Origin: Loxodes magnus
Taxonomy: Eukaryota > Ciliophora > Karyorelictea > Loxodida > Loxodidae
NCBI GenBank assembly: GCA_946699065.1
Contig: CAMPDV010001285.1
Span: forward strand, 60,976 to 124,975
Length of the DNA stretch: 64,000 bases
Direction: 5' to 3'
The notes under the pieces were generated by a model. The model worked only from the letters and a program-made list of their open reading frames with translations. It was not told the origin of the DNA and made no database searches. The translations under genes and the position numbers were made by a program. Shown here in pieces: positions 1 to 64,000 of the stretch; within the stretch, counting starts at the first letter, position 1; each line of letters begins with the position of its first letter.

Positions 1-2877
1 ATGACTAATAGGATAGAATTCTCTAAGTATCTAGTTAATAAGTACTAGAAATTGCTAAATCAAAGTCTTTAGAATTTTGAATCATGTCTTCTACTTTATA
101 TTAATGGTGTCTTTCTGAACTTCCTATCAATGTGGACGAATCAATATAACTAGTGGAACATAGAAAAATAAAGCTAAATTACTAAATATTATAGTTATTA
201 TATGAGGTTAAGAAAGACACTACTTGGAACAATCTAAGTCTAAAAAGGATTCTCAAACTTCTATTTCAAAGTTTAGATTACTATCCCTTCCATAACTACA
301 TCTCATTATTTAAGCTAGTAAGAAAATTACTCCTATCAAAGTTATTTCTATCAAAGCTGGAGAGCATTTATAAGTTAGTTTTCCTTTATTTCTAAGTAAC
401 TTCAAATTATAATAGAAAAGCTATTGCCAATAATACTGTTAAGAAACCAAAACCACTTCATAGCTTTATTATACCTCAGAACGCTAAATCTGTTACTCTC
501 GTTGTCAAATAGCTAAACGAAATAGACTAAACAGAACTTATTTAGTATAGAAGTGATCTTAAATCAGGTCCTAATAAAATGTATTAGGCAAATTAAATAA
601 AAAGTATCTATGAAAAGAATTCATCTTCACTTGTCATTCATACTTCTTTGCTTAAAATTTCCTATTTTCTAGATTTTCATATTTTAAATCCAAAAAGTGA
701 AGTTAGCATAGCTATACTAAATAGTACTACTTATTATATTATTATTGCGTTGTATCCTCTCTCATATTTTTTAACTCTCCGTACTGTAGAATCACAGTTA
801 TCACTATATAGTTCAAATGAATCTTTAGGAATGTTAGTTATATTCAATTTCGTATAGGTTCATTATGTTTAGTTCAAACGATGGCGCAAGTTTGGCAGTA
901 CTCAAGATAAGGCACAAGATGTAGATTTCAGTTAGAATCATAGTAATTATTCATAAAGAAGAAGTTCTGATTATCTCTAAAGATGCTATTTTTCTCAAAT
1001 TTTATGCTTCCATTACATCCTAAAAATTTCTTATTTCTCATTTTTTAAATCAGATTAGCAGGAATATAGTAGTCTAAACCTTCTTCTATGCCTTGCTAAA
1101 GGCCATATGCTAATATTATTGGCTATTCTAAGTAGTAGCAATAAGTGAAATGAATAGAGCTATTACATTACTTTTGTACTTCTAGTAATTTTTAGCCTTC
1201 TTCTCCTACATACTCAATTGGAGTTATGGTCATTAAACCATTTAAAAGTCTTCTTACAGCTTTGAGTACTTCAGGCTAAATTTAAGCTTCGTAATTATAA
1301 GCATTATATAAAAGCACAAAATTAGTATCTCCCTCTTACCATCCTAGTTCCATTAGTTTATCAACTGAAAGCCAAATAAAATTAGCAGCAGGTGAGGAAA
1401 AGATAATTTTGATTTCCCTTTGCATGATTTGATTTGCAAGTTGTTCATATACTTGAAGATTTCATACATTATCTCCTTTTATGAAAGTAGTATCATAAGA
1501 GTTCATTACAGTTCTATAAGTTTCTGGACCTCAATTTGATATAATCAAAGACGCTAAATGGCTAATTCCTATATCACTTTATTATCTACAAGTACTTATA
1601 AAGTAAAGCTTAAGTTGAAATCCAACCAACCATAGGACAGTGGATTCTCTTTAAGTAAAGATCTTCACGGGATTATTTTTTCTGTGTTTATGTAAGAAAC
1701 TACACAAGGAATGTGATAAGAGGGTAATTAAAGAATCGATTAAGCTTAAGACATTTATGATCCGTTGGAGTTAGTGGAATAAGAAAAATCTATATAAAAA
1801 TTATCAGGTGGAGTGTAAGTTTGTCCTGGATATAGCACTGAATTCTTCTATATTACCCAATCCTAAGATATTTGAAAAACTTCATCAGGCTAACCTTTCT
1901 AGTTATTATAAACAGAAAACTAGGCTTTTATTTTATTATTTTGATTAAAGAGTTGTTTGAGCATTTGCTTATTGGTAAAGTAGCTTTCTTAAGAAACAAA
2001 AGTTAAGGAAAGTGTCGTATAGTATGCAGTCAATTCGAAATAGGATTTCGGAATAAATCCTTTCAGAGTAATTCCAATAACTCCGTCGTCTAGAACATTG
2101 ATATGAATTTAGGTATTGGATTAAACTAATTAAGTTACTTCTGGATTAATCAAATAAGAAGATTGTAATCCTAATATCTAAAGGTATTTATCAGCTGTAA
2201 TTTATAAAAGGTAAATTTAAAGCATAGCGAAAGCTTATCAACAAATATCTGGTTATAGTAAACTACAGGAGCAGCATAGAGTCTTAGCATCTTAGTGATT
2301 TATTATGGAGTAGTATTTTATATTTATTAGTTGTAGCATTAAGTTGAATTTAATCCATAATAAGAGTGTAGAGGAATATTAACAGTGGTAGTTAGGTTTA
2401 TTTGATTAGTATCAAAAGTCTCAAGAGGTTTATAAAATGTTTATTCTTATTGATATATTAACGAAAGCTGTTTAAAGTTTAGTTTGTCTAATAAAAGTTA
2501 TAGCGGTTGTGGTTCCTATTGATAGGTTGGCATAATTAAATATAGATTTTGTTGATAGAATTACTAGTCTGTTGTATAGCGTAGTGACTGTATTTAGGTT
2601 AGTTTATAGGTATAATAGACATTAAAGGTGATGTGTAGAATAATTTGAATGGTATAAGTTTGAATTTGATTTTGTATGTGTTAGATTTGTTTTGTTATAA
2701 GGATAAAGGCACTATACTGTACTTATCTATTGTATATGATACATAGTGATCTAAGTAAGTTGTTGTTGACTCTAAAGATAGCAATAAAGATTTGATTATA
2801 ATGAATAAATAGTTGATATATTAAATGAACTATTGCTTTACATTAAGTATATGAGTTTGGTTTAAAAAAGGAAACAT
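1..2877 (-). pseudogene. Multi-TM surface protein family, copy A (C-terminus beyond window, damaged)
   Basis: Paralog of the plus-strand gene at 56935-60291. Read on the minus strand with UAR=Gln and UGA=Trp it gives blocks clearly homologous to that gene: IMPTYQQE, PEV followed by VLDDGVIGIT.KGFIPKSYFEL, LHLVPYLEYCQTC, and IPKDSFELYSDNCDF before the first membrane segment. The start chosen (MFPFLNQTHILNV) is in frame and leads into a hydrophobic segment, a likely signal peptide. Damage: relative to copy C it lacks 244 bp at 1525/1526 that encode a conserved segment, which shifts the frame. It also lacks one base near 2571 and has further shifts. The extracellular part comes first, then several membrane helices. 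Function is not recognised; a surface protein is inferred from the layout. Confidence 0.6.
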
Positions 2878-5690
2878 AATAATATTTGATCTTTTATTAG
2901 TTGTTAAATAAAATTGAAGAATTATGGATAAGATTAAATTATTAGCAATCGAAAAAGATATTAATAATGATAAAAACTAAATTAAAAAGTTAAATTAATT
3001 TTAATTTAAGAAATATTTCATAAGGTGCTTATATCTATTTTTTCAATAAATGCCTTAATCATTTGATAAAACTTAAATCATTTATAATATTTAATTTTAG
3101 TAAGAAGTGATTCATAAATTTAAACAGATCAGAGTATATATGAATAAAGTATTTAAGTTGATTGATAAATTAAAATAATTTAAGTATTATATTGATTTAT
3201 TAGAGGATTAGAGGAAATTAAGCATAAAGTCTATTATAATATCTTAAGCGAATCATTTATTTTCAATCTATTAGCAACTCTACAATTAACGTGCTTGAAT
3301 GTTTATTTATTGTACCTAAAATGTTTATTTAATGCATGCTAATAGAATGTGGATTTAACTAAAGTTTTTATAAATAAAATAGAAATAAATAAATTAAAGA
3401 AATAAATTAAGATTAATTTTAGAATTCATTTTAAAGCTTTCAAAAGTTTTTACTCATCTGTGAATAAATCAAATTTTGGATCATTAATTAACTTAGACAT
3501 CTTTGTACTAAAGTTCGCGCTTAAGATGAGAAAAATACATTTTTAGGAAATTGAAAAGGAATTTTTTTAATTCTGGAAATAGTTGATTTGAGAAAAAAGA
3601 GAAAAAAAGAAAAGTAGATAAACTAATGAAGATAAAAATAGAAAATAAATGTAAAATTTAAATTTTATTTTACTAGTTTATTTATAAAAAATTATTTTAG
3701 AATAAATTTATAAAAATTATAACCAAAAATTAACTGCTTAATTAAATGTGACCATTCCTTTTTACACAGTATAAGGCTTAGTTATATATGAACCTAAAAT
3801 TTCTATCAGTCAACTAAAAGATTTAATTTAATTAAATTAGGAGACAAATATTTCTCAGTTTTTAGGCTTTTTTGATTTAGTTAAATGACAGTAGCTGTAT
3901 TTACTTATAACTACTAAAAACTGTTAATTAATTTGAAAAATTATTATTAAAGTAAGTTGAAATATATAAAATAGTGTGCATACAAAATAATTTTTGGAAT
4001 GATTAGAACTTATAAGAACCAATATTGTAATAAAATGCCATTAATTAAAATTTAATCTTTTCAATTGGCTTTGATAAATCAGTTCTAAAGCAGATGAACA
4101 GAATAGTGTTTAAAAGCAATAGAAGATTTTATGAAGTGTTCATGAAAGCTAATTAGTTATAATGAATATATTAAACTTTGAGTTTTTGTTGAACTGTTTA
4201 AGTTTAAATTTATAAATAAGATAAATGAATCAAACCTTTAATATAAAAATTAAATAAATAAATATAAGCTTAAAGAATTATATAATAAAGCTTTAATTAT
4301 CTGGTTTTTCTATTTATTTTCATTAAAAAGGAAGATCAGATTAATTAAATAAACTTACGATCCTTTAAATAGAAAATGTTTTAAAAATTATAAAACTTAA
4401 CTAAAATTTAACATTTTTCTATCAAATTAATTTAAGCTTAAAATTATTTAGACTTTAACTTTATAGTTAAGAATAAACATTTCTTTAGAAAAAAGCATTT
4501 CTCTAAATTTATTTTAGAGATTAATATTTATAAAATATAATCTTAATAATTTTTTATTAGTTTTTATTTAAAAATCATATATTTTATGGTTCCAACTAAT
4601 ATATAATTATAAGTATTTTAATATTCTTTGTTCAAAGTTTTGTTTCTAGGAGCAATCATTATTCATATTTCAATCTTTTAAGAAAAATTTAATATAGATA
4701 AATCCTAAATTATTAATAACCTTCATTATTATTCTTAAGCTTAATACTTCATTATATGGTTATAATAAAGATTTATGTAGCTTTTTTCAATTTATGTGAA
4801 ATAGAAGTCTATATAAATAAATTTAAGCTATATTTGAAGCTCATCTAGAAATCTATGTCCTTATGCTATTTAAATAAAATAAGGATTTAGTTTTTTAATT
4901 AGTTGCTTGAGTTTCTGACAGATACTAAAATATTAATTAATTAAATTTGATTTCTATATTATAAGCTTTAAATCGTTATTTGAATGTATTCAATTACTAC
5001 TAAATACATTTTCATATTTTATAATTGAAAATTCTTCCTGAATAGCTTTAAATAGAATATTTAATTTATAAGTAATTTTATAGAACTTCATTGTAAATAA
5101 TATTAAGATAAATAAGCAATTTGCAGTTTATTTTAGCTATTTATTTTGATCTATATAAGTTTATAGATTCAATTTTAGCTTAATAGACCCAATATTAATA
5201 CATTTTCTCTTTAATTTCAATATCAGATTTAACATCAAATTAGTATATCTTTAATAAACCTCCTATCAAATTATCATCCTCTTATTTTTAATTAACTAAA
5301 TCATACACTAAATTAATACAAACAATACATCAAAGCTAGAATCATTTTATAAAACTGTAAGATCTATTCAATAAATATAAAAGCGAGTGCATTGCTAAAC
5401 TAATAACCACAGATACAATAAATCACTACTTTAGTAATTCATTAATCAATAGATTTATTTTCAAACTTCCAAAACTTAAACTTATATTCTTCTTTGTATG
5501 CTCTAGTTATTATATACTCGCATCAAGACAAATACCTCAATAATAACCAAAAACTCTCTTCCTTACTCAATTAAGAAATGCTTTTTTAATCAAATTATAA
5601 GTATAAACTTTATAAAAAGCTTAATAGCTCTTGGTATATTATAATTACCTAAGCTTTTAATTATTTATTTTTCTTTTACCTTTAATACTT
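2878..5690. other. AT-rich spacer, no gene seen
   Basis: Very AT-rich, with no domain motif or protein-like composition on either strand. It is almost identical to 30315-33120 in copy B (for example one difference near 4357), so the duplication here is very recent or has been homogenised. Nothing further is supported. Confidence 0.6.
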
Positions 5691-5694
5691 AAAC

Positions 5695-5962
5695 AGCAGA
5701 TTCGGAAGTTTTATACAGAGATTATTTGGATATAATGTATACTGCACTCCTCTTAGCTATTCTTTTAAACGTAGTGGTTACGTTTAATATGATCAATTTG
5801 CTTTTTTCACTTCTATAAGTAAAATTTTTCTGGTTGATCTTTAGGTCTACATCCATTGACTAATTTTAAAGGAATATGCTTTTGGTTAGCACTACAAATT
5901 GACTGAATTTTGTTTTAATCATTCGATTCTAATATTTGCTGAGTTCTTATTTTAAGTCTTTT
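5695..5962 (-). CDS. Short conserved coding-like segment, unknown (copy A)
   Basis: One minus-strand frame gives a Cys/Lys-rich stretch, with ICSANQKHIPLKLVNGC and then RPKDQPEKFYLQKWKKQIDH, ending near SQEECSIHYIQII. Copy B (33128-33385) keeps this frame open in the same register, with substitutions and no net shift across the core. No family is recognised and no start codon is evident. It could be an exon of a larger gene or a remnant. A second frame with synonymous-looking changes competes, so the frame choice is uncertain. Confidence 0.25.
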
Positions 5963-5990
5963 ATTCTTAAGTACTAGACATATGTATGCG

Positions 5991-6700
5991 ATTTCCTATC
6001 AAGCTCTTATACATTTCTTAAAAGTTTAAAATTCTCCTATTACATAATTTTAGTTCTTAAAGTAAATTTTGCTATTCGTATCTAGATTGGTATAGATCCT
6101 ATTCAGAAGAGATTTTTGCGTAAAATGTTAGTTTTTTATATAGTAGGTAATGAAAGGATAAAAATAAGTGAATGATAAATTTAGTTTATAAGGTAAATAG
6201 TAAATTTTAATTGATTATTGTATATAATATTTAATTATTTAATTTAATTTTAACTTAAATATATTTTCTAATGGATAGTTCGTTGATCTCTTTAAATAAA
6301 TGGTAAAACAGTTTTGCTTATAGCATAAAAATCTAAAGGGATAAGCATTATATTTAATTTAAGTTATATAGAAATAATAGCAAAAATATAAGAAAATAAA
6401 ATATTTTTCTTATATTTAAATGATTTAAAAGGATGTAAATATGTTTTAATAATAATATACTTATAAGTATAATTAATTAATTAATACTTTTATACTTAAT
6501 TCTATTTAAACTAAGTCAGGATATTATTTTCCTTATATCAGATAATATAATTAAACTATTATAAAGTAAGTTATAAAATTATAAATCAAAATAAAAATAT
6601 ATAATTTATTAAGAGTATCTGTTTAACTAATATTTTAAATTACCTAATTATTCTCTAGGTAAAATTACTTTTTTTCTTAAATATGAAACTCTACCTATTT
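5991..6700. other. AT-rich spacer, no gene seen
   Basis: Runs of A/T with no protein-like reading. 6130-6680 is near identical to copy B at 33540-34100. Confidence 0.55.
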
Positions 6701-6759
6701 TGTTTTTTAAAACTGGAAAATATAATCAACTACGATAAAACTAAAGGTAATTCTTTAAT

Positions 6760-7491
6760 ATTTAGATAGAATATTCCAAGAATATACAGTTCTTTATTAT
6801 CTGTAGCTATATCTAGTTAGTATAATTGAATCGTATCGGGAAGTAGAGATAATACGATAAAGATATGGGACTTAACAACTGGCTAGTGTAAGAGTATTTT
6901 ATAGGGACATACGAATTCTTTATTATCTGTAGCGATTTCAAGAGACCAAAAAAGGAATCGTATAGGGAAGTTCTGAAGGTACGATAATGATATGGAACTT
7001 AGCAACTGGTTAGTTAAAAAGTTCTTTGTAAGGACACACAAATGGTGTAAATTCTTTAGCAATATCAAGTGATTGGAATTGAATTTTATTGGTAAGTTAT
7101 GATAAATCGATCAATAAATGGGACTAGCTAATGTAAGGGTTCTTTGTGGGGAGATAAAGATTCTGTGCTTTCTGTAGCGATTTCAAGTGACCAGAACTGA
7201 TCATATCAGGAAGTATTGATAAGATAATCAATATATGGGGATCCACAATTAGTCAGCTACTTCGAACTCTTCAAGGTCATTCAAATAATATATCAAATAT
7301 TCAATTTAGTAATGCTTCAAGTGTTTCAATTTCTGGATCATGTAGATATGGAACTTTTATATAGGTGAATGTATATAAACTCTTTAAGGCTAAAAAATGA
7401 TCTAAATTCTATAGCATTGGGTAAGGACAAGAAATAAATAGTATCAGGAGGATATGATAATACTGTGAGAAAGTGGAAAATAATAAGTTGA
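6760..7491 (+). pseudogene. WD40-repeat gene remnant, copy A
   Basis: Several WD40 blades are recognisable. The best reads NWIVSGSRDNTIKIWDL followed by TTGQCKSILQGHTNS, where the N-W pair is aac tga (TGA as Trp) and TTGQ uses TAG as Gln. Later blades (GTIMIWNLATGQLKSS, DQNWS.., SGSIDKIINIW, and the terminal VRKWKIIS followed by TGA) lie in different frames, so the copy carries several frame shifts. It is related to the less damaged gene at 18219-19030, and the same remnant sits at 34183-34904. WD40 propellers are protein-interaction scaffolds; the partner is unknown. Confidence 0.8.
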
Positions 7492-8350
7492 GAGAAAGTA
7501 ATAACTATTAAGACTTTTAATTTTACAATTTAAGAAGTTTATTATTACTATTAGGTAAAGCATACTATGTATTTAATTACGTATAAAAGCTTTAGATTAT
7601 ATAAACCAATTAAAAATTAAGATATTTACGCATGGTAAAAAACAAAAAGACTTAAGAAACAACATGAGAATAGAAGTTTGACATTTTTAAACATAAACTT
7701 AAATAAAGTGATACTTCTGAATTAAATCAGAAGCTTCATTTAATAGGAATTTGATTAAAGTGAATTAATGATAAATTTGATAGTTTTAGGTTTATTAAAT
7801 GATTATTAAAGATTTATCTCTTAACCAATCTGCTTTAAAACTAGATTTGGTATGAAATATAAGGTTATTTTATTATTTGTTATGATTTAATTAAATATCT
7901 TGTACTTATTTTAAATAAATATAAAACATTTATTCTTCTTTATATAGAATACTAATTTAAGATCTTTTATTTTATTTTTTAACTAATTTATTATTAACCT
8001 CTTTAACTATTCGTTAAGTTAAACTAATTATTTCAATTTTTTAATTTTATAACTTCTAAAATTACTTAATTAATATCTTAAAATAAAGATTTATTTTTTA
8101 TAATACGACAAAATTAAATTTCTAAGAATAAAGAATCAACAAAATTAAAAAAAATAGACATAAGATGTTAGATTAAGATTTATAACTTTTATTAATTTCT
8201 GAGTTTTTATAATTTATGCTATTATAATAAAGTTTAAACTATTTTTATATTTAATTTTTATTAATTTATTAAAAATAGCTTTTTTATATTTGTTTTCTTA
8301 TCATTATTTTTTATTATATATAATTAAAGCATTTATAAAGATATTTTTAT
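7492..8350. other. AT-rich spacer, no gene seen
   Basis: No protein-like content. Near identical to copy B (34905-35750). Confidence 0.55.
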
Positions 8351-8351
8351 T

Positions 8352-8864
8352 TATACATTTTTTTAATTTCTCTTTTTATTATAATCTTTTAATGCTTTTG
8401 TTTTACTCTAAGTATGAAAATTAATTCTTTAATAATTAAGCCTCCAATATTATTTAGTATGTCTTTTAATCAGTTTAAACAATACAATTTAGTCTTTTTA
8501 TTTTTTCTTTTACTTTGCTATATTTACAGCTACTTCATTCTGTAGTTTTTTCCTCAGATTTCCTTTTTTTGTTCTTAACTTGCATTATTATGCTGTAAAG
8601 TGACTTGTTTTAATGTAAAATTAACATATATTATTGTTTTTTAAAGCTCGTTTTAATAATGACATTATTTAATCTTAGAGAGTTTCCCGCTGTATTTCCA
8701 AGATTTTGAAGAAAGTTTGTTTGAAAATTATCTGACTTTATAAGGGTTAGAAGTTTATAATTTTCGAATTTATATTCATTACTCAATATATTATCTGTTT
8801 GCAAAAACTGATTGGCAGTATATCTGTTATAACTATTTAAAATTTCATTCAGAAAAAGAAACAT
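8352..8864 (-). CDS. Small hypothetical protein, copy A
   Basis: A minus-strand frame starts at an ATG (MFLFLNEILNSYNRY). It stays protein-like for about 170 codons if TAA/TAG are Gln, with a Lys/Glu-rich second half (VKNKKRKSEEKTTEWSS, then KVKEKIKRLNCIVQTDQKT). The first 77 codons contain no stop-type codon at all, unusual in this base composition. Copy B preserves the first about 48 residues with conservative changes, then shifts frame. No domain is recognised and no neighbour suggests a role. It may be a genuine small gene that has decayed in B. Confidence 0.35.
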
Positions 8865-8869
8865 GATGA

Positions 8870-10012
8870 GAATTACTTTTCACAAACATTAAAAGTTAAT
8901 ACTTCATTGACTAAAAAAATTCACAAGCATCTTTTGGTAAAAAAAGCATTTATAATAATTAAAATTTTCAAAAAATTTTTTAGTTAAAAAATTTAAATTT
9001 AAAGCTAAGTAACTTTTATATGCTATGAGATTAAATCTACACAGAATTAGTTCAAACCTAAAAAATTAACGTTATTTAAAATTTTGTCTTATAGATAAAA
9101 AAAGTAACCTTTTTTAGTAAAATTATAGAATAATTATTTTAAAATTAATATTTAAATTGTATTACTTTAAAAATTATTCAGATTATCTTTGTCTTAATTA
9201 GAAATTTAGAGTTAGTATTATCGCGCACTAAGCATAAATTTAAAATTATTTAAAATTAACGATTTAAATTTTCTAATAAGTAGATATTAAATTATTATAT
9301 TAGGATTTGAATTAATGGATATCAAAATAAATAATTTTCATATCTTCAATTAAAAATTAAATTATTTTCTCAAATTAAAAATTAAACTTTTTAAGCTTTA
9401 TTAGTAGATCAACAAACATTCAAAAGATCTAGCTTGAAAGATTTAAATTTTTTTATTATTTAATATATTATTTTCTCTCATCTCTTTGTTAATAATTTAT
9501 AATTAATTTATTTTATGAAGAAAAATAAATTTTTAATCATAATTTGCTATTTAGCAATTCTGAATTCATAAATATACATGAAAAAAATTAAATATTTTCT
9601 AATTGTTTTTTTATTAAATTTATAATCCTTACCTATAATAAATATCAAAAATAGTTAAGTCAATAAATTCTTATATTAAAAAAGTAAAAATTGTATAAAA
9701 TAAATCTATATTATAAATATTTTTATTTTAAATTTAGAGAGATGTAATTAAAAAAATTATGCAGAATAAAAATGATTTACATTATTAAACTATATCTAAA
9801 TATATTTATTCTTTTTAATATATATCTCCTTAAAAATTTTTCCATCTTTAAAATTTCCTGAAGTGAAAAAAGCAAAAAAGAAATTTTAAAAATATTTTTT
9901 TAAATTACTAACTTCTCTAATACTTTTTATCTAAAAAATTTTATATTTCTAACGTTTTTATCTTTATAAGAATATTTAAAGCCTTAGCATTAAAATTTTT
10001 AAAATTTTTATC
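8870..10012. other. AT-rich spacer, no gene seen
   Basis: Extreme A/T content. Diverged from copy B by many substitutions and small indels. No coding or RNA signal seen. Confidence 0.5.
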
Positions 10013-11010
10013 CCGTCCGAAAAAACTCTTGTAATATAAAACGCTGAGCAAAAAAACAAAAATAAATTTTCACGCTTTTTAACTGTAAAAACATTTTTTA
10101 CTTTTTAAATATTTATTTTCAAAATTAATCTTAAAAAAAAATTTAACTCCAAACTAATTCGAAAAAAAATTTTCGAATATTTTTGAAATTAAAAAATCTT
10201 AAAATTTTTTTTTCTTATTGCAGTTCTAAAAAAAAAATTTAATTAAAATTTTTTTTTAAATCCAACTTTTTTTAATCACTTCACTTATTTTTTTATTCCC
10301 AATATTAATATAAACTTTTCACTAATTTTGTTTCTCCTTTTAAAATTAATCCATTCTCCTTCATATCCTTTACTTTAAAAACCTCACTCTTTAATAATTT
10401 AATCAACACTCTCATCCCTTATCCCTTTTTACCCTTTTTTAGTTCCGTTTCAATTTTTTTGTCCTAACTTTCGCACTTTTGTTCCGTCACAACTTTTCCC
10501 TATAGTGCAAAACGCTGAGCAAAAAAACAAATATTTTATTTTCGCGTTTTTATACTAAATAAAACTTTCAAACTTTTTCAATTCTTATTTTAAGAATTGT
10601 CTTAAAAAAATTTAATGTTCTTAAATTAAAAAAAGACTTTATATTTAAAAAAATTACAATACTTAATTCTAAAAATTATTTTCCACTCTCTAAAATTAAA
10701 AATTCTAAAACTAATTTTGTCTTATTCACAAACTCAAAATACTTTTTTATTTATAAAATTTTGTACTCTACTCTCTTAAATTAAACAAAATATATATAAA
10801 CTCTCAACTAATTCCATTTCTCCTTTTTAACTAATCCATTCTTAATCTTATTAAAACTTAAACTTAAAAAACCTCACTCTCTAATAAAATTCTATCAACA
10901 TTACCATCCCTTATCCTTTTTTAGTTCCATTTAAAATTTTTTTGTCCTAACTTTCACACTTTTGTTCCAACAGAAAATATTTTATTTAGTGCAAAACAAT
11001 GAGCAAAAAC
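10013..11010. repeat. Degenerate ~480-bp tandem repeat, copy A
   Basis: Three units share the core AACGCTGAGCAAAAAAACAA (cores at 10041, 10511 and, degraded, about 10995), spaced about 470 and 484 bp. The core is preceded by a CTTTTGTTCC...TAGTGCAAA motif and each unit contains AACCTCACTCTTTAATAA and CATCCCTTATCC blocks. The minus strand between cores reads partly protein-like (RDESVDQIIKEWGF) in one unit but not convincingly in all. Function unknown. Confidence 0.7.
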
Positions 11011-11514
11011 AATTTCTTTAATTTCACAAAGATTTTATACTATATAAAAACATTAATTTAAATATATACTATTACACATCCTTAAATTATTAAACGCAAA
11101 ATCTTTAAAATAAATAATATATAATAACTTTAAAATTATAAAATTATAAAATTATAAAATTAAAATCATAAAATAATAATAAAATAATAAAATAAAAATT
11201 AATAAATAATTACCTTCATATTCTTTATCCACAAAAATTTAACTTTATCTAATTTAAAAAAACAAATTATGTACTAAAAAAATACCTTTAACACTCTTTA
11301 TACTATTTTCACTCTTTATAATATTTATATTCCCTAAATAGTATTTATACTCAAATAGTATTTATAACCGACTTTTATTAACTAAACATACACACACTCT
11401 CGTTACATATTTATAAACTCTTTTATTATAATATTTTCCTTTAAACTTATAACCAATCTTTCATATATAAATATATTAACTCATAAAAATATAAACATAT
11501 ATATATAAATAATA
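11011..11514. other. AT-rich stretch with short microsatellites
   Basis: Contains AAAATT-type runs near 11135-11190 and TATA runs near 11490-11515. No gene seen. Confidence 0.55.
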
Positions 11515-11587
11515 TGTAATTAATAAGAGTTATTATTAAGTATATCAGTTGTTCACTCTCATAGTTGATTTCCAAACTTGTCCATCA
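11515..11587 (-). CDS. Putative last exon of the microexon tail, copy A
   Basis: Immediately after the last intron-like segment (ending GGTTGTAG on the minus strand) comes an open stretch reading WWTSLEINYESEQLIYLI, starting TGA TGG. Copy B aligns without indels (WWTSLISNDESEQLIYLI), differing only by substitutions, and similarity drops soon after ACTCTTATTAATTA. Same-length conservation next to indel-rich intron-like sequence suggests an exon. Assignment to the upstream RING gene is inference. Confidence 0.4.
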
Positions 11588-11924
11588 CTACAACCATGAA
11601 ATTCTTACAACCTGAATTCACATTAATAAACTCACCCCCTTATTTCACAAAACATACACTCTATTACATTATCTTTAAACTCATTTGTACTAACTTATAT
11701 TAATTAAAACTTAAAAAACTTACCATCTATTTAATTAAAACGTAAAAAACAACCTTACATACTAATATTAACACCAATTATTACATTCTAAAATAAAATA
11801 TCTAAACCTAAAATACTTTTATCTAATATTGATTAAAATATATATTACTATTCGAAACTTATAAACATATGTCAAATTGTATATTACCAACTGATCAGTA
11901 AATACTTACGTTCTATACAGTTAA
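11588..11924 (-). other. Chain of non-repetitive mini-introns and microexons, copy A
   Basis: On the minus strand this flank divides into GT...AG segments of about 19-32 nt. They are separated by AAC, TTG, a 9-nt exon (TTTCGAATA), a 6-nt exon (ATAAAA), then AAT, TAT, ATG, TTA, AGT, GGG and GTT. Every separator is a multiple of three. Against copy B the separators align with substitutions only, while the GT...AG segments differ by indels of 1, 2 and 9 nt. Known spliceosomal introns start GT and end AG, and very short ones occur in ciliates. That these are spliced is inference. Confidence 0.5.
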
Positions 11925-13545
11925 GAAATATTAAAATAACTTACCTAAGTTAAGAATATTAAAATAACTTACCTAAGTTAAGAATATTAAAATAACTTAC
12001 CTAAGTTAAGAATATTAAAATAACTTACCTAAGTTAAGAATATTAAAATGCCTTACATCCTATAAGTTAAGAATATTAAAATAACTTACCTAAGTTAAGA
12101 ATATTAAAATAACTTACCTAAGTTAAGAATATTAAAATAACTTACCTAAGTTAAGAATATTAAAATGCTTACCTAAGTTAAGAATATTAAAATAACTTAC
12201 CTAAGTTAAGAATATTAAAATAACTTACCTAAGTTAAGAATATTAAAATGCTTACCTAAGTTAAGAATATTAAAATGCTTACCTTCTATAAGTTAAGAAT
12301 ATTAAAATGCTTACCTAAGTTAAGAATATTAAAATGCTTACCTAAGTTAAGAATATTAAAATGCCTTACATCCTATAAGTTAAGAATATTAAAATAACTT
12401 ACCTAAGTTAAGAATATTAAAATAACTTACCTAAGTTAAGAATATTAAAATAACTTACCTAAGTTAAGAATATTAAAATAACTTACCTAAGTTAAGAATA
12501 TTAAAATGCTTACCTAAGTTAAGAATATTAAAATGCTTACCTAAGTTAAGAATATTAAAATAACTTACCTAAGTTAAGAATATTAAAATGCTTACCTAAG
12601 TTAAGAATATTAAAATAACTTACCTAAGTTAAGAATATTAAAATGCTTACCTAAGTTAAGAATATTAAAATGCTTACCTAAGTTAAGAATATTAAAATGC
12701 TTACCTAAGTTAAGAATATTAAAATGCTTACCTAAGTTAAGAATATTAAAATAACTTACGATCTATAAGTTAAGAATATTAAAATGCTTACCTAAGTTAA
12801 GAATATTAAAATAACTTACCTAAGTTAAGAATATTAAAATGCTTACCTAAGTTAAGAATATTAAAATAACTTACCTAAGTTAAGAATATTAAAATGCTTA
12901 CCTAAGTTAAGAATATTAAAATGCTTACCTAAGTTAAGAATATTAAAATAACTTACGATCTATAAGTTAAGAATATTAAAATGCTTACCTAAGTTAAGAA
13001 TATTAAAATGCTTACCTAAGTTAAGAATATTAAAATGCTTACCTAAGTTAAGAATATTAAAATAACTTACGATCTATAAGTTAAGAATATTAAAATGCTT
13101 ACCTAAGTTAAGAATATTAAAATAACTTACCTAAGTTAAGAATATTAAAATAACTTACCCACTATAAGTTAAGAATATTAAAATGCTTACAGCCTATAAG
13201 TTAAGAATATTAAAATAACTTACCATCTATAAGTTAAGAATATTAAAATGCTTACAGCCTATAAGTTAAGAATATTAAAATACCTTACCTAAGTTAAGAA
13301 TATTAAAATACCTTACCTAAGTTAAGAATATTAAAATAACTTACCTAAGTTAAGAATATTAAAATAACTTACCTAAGTTAAGAATATTAAAATAACTTAC
13401 CTAAGTTAAGAATATTAAAATAACTTACCTAAGTTAAGAATATTAAAATAACTTACCTAAGTTAAGAATATTAAAATAACTTACCTAAGTTAAGAATATT
13501 AAAATGCTTACCAACTATAAGTTAAGAATATTAAAATGACTTACC
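11925..13545 (-). repeat. Minisatellite of intron-like units, copy A
   Basis: Nearly 60 units of 28-32 bp. On the minus strand each begins GTAAGT, GTAAGC or GTAAGG, has an AT-rich middle around AATATT, and ends CTTAACTTAG or CTTAACTTATAG, which resembles a 5' splice site, branch site and 3' splice site. Most units here are directly adjacent (AG|GTAAG, zero spacer). About a dozen are separated by exactly 3 nt (TTG, GCT, ATG, TGG, ATC, GAT, AAG, AAC in sense). The array begins about 85 bp beyond the last conserved codon of the RING/ubiquitin-like gene and on the same strand. Confidence 0.9.
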
Positions 13546-13629
13546 TAATTTAAAAATAAAAGTTTAGAAATGTAACGTACTTCCTTTAATTAGATTATGT
13601 ACCATCTACATTATTATAAAAAATTAACT

Positions 13630-15408
13630 CCATCTCATTTATAACTATTCCCCATCCATTATATTTAAAGATTGCATTGTCTTATAGTTATCTAACCTAT
13701 TGCCATTCTTATAGATAGCCAATGACCATTCGTATAACTTAGTTTATTCTTCTATCATGTTCTTTAGTTATCCGATAGTAGTGTCTTGCTTAACCACAAG
13801 CTTCACAGATTTATTATTCGGAGATATTATCGATATTTCGATTGCATATTTCATTATCCTTGCTCGTAACTCATTCAACTAACTCGTTAACTATTCTCTT
13901 TCCTCCAATAAAATTTATATCTAGTTCTCCAAATTAGATCTCTCCTATCGCAAACTCTCTATCTACTAACTAAACTCAAGATTTAATGAAATATAATCAT
14001 TATTAGCCTTAGTAACCACATTCAAATCACTCTCCTTCTAACTGTTTTACTCACTCAATTTATTGATTTAAACCCTTAATTGATCATTGTCCTTTCTCTA
14101 AAGATCAAACTCATTCTAAAACTCTCTTATCCTTTACTCTTTCTATAAATATTGCTTTTCATACTACTACTATTAAAATATATTCCTCTAGTCCTTCTCT
14201 TAAACAACCTATAACAACTCACTTATTCGCAATTTATATTAAACACACTCACTCGATAAACTATTTATTTACTCACTCAAACTCTTAGACTATTCCTCTA
14301 ACTTATCTTTATAACCTTATAACTCGAAATCTTTTTACTACAAGATAGCATTCTACTACTAGACCAAACTCTTTATTTATAATTATTGATCCTCTATTAC
14401 TTTCTAGTTACGAGATATTTATTCCCTCTAGTCAGTCAACAACATATCCTTATCTCTTATAACCTAAAGCAACTTTTATATTTATTCTTCACTTTTCTAA
14501 TTGACATTCTCCTACGATTTAACCTACAACTATAACTCCTTTCATAAATGCTATATAGTTCTCTAAAAAGATTATTTTTATTCTCTAACTCGCAACTCCT
14601 ATAGTGGCTGAATCTCCTTTATCATTTTCTCAAAGACCTAAACTTCCATATTCTTTAAACTAAGAATAGCCTTATACTAAGAATATTTTTACTCATCCTT
14701 TATTCACTTCTCTTATAACTATACCTCCAACCTCTCTATCTCCACCTTCTTTTTCTCACATTACTATATAGTAACCTATTACATTAGTCCAATACTCTTT
14801 AGTCTTTCAAAAAGATTATTTTAACCCATTTCCTACCTACACTATTCACCTTAGTCCTATACTCTTAACACCACCTCCTCACATGCTTACTCTAAACTTC
14901 TCTTGATCTTATCATAGATCTACATTATCTTTTTCCAATTTAACTTATAATCCTCAGACAATTACTTTTATCATTGACCTAAAACAGAAGAATATTGTAT
15001 CAACCTCTCCTTTATAACACTCAAAGTCATTTCCATACGAACTTACATAATAGGAACGATCTCCTCTTGTCTAACACATTGATGATCCTCATGAGAATCC
15101 TATTAGCATTTTTCACATATTAAGGCACTATCACTCAGACAATACAAAGCTAGAATCTCATTATGCTACTAACATATACTTAGTAAGTTTTATTTGGACT
15201 CCTCTTAAAGATGTAAATCTAGTATTTCCAATTCTTCAATTGGTCTATCAGTGATAATGTTGTGATTGTTGCATATGAACTTCTTTTAAACTTTGTAGAT
15301 ACCTTTCAAACATCTCTCACAGATGATACATCCACAATCACATCTTCTAGGCTTTTTAAGCTCTTAGTTGAAGCCTTTTTCGCAAACTTCACATTTAGAT
15401 GCTTGCAT
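13630..15408 (-). CDS. TRIM-like RING, B-box, coiled-coil, ubiquitin-like protein
   Basis: 593 codons in one uninterrupted frame. The start is chosen because MQASKCEVCEKGF opens a RING-type finger (CEVC, then CDCGCIICERC, then a CNNH). A B-box-like finger follows at about residues 80-120 (CQQHNE..ALYCLSDSALICEKC..DSHEDHQC). A Gln/Glu/Lys-rich coiled coil fills about 140-510. The end is a ubiquitin-like fold (about 518-590) with TTIGQLKNMIEEQT, LAIYKNGNRLDNY and LNIMDGEQLQM, matching the ubiquitin beta-grasp pattern. RING plus B-box plus coiled coil is the tripartite TRIM layout of E3 ubiquitin ligases; ligase activity is inferred. TGA is read as Trp at least three times (VLGQW, LQEKW, QHLWKE). 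A shorter paralog is at 41334-42566. The tail may continue into the microexon array. Confidence 0.88.
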
Positions 15409-15545
15409 TTTATTTTTTGAATAAACTAAAAATTAAAAGAAACTAAATTTATGGCTTAAGAGATACTTAGATATTAATAGGATTATTTTATTAACTTAAT
15501 ACTTAATAAATAGAAGAATAATTACTATTAAAATTAATATATAAA

Positions 15546-17940
15546 ATGGAAGAATTTTCCCTCTAAAATATTTTAGATAGAATATTTTGTTACATAGCCA
15601 AGGGATACGATAAATTTTAGGAAAATATCGGAAAATTAGTAAGCTTAAATAAAAATTTAGTAGAATAGCTAGATGATACCTATAATAGACTCTAGTAAAT
15701 AACTAATTTAATACGTGTGACAGAATATCAAAGAAAAATAACAAATATTTCTAATCATTACAGAATCTTAACTTAAGTTATAATCATATCCAAGACTTCT
15801 CACTTATCAACTACAAATAACTAGGAAAGCTAATAGTTAGTCATAACTAAGTTTAATAAATTTTCTGAAATGCTGATCTCTTAGAGTTGACAGAAAGATG
15901 ATATTTCCTGAAACTAGTTGAAAACCTAGAAGGACTAAAGAACTACATTTAGTGCTTGATACTTGCTATATTGAAATAGAGTCATAAAAAGAAACGCAAG
16001 ATAGTATATTAATTTTGGCTTATCCACAAAAAATAGACTTGAAATAGAACTTCTTTAATCGTAAATATTATCCGTACTTAGAATAGAAATTAAAATTTTA
16101 AGAATAGATTAAGAGTCACTAACATTGGATAAGTATGAGTAACAAAATAAAAAACAAAAATTTTTAAAGCAACTAGCAAACATAATAAGTGCAAAGGGAT
16201 TTTTTATAGTGCATGGAAAGATTGAAACTTATGATTTTATTAATTTTAATGAATATATGAAAAATTAGAGATTAAATTAGCATGTTGAATATATTGCTGT
16301 TCTCTTAGGTGAGGAAAGTAAAATAACAAGATATTAAAAAGCTAGTATGAAGAAATTCAAGCACCTTTAAAAATGATTATTGTTAGTTATTAAAAATGCT
16401 ATTAATCTTAATGTATAATACCAGGGTTAATTTCTAGAGAAGTGCAAAATTCTTTTTAATTTCCTACTTATTAGCCAAAATCCATTTCAACTATGAAAAT
16501 CTGCTTATCTCCTCGTACTTATTGAGAATAATAAAAATATTATAATCTTTATAGCTCCGTATGTGAAAAAACTTATCATTATTCTAGCTGAGAAACAAAA
16601 AATGAACGAAACTTAATAATAGCAAGAAATAAACACTCCAAAATAAGAAGAAGTGCTCAATGGAGTAAAAGTAATCCATTCGACATTTCTGAAATGATTC
16701 AAAAAATTAAAGATATTCAGATTAGTCTAAATCTTAATCTCAGGGAGTAATTTAAAATACTAATAGCCAATAAAGTAAAAGCAGCTTTATTAATCAAGGA
16801 ATCTAAATTGAATAATTTTTTCATATCTACTTAAGATGAAAAATAGCAATCAAGAGGCAGAATTTTAAACAGATTATTTTTAAAAAACTTAAAATATATC
16901 TACTGCTTCTTTTATCTTCAAGTGACTGATAGAAAGAAAAGCCTTTTAAGCACCTGAAAATATTTTTAATGTGTTTTGTTATGTAGATCTTAACTGAATG
17001 CCATTTAAACATATTATAGCTCTGAGGTTTTTAAAATTTGTTTACAAAATACGATAAGAAAGTATTAATCATCCTTTATCAACAATAGGATCTCTTTTTA
17101 AGAATAACTGATAAGAAGGCTATTAATATAGAGACTAAGTAGCAAGACTATCTGAATATTATGAAATAGATATTAATAACTAGGAATATAATAGTAGCAT
17201 TAATACTTTTACGAAATATGTTAAAAGTAAGATTTAACATTAATTTTTTAAAGTAACCACTTAAAGACTAAAAAAAATGCCCACTGCAAAGTTATTTATA
17301 GAATAATTCTGCTAATAATAATAATTCCCGTAAATTACCTATCAGAAATTAAATAAAAAATATCGAAGAGAAATAATTAGTATATACAAACTTAGAACAT
17401 AAAGCAATAACTTTCGAAAAGACATCCAAGACAATCATTATTCTATCGAGAATCTCTACTGCATATATGGAGAATTTGATAAGCTTGAACATATTCTGGA
17501 TTGCGAATGCTATATAGACATGCGGGAATAAATAATAGCAAAGATTGGATAATGTGATATTAGAAGACTAATAACATATGACCAAAACTATATCAATTAA
17601 TTCCAAAAAACAAATTAGAATACATTGATCTACAAATAAAAATTTTTCATAGGATGTTAATTAAAAGGAGATTAGAATTATTTGGACTGGAAAAAGATGA
17701 TTGGTTAGAAAATTCTGCAACTAAGGGAGAAGAAGTTAAAGATCAAGAAAAAGATGAAGAGAATGAGGAAGATAAAGAGGATGAAGAAGAACATGAAGAG
17801 TAAAAGGAAGAATAGAAGGAATAAACTGACGAAGAAGATGATCAAGCTGAAGAAGAAGATGAAGATGAAAGCATGAAGAAAAGAAAAACTTTTACATAAT
17901 ATTATAACATCTTGAATTGAAGGAAGCATTTACAACAATG
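15546..17940 (+). pseudogene. LINE-derived gene, 3' portion with zinc-finger C-terminus
   Basis: Starts MEEFSLQNILDRIF 138 bp from the divergent RING gene start. It is mostly protein-like along its length, but the best frame changes near 16620-16860 and near 17600. Near the end it reads YRREIISIYKLRTQSNNF, then LYCIYGEFDKLEHILDC, then MREQII. This is the RLRTG...C..CG..E..EHIL..C...R pattern that ends many non-LTR retrotransposon polyproteins. A highly acidic tail follows (Glu/Asp/Lys, about 17690-17890). No reverse-transcriptase catalytic block was found, so it is either a 5'-truncated LINE or a host gene derived from one. The N-terminal two thirds are unrecognised. Confidence 0.5.
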
Positions 17941-18218
17941 AAAAGATGTCACAAGACTATTTTAGTTAAATTTAAATTTAAATAATTAAAATTGTAAATG
18001 TTTTGTTTAATGGACTATTTAAAATCAATTTTATGTTTGTCTAAATTTAAGGAAAAAAGTAGAATTTTTAAATTATTTTATTAATAATAGAGTACTTATA
18101 AGTGTCTTAATAAATAAATAATTTAATTATTTAATTGTATTGAAATTAAATAAGGAAAATTATTAAGATAAGTTACTTTAATTTCGAAATACTTAAAGTC
18201 AGTTATAAAAGTTAAAAA

Positions 18219-19030
18219 ATGGAGAAAAAAGAAACACAATTTACTAAAAGTATTTTTTTACGAAAACTTCTAAGAACAAGAAACCATTCCCTTGGAAGAA
18301 TATCCCTTCTTCTATTTAAATACGAAATTCTGCCGAACTTATGCTTCTAAAAATTGATTTAAAAAATAAACTACGACTAATCTTAAGATAATTCTTTAAT
18401 AATTTTAGACTAAACTTTGACGGGTCATTCGGGATTCATTTATTCCGTAGCTATAACAAGTGATATGAATTGAATTGTTTCCGGAAGCCACGATAACACG
18501 ATACGAATGTGGGGTTTCCAGACTGGAAATTGTACGAGAACTTTAACGGGTCATTCGAATTCAGTTAAATCTATAGCTTTAAAAAGTGACATGAAATGAA
18601 TTGTCTCCGGAAGTTACGATAACACGATAAAGATACGGGATTTCCAGACTGGAAGTTGTACGAGAACTTTGAGGGGTCATTCGAATTCAGTTTTCTCTTT
18701 AGCTTTAACAAATGACATGAAATGAATTGTCTCCGGAAGTGGCGATAATACGATAAAGATCTGGTCTTTCTCAACTGGTCAGCTGATTCGGACTTTGGAG
18801 GGTTATACAGATGGTGTATCAAGTATTAAAATTAGTACTGATTCGAGTGCTATATTTTCTGGATCTTATGATGGAACGATTAAGATATGAAATTTTAATA
18901 AGGTGAGTGTATATAGACACTTAAAGGGCATGTAAGAGAAATATATTCTATAGCATTGAGTAAGGACAATAGATGGCTGGTATCTGGAGGAATGGATTCT
19001 ACTGTGAGAAGGTGGAAGATTGTGAGTTGA
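18219..19030 (+). CDS. WD40-repeat protein, five blades
   Basis: ATG at 18219 ([13 protein letters not shown]). Five WD40 repeats follow a 70-residue leader: [70 protein letters not shown], and [22 protein letters not shown]. They carry strands such as NTIKIW and GTIKIW. The Trp before IVSG is TGA in three blades and the Trp of GTIKIWNF is TGA, while other blades use TGG, so TGA is Trp here. The frame ends VRRWKIVS then TGA, probably a true stop. One base is out of register at about 18900 (see findings: a 14-nt GT...AG segment lies exactly there). Five blades is short for a closed seven-bladed propeller. Confidence 0.85.
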
Positions 19031-22000
19031 TTGAACATTGAACATTTAGTATTTAGAATTTAAAATTTTACGATTAAAGTTAATTATTAAAGTTGCTTCA
19101 ATTTTTTCAAGAAATTATTCTATGTAAGTTTATAAGGTTCAATGGTTTATTAAGTTTTTATTAAAGTTAAATGTAATTATGTTTTAAGTTATTTAGTTAT
19201 AAAAAAAAGGTGTATGCTCTTAAGTAAATTAAGTTAAAGGAAATTAAATAGATTATATAAATTGGGGTTTGAAACTTTTTCAAAGTGAGTTATCATTAAG
19301 GGAATGGGTATTATATGTTTTATTTTATTTATTTAAAAAAAGCGGCTAATTAAAAGTATTTATTTTTTAATTAGCTTTTAAAATTTTTTTAATATATTTT
19401 ATTTTTTAAGTAAAGATTTATTAAAGAATTTATTCCAAGCAGAATTTAAAAGTTATTTTTTATTTTTTATCTAAGTTAGGAAATTAAAAACAATTTTGAG
19501 ACGGACTGGTAAATTTATTTGTTAATTTAATTTAAATTATTTTTGCGTTTATTAATTTCATGCTTTAGTATTTACATTTTAAGCTAAGTGTAGTTATAGT
19601 TTTTAATTTTAAGTATCGTTTTTTTTGCTAAAAGGGGATTTTTTCAAGCATTTTTTGATAAATTCATCTTATTTCTATGTAAAAAAATTTTTTACGACAG
19701 TAAAAATTATTATTTATTATTTTCTTCCTGATGTTTATGTTATTTTGAAGCTCTGAAATTGCAAAAATAAAAAAATTGCTTAAATTCAGCGATTAGTACT
19801 AGAGGACATTTTCGGGACAGGGTATAGTTAGGGAAATCAGGATTTAAAAGTTAAAATGGAATAAAAATTCAAAAATAATGCAAAATAAGAAAAATATGAT
19901 TTTGGTTTTTATAAGAATATTTTGATTTTGTTAGAAAAATATTAATTCGATTTCAATAAAAAAATTTTAATTAGTTTTAATAAAAAAATTTTGATTTCGG
20001 TCTTGATATAAACTTTATTGATTTGGTTTTAAATAAAAGGAAAACAAGAGATAAGAGTTTATAAAACATTAAATGTGAAAAATCAAGAAAGAGTTTTAAA
20101 GAGGAAAATAAAAAAAGGATTGGAAATCGTAGAGTTTTAAAGGTGGCTTTAAATTTGAAAAACGTTTTTTTGCGAAGAGATTTAAAAGAAAGGCAATTTT
20201 AGGAACCGACTAAACTTTTTTTAATGAATCTTAACTGAAAAGAGTGAATTGAATGAAAAAATCTTAAAAGCTCAATAAGCAAAATTACTTAAAAAATGTT
20301 AAACTAACTTATATCTGAAAAATAAAAAAAATTATAAGGAACGAAAAAAACTATAAAAACTAAATAATAAGAATAACTTCTTAAACAAAGAATCTTTTCA
20401 AGGTTAAAAAGACTTTCAGTCTAAATGCTCAAAAGAAAAAAGTTGCAAATGCTATTTTGGAGTCAAATACTTTTCAAAAAAAAAAAATAATGAAAATTTG
20501 TATAAAATTAAGAATGATAAGATTTCTAAGTAAGGTAAGGTAAAGAAGTGAAATATAAAATAGATTTGAAAGCAAGTTTTAAGGAAGTAAAGCAATTATA
20601 AGTAAGAATGATAAGATTTCTGAGTAAGGTAATAATTTAAATGAAAATTTTTATTAAAAAAGAATCTTAAAAAAATAAATTTATATCATCTATTTTATGA
20701 TACAGAAAATTAAAAATAAAAAAAATAATTTTGAAAAATAAAAAATTTATCTTTCGAAGTTAAAAATTATCTTTTACGAATTACATTTTTTTCAAAAGAG
20801 AGAAAAAATCATCTACAGTTTGAAAAAAATCAAAAAAACTCTATAAAAAAAATGAATAGAGTGAAAGAATAGATTATTGCATAGGAAATAAGACACAAAA
20901 TGATTTAATATAATAAAATATTAAAAAAATTAAAATCCTTTTACATGAAATAACGAAAATCATTTGAAAATATTTCACACTAATGAAAAAAATTATCTTC
21001 ATAAATGTCCAGATCTGATGTAAAATAATTCATTTTTTTAAACATAAAATCTTAAAAATAAGATAAAAATCAAAAAATAAAATAAAAATTTAATTAAGAA
21101 AAATAAAATAACTCTGTTTAGATTATTATGAAAACTAAAACAAAATAACAAAGATATTAATTGTTCTCTTAGTTTGTTCAAAAGTATTAGAAATGAAAAA
21201 AATCTTACAGAAGATAAAATTTAAAAAGCAAAGCATGAATAAAGCAAAAAAAAGTGTTTTGAAAAATAACTATACAATATTGCCGTTTATAATTTAGAGA
21301 AAAATGCTTGAAGAGAAAAATTAGTCTAAAAAGATAAAAAATTTAAAGAAATGCAAAATTAAAAATGAAACGAAAGTCTTTTGAGAAGAGATTACAATAT
21401 TATATGTTTTTAGTATACTAAAGATAAAAGAAAAGAAAAATAAATTTTAAGAAGTAAGAGTGAAAGAGTTTACATGAATAATAAAGTCAAGAAGAAAAGT
21501 AACCAGCAAAAATTCCGATAGTAAAAATTAGAAAGTAAAACTGATATTGCAGGAAATATGGTCACTAATAAAATAAAAATTTGAAAATTTTAATTTACGA
21601 AAATCCATAAGTAATCTAAACCTCACTTAGAAGGTTTATTATAACGAAAAAAGATGTACATAGGAAATTAACTCTTAAGGACATCGCATTTGCTCAATAA
21701 AGAAGAAACTTGAATATACTTGGAATCGAACTCGATTGAAGCAAGATACATTTAACAAGATTTTCTAAGGAAACTCTAAAACTTTTTAATTAGTGGCAAA
21801 TCAAAAAAAGATGATACTATGTTAATAAATTATGTTATGTTATGTTATGTATGTTGTAAAGATATAAACAAAAATAAAATGAGATTAAGATTGTTATATT
21901 CATTAATTAGTAGATAATTTAATTAGATGAGGGATAAGGCATTGTAGGTAGAATATTTTAATAAAATAGTTAGCTAAGTAAAGAGAAAAAATAAATTAAT

Positions 22001-24616
22001 AAATTTTTTAAAGTTAAACTAAATTTAATTATCAAAATGAAGAATAAAATAATTTGTTGACATAATAATTTCAAGTTATATAAAGCATAAAATAGAAGCA
22101 AATAAAAATTTCTAATAATTTATCTATATAGTTAAACATTTACAATATATAATCCTAATTTTATTTAATTTATTTAATTTTTAAGTTTACAGTAAGCGTT
22201 TTAAAAATTTAAAGTTATCTTTAAATAATATTAAATTGGTTATTTCTTATAATGTATTAAACATTTGTTAAGTAAAGATAGAAAACGATAAATAAATCAA
22301 ACCAGTATAATTAAGAAATCTTATTGTGTCAATTCATTTAATGAACATTTTAACGATTGTTTTTTAAATCTAGTTTGATAAGTAAAAATTTTATTTGTAA
22401 GATTTGATACAATTATCAAATTACATCTATTTGCTTGTCTTTTTTGAATAATTAAGGAAAATAAAATTTAAACCCAAAGTGTTTTATTGCTAATATAAAA
22501 AATCGAAGTTATTCTTTATGTATTTCAGGTTTGTAAATGATCTAAATAAATAAAACATTATTAACTAATAAAAGAAATATAGTAGTTTAGTTTTTGAAAG
22601 TTAGTACTTGTAATACTTTCTATACTTTAATAGATTGTGATTTTTACAGCGATAATCTTAATTTTGATTGCAATTATTGTTTCTTTCTAATTATTTAGTC
22701 TACAACATTTTTAAATGCTTACCCACATAATTTATTGTATATTCAAAAAATGGAATAGCTTTTGAAGTAAGTACTTCTTAATTAGTAACTAGTAAATAAG
22801 AAAAGTATATAGTAGGAAATGAAATTGAGAGAGGCTCTAATTCTGGTGAAATTTGAATTAATAAGTAGTAATATTTGTAATGGTAATTGAATAAATGAAC
22901 TAATCTAAAATATGTTAGTAAACTAGTATTAAAGTATAAAGATGATTTTATGTTTAAATAGTGAATTAAAATTAAATTTGATTAGCATTTAATTAATAAA
23001 GCATTTAACTATGCTTACTGATAATTTTTGTTGGTAATATATTTAAAATAATTCTATGATAAGGGTTAAACTAATTGATCATAGAGGAATTAATTAAGTG
23101 TAGGATACATTGCTGTATTTATAAATATAGATTTAATTATTTAAAGTTCTAATAAATACTATGTTACTCTATATTTAAAATTGCCTTTATTAGTTTAAAA
23201 CTAATTGCTTACAGTTTAATTTTAATTAAATTAATACTTTTGACAATCAAGTCTTACTATTATCTTGTGTGAATACCTTGAAGCTTGATTTTTTATTTGA
23301 AAATAAGGATTATTTATTGATTGTGAATCTAATATTTTTGGGTTGCAAAGGTATAAAGGAAGTGATAAGAAATGTGGTGATAAAGATTTGTATTATAGAT
23401 ATTGAAATATATTTGATATTGAGAATTAGTTAATTAGAGTAAAATAAAATGTAAGATAGTCTATATTTTGATTACTATTATTTAAAATATAAAATATTAC
23501 TAATTAAACTTGCCTCCTTTAATATTTCTAAGTTATTAATATTTCATATTTTCACTATAAAGTTATATTTATAAATAATTGTAAATAATTATAAATCTAA
23601 GTAAACAAAATAATAACAAGTAGAACTTTATTGTAGCCATAGCTAGGTATGCTTAGATAGATTTAAAACTACTTCATTTGGATCAATTATTTTAAACCTA
23701 AAAATTATAATTAAGCTATTATTTAGTAACTTTAATAATATTCAACAGACTCTAATTTTCCATATTTTTAATAAATCTTAAATATAAATCATTTATTATG
23801 ATAACATTATAACTGTATAATATTTAGATTAAAAATATAAGCAAAATTAAAAATGCTAATTTAATAATAAAATTATAATAAATGTAATGAAATACGTAAA
23901 TAGTAAATAATAAGCTTAGTTTTATATTTACAATTCATGAACCTATAAATAAATCAAGATAAAAAAGATAATTCAAATCATATCATGTAAACTACTTATA
24001 TTTTATTATAATATTAAAATACTATTATTACCAAAATTATTTATACTATCAATTTCTAAAATTAGTAACTTATATCAAAAATAGCTAACAAAAATCTTAT
24101 ATTTCATTTCTAATTGTAGCTTAAGGATCAATTTAGAGTTAAAAGATTATACAATAGTTAAACTAAAGTTATGACAAGTATTTTATAAGAATATCAAGAA
24201 AAGTAAGTAAACAAATAATAAGAGAAATTAAATATTTTCATAATAATATAAAGATTGCTATGCTTTATTATTATTTATTTCTTTATTTACTATATAAATT
24301 TGTTGTAAGCATTTACTATATAAAAACTATTTTTAATATAATACATAAAATTTGGCTCTTTTATTTTAATAACTACTACTATTATCTTTAATACTAGCAT
24401 AACTAAAATTTATATCTATTAAAAATCAAATCTTTACTACACTTAGTTTCTTATTAGATTTTTTATCTTATTTTAGCCTTTTATCTAAATATCAGATTAA
24501 TTCTAAACTTTTATTTATTTTGCTTATTTATTCAGTTAAATTTTTTATATTTTATTTTGACTTTTTTAAAAATAAGCAGGGATTTTGTATTAATTGAGAA
24601 AAAAAACTAGAAGTTA
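19031..24616. other. 5.6 kb AT-rich region, no gene seen
   Basis: 19700-21600 is purine-rich (long A and AAAG runs), and the remainder is mixed A/T. A short TATGT tandem lies at 21829-21850. I found no domain motif, paralog match or structured RNA. With all stops reassigned, open frames here carry no weight. Confidence 0.55.
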
Positions 24617-25478
24617 AAGTTAAAAAAAGTTAAAAAGCTTTGTTAAAGCCTTAGTAGCCAGCCATCTGACCTATTCTATCAGCTTGTCTCTATTAGTTTG
24701 TCTTGAATTCCTACTTGGCTTAGTTAGGCGGTGTAGCACTTCATTAGCGCAGCATCCTTTAATATTCTGAATAGTTTTAGTCTTGCATGTAGCGTTCCTA
24801 ATTATTTTTTCAAGGATTAAGATTTGAATTAAAGAATTTTTTTCTATAAATTTTTCCGCTTTATGTTGGATATATCCTAAATAGTTTTCTAAAAATATCT
24901 TATTTATTCTTTCTTTAAATTTCGCTTAGTTAGTAGCAGTATTTTCATTGGTGTTATTTATTGCACACGTAGCATTTTATTCTTCTTTTAAACTATTATT
25001 CCTGTAACACTTATTTAATTTAAATTTACTGCTTATTTTAAATAAACGTTTACTGTTTATTTTAATTTGAGGCTTCATTTTCTATTTCCATAGGATCTGA
25101 TTAATTCTGTTAAAACGAAAATGGCGTTACCTGAATTTATTATTAAATTTAAAGAATTCTTTGTTCCAGTTTGTTTTCTATTTCTTATGATGATTAATAT
25201 TGTTTCTCAAGTAAAGACGTTATTAGTTTTTCTAATTTTCCCACTTTATCAGTGAGGTATCTATTTTTAAACATAAACTCTTTTAATGACTTAGATAATA
25301 TTTCTATTTGAGTTTGTGTCGGAAGTTTTTTTAGTTCTGGATTTCCAAGTGGTTAATGTTCGTCATATCAATCATATTTCTCACTTTCTCTCATTGTAAT
25401 TATTTCGCTTTTTTATTTTTTAGAGAATTTTCCTGTTTAAATGTTTTGTTCAAAGTTCTGATATTTCTTAGAAGCCAT
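24617..25478 (-). CDS. Coiled-coil CCHC-knuckle (Gag/ORF1-like) protein, left copy
   Basis: Minus-strand twin of the gene at 28478-29342. It starts MASKKYQNFEQN and runs outward to the end of the inverted repeat. One readable difference is RNAT versus RNAK near the C-terminus. See the right copy for domains. The C-terminus is not defined because no clear stop precedes the element end. Confidence 0.6.
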
Positions 25479-25488
25479 TTTATATATA
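24617..25488. repeat. Left terminal inverted repeat
   Basis: Reverse complement of 28468-29342 with only scattered substitutions (for example the block at 24784-24800 differs at a few bases). Outer end near AAGTTAAAAAAAGTTAAAAA; inner end just inside the ATG of its gene, in a TATATA run. Confidence 0.9.
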
Positions 25489-27285
25489 TATATTAAATAA
25501 TTATATAAAAATTATATTTAAATACATACTTTACTAAGATCTTATAGACATTACCAGATTAACCAAATAAATCAGCTTAGATTTTTATTAAATATTAACA
25601 TAGACTATCATTAATTAAAATATATAGATAATAAAAGTTTAAATATTTTTACTAGCTTAGATAAAGTAAATTTAATAAGCTTTTATAAGATTGTTAATTA
25701 AATTATTTTGATAGTGTCTTATGAAGTTATAGGGAGACTAAAGTAAATAAAATTTGTAAGCAAATTAAGAGAAATTAAGATCATAATTATTTAAGATAAA
25801 TATATCGATCAGATTTTTAACATAGTTTCATAAGAAAATTTAAAAATTTAGTTATTTTGAAGCTATTTTTTCTATATTATACGCCTTAAAAATAAATAAA
25901 AATATTATTTCTTTTAAGGTCACAAATTATTGATAGTAGCTTAAATAAGGAATAAATTAAAATAAATCTTAAAAGTGTACTTACTAATTTTGTAAAAAGG
26001 ATATAATAAGATTTAAACTTTTAAAATATTAAAATTCTTTTATATACATTTAGATAATTTTATGCCTCTATCAAAAATATTAGAAATTATAAGCTTCTCA
26101 GAAATTTAAACTCTTAGCATATAATCAATCAAATCGTCCTCCAAAAATTTAAACAAGAGCAGAGATTTAGATAACTTAATTTGTCAAAAACAAAAAGCAT
26201 CATTACTAATTAAATAATAAGAAACACAAAAAACTACATTTAAAAATATCAGATCTTGCAAATATTTAATACAACAGTTGCTTGTATATCTAATTAAGAA
26301 ACTAAAATAGCTTAAATTAAAATTTTAAATATTAGAATCTAATTTTTTGAATGAAAGTTAAAAATAATGTATTATATCAAAAATGTCTTATTATTTTATG
26401 TGAAACAAAAGTAAATGCTAAAAATAAAATATAATTAGAATAAGTTAAAAATATTAATTTTCAAGATATTTTAAATAAATTCTTAACATTTTTTAACTAA
26501 AACCTAAGATAAAGCATAAAAAATTATGTAATCATGATTAAGTTTTAAAATATAGAAATAATTAAATAGTTGTTAATTAAAAAAATAAATAGAAAACTTA
26601 AAAATAGTTATATTTCTATAAAAATAACTTACGGAGTTCTAATTTTTTAATTGATACTATCAGTTTATATTAAATTAGTTAAGAAAACTTTATTAAAAAT
26701 TAGAAAAAATAGCTTTGATTAATCAAAGCTAGGAATTTTGAAAAAGTAAGAATGATAAGAAAAGTACAAAGAAAAATAAAAAAATTGTTATTTAAATTAA
26801 AAAATTAACTTAATTATAGATCAAAATAAATATAAAAATAATTAAAAGCTATAAAATATACATTGTTTTACTTTTTTGAAATATAGAGATATTGTATAAA
26901 AGTAATTATTTTTATAGATTTTTATATTTAATATAAATTTAAAAATGTTTAAAATGTTTAAAATCTCTATAGTTTTCAGTTTTTTAATAAACTTGCTCGA
27001 GTTTGGCAATTTTTATTGTTTTCTAACCAATATAAATGCGTATTATGGTACAAATGTGATCAATTCCGTAATCAATGATTCTATAAAATCTTATAAAATT
27101 TATTCAAAATTCTTGACATATTATCTTCTTCAAACTTCAAAGCATCTTACAAGTTTTTATTATTATAGGATCGAACATATTTTTATAAGAAGATTTTGCT
27201 ATTTAATTAAATTTACTCATTAATCTTTTATCTTACAACTTCTTAGATTATATTATTTTTTCTATTTTTTAATATATATTTTAAT
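25489..27285. other. Element interior, mostly noncoding
   Basis: AT-rich. A 92-codon plus-strand stretch (26945-27223) has no TAA, TAG or TGA and a hydrophobic start (MFKMFKISIVFSFLINLL). There is no homology or family resemblance, so it is noted rather than called. Confidence 0.4.
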
Positions 27286-27466
27286 TTAATTTTTCGACTT
27301 TGATCCTGTTTTAGAGTTTTTTGTTTTATTTACTAAATCTAAATTTCTTTTCTTAATAACTTCAGTTATCCCTAGCAATAAATTTAATTATTCTATGGAA
27401 TCTTCAATTTTCAACTCCAGTTCATCAGCCTTCTTTTTGAGTTTTACCTATTTATTATAATCTTTT
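27286..27466 (-). CDS. Short coiled-coil reading frame
   Basis: About 60 codons on the minus strand with strongly protein-like, charged helical content: KLKKKADELELKIEDSIEQL, then LLLGITEVIKKRNLDLVN, ending KSKN and TAA. No in-frame ATG was found. It begins close to the divergent gene at 27482, so it may be an exon or a gene fragment. Function unknown. Confidence 0.35.
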
Positions 27467-27481
27467 TGTTATATAAAAAAA

Positions 27482-28290
27482 ATGGCTCCTAAGAAATAAT
27501 CGAATAAAACTAACAGGACATCGACTAATAAAACTCTCTAATCGAAATATACTTCCTTGGAGCTGAAAATAAAAAATAGTAGCAATCACTTATAGACTTG
27601 ATTTAACGTCTAGATTTTCTTACTTTTACTGTGTAACAACTATAAAATGAAATCAATTACTAAAGATAGAAATAAAACCAAAAACTATCCAATTCTTAAC
27701 TTATCTGTTAACTGGAAAAACGGAGTTAAAACTTAAAGATACTAACAAGCAAAATAATTCCGAATAAATTATTTCTCCCCATAATAATCCTATGGTAGTT
27801 GAATAGCAGTAATCCAAAACTTTTTCTAATAGGAAAAAATATAAAAAATGGAAAAAATGCTGAAAATGTCAAAAATTAGGACATATCTCCAAAATTTGCA
27901 CAATAAGATGCATTTTTTGTTAAAGAAATGGACATATATTTAAAAACTGCTGGAAATTTTAGAGAAAACAGAAAAAACAAATCAAAAGTTATAAATGACA
28001 TGTCTAAGATAAACTTTTCCACAGAAGGAATACTTTATAAGAAAAAGGCATACGGTGGAGATTAATTACTATTGGATATATTAAAGCTCAAAAAAGAAGA
28101 ACGAGAAAAATGTTTGGACCTAATTGAGACGAAGCAAGTCTCCTACTGTCGAAAAGGGATAAATAGGTTTAAGTCAATACGTAATAGAAGAAAGCGAGTT
28201 TAGTAATTCGAGAGAAGAAAAGAGTGACACCATGAACATTTGAGATAACTTATAAACTATTTCCATGACCACCTAAGGAAAAAGTCAAGT
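27482..28290 (+). pseudogene. Coiled-coil, double CCHC zinc-knuckle protein (Gag/ORF1-like)
   Basis: Starts MAPKKQSNKTNRT, similar in style to the MASKK start of the inverted-repeat genes. A coiled coil (SLIDLIQRLDFLTFTVQQLQ) follows, then two CCHC knuckles: CWKCQKLGHISKIC (27858 on) and CIFCQRNGHIFKNC (27909 on), both C-x2-C-x4-H-x4-C. The Trp of CWKC is encoded by TGA. These three parts lie in three frames, so there are two shifts, near 27555 and 27715. Coiled coil plus CCHC is typical of retrotransposon Gag or LINE ORF1 proteins, which bind nucleic acid. No polymerase gene accompanies it. Confidence 0.6.
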
Positions 28291-28467
28291 AAATAGATTA
28301 TTATTATATTATTATTATTACCTTCTTTAATTTTTTAATCTTCCTCGTTAATTTTTAAAAAATCAGTTGCTATTTGAAGAACTAGATATTTTTTTATTAA
28401 TCTAAAATTTAATACCGCAACTTAGTGGGAATTTGTGCATAATTGAAAAACTAAGTGATAATTATTT

Positions 28468-29342
28468 TCTATATAAAATGGCTTCTAAGAAATATCAGAA
28501 CTTTGAACAAAACATTTAAACAGGAAAATTCTCTAAAAAATAAAAAAGCGAAATAATTACAATGAGAGAAAGTGAGAAATATGATTGATATGACGAACAT
28601 TAACCACTTGGAAATCCAGAACTAAAAAAACTTCCGACACAAACTCAAATAGAAATATTATCTAAGTCATTAAAAGAGTTTATGTTTAAAAATAGATACC
28701 TCACTGATAAAGTGGGAAAATTAGAAAAACTAATAACGTCTTTACTTGAGAAACAATATTAATCATCATAAGAAATAGAAAACAAACTGGAACAAAGAAT
28801 TCTTTAAATTTAATAATAAATTCAGGTAACGCCATTTTCGTTTTAACAGAATTAATCAGATCCTATGGAAATAGAAAATGAAGCCTCAAATTAAAATAAA
28901 CAGTAAACGTTTATTTAAAATAAGCAGTAAATTTAAATTAAATAAGTGTTACAGGAATAATAGTTTAAAAGAAGAATAAAATGCTACGTGTGCAATAAAT
29001 AACACCAATGAAAATACTGCTACTAACTAAGCGAAATTTAAAGAAAGAATAAATAAGATATTTTAGAAAACTATTTATGATATATCCAACATAAAGCGGA
29101 AAAATTTATAGAAAAAAATTCTTTAATTCAAATCTTAATCCTTGAAAAAATAATTAGGAACGCTAAGTGCAAGACCAAAACTATTCAGAATATTAAAGGA
29201 TGCTGCGCTAATGAAGTGCTACACCGCCTAACTAAGCCAAGTAGGAATTCAAGACAAACTAATAGAGACAAGCTGATAGAATAGGTCAGATGGCTGGCTA
29301 CTAAGGCTTTAACAAAGCTTTTTAACTTTTTTTTAAACTTTT
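28468..29342. repeat. Right terminal inverted repeat
   Basis: Inverted copy of 24617-25488. Its outer end (AACTTTTTTTTAAACTTTTT) is followed at once by copy B sequence. Confidence 0.9.
28478..29342 (+). CDS. Coiled-coil CCHC-knuckle (Gag/ORF1-like) protein, right copy
   Basis: About 288 codons in one frame from ATG at 28478 (MASKKYQNFEQN). Residues about 65-110 form a coiled coil (LTDKVGKLEKLITSLLEKQ). A Gln-rich stretch follows, then one knuckle at about 168-181 (CYVCNKQHQWKYC, Trp as TGA), then a basic C-terminus (VLHRLTKPSRNSRQTNRDK). TGA also falls in YDWYDEH and NYLWYIQH, both plausible Trp sites. An identical-frame twin sits in the left inverted repeat. Role inferred: nucleic-acid binding for the element. 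Confidence 0.65.
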
Positions 29343-30314
29343 TATAAACAGAAAACTAGGCTTTTATTTTATTATTTTGATTAAAGAGTTGTTTGAGCAT
29401 TTGCTTATTGGTAAAGTAGCTTTCTTAAGAAACAAAAGTTAAGGAAAGTGTAGTATAGTATGCAGTCAATTCTAAATAGGATTTCGGAATAAATCCTTTC
29501 GAAGTAATTCCAATAACTCCGTCGTCTAGAACATTGATATGAATTTAGGTATTGGATTAAACTAATTAAGTTACTTCTGGATTAATCAAATAAGAAGATT
29601 CTAATCCTAATATCTAAAGGTATTTATCAGCTGTAATTTATAAAAGGTAAATTTAAACCATAGCGAAAGCTTATCAACAAATATCTGGTTATAGTAAACT
29701 ACAGGAGCAGCATAGAGTCTTAGCATCTTAGTGATTTATTATGGAGTAGTATTTTATATTTATTAGTTGTAGCATTAAGTTGAATTTAATCCATAATAAG
29801 AGTGTAGAGGAATATTAACAGTGGTAGTTAGGTTTATTTGATTAGTATCAAAAGTCTCAAGAGGTTTATAAAATGTTTATTCTTATTGATATATTAACGA
29901 AAGCTGTTTAAAGTTTAGTTTGTCTAATAAAAGTTATAGCGGTTGTGGTTCCTATTGATAGGTTGGCATAATTAAATATAGATTTTGTTGATAGAATTAC
30001 TAGTCTGTTGTATAGCGTAGTGACTGTATTTAGGTTAGTTTATAGGTATAATAGACATTAAAGGTGATGTGTAGAATAATTTGAATGGTATAAGTTTGAA
30101 TTTGATTTTGTATGTGTTAGATTTGTTTTGTTATAAGGATAAAGGCACTATACTGTACTTATCTATTGTATATGATACATAGTGATCTAAGTAAGTTGTT
30201 GTTGACTCTAAAGATAGCAATAAAGATTTGATTATAATGAATAAATAGTTGATATATTAAATGAACTATTGCTTTACATTAAGTATATGAGTTTGGTTTA
30301 AAAAAGGAAACATA
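29343..30314 (-). pseudogene. Multi-TM surface protein family, copy B, N-terminal fragment
   Basis: Same start (MFPFLNQTHILNV) and N-terminal region as copy A, including IMPTYQQE and VLDDGVIGIT. The gene is cut at 29343, where the inverted-repeat element begins, so about two thirds is missing. It shares the one-base deletion seen in copy A (CTATACAACAG against CTATACAAACAG in copy C). Confidence 0.7.
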
Positions 30315-33120
30315 ATAATATTTGATCTTTTATTAGTTGTTAAATAAAATTGAAGAATTATGGATAAGATTAAATTATTAGCAATCGAAAAAGATATTAA
30401 TAATGATAAAAACTAAATTAAAAAGTTAAATTAATTTTAATTTAAGAAATATTTCATAAGGTGCTTATATCTATTTTTTCAATAAATGCCTTAATCATTT
30501 GATAAAACTTAAATCATTTATAATATTTAATTTTAGTAAGAAGTGATTCATAAATTTAAACAGATCAGAGTATATATGAATAAAGTATTTAAGTTGATTG
30601 ATAAATTAAAATAATTTAAGTATTATATTGATTTATTAGAGGATTAGAGGAAATTAAGCATAAAGTCTATTATAATATCTTAAGCGAATCATTTATTTTC
30701 AATCTATTAGCAACTCTACAATTAACGTGCTTGAATGTTTATTTATTGTACCTAAAATGTTTATTTAATGCATGCTAATAGAATGTGGATTTAACTAAAG
30801 TTTTTATAAATAAAATAGAAATAAATAAATTAAAGAAATAAATTAAGATTAATTTTAGAATTCATTTTAAAGCTTTCAAAAGTTTTTACTCATCTGTGAA
30901 TAAATCAAATTTTGGATCATTAATTAACTTAGACATCTTTGTACTAAAGTTCGCGCTTAAGATGAGAAAAATACATTTTTAGGAAATTGAAAAGGAATTT
31001 TTTTAATTCTGGAAATAGTTGATTTGAGAAAAAAGAGAAAAAAAGAAAAGTAGATAAACTAATGAAGATAAAAATAGAAAATAAATGTAAAATTTAAATT
31101 TTATTTTACTAGTTTATTTATAAAAAATTATTTTAGAATAAATTTATAAAAATTATAACCAAAAATTAACTGCTTAATTAAATGTGACCATTCCTTTTTA
31201 CACAGTATAAGGCTTAGTTATATATGAACCTAAAATTTCTATCAGTCAACTAAAAGATTTAATTTAATTAAATTAGGAGACAAATATTTCTCAGTTTTTA
31301 GGCTTTTTTGATTTAGTTAAATGACAGTAGCTGTATTTACTTATAACTACTAAAAACTGTTAATTAATTTGAAAAATTATTATTAAAGTAAGTTGAAATA
31401 TATAAAATAGTGTGCATACAAAATAATTTTTGGAATGATTAGAACTTATAAGAACCAATATTGTAATAAAATGCCATTAATTAAAATTTAATCTTTTCAA
31501 TTGGCTTTGATAAATCAGTTCTAAAGCAGATGAACAGAATAGTGTTTAAAAGCAATAGAAGATTTTATGAAGTGTTCATGAAAGCTAATTAGTTATAATG
31601 AATATATTAAACTTTGAGTTTTTGTTGAACTGTTTAAGTTTAAATTTATAAATAAGATAAATGAATCAAACCTTTAATATAAAAATTAAATAAATAAATA
31701 TAAGCTTAAAGAATTATATAATAAAGCTTTAATTATCTGGTTTTTCTATTTATTTTCATTAAAAAGGAAGATCAGATTAATTAAATAAACTTACAATCCT
31801 TTAAATAGAAAATGTTTTAAAAATTATAAAACTTAACTAAAATTTAACATTTTTCTATCAAATTAATTTAAGCTTAAAATTATTTAGACTTTAACTTTAT
31901 AGTTAAGAATAAACATTTCTTTAGAAAAAAGCATTTCTCTAAATTTATTTTAGAGATTAATATTTATAAAATATAATCTTAATAATTTTTTATTAGTTTT
32001 TATTTAAAAATCATATATTTTATGGTTCCAACTAATATATAATTATAAGTATTTTAATATTCTTTGTTCAAAGTTTTGTTTCTAGGAGCAATCATTATTC
32101 ATATTTCAATCTTTTAAGAAAAATTTAATATAGATAAATCCTAAATTATTAATAACCTTCATTATTATTCTTAAGCTTAATACTTCATTATATGGTTATA
32201 ATAAAGATTTATGTAGCTTTTTTCAATTTATGTGAAATAGAAGTCTATATAAATAAATTTAAGCTATATTTGAAGCTCATCTAGAAATCTATGTCCTTAT
32301 GCTATTTAAATAAAATAAGGATTTAGTTTTTTAATTAGTTGCTTGAGTTTCTGACAGATACTAAAATATTAATTAATTAAATTTGATTTCTATATTATAA
32401 GCTTTAAATCGTTATTTGAATGTATTCAATTACTACTAAATACATTTTCATATTTTATAATTGAAAATTCTTCCTGAATAGCTTTAAATAGAATATTTAA
32501 TTTATAAGTAATTTTATAGAACTTCATTGTAAATAATATTAAGATAAATAAGCAATTTGCAGTTTATTTTAGCTATTTATTTTGATCTATATAAGTTTAT
32601 AGATTCAATTTTAGCTTAATAGACCCAATATTAATACATTTTCTCTTTAATTTCAATATCAGATTTAACATCAAATTAGTATATCTTTAATAAACCTCCT
32701 ATCAAATTATCATCCTCTTATTTTTAATTAACTAAATCATACACTAAATTAATACAAACAATACATCAAAGCTAGAATCATTTTATAAAACTGTAAGATC
32801 TATTCAATAAATATAAAAGCGAGTGCATTGCTAAACTAATAACCACAGATACAATAAATCACTACTTTAGTAATTCATTAATCAATAGATTTATTTTCAA
32901 ACTTCCAAAACTTAAACTTATATTCTTCTTTGTATGCTCTAGTTATTATATACTCGCATCAAGACAAATACCTCAATAATAACCAAAAACTGTCTTCCTT
33001 ACTCAATTAAGAAATGCTTTTTTAATCAAATTCTTCTAATTATAAACTTTACAAAAAGCTTAATAGCTCTTGGTATATTATAATTACCTAAGCTTTTCAT
33101 TATTTATTTTTCTTTTACCT
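30315..33120. other. AT-rich spacer, no gene seen
   Basis: Copy B equivalent of 2878-5690; nothing recognised. Confidence 0.55.
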
Positions 33121-33127
33121 TTAATAC

Positions 33128-33385
33128 TTAAACAGCAGATTCAGAAGTTTTTGACAGAGATTATTTGGATATAATGTATACTGCACTCCTCTTAGCTATT
33201 CTTTGAAACGTAGTGCTTATGTTTAATATGATCAGTTTTCTTTTTTCACTTCTATAAGCAAATTTTTTCTGGTTGATCTTTAGGTCTACATCCATTGACT
33301 CATTTTAAAGGAATAGGCTTTCGGTTAGCACTGCAAATTGGCTGAATTTTGTTTCTAATCATTCGATTCTAATATTTGCTGAGTA
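33128..33385 (-). CDS. Short conserved coding-like segment, unknown (copy B)
   Basis: Counterpart of 5695-5962: ICSANRKPIPLKWVNGC, then RPKDQPEKICLQKWKKKTDH. Here LKW uses TGA where copy A has Leu. Same caveats on frame and start as in copy A. Confidence 0.25.
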
Positions 33386-34182
33386 CTTATTTTAAGTCTT
33401 TTTAGTATGCGATTTCCCCTTCAAGCTCTTATACATTTCTTAAAAGTTTAAAATTCTCCTATTACATAATTTTAGTTCTACAATAAATTTTGCTAGTCGT
33501 ATCTTGATTGGTATAGATCTTATTCAGAAGAGATTTTAGCGTAAAATGTTAGTTTTTTATATAGTAGGTAATGAAAGGATAAAAATAAGTGAATGATAAA
33601 TTTAGTTTATAAGGTAAATAGTAAATTTTAATTGATTATTGTATATAATATTTAATTATTTAATTTAATTTTAACTTAAATATATTTTCTAATGGATAGT
33701 TCGTTGATCTCTTTAAATAAATGGTAAAACAGTTTTGCTTATAGCATAAAAATCTAAAGGGATAAGCATTATATTTAATTTAAGTTATATAGAAATAATA
33801 GCAAAAATATAAGAAAATAAAATATTTTTCTTATATTTAAATGATTTAAAAGGATGTAAATATGTTTTAATAATAATATACTTATAAGTATAATTAATTA
33901 ATTAATACTTTTATACTTAATTCTATTTAAACTAAGTCAGGATATTATTTTCCTTATATCAGATAATATAATTAAACTATTATAAAGTAAGTTATAAAAT
34001 TATAAATCAAAATAAAAATATATAATTTATTAAGAGTATCTGTTTAACTAATATTTTAAATTACCTAATTATTCTCTAGGTAAAATTACTTTTTTTCTTA
34101 AATATGAAATTCTACCTATTTTGTTTTTTAAAACTGGAAAATATAGTCAATCAAGATAAAACTAAAGGTAGGTATTTAATAT

Positions 34183-34904
34183 TTAGATAGAATATTCCAA
34201 GAACATACGGTCCTGTATTATCTGTAGCGATATCTAGTAACTATAATTGAATCGTATCGGGAAGTAGAGATAATACGATAAAGATATGGGACTTAACAAC
34301 TGACTAGTGTAAGGTTACTTTATAGGGACATACGAATCCTTTATTATCTGTAGCGATCTTAAGAGACCAAAAAAGGAATCGTACCGGGAAGTTCTGAAGG
34401 TACGATAATGATATGGAACTTAGCAACTGGTAGTTAAAAAGTTCTTTGTAAGGACACACGAATGGTGTAAATTCTTTAGCGATATCAAGTGATTGGAATT
34501 GAATTTTATTGGTAAGTTATGATAAATCGATCAATAAATGGGACTAGCTAATGTAAGGGTTCTTTGATACAGATTCTGTGCTTTCTGTAGCGATTTCAAG
34601 TGACCAGAACTGATCATATCAGGAAGTATCGATAAGATAATCAATATATGGGGATCCACAATTAGTCAGCTACTTCGAACTCTTCAAGGTCATTCAAATA
34701 ATATATCAAGTATTCAATTTAGTAATGCTTCAAGTGTTTCAATTTCTGGATCATGTAGATATGGAACTTTTATATAGGTGAATGTATATAAACTCTTTAA
34801 GGCTAAAAAATGATCTAAATTCTATAGCATTGGGTAAGGACAAGAAATAAATAGTATCAGGAGGATATGATAATACTGTGAGAAAGTGGAAAATAATAAG
34901 TTGA
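34183..34904 (+). pseudogene. WD40-repeat gene remnant, copy B
   Basis: Same blades as 6760-7491 (NWIVSGSRDNTIKIWDL at its start, VRKWKIIS then TGA at its end). It has its own substitutions and a further base loss near 34429, and it lacks a few bases near 34566. Not translatable as one protein. Confidence 0.8.
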
Positions 34905-35754
34905 GAGAAAGTAATAACTATTAAGACTTTTAATTTTACAATTTAAGAAGTTTATTATTACTATTAGGTAAAGCATACTATGTATTTAATTACGTATAAA
35001 AGCTTTATATTATATAAACCAATTAAAAATTAAGATATTTACGCATGGTAAAAAACAAAAAGACTTAAGAAACAACATGAGAATAGAAGTTTGACATTTT
35101 TAAACATAAACTTAAATAAAGTGATACTTCTGAATTAAATCAGAAGCTTCATTTAATAGGAATTTGATTAAAGTGAATTAATGATAAATTTGATAGTTTT
35201 AGGTTTATTAAATGATTATTAAAGATTTATCTCTTAACCAATCTGCTTTAAAACTAGATTTGGTATGAAATATAAGGTTATTTTATTATTTGTTATGATT
35301 TAATTAAATATCTTGTACTTATTTTAAATAAATATAAAACATTTATTCTTCTTTATATAGAATACTAATTTAAGATCTTTTATTTTATTTTTTAACTAAT
35401 TTATTATTAACCTCTTTAACTATTCGTTAAGTTAAACTAATTATTTCAATTTTTTAATTTTATAACTTCTAAAATTACTTAATTAATATCTTAAAATAAA
35501 GATTTATTTTTTATAATACGACAAAATTAAATTTCTAAGAATAAAGAATCAACAAAATTAAAAAAAATAGACATAAGATGTTAGATTAAGATTTATAACT
35601 TTTATTAATTTCTGAGTTTTTATAATTTATGCTATTATAATAAAGTTTAAACTATTTTTATATTTAATTTTTATTAATTTATTAAAAATAGCTTTTTTAT
35701 ATTTGTTTTCTTATCATTATTTTTTATTATATATAATTAAAGCATTTATAAAGA
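34905..35754. other. AT-rich spacer, no gene seen
   Basis: Near identical to 7492-8350. Confidence 0.55.
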
Positions 35755-36276
35755 TATTTTTATTTATACATTTTTTTAATTTCTCTTTTTATTATAATCT
35801 TTTAATGCTTTTGTTTTACTCTAAGTATGAAAATTAATTCTTTAATAATTAAGCCTCCAATATTATTTAGTATGTCTTTTAATCAGTTTAAACAATACAA
35901 TTTAGTCTTTTTATTTTTTCTTTTATTTTGCTATATTTACAGCTACTTCATTATGTAGTTTTTTCCTCAGATTTCCTTTTTTTGTTCTTAACTTGCGTTA
36001 TTATGCTGTAAAATGACTTGTTTTAATGTAAAATTAACATATATTATTGTTTTTTAAAGATCGTTTTAATAATGACATTATTTAATCTTAGAGAGTTCTC
36101 CGCTGTATTTCCAAGATTTTGAAGAAAGTTTTTTTTTAATTATCTGGCTTTATAAGGGTTAGAAGTTTATGATTTTCGAATTTATATTCATTACTCAATG
36201 TATTATCTGTTTGCAAAAACTGATTGGAAGAATATCTGTTATAACTATTTAAAATTTCATTAAGAAAAAGAAACAT
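35755..36276 (-). pseudogene. Small hypothetical protein, copy B, frame-shifted
   Basis: Starts like copy A (MFLFLNEILNSYNRYSSNQF) but loses register after about 48 codons at a T-run (36130-36140), where copy A continues NFQTNFLQNLGN. Confidence 0.35.
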
Positions 36277-36279
36277 GAT

Positions 36280-37410
36280 GAGAATTACTTTTCACAAATA
36301 TTAAAAGTTAATACTTCATTGACTAAAAAATTCACAAGCATCTTTTGGTAAATAAAGCATTTATAATAATTAAAATTTTCAAAAACTCTTTTGTTCAAAA
36401 TTTAAATTTAAAGCTAAGTAACTTTTATATGCTATGAGATTAAATATACACTGAATTAATTCAAACTTAAAAAATCAACGCTATTTAAAATTTTGTCTTA
36501 TAGATTGAAAAAAGTAACCTTTTTTAGTAAAATTATAGAATAATTATTTTAATATTAACATTTAAAATTGTATTACTTTAAAAATTATTCAGATTATCTT
36601 TGTCTTAATTATAAATTTTAGAGTTAGTATTATCGCGCACTAAGTATAAATTTAAAATTATTTAAAATTAACGATTTAAATTTTTTAATAATTAGATATT
36701 AAATTATTATATTAGGATTTGAATTAATGAATATCAAAATAAATAATTTTCATATCTTCAATAAAAAATTAAATTATTTTCTCAAATTAAAAATTAAACT
36801 TTTTAAGTTTTTATTAGTTGATCAACAAACATTCAAAAGATCTAACTTGAAAGATTTTAATTTCTTTACTATTTAATATATTATTTTCTCTCATCTCTTT
36901 TTTAATAATTTATAATTAATTTATTTTATGATGAAAAATAAATTTTTAATCATAATTTGCTATTTAGCAATTCTGAATTCATAAATATACATTAAAAAAA
37001 TTAAATATTTTCTAATTGTCTTTTTATTAAATTTATCATTCTTACCTATAATAAATATCAAAAATAGCTAAGTCAATAAATTCTTATATTAAAAAAGTAA
37101 AAATTGTATAAAATAAATCTAGACTATAAATATTTTTATTTTAAATTTAGAGAGATGTAATTAAAAAATTTATGTAGAATAAAAATGATTAACATTATTA
37201 AACTATATCTAAATATATTTATTCTTTTTAATATATATCTCCTTAAAAATTTTTCCATCCTTAAAATTTCCTGAAATAAAAAAAAAGAAATTTTAAAAAT
37301 ATTTTTTAATTACTAACTTCTATAATACTTTTTATCTAAAAATTTTATACTTCTAACGTTTTTATCTTTATAAGAATATTTAAAGCCTTAGCATTAAAAT
37401 TTTAAAAATT
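36280..37410. other. AT-rich spacer, no gene seen
   Basis: Diverged from the copy A equivalent by many small changes; no coding signal. Confidence 0.5.
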
Positions 37411-38760
37411 TTTATTCCGTCCGAAAAATCTCTTGTAGTGTAAAACGCTGAGCAAAAAAACAAAATAAAAATTTTTCCATTTTATTTCGATGTTATAGTT
37501 AAAAAATAACTGATAGAGATTATTAAATAACTTTATTAGACATTTTATATTCAAATTGCCAAAATTTTTTCCAAAATTAAAAAAAATTCTATTCAATGCT
37601 TAATTACATTATGGCTCCCAAAATTTTTTAACCCATAACCTTAAAAAATATTCATTTTATACATATTCGATTATTTAAAATAAAAAATATCCGATCTCTT
37701 TAAATCAAAACATTTTTTCTTATTCCGTCCGAAAAAACTCTTGTAGTATAAAACGCTGAGCAAAAAAACAAAAATAAATTTTCACGCTTTTTGACTGTAA
37801 AAACCTTTTTTACTTTTTAAATATTTATTTTCAAAATTAATCTTAAAAAATTTTTAAATTCTTGAAACCAAAAATATACTTTGTTCTTAAAAAAAAATTT
37901 AACTCCAAATTAAAACGAAAAAAAATTTTGCGTTTTTTTGAAATTAAAAAATCTTAACATTTTTTTGTCTTATTGCAGTTCTAAAAACAATTTTAATTTA
38001 AAAATTTTTTAAATCCAACTTTTTTTAATCACTTCACTTATTTTTTTATTCCCAATATTAATATAAACTTTTCACTAATTCCGTTTCTCCTTTCAAAATT
38101 AATCCCTTCTCCTTCATATCCTTTACTTAACAAACCTCACTCTTTAATAATTTAATCACCACTCCCATCCCTTATCCCTTTTTACCCTTTTTTAGTTCCA
38201 TTTCAAATATTTTTGTCCTAACTTTCACACTTTTGTTCCGACAGAACTTTTCCCTATAGTGCAAAACGCTGAGCAAAAAAACAAATATTTTATTTTCGCA
38301 ATTTTTATACTATATAAAAACTTTTTTACTTTTTCAATTACTATTTTCAACCTTAATCTTGAAAATATTTGAATGTTCTTAAATTCAAATAATACTTTAC
38401 ATTAAAAAAAATTACACTACTTAATTAACAAATTCTTTCTTTTCCTTTTTCAATTATCTAAAATTCAAACACTTTTTTTTATTTGCAACTCAAACTATTT
38501 TTTTCAAATAGAAATATTTTTACTCTACTCTCTTAAATTAAACAAAAGTATAAACTCTCAACTAATTCCATTTCTCCCTTTTAACTAATCCATTCTTAAT
38601 CTTATTAAAACTTATACTTAAAAAACCTCACTCTCTAATAAAATTATATCAACATTACCATCCCTTATCCCTTTTATTAGTTATGCTTCAAATTATTTTT
38701 GTCCTAACTTTCACACTTTTGTTCCAACAGAAACATTTTTTATTTAGTGCTAAACAAATA
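37411..38760. repeat. Degenerate ~480-bp tandem repeat, copy B
   Basis: Cores AACGCTGAGC at 37444, 37752 and 38265, plus a worn fourth near 38748. Spacing is about 308, 513 and 485 bp, giving one more unit than in copy A. Confidence 0.7.
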
Positions 38761-39336
38761 TTCTATTTTCATTTTTTTTATTATTTTTAAACATTTAAAA
38801 ACATTAATTTAAATATATAACTATTACACATCCTTAAATTATTAAACGCAAAATCTTTAAAATAAATAATATGTAATAACTTTAAAATTATAAAATTATA
38901 AAATTAAAATTATAACATTCTTTACTTATAAATTATTATTCTTACCTTCCTTCTTTTATAAACAAACATTTAACTTTATTATCTAAAAAACAATTTACTC
39001 ATTAAAAAAAAATACCTTAACACTCTAAATACTCTTTTCACTCTTTATAATATTTATATTCCCTAAATAGTATTTATACTCAAATAGTATTTATAACCGA
39101 CTTTTATTTACTAACCATACACACACTAAATAGTATTTATAACCAACTTTATTTAAACTTATAAACAATCTTTCATATATAAATATATAAACTCATAAAC
39201 ATATTAACATATATATAAATATATACATATATAAATATATATAAATATATATATATATTTATTTATATAGAAGAAGAAATAACTTCAAACTCATAAATAT
39301 AAACATATAAATATATATAGTTATTAATTTAATTTT
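38761..39336. other. AT-rich stretch with TATA microsatellite
   Basis: An ATATAA-type run occupies 39200-39270. No gene seen. Confidence 0.55.
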
Positions 39337-39409
39337 TTTAATTAATAAGAGTCATTATTAAGTATATCAGTTGTTCACTCTCATCATTCGAAATCAGACT
39401 CGTCCATCA
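39337..39409 (-). CDS. Putative last exon of the microexon tail, copy B
   Basis: Reads WWTSLISNDESEQLIYLI after the final intron-like segment. It aligns to 11515-11587 without gaps. Confidence 0.4.
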
Positions 39410-39732
39410 CTACAAACATGAAATCCTACAACCTGAATTCACATTAACAAACTCACCCCCTTATTTCACATAACATACACTCTATTACATTATCTTTAAA
39501 CCATTTGTACCAACTTATATTAATTAAAACTTACCATCTATTTAATTAAAACGTAAAAAAACAAACTTACATACTAATTCTTACTCCAATTATTACATCC
39601 TAAAATTAATATATCTAAACCAAAATACCTTTTTCTAATATTGATTAAAATATATATTACTATCCGAAACTTATAAACATATGTGTCAAATCGTATATTA
39701 CCACCTAATCAGTAAATACTTACAATCTATAC
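39410..39732 (-). other. Chain of non-repetitive mini-introns and microexons, copy B
   Basis: Minus-strand separators, in order: ATT, GTG, TTTCGGATA, AAAAAG, GAT, TAT, ATG, TTG, AGT, GGG, GTT. They sit between GT...AG segments of 19-33 nt (for example 19, 32, 29, 33 and 21 nt). The separator lengths equal those of copy A one by one. Intron-like lengths differ (21 against 30 nt before TTG/TTA). Confidence 0.5.
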
Positions 39733-41246
39733 AGTTAAGAATATTAAAATAACTTACCTAAGTTAAGAATATTAAAATAACTTACATACTATAAGTTAAG
39801 AATATTAAAATGCTTACGTTCTATAAGTTAAGAATATTAAAATGCTTACCAACTATAAGTTAAGAATATTAAAATGCTTACCAACTATAAGTTAAGAATA
39901 TTAAAATGCTTACGTTCTATAAGTTAAGAATATTAAAATGCTTACCAACTATAAGTTAAGAATATTAAAATGCTTACCAACTATAAGTTAAGAATATTAA
40001 AATGCTTACCAACTATAAGTTAAGAATATTAAAATGCTTACGTTCTATAAGTTAAGAATATTAAAATGCTTACCAACTATAAGTTAAGAATATTAAAATG
40101 CTTACGTTCTATAAGTTAAGAATATTAAAATGCTTACCAACTATAAGTTAAGAATATTAAAATGCTTACCAACTATAAGTTAAGAATATTAAAATGCTTA
40201 CCAACTATAAGTTAAGAATATTAAAATGCTTACGTTCTATAAGTTAAGAATATTAAAATGCTTACCAACTATAAGTTAAGAATATTAAAATGCTTACCAA
40301 CTATAAGTTAAGAATATTAAAATGCTTACATACTATAAGTTAAGAATATTAAAATGCTTACCTAAGTTAAGAATATTAAAATGATTACAAACTATAAGTT
40401 AAGAATATTAAAATGCTTACCAACTATAAGTTAAGAATATTAAAATGCTTACGTTCTATAAGTTAAGAATATTAAAATGCTTACCTAAGTTAAGAATATT
40501 AAAATGATTACAAACTATAAGTTAAGAATATTAAAATGCTTACATGCTATAAGTTAAGAATATTAAAATGCTTACTCTCTATAAGTTAAGAATATTAAAA
40601 TAACTTACATCCTATAAGTTAAGAATATTAAAATGACTTACATCCTATAAGTTAAGAATATTAAAATGCTTACGTTCTATAAGTTAAGAATATTAAAATG
40701 CTTACCAACTATAAGTTAAGAATATTAAAATGCTTACCAACTATAAGTTAAGAATATTAAAATGCTTACCAACTATAAGTTAAGAATATTAAAATGCTTA
40801 CGTTCTATAAGTTAAGAATATTAAAATGCTTACCAACTATAAGTTAAGAATATTAAAATAACTTACTAGCTATAAGTTAAGAATATTAAAATGCTTACAT
40901 ACTATAAGTTAAGAATATTAAAATGCTTACCTAAGTTAAGAATATTAAAATGATTACAAACTATAAGTTAAGAATATTAAAATGCTTACATGCTATAAGT
41001 TAAGAATATTAAAATGCTTACTCTCTATAAGTTAAGAATATTAAAATAACTTACATCCTATAAGTTAAGAATATTAAAATGACTTACATCCTATAAGTTA
41101 AGAATATTAAAATGCTTACGTTCTATAAGTTAAGAATATTAAAATAACTTACAATCTATAAGTTAAGAAATATTAAAATAACTTACCTAAGTTAAGAATA
41201 TTAAAATAACTTACCAACTATAAGTTAAGAATATTAAAATGACTTA
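39733..41246 (-). repeat. Minisatellite of intron-like units with single-codon spacers, copy B
   Basis: About 50 units. On the minus strand each is a 28-29-nt GTAAG...CTTAACTTATAG segment. Most are separated by exactly 3 nt, drawn from TTG, AAC, GAT, AGA, CAT, TTT, TAT, ATT and CTA; a handful are directly adjacent. The block AAC, GAT, GAT, AGA, CAT, TTT, zero occurs twice, so larger blocks have duplicated. No spacer is TAA, TAG or TGA in sense orientation. Confidence 0.9.
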
Positions 41247-41333
41247 CCTATTTTAAAAATAAAAGTTTAGAAATGTAACATACGTCCTTTAATTAGATTA
41301 TTTACCATCTACATATATTATAAAAAATTAACT

Positions 41334-42566
41334 CCATTTCATTTATAACTATTCCCCATCCATTATATCATAAGATTGCATTGTCTAGTTGTCTCCTAAC
41401 TTATTGCCATTCTTATAGATAGCCAATGACCAGGAGTATAAATTAGTTTATTTTTATATAATTTCATATAGCTATTTGATAGTAGTGTCTTGCTTAACCG
41501 CAAGCTTCACAGACTTATTATTCGGAGATACTATCGATATTTCGATTTCTTTATTCGTGACCTTTTTCCATCAAGATTAGGAAGCTTACTATGGCTTAAC
41601 TTTTTATACCTCTTAAGGAGTAACTGGCTTCAACATATTCTATTACTTAACCTCAGATAATTATTACTAACAATAATGATACTATGTCGCAAGCACCTAT
41701 TTCTCATTCAACAGATCCTAAACCTATTTCTCAATACTCATCTTCTAACTCTATAGATCCTATAACTACTATCCCATCTGCACAATCTTTCTGTCATTGT
41801 CACCACTAAACTAATTAAGCTTCTTCAAAGCATCCTTAGTTACAACCAACTCATTTACTATTTGTGCTCTCTCCTAGTAAATACTCGATACTTGTTAACT
41901 CAACTACTAAATCTAAGCTAGATAATCACCGTTAACCTGACTTAATGTTTCCATCTAGACTCTCAGTCTATCCCTCTCCTCAAACACATTAACCGATACC
42001 TAGGAGATCTATTAAAAGATTTCTTAAGCTTCCTTAACTAACTTTGATACCAACTACTCCACTCTAGGATGAATACTACTTTCTTATGTGGCTTATTAAA
42101 CATTACCCTATTTACTGATCTATAGCTACTAATACTTGAGATATCCTAACTATTAACTTAACTATCTAGCCAACTATTTTAACTCTCTCTATTTAACCAA
42201 ACTATTCCCGAAAACATATTGGTTGAGATTATTTATTAGCTATTAGAGAAAGCTAGTCTGCTACTCAGACAACATTGTATATGCCAAACGGATTTTAGTC
42301 TAATAAGCTTAAAATAAAGTAATGCTACTTTGTATCCCCTTTTACTCTAAACACTTTAACAACTGAGTATCCTCTGGTAACTAATAAGGACGCAACTTAT
42401 GGATCTATTAGCAAGTTTAGTCGAAACATTTGATACTTAAGTTTCTCTAATACTAATCAGATGCGCAAGTGAGACAAATATTGTGCTAACATGGAAGGAC
42501 CATAGGGACTTTCCTCTATCCATCGAAATCTCCATTACAAGATTGACATTTAACAACCTAGGACAT
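41334..42566 (-). CDS. RING, coiled-coil, ubiquitin-like protein (shorter paralog)
   Basis: 411 codons in one frame. The start MSQVVKCQSCNGDFDG opens a RING finger: CQSC, then RKVPMVLPCQHNICLTC, then KCFDQTC, the C-x2-C...C-x-H-x3-C-x2-C pattern. There is no B-box. A Gln-rich coiled coil spans about 130-330 (FEERDRLRVQMETLSQ and on), and a ubiquitin-like domain ends it (EIEISIVSPNNKSVKLAV, TTIKQLYEIIQKQT, LAIYKNGNKLGDN). TGA-TGG gives Trp-Trp just before that domain. It shares the ubiquitin-like end, and the array beyond, with 13630-15408, while the N-terminal halves differ greatly. An E3 ligase role is inferred. Confidence 0.85.
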
Positions 42567-43109
42567 TTCTTTTATTATTATTTTTAGAAAATTTCACCCC
42601 TAAAACAAGAAACGCTTACTAGACAAAAATTAGCACAATTACCAGAATTAAACAGAAAAAATAATAAAATATTAAACTTACTATCTTATTTTATGAATTA
42701 TATCTATTTTTATAAATATAAACATATAATAAATTATTAATATTAAATAATTAAAATATTATTATAATATTATTTAAATATAATATTATTTTTAATTTTA
42801 AATTAATTTTTAAGCTCACTAAATTAAAATAATTAAATATTTTAAATTGGTTTATAAGAAAAAATTAATAAATTGAAATTTCTAAAGCACTAAAGTTTAT
42901 AAAAAGAGCATTAAAAAAAATGTAGTTTTAATGCAAAACCTTAAAATGAGTAAGAGAAAAAGGTAAAAGAAATATAATATCATAAATTAAAAATAAATTT
43001 TACTCAAAGATGAGATTTAAACCTCTTTAATTTTTTATTTTCCCGTTATTTATTTTATTTTAATTAAAATTATTTTTAGATAATTATTTTTTTAAAATTA
43101 ATTTCAATT
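42567..43109. other. AT-rich spacer, no gene seen
   Basis: No signal on either strand. Confidence 0.5.
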
Positions 43110-43115
43110 AAAAAA
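43110..43115 (-). terminator. Pol III-type T run for the structured RNA
   Basis: Six T on the minus strand just after the terminal hairpin. In contrast the plus strand has T7 inside the GC-rich island (43161-43167), which argues for minus-strand transcription. Confidence 0.5.
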
Positions 43116-43400
43116 GTTTTTGGACCGGAAACTCCTTTCCGATTGTACAACCCGACGCTCTTTTTTTATGGAATAACGGTGATATCCTGTTGTTCTCCAG
43201 GCACAGCTGCTATGGAGCTCCATCGCTATGAGCAGCCAGGCTTCAAGCCCCTACCAAGAGCGGATAATCTCAAAGACAGTGTTCCCTTCAGAAAATGACT
43301 CTGACCAGGGACTTTCTCAGCGACAGGAAAGGAACTTGTTCCTAGCCATAAAACCAGAAAGTGTTGTCACGAAGGTCATTCTCATCTCCCACCATCTTTT
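43110..43400 (-). ncRNA. Structured RNA, probable RNase MRP RNA
   Basis: An island of roughly half G+C in surroundings of about one quarter. On the minus strand it contains GTTCC...CTGAGAAAGTCCCTGGTC, close to the P3-to-P4 conserved region I of RNase MRP RNA (GAAAGUCCC). Downstream AGGGGCT (43246-43252) pairs with AGTCCCT (43307-43313) over 7 bp, as the P4 pseudoknot helix requires. A hairpin (43124-43142) and a T6 run (43110-43115) would suit a Pol III end. RNase MRP cleaves pre-rRNA in the nucleolus. The 5' end is uncertain, and RNase P or another Pol III RNA is possible. Confidence 0.55.
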
Positions 43401-45650
43401 CAATTATTAGATAATTATTTTTAAAGATTAAAACTTAATTTTTTTAAGATTAGCCTTTTTAAAACTAATTAAATTATAATAATTTGAGAATATTTTACTT
43501 AACATTTTTTGTTATTATTTATTCCATTTGTTTATAAACTTTTTTTAAGATATTTTTATAATTTTTTTATTCTTTTTTAACTTAAAGGTTAATCTTAACT
43601 TTTCCCTATTTAATGTGCTTTTTTCCTTTATTTTAGTTTTATTTAATATTTTTTTGTTAAAATTATATATATCAGTCAATCCAAAGTACTCAAAGTTAAG
43701 ATTAGAATACTTATCTACAAAAGAACTTGTTATTTTATATAATTATTAAATCAAATTATTTAACTCTAGCTTTTATTACTTTAGCTTTATCAAAAGAAAA
43801 TAATTTTTCATTGTATTAAAAAACAGAATACCTTAAGAAAAATGATTAAATATATTAGAAGCGCTCAAATATACTCTTCTTTTTATATATTTTAGTTTCA
43901 AATATTTTAATCTATTATTATACTTTATTTGCATATACAAGAATAAAAATTTAATATAGAATTAAAATTTGAAGTTATGCCTTTTTAATAACTCTTACTT
44001 CACATTAGTACCATTCATTTTTCTTATACATGTATTAATTATTTTCGTCTAATTATGCTTTATCGGTATTTTAAAATAGATTTAGAAATAATTCCTCTAG
44101 TGATGTAATCTAAATTAAATTGACTATTAAAACACATAGCTAATTTAAAAATTTACTTCTAGTTAAGATACTTTTTTTAATTTTCTTTTTCTTCTCCTTA
44201 AGTTATTACTTGTTCTACTTTAGATCTATGTAATTATTACCATTTGAATAAAATTAATTAACTTTATTCCTTTTACAACAACATTCATTTATAGTACTTT
44301 TATGAATTCTAATATTTCATTTTCCTGTTAACGAATTCTTATGTATTGCTTAGTAAAATAATTTTTTGTTATTAGTTTTTTTTTTTTTTTATTCTTCTCG
44401 TTTTTTTTCTATGCAAGTAATATACAAAATTAGCCAGCTCCATTTTAAATGTAGACCAAATTAATTGAACCTGAATATATCTAATCTATATAAATTAAGT
44501 ATTTTACAAAGGTATTTAATTTTATACAGTTCTTAATTCTTTTTAAAAGTTTCTTAAATATTACAGTAGTTATTCATTAAAGGATAGCAAAGCTATATTA
44601 AGTGAAAAAAAGTTAAAGTGATGCTAAATAAATTGATAAAGATAAAAGGTTTGGCTACCTTTTCTTTATTTTCTAGTTTGTTTAAACTTAAAGAAAACTT
44701 TTTTTTGTGAAATGAATGAACATTCTTAATGGAAATTTTTTAAGGTATTTAATAAAACTGGAGTATATAAAAGCTAAAAAGATAATTAATGGGAGTAAAA
44801 AGAATAATGACATTATAAAGATTAAATTGAGCTAAAAAGATATTATATAAATGATTGATTGTATTAAAAACCTTTACTGGATTAAAAAATTCGGATATGA
44901 AACTTAATTTATTAAGTTTAGATTTAATCTCAATATAAAGTATAGAAGCATACAAGCTTCATCTATTTTTTCTGTTGAGTAGATACATTTTAATAGCTAT
45001 TGCCTTATAAACTTAAATAGAACTAACTTTCCTTTTAATATCCTTATTTTTCTATTTATTGCATAGAATAAAGTGAAAACTATATAATGATTAAACTTAT
45101 GAAGTAAATTAAATAATTTCCCAAGTCTGAATTTTTAAAGAGTAAACTAAATTTAGCAGGTTATTTAAGAGTGGAAATTATAGCTTTGTGATAGTTGAAA
45201 GGTACAAATCTTAAAAATTGAATGGAAAAAATACGAAAAAAACAAGTGAGAATGAAGCATTATTTTAAGAGTTTTGATATTAATATTTTTATTCTTTTAC
45301 GCTTATATCATTAATTACCTAGACAAATTGGAATCTTTTTTTGTTATTTACAAGAAAAAAATTATATTGATCATAGGATTTAATTTTGCTAAATAAAAAC
45401 AAATATACCTTACTATAAATAATAAGAGATAAATCAATAATTATGTTCTAAATAAAAATTAATTTTAGCACGTCTCGAGAATATTCTACAATGCTTAACT
45501 TTTAGTAATGAGATAAAATAATTAAAAGGCGAAAATAAAATTTTAAACTTAAAAAGAATTAAGAATTTCCTGAATAAATTAACTGATTTTGATTAAAAAA
45601 GGAGATCACTAAATTTTATACTTATAGTATCTTTATTTAATAAAATATAA
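43401..45650. other. AT-rich spacer, no gene seen
   Basis: Contains a long T run near 44369-44391. No coding or RNA signal found. Confidence 0.5.
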
Positions 45651-45723
45651 GCCCGGCTAGCTCAGTCGGTAGAGCGTCAGACTCTTAATCTGGTGATTGT
45701 GGGTTCGAGTCCCACGTTGAGTT
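45651..45723 (+). tRNA. tRNA-Lys (anticodon CTT)
   Basis: Cloverleaf with intact A box (TAGCTCAGTCGGTAGAGCG) and B box (GGTTCGAGTCC), anticodon stem TCAGA/TCTGG and loop CTCTTAA, giving CTT for codon AAG. The T stem GTGGG/CCCAC is perfect. The acceptor stem is weak: GCCCGGC against GTTGAGT leaves a C-A mismatch at 3-70 and several G-T pairs. A T run (GTTTTTATT) follows immediately as a Pol III terminator. No intron. Confidence 0.9.
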
Positions 45724-46074
45724 TTTATTCAAAAAATAAAAAAAGAGAAAAAGGAAATTTGAACAAATCCTTTTTATTAGCATTTAATAAAAGTAAGAAA
45801 GAAGATGAAAGTGAACATTTTAAGTTGAAAATACTAGAAGTATTTAAATTTTAATCCTTTGCATAATTTATTAAAAATAAATAAATGCTTACTTACAAAA
45901 AAGAATAAGAGATACTAGATTATATATTTTCATTTTAAATCAAATTCCCTTAGCATTCCTTAATTATTTTATTGAACTTCTTTACTTTCTTTACTTGTTA
46001 AATCATAAAAATAAAAAATATTTTTACTTTACTAAAAGCATCCTTTGATTAAAAACTTGCTTTTTGTATTCCTC
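45724..46074. other. Spacer, no gene seen
   Basis: AT-rich 350 bp between the tRNA and the 3' end of the giant gene. Confidence 0.5.
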
Positions 46075-49000
46075 TCAATTTAAATGAATGAAATCATAAA
46101 CTTCAATTTCTTATTTGAAGCTTTTTTAATTCTTTTTTAAGTTAAAGTCAATTTTCTCCTCTTTTTAAGTTTCTTATAAGTCCTATATTATTTATTAAGT
46201 TACTTAGACATCCTCAGAACTAAGGGAGTTTAACTCAAGCTAGGAGTTATAATTGAAGAATTGATTTTCTTAGCCTAACTCATTATATTAATTATTTTAC
46301 ACTTAGAATAGCAAATATTTAATCTTTTAGAGACTTAGTGAGACAGATTTCCTTATTTTGAATGTTCTTCTATTTCTCTTGCTTCTTCTATATCTTTATC
46401 TTTCAGATATCTTTTAACTATTTCTTCTTTTTATTTCTGGAAGTTCCTAATTTTTAATTTTGCTATCTTTGCTAGTATTTGTTTAATTTATATTATCAAT
46501 TATCAAAGATGCTACATTTTAGATATCTTATTGTTTGAATAAATCTTCAGGTAAGTTTAATTTTCTCTAGTTTTCTATTATAGGATTCAATTTTCTAAAG
46601 CTCGAAATAGATTTTTTTCTGCTATCTCTTTCTTAATTTTAATCTTAAGATTCATCAGATTAATTGTCTTCACTTCAATTTACAACTAGATTATTTCTTT
46701 CTAGTAATTATTTTTAATCGCTTTAAATAGTTTTAAACTATTACTAAGATTGGTTTTACTCCACTGATTCTGATTTTTATTCAATAGAACCTTCGATAAG
46801 TTTTTGAATATAAACTCCTTAGTTTTGTATTTTTAAAGGGTTATTTATTCGATCTGTAAAGTATTAAGTCAAATCAGCTTTCAAGTCACTAAACTCCTCA
46901 CTTACATCATGAGTTTCACCTCAACCAGTCTTTTTTCTAAATGATTTATTAAACTCTATAGAATTCTAAAAATTCTTTAGGTTTTAACTTGTGTTTTGCT
47001 TCTATTACTTTTAAGCTACTAAAGAGTCCTCAAAAATTTACTCACTGGTATTCCAAACATTTAGATTAACTTATATTAGATTGTCCAAGTTTTCTTTTCC
47101 TTGTCTGAACAGATCGACATACCAAATCATTTATTCTCTTTTCAAAGTTCCAATTTTAGTCAAAAGCTTGACTTTCATTAGATCGCTGAATAATTATTCT
47201 TGGTGTCTTTCAAAATCTAAGATATTATTGATGAATTTTTTGATGTATCTTTTACGATGCTTGAAGTTTTCTAGGTCATTTCTCCAATAATATCTAGGCA
47301 TCTTTATTTCTTCTTATCATTAAAAGAATAGAGCTGGAATTCCTATTCCCCAAATTATCAGACCAGGTAGTCCAACTGTAATGGCATACGTTTTATGCTC
47401 TAAAGTTCAACATTCAATTTCAGTATCATAATTACTGAATATCTTGCCATTGATACTCATACAGAAAAATACTGACTGGATACTTTGCCTCATATTTGGA
47501 TGATATGTAAAAACTGCAACTGCAACGGTAGTTATGTATTCATTTTTCAAGTAAAGAGTAAACTTTTAATGCAACTAAAAATAGTTGAAATTACGAAGAT
47601 AAAATGGGTAAAAGCGCCATTAGGATTAATTTTCTATAAAACACTTAATAAGCTTGCTCCTAAGATTTAGAATACATAAAGCAATCAAAACTGAAAAGTA
47701 ATGAACTCACATTTCCTGTTTGTTTCTATATACTGAATATCAATATAACTGAATCAGACCAATTAAACTTAAACAGCTGTTAACACTGATAACTACAAGT
47801 AATTCATTAAAATTTTGAAATATACTGAATATAACTATTCAGCTCTCTTAGCAGTGCTTATATACTTTTTGCTATGACAAAAAGAGTTACAATAATGATT
47901 ACTATATTCATGAATATTCTTATTATATTAGTTTAAGAGTCAGGACAAGGTCCAAAATTATTTTTTCCTACTCTTTCGTAATTTAATAGGTAAGAGTCTC
48001 ATAAATTACTTGTATAGCCTGCAGCACATTCTCCTTTTCAGTTAATGGTACTTCGATAGTTTTTATCTGCTAATAAATCAGAATTAAGAACGTTAGTTCC
48101 AAGATAACTGCTAACTCCAGGACATTTTATAACATTATTACTTCAGTATCCTGATTATGGAAAAATATCAGCACCTTCTGTGTATTCAACTTGTCTGGAC
48201 ATGATTCGCAATCAATGGCATTTAGCTTTAAAGAGTATTTTGTTTAATCGCAAACGTAACAGATTCCACCAGACTGATAAATTTCACCTTCTATACAATA
48301 TCTTAAATTTATGGTAAATACTTAAGAAGTTAAATTTTTGAATGAAAATGAATCACTTTACTAACCAAACTCTTCATTAATTTTTCTAACAACTGCTTCT
48401 ATACCAATGTAAGAGTCTTAAACTCCTTGTATTATCTGACCACTTACATTAAATAATCCTTAGTCAGAGTAAAATTAGTTTTGTCCAAAAAGAGTAGCTT
48501 AGTCTTTAAATTGCTCTTGAATTTAAAGTAAAAGTTCAGTATGCTGAGATGTATAAACTTGATGTTCAAATGAATCTATTAATATAAAATGATAGGCTTC
48601 CTTTTTTGCCTGTGCAGAAGCGTAAACTTCTACATAATTTTTTTAAGCATTTTATTTGCTTTTTAAGCAATCTACCATTAGAACACTTAGGAATCATATT
48701 GTAAATATTTTCTAATTAGATAATAACATATCCAAAAAATTAGCTTAAGAGGTTATTTAATTTCCATATTTTGCTTAATTGCTCAAATAATATTAGCAGA
48801 ATAGTTCTTATTCTGTATCTTCTGGATATAAATATGGAATTTTATTTTCCCAACTGATAGCACCACATTCATCCTATAAGGCTTAATTATTCTAAAAAGT
48901 GTTGTAAGATAAATTAAATTAGCAAAGATAGTCAAAACACACTAATCGGATAGCTCCTCCCTTGGGCTTATCAGGCTTATCAGTTTTTCTAGCTTAGTCT

Positions 49001-52000
49001 TAATAAAAAGTATTGATAGATATACTTACATTTGTCTGTAGCACTAAAATAGCACCTTCATCTTGATAAGCACTATATTAACTAAAGTTAGAGTTAAAGA
49101 TTTTTACGAAATTAAAGTTTTTCATTATTAGCGTTAGTAATGAATAAGCATCTACCAGAAGCTCCTGTAATATTGTATAATATAGAATCTTAAATTGTAA
49201 TATCCTTACTTTTTTCTAGATAAATAGCTCCTCCTCCATCTCTAAATGTAGTTCTTACTATAAGTGACAGTGATGGAGAAATTAAATAAACATATCTTAA
49301 GCTAAAGTTTACGAAAAAATCTAAGTCCAATGTAACTTAGCAGTTATTACAGTAAATACTTCCATAAGTATCATTGCTCTGGTACTTATTTCTCTAGGAA
49401 CTTAAATTGATATCATTTCCAAAAATGACTTCTCCTTATTTCCCTCAGTGGTAAAATAGGTAATATATAGAGAATGCTTTAGAGGCTGGTAGTTAAGAAT
49501 ATGGTTAAAGAAATAAAGAATCGGAAATAGTTAGGTATCAGTTAGTAATAAAGGATGGTTAGTTAGGTATTTAATTATAAAAGGTTTACTGAAATGATAG
49601 GTAGAACTGGTGCAAAACAGTTATTTGCTTTATTTTGAGATGTTAATTATAAATTTTGGATTTGAGCATATAAATAGTAGCTAGGCTTGCTGAATTATTA
49701 GTAAGAACTGAATTTTAAATCTATTACTTGAAAGGGAAGATATTATAGATATAGCTGATCCTTCAGGAGTTTCAAGATATATTCAAATCTTTAATCTATA
49801 TCTATGATTCTGACTCAGCATATACGAAGTCTCCTTGCTTATCATCTGAGTTATTAAAAGCCTTGCACTTAGATAAAATTAGCTAGGCGTTTGAAGTTAA
49901 GTAAATAGCGCCTCCTAAAGAAGCATTATTTGCAAGAAACATTCTCAAAATTTGGCTAAGTGACTTTTGCGCTTACTAAGAGCCTGCATATAAGTATGGT
50001 TGGTTTTGATTAAAAAGGGAATTTTTGACTTAGAATAGAGGAGAATGAATGATATAGAGCAGCATATTGATAAGCATAGTTACTAGTAAAAGATGAGTTT
50101 TATATATTCATTCTAACATTAACTAGCTAAATTTATCCTTTTTTATAGGCAGTGTTCCCAACTAATCTTACGTTTATAAATTAAGCTTCTACGTCTTCAA
50201 AGCAAAGTAAAACATCTTGTGATGTATTTTCTATCATTTTAGTTCTTTCAAAAGATATCAAATTAAGAAATCCAAAGCTTCTAAAATATCCCAAACAAGT
50301 CTAATAGTAATAGTTTTGCTCAAAGATTCAGTCTCTATCATCATAATTCACATCTTGGAAACCAAAAATCAAACCAATATTCTTGAAGAAAGTACAGTTT
50401 TCCGTTCTTATTATTATTGGATATCCTCCATCCCACTTTGTCTAGATTAAGTATGCAAAATTAAATTGATTGCCTGTATCTATGTTATAGCTGAATTCAC
50501 ACTACTTTAAGTATATTTCTCAAACTTAATTCAGAGAGTTTTATCCCATTAATAAAGCTGGAATTTTGGTTTATTAGAGTATTGTACTTAAACTTTACTA
50601 ATATGAACTATAAATAATTCCAATTTTACAAAGCAATCAAATATTTTGTAGAGGTTTAGTTAGAAAATTCAGAATTTCTAATTTTGCTATCAATCCTTAA
50701 TAACATTTTATCCAAAATTTAGAAACTACAAATTTATTTTCTGCTGCTTCCCTAAAATTTACTGTTTATTATTTAAAAATTTACTATATTATGCATCCTG
50801 GCTAGTTTCAAATCTGCAGCTGCCATTCAACCTATATTTTCCATTAAAAAAGTGTTCTCAATTTTAAAGGAGGCAGTTTAAGTTTTTCCATTTACATTAA
50901 GCATTCTAGTTTATCTAATTATTAGATAGCTAGTCTTTATTATTTAAACTGCTAGTTTAGGAAAATGTGCAATTAGTTATCAGCACTTATTACCAGAACT
51001 TAATTTCCATTCAAGGCTATAAATTACAATTCTTGCGCCTTATCATTCCTTATGCAGTCCTATACTCAGTTTACTATCATTCCTCCACCTCTTTCATTAT
51101 AGTTATCAGAAAATATATTAAAATGGATATGCAGAGTTAACTATAATTCAACAACTAATATAGCCAAAATCTGTTTCAACTCAATTTTGAGTCAATCAGT
51201 TATTCATTCAGATTTAGTTATAGCAAAAGCTACAATTAGTCACCTTAATATCTTCTACCATTCTTATTTACTCAAATATTACATCTTCAACTATTCCAAA
51301 ATTGTCATCTTATAGACACAAGCCACAGAAAAACCTCTAATTATGGCTCAATATATTGCTGCTCAGTATCACTTATATTTAACTACTCAAATTATTGATG
51401 TAACTAAGTTATAGCTAAACTAGCCATTTTACTAACCATTTTAGTCTTCTTTTTCTGCTCTTTATTAGGTGCCATTCAGATCACTCTCATACCAAGTATC
51501 TTAGTTTTAAATATCTTAATAACAGTCATTCAAATCTCTTGCTAAATAACTTACAGTTCTGAATCAAAAAGAGAGCTTCAATTTCACTGTATAAATAGTA
51601 TAAGTATGATCAAATTAAGCTTTTAGTGAAGATAACTTCGTTTATTTAGATTAGTTGAGTCTGGTTAGATTTTAAAAGTCCATGAAACGCAATTCCTGCA
51701 TAGTTTTAATCCCACTTTTTTAATCTAAATTATGGAAATCATTTATTTCACTCCTTCTATTAAATTTGAGACTTACACAATCAAATTCTTCGTGCTCTAA
51801 TACTCAATACATGCTAACTAAATACTTTCATAAATCAAGAAACTAAAAGTCTGTCATTAAATTCTAAATTACAAGATTATCATTCAATCTAATTACGGTG
51901 ATGCTTAGAAAACTGATGAAACCAAACACTATTTAAAATCAGTTTTTTTTCTTGAATGATTTTTATCGGAGATTATGTATTTTTAGATTTTCAGTTCCAA

Positions 52001-55000
52001 AAAAATAAGGCTCTTCCGAAATATCTGTTGCTAAGCTTCACAAATAACAATATTCATCAAGTAAAGAAAAAGGATCCTCTCTCGAAAAGAAAGCTCCTGC
52101 ACATATATTACAGGATCACTTATCATTTATATAGCAATATATATTTGGAAGATTCATATTTAATACAAATGTGTGCATTTCTAATATTACATTCTCAAAT
52201 TTTAAGTGGCTTTAAAAGAAAAAAAATTGAATATCTGTTTGCATTAAAAGAATTTTAGCTCTTTCCTTAGAATCGGAAGTACATTTAACTAAGTCTTAAA
52301 CTTAGTCTTTTGAATACTGAAAGCATTAAAGGGTTTAAACAGTTAATTGCTTAAATTACTTGTATAAGCTTTTATAGTAGTTAGTTTACTTTAGGAGTAA
52401 AATTTAGTTAGTAAAACTGTCAGGAGCCATAGAACTTTTTCCCTACTACCTACTATTATTCGTCTAAATAATGATTTCCATTTGTCAAAAGAATCTTAGC
52501 AAAATTCTTCTAAACTCTTTCTGTCAGAGCTTCAGCTAATGAAAGATAAGGTCGATCAAAAGTTCCCTGGTTTAAACTTTGAGTTTTCATTTGGTTATTC
52601 GCTAGTCGCTTCATCGCAAAATTTATAGAAAGCCCCATTTTTAGTAAATCCTATTAGAGGATAATTTATATTCGTAACATAAATAACCAAAGGATTCTCC
52701 AAAGTGGATTAATCGGGACCTTCCTCACATCTAGAATCATTTGGGTCAGCTAAATTTTTAATAAACCCAGCAGGGAATTCATCTAGACAAAAAGAGCCGA
52801 TTCTATAAATTCTTAATTACAATATCAGCAATGCCAATATTTGGAATTTTATCTTACGCGCTTTGATTTTAGTAGCATACAGAGTAAAAAGGATGAACAT
52901 GAAAATATTGATTTTCCCTAAAGATCGAAAAGTAATGTTTAATCTTAGTCTTAAGTATCATTGAACATATAAATACAATCAGCTCCATCATAAAGACACC
53001 CTGCAATCATATATTTTCTTGATATTTTTAATCTTTCTATTATCATGAAAATTAAGTTTAAGAGCTCTTATAGTTTTGATAATTCTATTAAATTTAATCA
53101 TAGTTATATTAAGTTCCAATATTTCTTAAAAACTTTCCTTCTCGCTGTTGCTATTCCATTTAATTCATACATTCTAACGGGTGATCTTCTAAATACACGC
53201 TTTTATCATTATTTGAAATTCTTTGAAAAGCTTATTAAAATGTGAGACTATACTAAATTTCAAGTTTATGTGGAAGTTTAATATATAGCATGCATTCAGG
53301 TTATGCTAAGGAAATTTATCGTCTCTTGATCTACTTAACTATCTCAGTCATATTGAATGCAACTGACTTAGTAAATACTATCGCCTAAATTATTTTATTG
53401 GTTTAATCTTTTCATCTTATTTACAGCAATCCTTATAACCAAAATCGCAGAACTTGTTGTTGCATATTTCATTCCTAATTCAATTTCATATAATCAACTC
53501 ATTATTCTGCATCACTTTCATAACAAATGCAATCTTTCTATCTCAAACGCAGTCTTTAGAATAGTATTTTTCATCACGTTAACCATTCCTAATTGATATT
53601 ACTAGCAGATTTAAGAGCTTAGCATTTCACTTAGTATTAATTGATCAGAATCCAGGAATTAGTTTTTCATATATTCAATTTCTTGCTGCGTTGAATTAGC
53701 GCATTTACAATGCTTATTGCAATAATTGCATTATACTACGTTACACCAGCCTTCACAATAATCTTCATTTTTTAAATGCAAGAATGAGGATCCTTTAACA
53801 TTAGAGACATATTTACTCAAGCACAGGTCGCTAAAAAAGATGTACTAAGAAACATTATATTGAATAGTTTCATTACTCCAGGGTGAGTATCAAAGCTACA
53901 ATAACTATTTCAACAATCACTATCATTCTTATAATCTATTACTCTTTTAACTGTAAAGCATAATGGTATCTAAACATTTTATGCAATCTCTTCTATCTTC
54001 TAAACATTACTTAACAAAACATAAAAGATCGCAAAATCCATTATTAAGTAACTCTGGATAGCAAGGAAATCCTTCATAAGAATCTGATTTATTCATTTCT
54101 TTAAAGCAACATTAAGCATTATCATAGCCACAGTAAAAATAACTGCAATTTTGATCGCTTAATTATCTATCATGCAAAATTCATCTATTGCCAGACTTAT
54201 ACTGCAACATTCTTTGACTAAATCTGTAGTACAAACAATTCAAACCATCATAATTACAATCAGGACTTAGCAGTTCTTCATAACATATTCCATTTCCTAT
54301 TTAACTGATATTATGATAACTAAAATAATTTCATCTACATTATTTTTAATTAAATATAAAAAAGAACTCGTAAAAACCCAGACATTTGTCACTAGTACAT
54401 TTATTATCCTTAATTATACAAAATTCATATAGATCATTTTGATTAAGGGTGTTTCTGCTCTAAAAACCAATAGAGTCATAATTTCATTCGAAAAAATCAC
54501 ATTCTATCATACTAATTATTACGTGGCTTATCTAAAGAACATTTTGTTTGAGAGCATAGCAGATAATCATCATAGCCTTGCTGATTATTATCAAAAAATA
54601 TTCTTCGTAATAGCATTTTTCTTGAAAAATTAAATCCCCAATTTGTTTGATTTGCACCTTTCTCTAAATACTTTTTACAACCTCCGCCATCTCAGTTGCA
54701 TTATTTATTATAGCAACTTAAGTCACATATGCTATCTCCTTAAGATTGAAGACATGTATTATTGGTATCTATGCAAGCTTAGCAGTCATTGCCATTGTAC
54801 TTTCATAGACTATTCTAATCTCTTTTAGAATTTTTGTAGCAAACTATATCGCATATATTGCTACCTGTCATATTCTAGTTACAATTATATTGTGGATTTA
54901 AGTTGAGAAGATAGTAAGCAATCATTTTAATCGTGGCAATAATCTTTGTTGCATTTTAATCTAATACATTTACACAATTTTAACTCATTTTCTACGGATT

Positions 55001-55717
55001 ATTTACACTGTTCTATTGATTATTTTCATCTTACTACTAAGGTTATTCTCAGTTAGAATAAAGCCATTCCTTATCACTGCAATCTAATCAAGTTTGGTTA
55101 GAACTTGGAGTACTTTAGCACATAGGAATATAACATTAAGGGTCGAGGTCCTTATCATCTTCAATAATTGATCTATTCATAAGGGTTGTGAAGCAGGTTG
55201 CCACTGGGAAGTTGTAATTTTTTAGTGTATTATAATCTTAAAATGAACCTTCTTTTCCACAACAATCTCCTTAATCTCACTAACAGCTTTCAGTCATACA
55301 ATTTTCGTTGCCTACTTACCTTTTTATATTATTAAAGTTTTAATCCAAGCAGCCTGGAGAATAGAAAGATGAGTTTTATAGTAAAGATCCAAAGTTATAA
55401 TTCTTATTTGAAAGTTATGAAGTTAAGTAGTCCATTGCATCTCAACCACATTAATGAGCTAAGCATTCTTAATTGCATATTTTGTTACCTTTTTTTTAGC
55501 GCTACATTATCCACCTGAAATTTATAAGCAAGTTTCTAAGCAATCGTAACATTCTAAGAAGGAAATGCACATTGGTTACATTAAGCGTTATCTATAAGAT
55601 AAGGTATGCAATTAATAAGAGTAAAGCAACAGTCTGAATAATGGAAATGATTTTAGTAATAAAAGCATTGAAATTAGAACTTTGGGTATCTTATCATTGC
55701 TTAGAAGCAAGCATCAT
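46075..55717 (-). CDS. Giant surface protein: LNR repeats, POMP-like repeats, Cys-rich stalk, membrane helices, cytoplasmic tail
   Basis: About 3200 codons. Start MMLASKQWQDT at 55717 precedes a membrane anchor (IQTVALLLLIAYLILQ). Residues about 80-780 hold Notch/LNR-type repeats (CQWDQGDCC, ICNNKFCDFGYKDCC, NNGFCDLLCFVKQC). About 940-2370 hold POMP-like beta-helix repeats with GGAI and FxxN signatures (FRDGGGAIYLEKS, NTFQNNQA, NIFSDNYNERGGGMI). About 2470-2590 is a growth-factor-receptor-like Cys-rich stalk (GGICYVCDQTKYSL). Membrane helices follow (IIRIFMNIVIIIVTLFVI; VGLPGLIIWGIGIPALF), then a 400-residue charged tail (KKTGWGETHDV). This layout is common among ciliate surface proteins. The end is set at a TGA. 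At least one frame shift occurs, near 49125, so total length is approximate. Ligand or role unknown. Confidence 0.75.
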
Positions 55718-56934
55718 TATTCTATATAAGACTAATACTAAATTATTTATTCTTTTGGATTAGTTACATTAAAATAGAAGCATTTAACTGGATTATTCTT
55801 CTTTTGAACGTATAGATGGGATTGCAGACTTTAGAGGGTTTACTGAAGCAAGGTATTACATGAGACAGATTAAAGATTCCTTAAGAAAATAAGATATTTG
55901 TATTCTATAATGGTTTATACTTAAATTGTAATTAGCGTTCTATATGTTACAGCTAAGAGTGAAGAAGTTTAATTTAAAAAGGTATTAATTTGTTGTTTTG
56001 GTTTAGAATTAAAAGTTGATTAGCCTTTAAAAGATGGTATGTAGAGAATATAAAATAGTGGTGATAAATGAATTAGATAGTTAAATAAACTAAAAGGAAT
56101 GATTAATAATTTAAAATAAAGCTTAATAATTTTAGATATTAAAGTATTATAGCAAATATACCTAAGCTAATTAAGTTTATTTTGCTGTCTACAAAAACAA
56201 AATAAGGATTAAATTTGTTTATGATTGCTATATAAGATAATTTGCCTAAATGATTAAAATAAAAGCTAAAGTAAATGACTCTTATTTGATAGATAAATAT
56301 TCTAAAATATAATCTTAATAAATATAAGGAAACTAATATTTTAAAATATTTGAGTACTAAAATTCTCCTCGAATATAGCATCTAGGATTCTTTAGTATAT
56401 CTTAAACTAGCTAGATTTGCAAATGAAGAATTTTTGATTCTATTACTTTATTAAAGTTCACTAATTTGAAATTTCCTAAATATTTGTATCTTAAGATGTA
56501 TTTAAAATCTTGTATCTTGCTAAAGATTCAATAGAAACTTCTTTTGTAAAGGATTTAGATAAAATAAAATGTTAAGCTTAGGATTTGATTCCTAATTATA
56601 ATGAATTATTTTAAGAATATTTAATTTCTTTTCCATTTGATTAAGAATCACAAAATTACTAAAATGATTGAAGAATTACCTTTTATAAAGTTCTCTTTAA
56701 TACTATGAACATAAAATAAACTTAAGCAAAATAAGAGAAAATTAATTTATCAGCGAAATGATAAAACCAAAACTAAGAAGTTTTATTTAAAAGGCAATTT
56801 AGATAAATAAAGATATTGCACTTATAAAAAATAAATGACTTATGAAATAAAGAGAAAGCTCCTTAATTTAATTTAGAGATGAGACTGATATTTTAGTTAT
56901 AAAGTATTTCTTATTTTAATTTTCTTTATTATAA
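55718..56934. other. Divergent intergenic region between two surface-protein genes
   Basis: 1.2 kb between two outward-reading starts, so promoters for both should lie here. No motif stands out. Short protein-like stretches near 55810-55900 are not convincing. Confidence 0.5.
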
Positions 56935-59900
56935 ATGAAAACTTTTTTCCTTATTATACCATTCTCTGCCGTTATTTCTTTTAAGCTACTTTTAATTACT
57001 TCACCTTTGACCAAACCCCATTTAGCTTAATATTTATAGCTTGGATTGGAAACTAGCATGTTTAATAAAACAGATTTCTAGACTTCAACTTTGTTTATAG
57101 GAAATTGAAAAATATAAAATTAGGTTTTAAAAGAGAGAAATAAATCCTACAAAGTACAAATAATCCTGGATATTACTTTCAGTGTTTATTACACTCAAAG
57201 AATAAGCAACTTGGAATTATCTGTCCTTCATCTTGTGGCATATAGAACTAATTAGCAGTTTTAAAGAGAAAATATTTATTCAATAATGCCAACTTACCAA
57301 CAAGAAGGTAAAGCACTTTAAGATTTATTCAAATTACTTAAATTACCAAAGTCTTTTATTTTAACTAGAAAGAAGAACCATTTTATAGAGCACCAGAGGC
57401 AGATGTTTATTGATAACTCTAAATACTGAAAATAACTTCATCATATTGGACATCTAAAAGTCAATACGCTTGAATAGTTGGTTTAGAATCTTCCAATATA
57501 ATGAATCCTGAAGTAATAGCCACTATAGATGAAACAAATTTTAGTAGTGTCCTAGATGATGGATTAATTGGATTAACTCCAAAAGGATTTATTCCCAAAA
57601 ATTACCTTGAATTATCATATTACTATGTCAATCTATTCTTAGCCTTAATAGATTAAAATTCTCAGTTTTTAAGTAAGATTTATTAAAGTAATTTGCCTAA
57701 ATATTTTAAGGCCATTCAGCTCTAAAATTTTAATGACAAAAATCAAATTATTCCAGTGTTTTCTGTTTACAATATTCAAAATAGGAAACCAGTTTAAGTT
57801 CTTCAAATTTAGAATGAAAATCTGAAAAAATTAGTAGTGTTAGTTTACCCTGGACCAAGCTTAACAGCGCCTAATTATGATTTTAAGATAAAAATGTCTT
57901 ATTCAACTAATGATAATGAACCTAATAACTAAAGCTCTAAGAAAGTTATTACCAATCCTCCTCTTTTTATGCCCTTCATTATTGGATTCATTAACAAAGA
58001 AGAAATTTTAGCGAATAATTATTCTTTATAAGAGATCCCTTATTCTTATGGGGGCTTTAATTTGATTAAAATTTTAGCTTATAAGTATTAAACGAAAAAG
58101 ACTTTGATTTAGGAGTTGTACATCAAGGTAGCTTAATAATAAGAAGCTACTATTTGACTTATAATCTTCTTTAAAATATAGGAATAAGAATTCCTTACTT
58201 AATTGCTAGTAAAGAAGACGAATTAAGTAATAGTTCCATATTCACTAACGTAATTGATAACTATATCTCTTAAAAGCGTTTTAGTGATATGTATATCAAA
58301 TTTATCAATAAAAATTAATGAAACTAAGTTGGAATGTTTTTTGAAGAATATGAGCCTTCTAACTTTTAAATATAAAATGAAATAAAAGTTAAAATAATTG
58401 AGGAAGGCAAGAATATCTTAAACTCTAATGAATCTACTTTTATATTGTAGAAAGATTTATTTAATCAGACTCTTTACGATGATATTGCTTACTAAATTAT
58501 TTAAAGACAGATCAAAATCATACTTTCATCTCCTACTATGGCTTTAATTTACCAGACTGTTTCAATATTTTTTTTACCTAAGATGGAAAGAAGGAGATAC
58601 AAATTTTATTCTTTTATATACTGCTAATAACATAGAAGCTGTGATATAAAATAACATATGGCAAGCTTAAAAGCTTTTGCATGGTTCAATAACAATTACT
58701 CCTATTTAATATATAGGAGAAGTTGGATAAATGCTATATCAACTACAGAAAGATAGTATAAGTAATATTCCCTAAGCTCCTTGCTACTATGTAGAATAAC
58801 CATTTATAGTTGCTCATGGTCTTAAAAGTTGTATTCAACAGGGATTAAATTACTATAATTCAGATATTTTAATTACTTAAATTAAAAATACTAAATTTAC
58901 AGCATGTAGCAGAACCATAAAATTCCATAAGAATAGTAATTTTAGGGATAATTTAAACTTTTATTTCATGAGCAATATTTATGATTCTAATAGAAATCTA
59001 CACTTAGTACCTTATCTTTAGTACTGCTAAACTTGTGCTATTGTATGAAATAAACATAGCGAAGCTATTTGAAACGATAATACAACTAGCACTCCTAAAG
59101 ATTCTTTTGAACTTTATCGTGATAACTGCGATTTTTCAGTACGAAGAGTTTAAAAATATAATGAAGGATTTAGAGCGATAGTTATATATTCAGTATTAAT
59201 TATGCTTCTTACCTTGATAGTTTCAATTTATGGAATAAAGATTTGGAAATCGACAAATTTTGAAATTTTAGATTAAGAAATGTGAATGAGTAGTGAAGAT
59301 GACCTCTTTCTCAAAATTATAGTTGTTTAGTTTGGCTTCTATATTTTGATAGGACCTGATGTAAGAAACTTACTTTTTTAAATTCCAATCATTTTAGAAT
59401 TTTCCCTTAGATTTCATAGTTAAACAAATAAGTAGTTTAGCATTTTAGGGAATCATTAATATTTGTATTGGTTTCGCTTTTTTAACTACTCTCTTAATCT
59501 TAGCTTTCCTGTTCTAATTTGAAATAAGATACAAAAATAGTTAGATACTAAGAAACTTAGGGTAACTAACATTCATAGTTTCACCTGCTTTAATATAGTT
59601 CATTTTCATGCCAATTATCTATATTTTAACTGAAATACTAAAGTGTAGCTATGGGAGAGATGAAAATGTTGATTTCAAAATTTTTAGATTTAGACTGTTC
59701 TAAGCAATGTATTTCAAAACCACATATTATAACCATAGCATTTTCAATTTTAGCTTTGTTCTTCTACATTCCTTTAGTAATAATGTTTATTCCACACTGG
59801 TAAGAGCTGTTAGTAGTCACAATTCATATAAAGTATCAGCCTTGGTATGTAATTTTGAAATACTGTTTTTAAGTTTTATAGTAATGATAGGGAAGCTATT

Positions 59901-60291
59901 AAGAGAGTTTGACCCCTAAATCCATGCAGTTATTTACTTTATATCTTTTATGATTTTAGCTATTCTAGTACTAAAGCAGAAGCCAATAAGATACTTAAAA
60001 TTAAATTTTTTCCAATTCTTGCTGTTATTACTGATCTCTTTAATAACTGGAGCAATTGGTTTTTCTATTAAAGCAGAAACATTAAAATACTTCTCTAGAT
60101 TGTATGGGAAATTTATTTTATAGTTTAGACTTTTTAACTAGGAAATGTTATTTAATGAATGGTTTAATTTATTGTAATAAATCTTTGTAAATGAAATAGT
60201 TATTCTAAATCTTCTACTTTAAACTTATAACTTTATTATTTATTTCCCTTTTATTTCTATTCTTTATATTAAGCCACCTCACTCTTATTGA
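56935..60291 (+). CDS. Multi-TM surface protein with large extracellular part
   Basis: Start MKTFFLIIPFSAVISFKLLL is a typical signal peptide. The extracellular part (to about residue 740) includes IMPTYQQE, PEADVYWQLQILKITSSYW, VLDDGLIGLTPKGFIPK and LHLVPYLQYCQTC. Then come about eight membrane segments (AIVIYSVLIMLLTLIVSIYG; VVQFGFYILIG; GIINICIGFAFLTTLLILAF; LTFIVSPALIQFIFMPIIYI and others). KIWKS here uses TGG where copies A and C have TGA. Frame shifts near 57355 and 58150 (A/T runs) must be bridged. The probable stop is TGA at 60289. The gene meets its paralog (60279-63960) tail to tail. Function unknown; the multi-helix C-terminus could be receptor-like. Confidence 0.72.
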
Positions 60292-63200
60292 AAGCAAAAT
60301 TATCTTAAGAAGTCTTATCAATGATAGCTGTTTTAGTGCTAATTTGATTTATTTACTCTGCTTGTATTTTCGTAAGATTAAAATTCTTCTTAGTTTTCTT
60401 AAACTTCTAGCTTACTTTCCCTAGATCTTATACTCATTAACTACTATTTTCTTTTAAGTTGCATAAGCAATTTTTAAGTTTCAATGCTTTGCTTATCTAC
60501 TGTCTCTGCCTCAATTGCATTTGATAGTAGCATATCTGTTGATATTTGCAGCCTTTAGTTTTAAGCTTGGATATGTTGCTTTAATATGCTAGGATCTATC
60601 CTTAGTTTATATTAGAACCTAAACAAATTAACTAAATCAGGTTCTATTTATTTTAGCAGCTTTTTATACCTAGACATGACTACTAGCCCTATAGTTAGAA
60701 TGATCACTATACCTACTAAAAGTATTACTTGCAAAGTAATTCTATGATTATCACTTGCATTTATAGATATTCCTGATATAGTAACCTACTAATGCTACTA
60801 GTAAAAGAAGAATAAACTATAGTCAGTTAACTTTCTAGTAAGTAATTACCTTTTTTATTAAAACTAAGCAAAAGTAAAGAAGGTAATAGAGTATATGATA
60901 GCATTGACTAATAGGATACAATTAAGTATCTAGTTAATAAGTACTAGAAATTAGCAAATCAAAGTCTTTAGAATTATGAATCATGTCTTCTACTTTATAT
61001 TAATGGTGTCTTTCTGAACTTCCTATCAATGTGGACGAATCAATATAACTAGTGGAACATAGAAAAATAAAGCTAAATTACTAAATATTATAGTTATTAT
61101 ATGAGGTTAAGAAAGACACTACTTGGAACAATCTAAGTCTAAAAAGGATTCTCAAACTTCTATTTCAAAGTTTAGATTACTATCCCTTCCATAACTACAT
61201 CTCATTATTTAAGCTACTAAGAAAATTACTCCTATCAAAGTTATTTCTATCAAAGCTGGAGAGCATTTATAAGTTAGTTTTCCTTTATTTCTAAGTAACT
61301 TCAAATTATAATAGAAAAGCTATTGCCAATAATACTGTTAAGAAACCAAAACCACTTCATAGCTTTATTATACCTCAGAACGCTAAATTTGTTACTCTCG
61401 TTGTCAAATAACTAAACGAAATAGACTAAGCAGAACTTATTTAGTATAGAAGTGGTCTTAAATCAGGTCCTAATAAAATTTATTAGGCAAATTAAATAAA
61501 AAGTATCTATGAAAAGAATTCATCTTCACTTGTCATTCATACTTCTTTGCTCAAAATTTCCTATTTTCTAGATTTTCATATTTTAAATCCAAAAAATGAA
61601 GTTAGCAAAGCTATACTAAATAGTACTACTTATTATATTATTATTGCGTTGTATCCTCTCTCATATTTTTTAACTCTCCGATCTGTAAAATCACAGTTAT
61701 CACTATACAGTTCAAATGAATCTTTAGGAATGTTAGTTGTATTAAATTTCGTATAAGTTCATTATGTTTAGTTCAAACGATGGACAAGTTTGGCAGTACT
61801 CAAGATAAGGCACAAGATGTAGATTTCAGTTAGAATCATAGTAATTAATCATAAAGAAGAAGTTCTGATTATCTCTAAAGATGCTATTTTTCTCAAATTT
61901 AATGCTTCCATTACATCCTAAAAATTTTCTTATTTCTCATTTTTTAAATCAGATTAGCTGGAATATAGAAGTCTAAGCCTTCTTCTATGCATTGCTAAAG
62001 ACCATATGCTAATATTATTGGCTATTCTAAGTAGTAGCAAGAAGTGAAATGAATAGAGCTATTACATTACTCTTGTATTTCTAGTAATTTTTAGCCTTTT
62101 TCTCCTACATAATCAATTGGATTTATGGTCATTAAACCATTTAAAAGTCTTCTTACAGCTTTGAATACTTCAGGCTAAATTTAAGCTTCGTAATTATAAG
62201 CATTATATAAAAGCACAAAATTAGTATCTCCCTCTTACCATCCTATTTCCATTAGTTTATCAACTGAAAACCAAATAAAATTAGCAGCAGGTGAGGAAAA
62301 GATAATTTTGATTTCCCTTTGCATGATTTGATTTGCAAGTTGTTCATATACTTGAAGATTTCATACATTATCTCCTTTTATGAAAGTAGTATCATAAGAG
62401 TTCATTACAGTTCTATAAGTTTCTTAAAGATTTTATATGCTAAAATTTCAAATTTATCTATTTGAAGGCTCGAAATCTTCTAAAACAATTCTAACTTTAT
62501 TTAAAATAATTTTTTCAGTTAATTTGAGGTACATTATACCAAATAAATTTCAGGAAATGTAGTTATCTAGAACATTACTATAGAGATTGGTGTTGTTAAG
62601 TTGATCTTTCTTTACTTGTAATAATATAAGGAATATTAATTCCAAGTTATTAGAAAGTAAAATAAACTGGACCTCAATTTGATATAATCAAAGACGCTAA
62701 ATGGCTAATTCCTATATCACTTTATTATCTGCAAGTACTTATAAAGTAAAGCTTAAGTTGAAATACAACCAGCCATAGGACAGTGGATTCTCTTTAAGTA
62801 AAGATCTTCCTGGTATTATTTTTTCTGTGTTTATGTAAGAAACTACACAAGAAATGTGATAAGAGGGTAATTAAAGAATCGATTAAGCTGAAGACATTTA
62901 TGATCCGTTAGAGAAAAATCTATATAAAAATTATCAGGTGGAGTGTAAGTTTGTCCTGGATATAGCACAGAATTCTTCTATATTACCCAATCCTAAGATA
63001 TTTGAAAAACTTCATCAGGCTATCCTTTCTAGTTATTATAAACAGAAAACTAGGCTTTTATTTTATTATTTTGATTAAAGAGTTGTTTGAGCATTTGCTT
63101 ATTGGTAAAGTAGCTTTCTTAAGAAACAAAAGTTAAGGAAAGTGTCGTATAGTATGCAGTCAATTCGAAATAGGATTTCGGAATAAATCCTTTCGGAGTA

Positions 63201-63960
63201 ATTCCAATAACTCCGTCGTCTAGAACATTGATATGAATTTAGGTATTGGATTAAACTAATTAAGTTACTTCTGGATTAATCAAATAAGAAGATTCTAATC
63301 CTAATATCTAAAGGTATTTATCAGCTGTAATTTATAAAAGGTAAATTTTAAAGCATAGCGAAAGCTTATCAACAAATATCTGGTTATAGTAAACTACAGG
63401 AGCAGCATAGAGTCTTAGCATCTTAGTGATTTATTATGGAGTAGTAATTTATATTTATTAGTTGTAGCATTAAGTTGAATTTAATCCATAATAAGAGTGT
63501 AGAGGAATATTAACAGTGTAGTTAGGTTTATTTGATTAGTATCAAAAGTCTCAAGAGGTTTATAAAATGTTTATTCTTATTGATATATTAACGAAAGCTG
63601 TTTAAAGTTTAGTTTGTCTAATAAAAGTTATAGCGGTTGTGGTTCCTATTGATAGGTTGGCATAATTAAATATAGATTTTGTTGATAGAATTACTAGTCT
63701 GTTTGTATAGCGTAGTGACTGTATTTAGGTTAGTTTATAGGTATAATAGACATTAAAGGTGATGTGTAGAATAATTTGAATGGTATAAGTTTGAATTTGA
63801 TTTTGTATGTGTTAGATTTGTTTTGTTATAAGGATAAAGGCACTATACTGTACTTATCTATTGTATATGATACATAGTGATCTAAGTAAGTTGTTGTTGA
63901 CTCTAAAGATAGCAATAAAGATTTGATTATAATGAATAAATAGTTGATATATTAAATGAA
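60279..63960 (-). CDS. Multi-TM surface protein family, copy C
   Basis: Most complete of the three family copies. It keeps HYAIQTDQQFYQQNLYLIMP in frame, and keeps the 244-bp segment lost in A (IPYIITSKE...NVLDNYIS...EDFEPSN). It then has VWMTSEDEFF and ILLGPDLRPLLYQI, membrane helices, a last helix QVILLVGIVIILTIGLVV, and a cytoplasmic tail (SRYKKLLKQIEPDLVNLF, then MLLSNAIEAETVDKQ). The tail ends at TGA 60279-60281. The N-terminal start present in A (MFPFLNQ) is not found, because similarity stops at about 63962. At least two single-base shifts remain. Role unknown. Confidence 0.65.
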
Positions 63961-63962
63961 CT
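60904..63962. repeat. Partial third copy (C) of the long repeat
   Basis: Matches 1-2835, same orientation, with a few percent substitutions. It carries 244 extra bp (62425-62668) and lacks about 13 bp near 62910. Sequence after 63962 is unrelated A/T. Confidence 0.9.
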
Positions 63963-64000
63963 ATTTGCTTTTTTAATAATAAAAAAAAAATATTTTATAA

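Follow-up and report, generated by a model that had tools for sequence, protein, structure and literature searches.

The micro-exon genes (MEGs) of Schistosoma are described as carrying 10–20 exons per gene of 6–81 bp (3–81 bp in the abstract of the same paper), mostly of 15 bp, separated by introns of 100–5000 bp, and as encoding secreted products (PMC10526429). Like the Loxodes magnus genes described here, they form multigene families of variable proteins whose numerous, very short exons mostly have lengths divisible by three (PMC10526429). Aphid bicycle and megacycle genes share with the Loxodes genes their many microexons (more than 100 in megacycle) and rapid evolution, and also a uniform phase, nearly all internal bicycle exons beginning at codon position 2 (PMC9168663). 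Exons exactly one codon long are present in Ncam and Drosophila troponin T (PMC8042270), and zero-length exons, where an acceptor and a donor are juxtaposed, occur at the ratchet points of Drosophila (PMC8605326, PMC5126111). Short introns like those reported here are typical of heterotrichs and karyorelicts; the available text of the L. magnus study gives RNA-seq introns with a mean of 19.3 nt, a mode of 17 nt and 93% at ≤25 nt, annotated by a pipeline that took introns of ≤40 nt from mapped reads (PMC11441545).

The locus compared here with these systems lies in a window of 64,000 nt of L. magnus (GCA_946699065.1, contig CAMPDV010001285.1, positions 60,976–124,975), the whole stretch of DNA that was analysed, to which all positions below refer. 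From its sequence and that of related loci we consider it highly probable that the tails of RING/ubiquitin-like (Ubl) proteins are encoded by long series of same-phase 3-nt exons between spliceosomal introns of ~17–38 nt.

The RING/Ubl gene of the window and its sister copy

The main coding exon (Table 1) was translated with table 27, a ciliate-type genetic code that assigns Gln to TAA and TAG and Trp to TGA. Its product has a RING-like N-terminus, a central region that on visual inspection appears coiled-coil, and, at the C-terminus, a SUMO/ubiquitin-like domain. The Ubl fold is recognized by Pfam profiles for Rad60-SLD (5.2e-10, 39.4 bits versus a cut-off of 23.8) and ubiquitin (1.7e-7, 31.4 bits versus a cut-off of 25.4). 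The zf-RING_UBOX profile matches at 1.6e-4 and 22.0 bits, under its curated cut-off of 25.2, and the Cys/His pattern of the RING-like region looks intact by eye. The encoded factor is probably ubiquitin-ligase-like, and its tail probably changes fast.

On the 3′ side of this exon, from 41332 to 39410 on the minus strand, lies the run of GT…AG segments that the first-pass annotation had reported there. It comprises 62 segments, close to the ~60 estimated, with lengths of 19–36 nt, a somewhat wider range than the 19–33 nt given before: three precede the array, 48 are near-identical array units and eleven non-repetitive segments follow, the fourteen non-array segments all differing from one another. 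The claim that the segments are separated by 3 nt, rarely by 0, 6 or 9, is borne out by the 61 slots between them: 53 are 3 nt long, six have zero length, and single slots measure 6 and 9 nt. A3 passes into the array through a zero-length junction (AATAG/GTAAG), and the 47 slots inside the array consist of five further zero-length junctions (TTAG/GTAAG) and 42 triplets (TTG, AAC, GAT, AGA, CAT, TTT, TAT, ATT, CTA). None of these array triplets in the window copy is TAA, TAG or TGA, as had been noted, but GAT/GAT yields TGA twice, which in the inferred reading phase of this copy reads as Trp.

The exons between the T introns measure, in order, 3, 9, 6 and then 3 nt, and their joining in phase 1 would encode …KKGLYVEWGL. 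Since the introns are in phase 1, a triplet is not itself a codon, and each codon spans an exon junction. The earlier proposal of a tail built from one-codon microexons is supported with respect to in-frame exons and a pattern far above chance, but not with respect to triplets being codons. The Leu/Asn/Asp-rich tail that had been predicted is likewise replaced, because codons straddle the junctions, by the in silico spliced sequence …WNGLDQRWQTFLSIELVVERWQTF…ELVELYCVSDKKGLYVEWGLMDESDFEWWE-stop (TGA = W); the predicted tail peptides end in …YVEWGLMDESDFEWWE and relatives. With every array triplet included, the stretch 41360–39375, which measures 1,986 nt in the genome, would give a spliced product of 237 nt.

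Table 1. Features of the tail-bearing RING/Ubl gene and of its second copy, in window positions
Feature	Position	Strand	Description
Main coding exon	41333..42566	−	1.23 kb; phase-1 end, TGG A
Start codon of main exon	42566	−	placed by inspection
Proximal tail	41248..41332	−	introns A1–A3 with 3-nt exons ATG and GAC; from the parse of 29 copies
Intron A1	41332-41309	−	
Intron A2	41305-41287	−	
Intron A3	41283-41248	−	
Array	39727..41247	−	48 intron units; unit mostly GTAAG[C/TT/TC]ATTTTAATATTCTTAACTTATAG
Distal tail	39410..39723	−	eleven non-repetitive introns, T1–T11
Intron T1	39723-39705	−	
Intron T2	39701-39670	−	
Intron T3	39660-39635	−	
Intron T4	39628-39600	−	
Intron T5	39596-39574	−	
Intron T6	39570-39538	−	
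Intron T7	39534-39514	−	
Intron T8	39510-39482	−	
Intron T9	39478-39460	−	
Intron T10	39456-39433	−	
Intron T11	39429-39410	−	
Final exon	39375..39409	−	35 nt; TG ATG GAC GAG TCT GAT TTC GAA TGA TGA GAG TGA
Stop codon (TGA) of final exon	39377-39375	−	
Second window copy	11553..13646	−	segmental duplicate, ~27.7 kb away
Second copy, exon end	13629	−	followed by introns A1–A3
Second copy, array	13544-11913	−	57 units
Second copy, introns T1–T11	11909-11588	−	
Second copy, final exon	11587-11553	−	

In the second window copy zero-length junctions make up 46 of the 70 slots, the others being 3 nt (22 slots), 6 nt (one) and 9 nt (one). Its zero-length units end at the 3′ side in TTAG, compared with TTATAG in the 3-nt units. 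The window also contains segmental duplications, one between ~1.9–10 kb and 29.4–37.5 kb (~27.4 kb apart) and one between 47–2834 and 60946–63965 (~61 kb apart), which may be a route by which the gene family spreads. Separately, tandem repeats of 126–127 bp at 6828–7069 and 18413–18764 have, by eye, the look of coding WD40-type repeats.

Reading frame and distal peptide

We parsed 29 complete copies of the tail, requiring GT…AG ends for segments but not multiples of 3 for slots; omission of the near-identical L052, L054, and L058 leaves a non-redundant set of 26, and L061 and L064, which have no start anchor, were left unparsed. In L037, L039 and the second window copy the bases of the T6–T7 slot were assigned to a longer T7 intron, with no letters changed, which raised the number of copies with a closing frame from 22 to 24 of 29. 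The parsed segments are 17–38 nt long, within the intron length range of the species; array units vary from 25 to 33 nt, and array introns, at 27–31 nt, are longer than most Loxodes introns. Of the 950 slots in the non-redundant copies, 941 have a length divisible by 3, including two, of 12 and 24 nt, that probably contain missed introns; this is in keeping with the earlier suggestion that gain or loss of a unit preserves the frame. The phase is 1 at both ends, the upstream exon ending TGG A/GT and the last exon beginning TG/ATG; with this uniform phase and very short exons in multiples of three, these are micro-exon genes in the broad sense.

With the segments removed, the frame set by the Ubl domain can be followed to a conserved stop in most parsed copies: 24 of the 29 (21 of the 26 non-redundant ones) reach one shared TGA, compared with 11 of 29 for the unspliced frame. 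The final TGA itself is present in all 29, which were picked by the flank just downstream of the stop. The spliced frame fails to close in L031, L035, L039, L059, and L065, of which L031 lacks the AG of the T5 and T11 acceptors and is possibly a broken copy. L031 (C116, 2709–6291) is also the longest stretch of the 29, at 3,582 nt, with 95 unit junctions, many of them zero-length. Changes in length by a number of bases not divisible by 3 occur in 79 instances over 9,186 nt of introns outside the array, compared with 4 over 2,149 nt of slots and final exon (Fisher p 3e-4, for copies that share ancestry and are not independent). The penultimate Trp codon of the final exon is TGA in 17 of 22 copies and TGG in three.

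Other indicators of frame are less direct. Base composition by codon position, with two genes as background, slightly favors phase 0 over phase 1 for 294 array triplets (log-likelihoods −1114.7 and −1130.1), which counts against our reading. Exon positions −2 and −1 before a donor tend toward A and G. We gave the phase-0 lean little weight, because this bias mimics such a signal. Junctions within the array show no avoidance of in-frame TGA (15, versus 15.7 in shuffles); this too speaks against inclusion of the array, if weakly, since an internal TGA is Trp in this code. A search for a spliced retrocopy with the 26-mer AATTATATGTTGAGTGGGGTTTGATG gave no match in the genome at ≤3 mismatches, a result that has no bearing on splicing either way.

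The strongest evidence comes from the distal tail. All eleven tail slots are of regular length, in phase 1, in 22 of the 26 copies, and LYVEWGL is exact in 18 of these 22, the remaining four having one change each. We compared four groups, namely the window family, L068 (C10), L073 (C41), and L033 (C241); L072 (C67) is close to L068, with intron cores 0.79 identical, and L032 is alike to L033 by eye. The order of introns and 3-nt exons is preserved across the groups although intron lengths differ (e.g. 33/21/29/19/24/20 nt in the window and 29/24/27/23/27/26 nt in L073), and GT…AG boundaries are kept in L068, L073, and L033 despite low core identity. In every pair of groups, 14–16 of the 18 bases of six 3-nt slots are identical, compared with a mean of 5–6 when shuffled, and none of 2,000 shuffles was as high for any pair. 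In contrast, the intron cores are 0.50–0.61 identical between groups versus 0.48–0.53 in shuffled cores; in four of the six pairs they lie above nearly all of 200 shuffles, so some intron homology is left. The encoded peptides, YVEWGL, YREWGL, YCEWGL, and YLEWGL, thus conserve Y-x-E-W-G-L across introns that have diverged to chance or slightly above. Between the window and L068, the differences GAG/GAA and TTG/CTT are, by reading, synonymous changes spread over exon junctions. We see no good way to explain this conservation without the joining of 3-nt exons. The conserved peptide speaks for the distal tail; the interior of the array is backed by spacing, frame, and variability, which leaves the inclusion of the repeated units, which might be skipped as a block, less certain than that of the distal tail.

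Spacing, family size, and divergence in the genome

We counted chains of three successive junctions of the form TAG-N(k)-GTAAG in the 705.7-Mb assembly, as overlapping matches rather than genes, with the reversed sequence as control. Chains at k = 3 number 26,459 (control 553) and at k = 0 they number 3,170 (control 0), compared with none at k = 1 (control 0) and one at k = 2 (control 0). Laxer patterns gave nine at k = 4 (control 1), of which four lie in one simple repeat and four are copies of one sequence, and 592 at k = 5, below the 955 of the control. The first 100 k = 3 matches listed include several distinct intron sequences. Matches to TTAACTTATAG-N(0–12)-GTAAG total 1,235, versus 58 in the control, and the spacing is exactly 3 nt in 90 of the first 100 listed. 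With the 3′ ends of the main array masked, the window and 15 loci (L031–L045) contain 21 chained AG-N(k)-GTAA pairs at k = 0 and 32 at k = 3, compared with 0–6 at each remaining spacing through k = 15. The longer runs at k = 3 among those listed are located in the tails and in one array of the window family. A spacing of 3 or 0 nt is therefore the rule among three-junction chains of the assembly, and on this law we rejected chance GT and AG occurrences in AT-rich DNA.

The first-pass annotation described the structure at a single gene, but besides the sister copy there are 84 places in the assembly that match a 31-base tail pattern at ≤3 mismatches, a count that separately assembled alleles could inflate, and related RING/Ubl genes with other introns. 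The tail DNA of the window gene has matches at at least 40 places (40 of 112 first-look candidates scored). Every array read on its 5′ side (the window family, C241 in L033/L034, C59, C15, C77, and C41) is preceded by a RING and/or Ubl frame, as called by eye except for the window protein, which was assigned by profiles. For L067 and L068 the fetched stretch reached only the end of the Ubl region, for L032 and L072 it covered the array and its downstream side, and the arrays at C4, C27, C52, C69, and C76 were left out of this survey. The architecture is widespread in the assembly, where a large family of RING/Ubl genes appears to carry it.

In a second subfamily (L066, L067, L069, and L070) the protein is, by eye, a smaller RING/Ubl-like one (for L067 only the end of the Ubl region was seen), and the tails are runs of differing introns, mostly of 17–20 nt (e.g. 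the 17-nt GTAATAAAATAAATAAG), with 3-nt exons; in L066, L067, and L069 these runs are followed by an array of ~24-nt units. The array of L070 (C77), behind its RING/Ubl-like gene, is degenerate, with many mutated donors and irregular slots, and may be a decaying tail. Another type of array, in L073 (C41), is built on GTAAGTTAAAGTTTAAG/GTGAAAATGAAG, in very short pieces with ambiguous splice boundaries.

Diversity per site was measured in the 26 non-redundant copies, using only copies of modal length for each element. The first slot, ATG, does not vary in this set and is identical in all 29 parsed copies, whereas the non-array slots from A2–A3 to T3–T4 have diversities of 0.22–0.46 and the final exon 0.24, compared with 0.01–0.12 for introns. 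The contrast is greater within the array, at 0.68 for 294 triplets versus 0.033 for 145 units of 29 nt. Exons next to the array thus evolve several times as fast as their introns, a pattern suggestive of diversifying change in this portion of the tail. The distal slots from T4–T5 to T10–T11, at 0–0.10, vary about as much as introns at such depth, and the distal motif may have been held over longer times, a reading limited by the fact that copies of such families also exchange sequence. In phase 1, pN/pS is 2.9 for all tail slots and 4.0 for the proximal slots (22 of 26 copies), versus 0.67 and 0.72 in the two alternative frames; such ratios locate the variation within a slot and cannot alone choose the frame. 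The final exon has a ratio of 0.74 (22 of 26 copies). The value of ~1.1 for the Ubl stretch (25 of 26 copies) is unreliable because at least one row, L035, is visibly out of register in translation.

Proposed splicing of the tails and comparison with known systems

We propose that the spliceosome would remove the introns one by one, so that the upstream exon grows by a single triplet at every step. Splicing would be intron-defined and serial, every removal presenting the next donor, and at a zero-length AG/GT junction the donor would be recreated with nothing added, as at recursive-splicing points. Arrays would grow by tandem duplication of an intron plus triplet, with one residue gained or lost; the unit of change being an intron plus three bases, the shift would be of one residue and the frame would never be broken. 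Zero-length units, which add no residue, would be free to expand. The arrays would consist of young units and the flanking non-repetitive introns of older, diverged ones. The array and its adjoining slots would form the fast-diversifying part, plausibly the recognition tail of an E3 ligase-like family, with the distal YxEWGL constrained.

Alternatively, only the non-repetitive microexons may be real, the array being a satellite within a single long intron that extends from the A3 donor to the acceptor preceding T1; the array triplets would in that case be absent from the mRNA. The near identity of the units would fit satellite-like expansion, as would the dominance of zero-length junctions in some arrays (in the second window copy, 46 of the 70 slots) and the absence of TGA avoidance at array junctions. 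However, the 3-nt spacing is kept in several unit sequences, with chains at 1, 2 or 4 nt almost absent, and it is constant although units vary from 25 to 33 nt; the array triplets are hypervariable, as the adjoining slots are, and a 1.5-kb intron would be extreme in a species where 93% are ≤25 nt (PMC11441545). We regard this alternative as unlikely. It is similarly improbable that the units are spliced while selection acts on the number of introns, as a splicing delay or expression brake, rather than on the peptide: zero-length units add splicing work without residues, dozens of times per gene, but both the raised change in the slots and the conservation of the distal peptide suggest that it is the protein that matters. 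Selection of this kind does not exclude one-codon-sized exons, our preferred reading.

The gene might also stop after the Ubl domain, the downstream DNA being an intergenic tandem repeat that resembles introns by accident. In favor of this, the unspliced frame of the first window copy is open deep into the array, with the first in-frame TGA at 1,905 of 1,986 nt, as TAA and TAG are sense and the array unit contains no TGA. Conservation of the peptide across diverged introns, frame closure in 24 of 29 copies, slot-specific variation, and the conserved final exon and stop nonetheless make an intergenic repeat very improbable. Translation of the array without splicing, for which the open frames could equally be cited (1,905 of 1,986 nt in the first window copy and 1,782 of 2,104 nt in the second), was rejected as scarcely credible, since without splicing the final TGA is in frame in just 11 of 29 copies, close to the third that chance would give; in addition, the near-identical L051 and L052 share one spliced tail despite a length difference of one base. 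Ciliates excise short DNA segments. Removal of the segments from DNA, as internally eliminated sequences (IESs), would have a precedent in the short-segment excision documented in ciliates (PMC11441545), but the segment ends are GT…AG and the segments are still present in the assembled DNA, which is somatic if the assembly is that of the MAC. The available text of the L. magnus study reports a somatic (MAC) assembly of 706 Mbp, a size that the 705.7-Mb assembly fits, and no canonical IESs (PMC11441545), and with those GT…AG ends we rejected excision at the DNA level as highly unlikely.

Serial splicing of 3-nt exons, if confirmed, would place these genes, with dozens of 3-nt and 0-nt exons, near the lower limit of systematically used exon size. 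It would challenge ideas on how the spliceosome handles neighboring introns, favoring strictly serial, intron-defined splicing. It would also show how a protein can be lengthened or diversified in steps of exactly one residue, an intron plus three bases being what is duplicated. Fast slots beside conserved introns would reverse the usual contrast between exon and intron. A further proposal, possible but on balance doubtful, is that the tail is grown and edited residue by residue in a large RING/Ubl family, each one-residue exon being individually skippable; if so, one gene could produce a combinatorial repertoire of recognition tails with the frame always intact. Standard annotation is likely to miss such structures because aligners hardly place 3-nt exons and repeat maskers remove arrays, and similar genes may therefore be hidden elsewhere.

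Among the best-listed open-access papers on Loxodes, single-codon or zero-length exons, recursive splicing, and microexons or tiny introns of protists, none was found to describe 3-nt exons in series (the search covered neither subscription papers nor supplements), and the available text of the L. magnus intron study does not mention them (PMC11441545). The one-codon exons of Ncam and Drosophila troponin T are, as described, lone exons in ordinary genes and form no serial arrays (PMC8042270). Drosophila ratchet points, in the accounts available, split long introns, unlike the Loxodes zero-length units, which are ~27–28 nt long with many in succession. Aphid bicycle genes are described as putative effectors, and the available text describes neither 3-nt or 0-nt exons nor tandem intron units nor RING/Ubl domains (PMC9168663); the Loxodes genes are set outside that family by their other domains and ciliate-type code. 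They also lie outside the Schistosoma MEG family, having exons of 3 nt, introns of <40 nt and a RING/Ubl protein; dozens of successive 3-nt exons between introns of ~17–38 nt in RING/Ubl genes differ from the MEGs as described. Schistosome micro-exon genes and aphid bicycle genes are nonetheless the closest kinds, and, going by the available descriptions of both, the Loxodes tails would represent an extreme micro-exon gene set apart from either.
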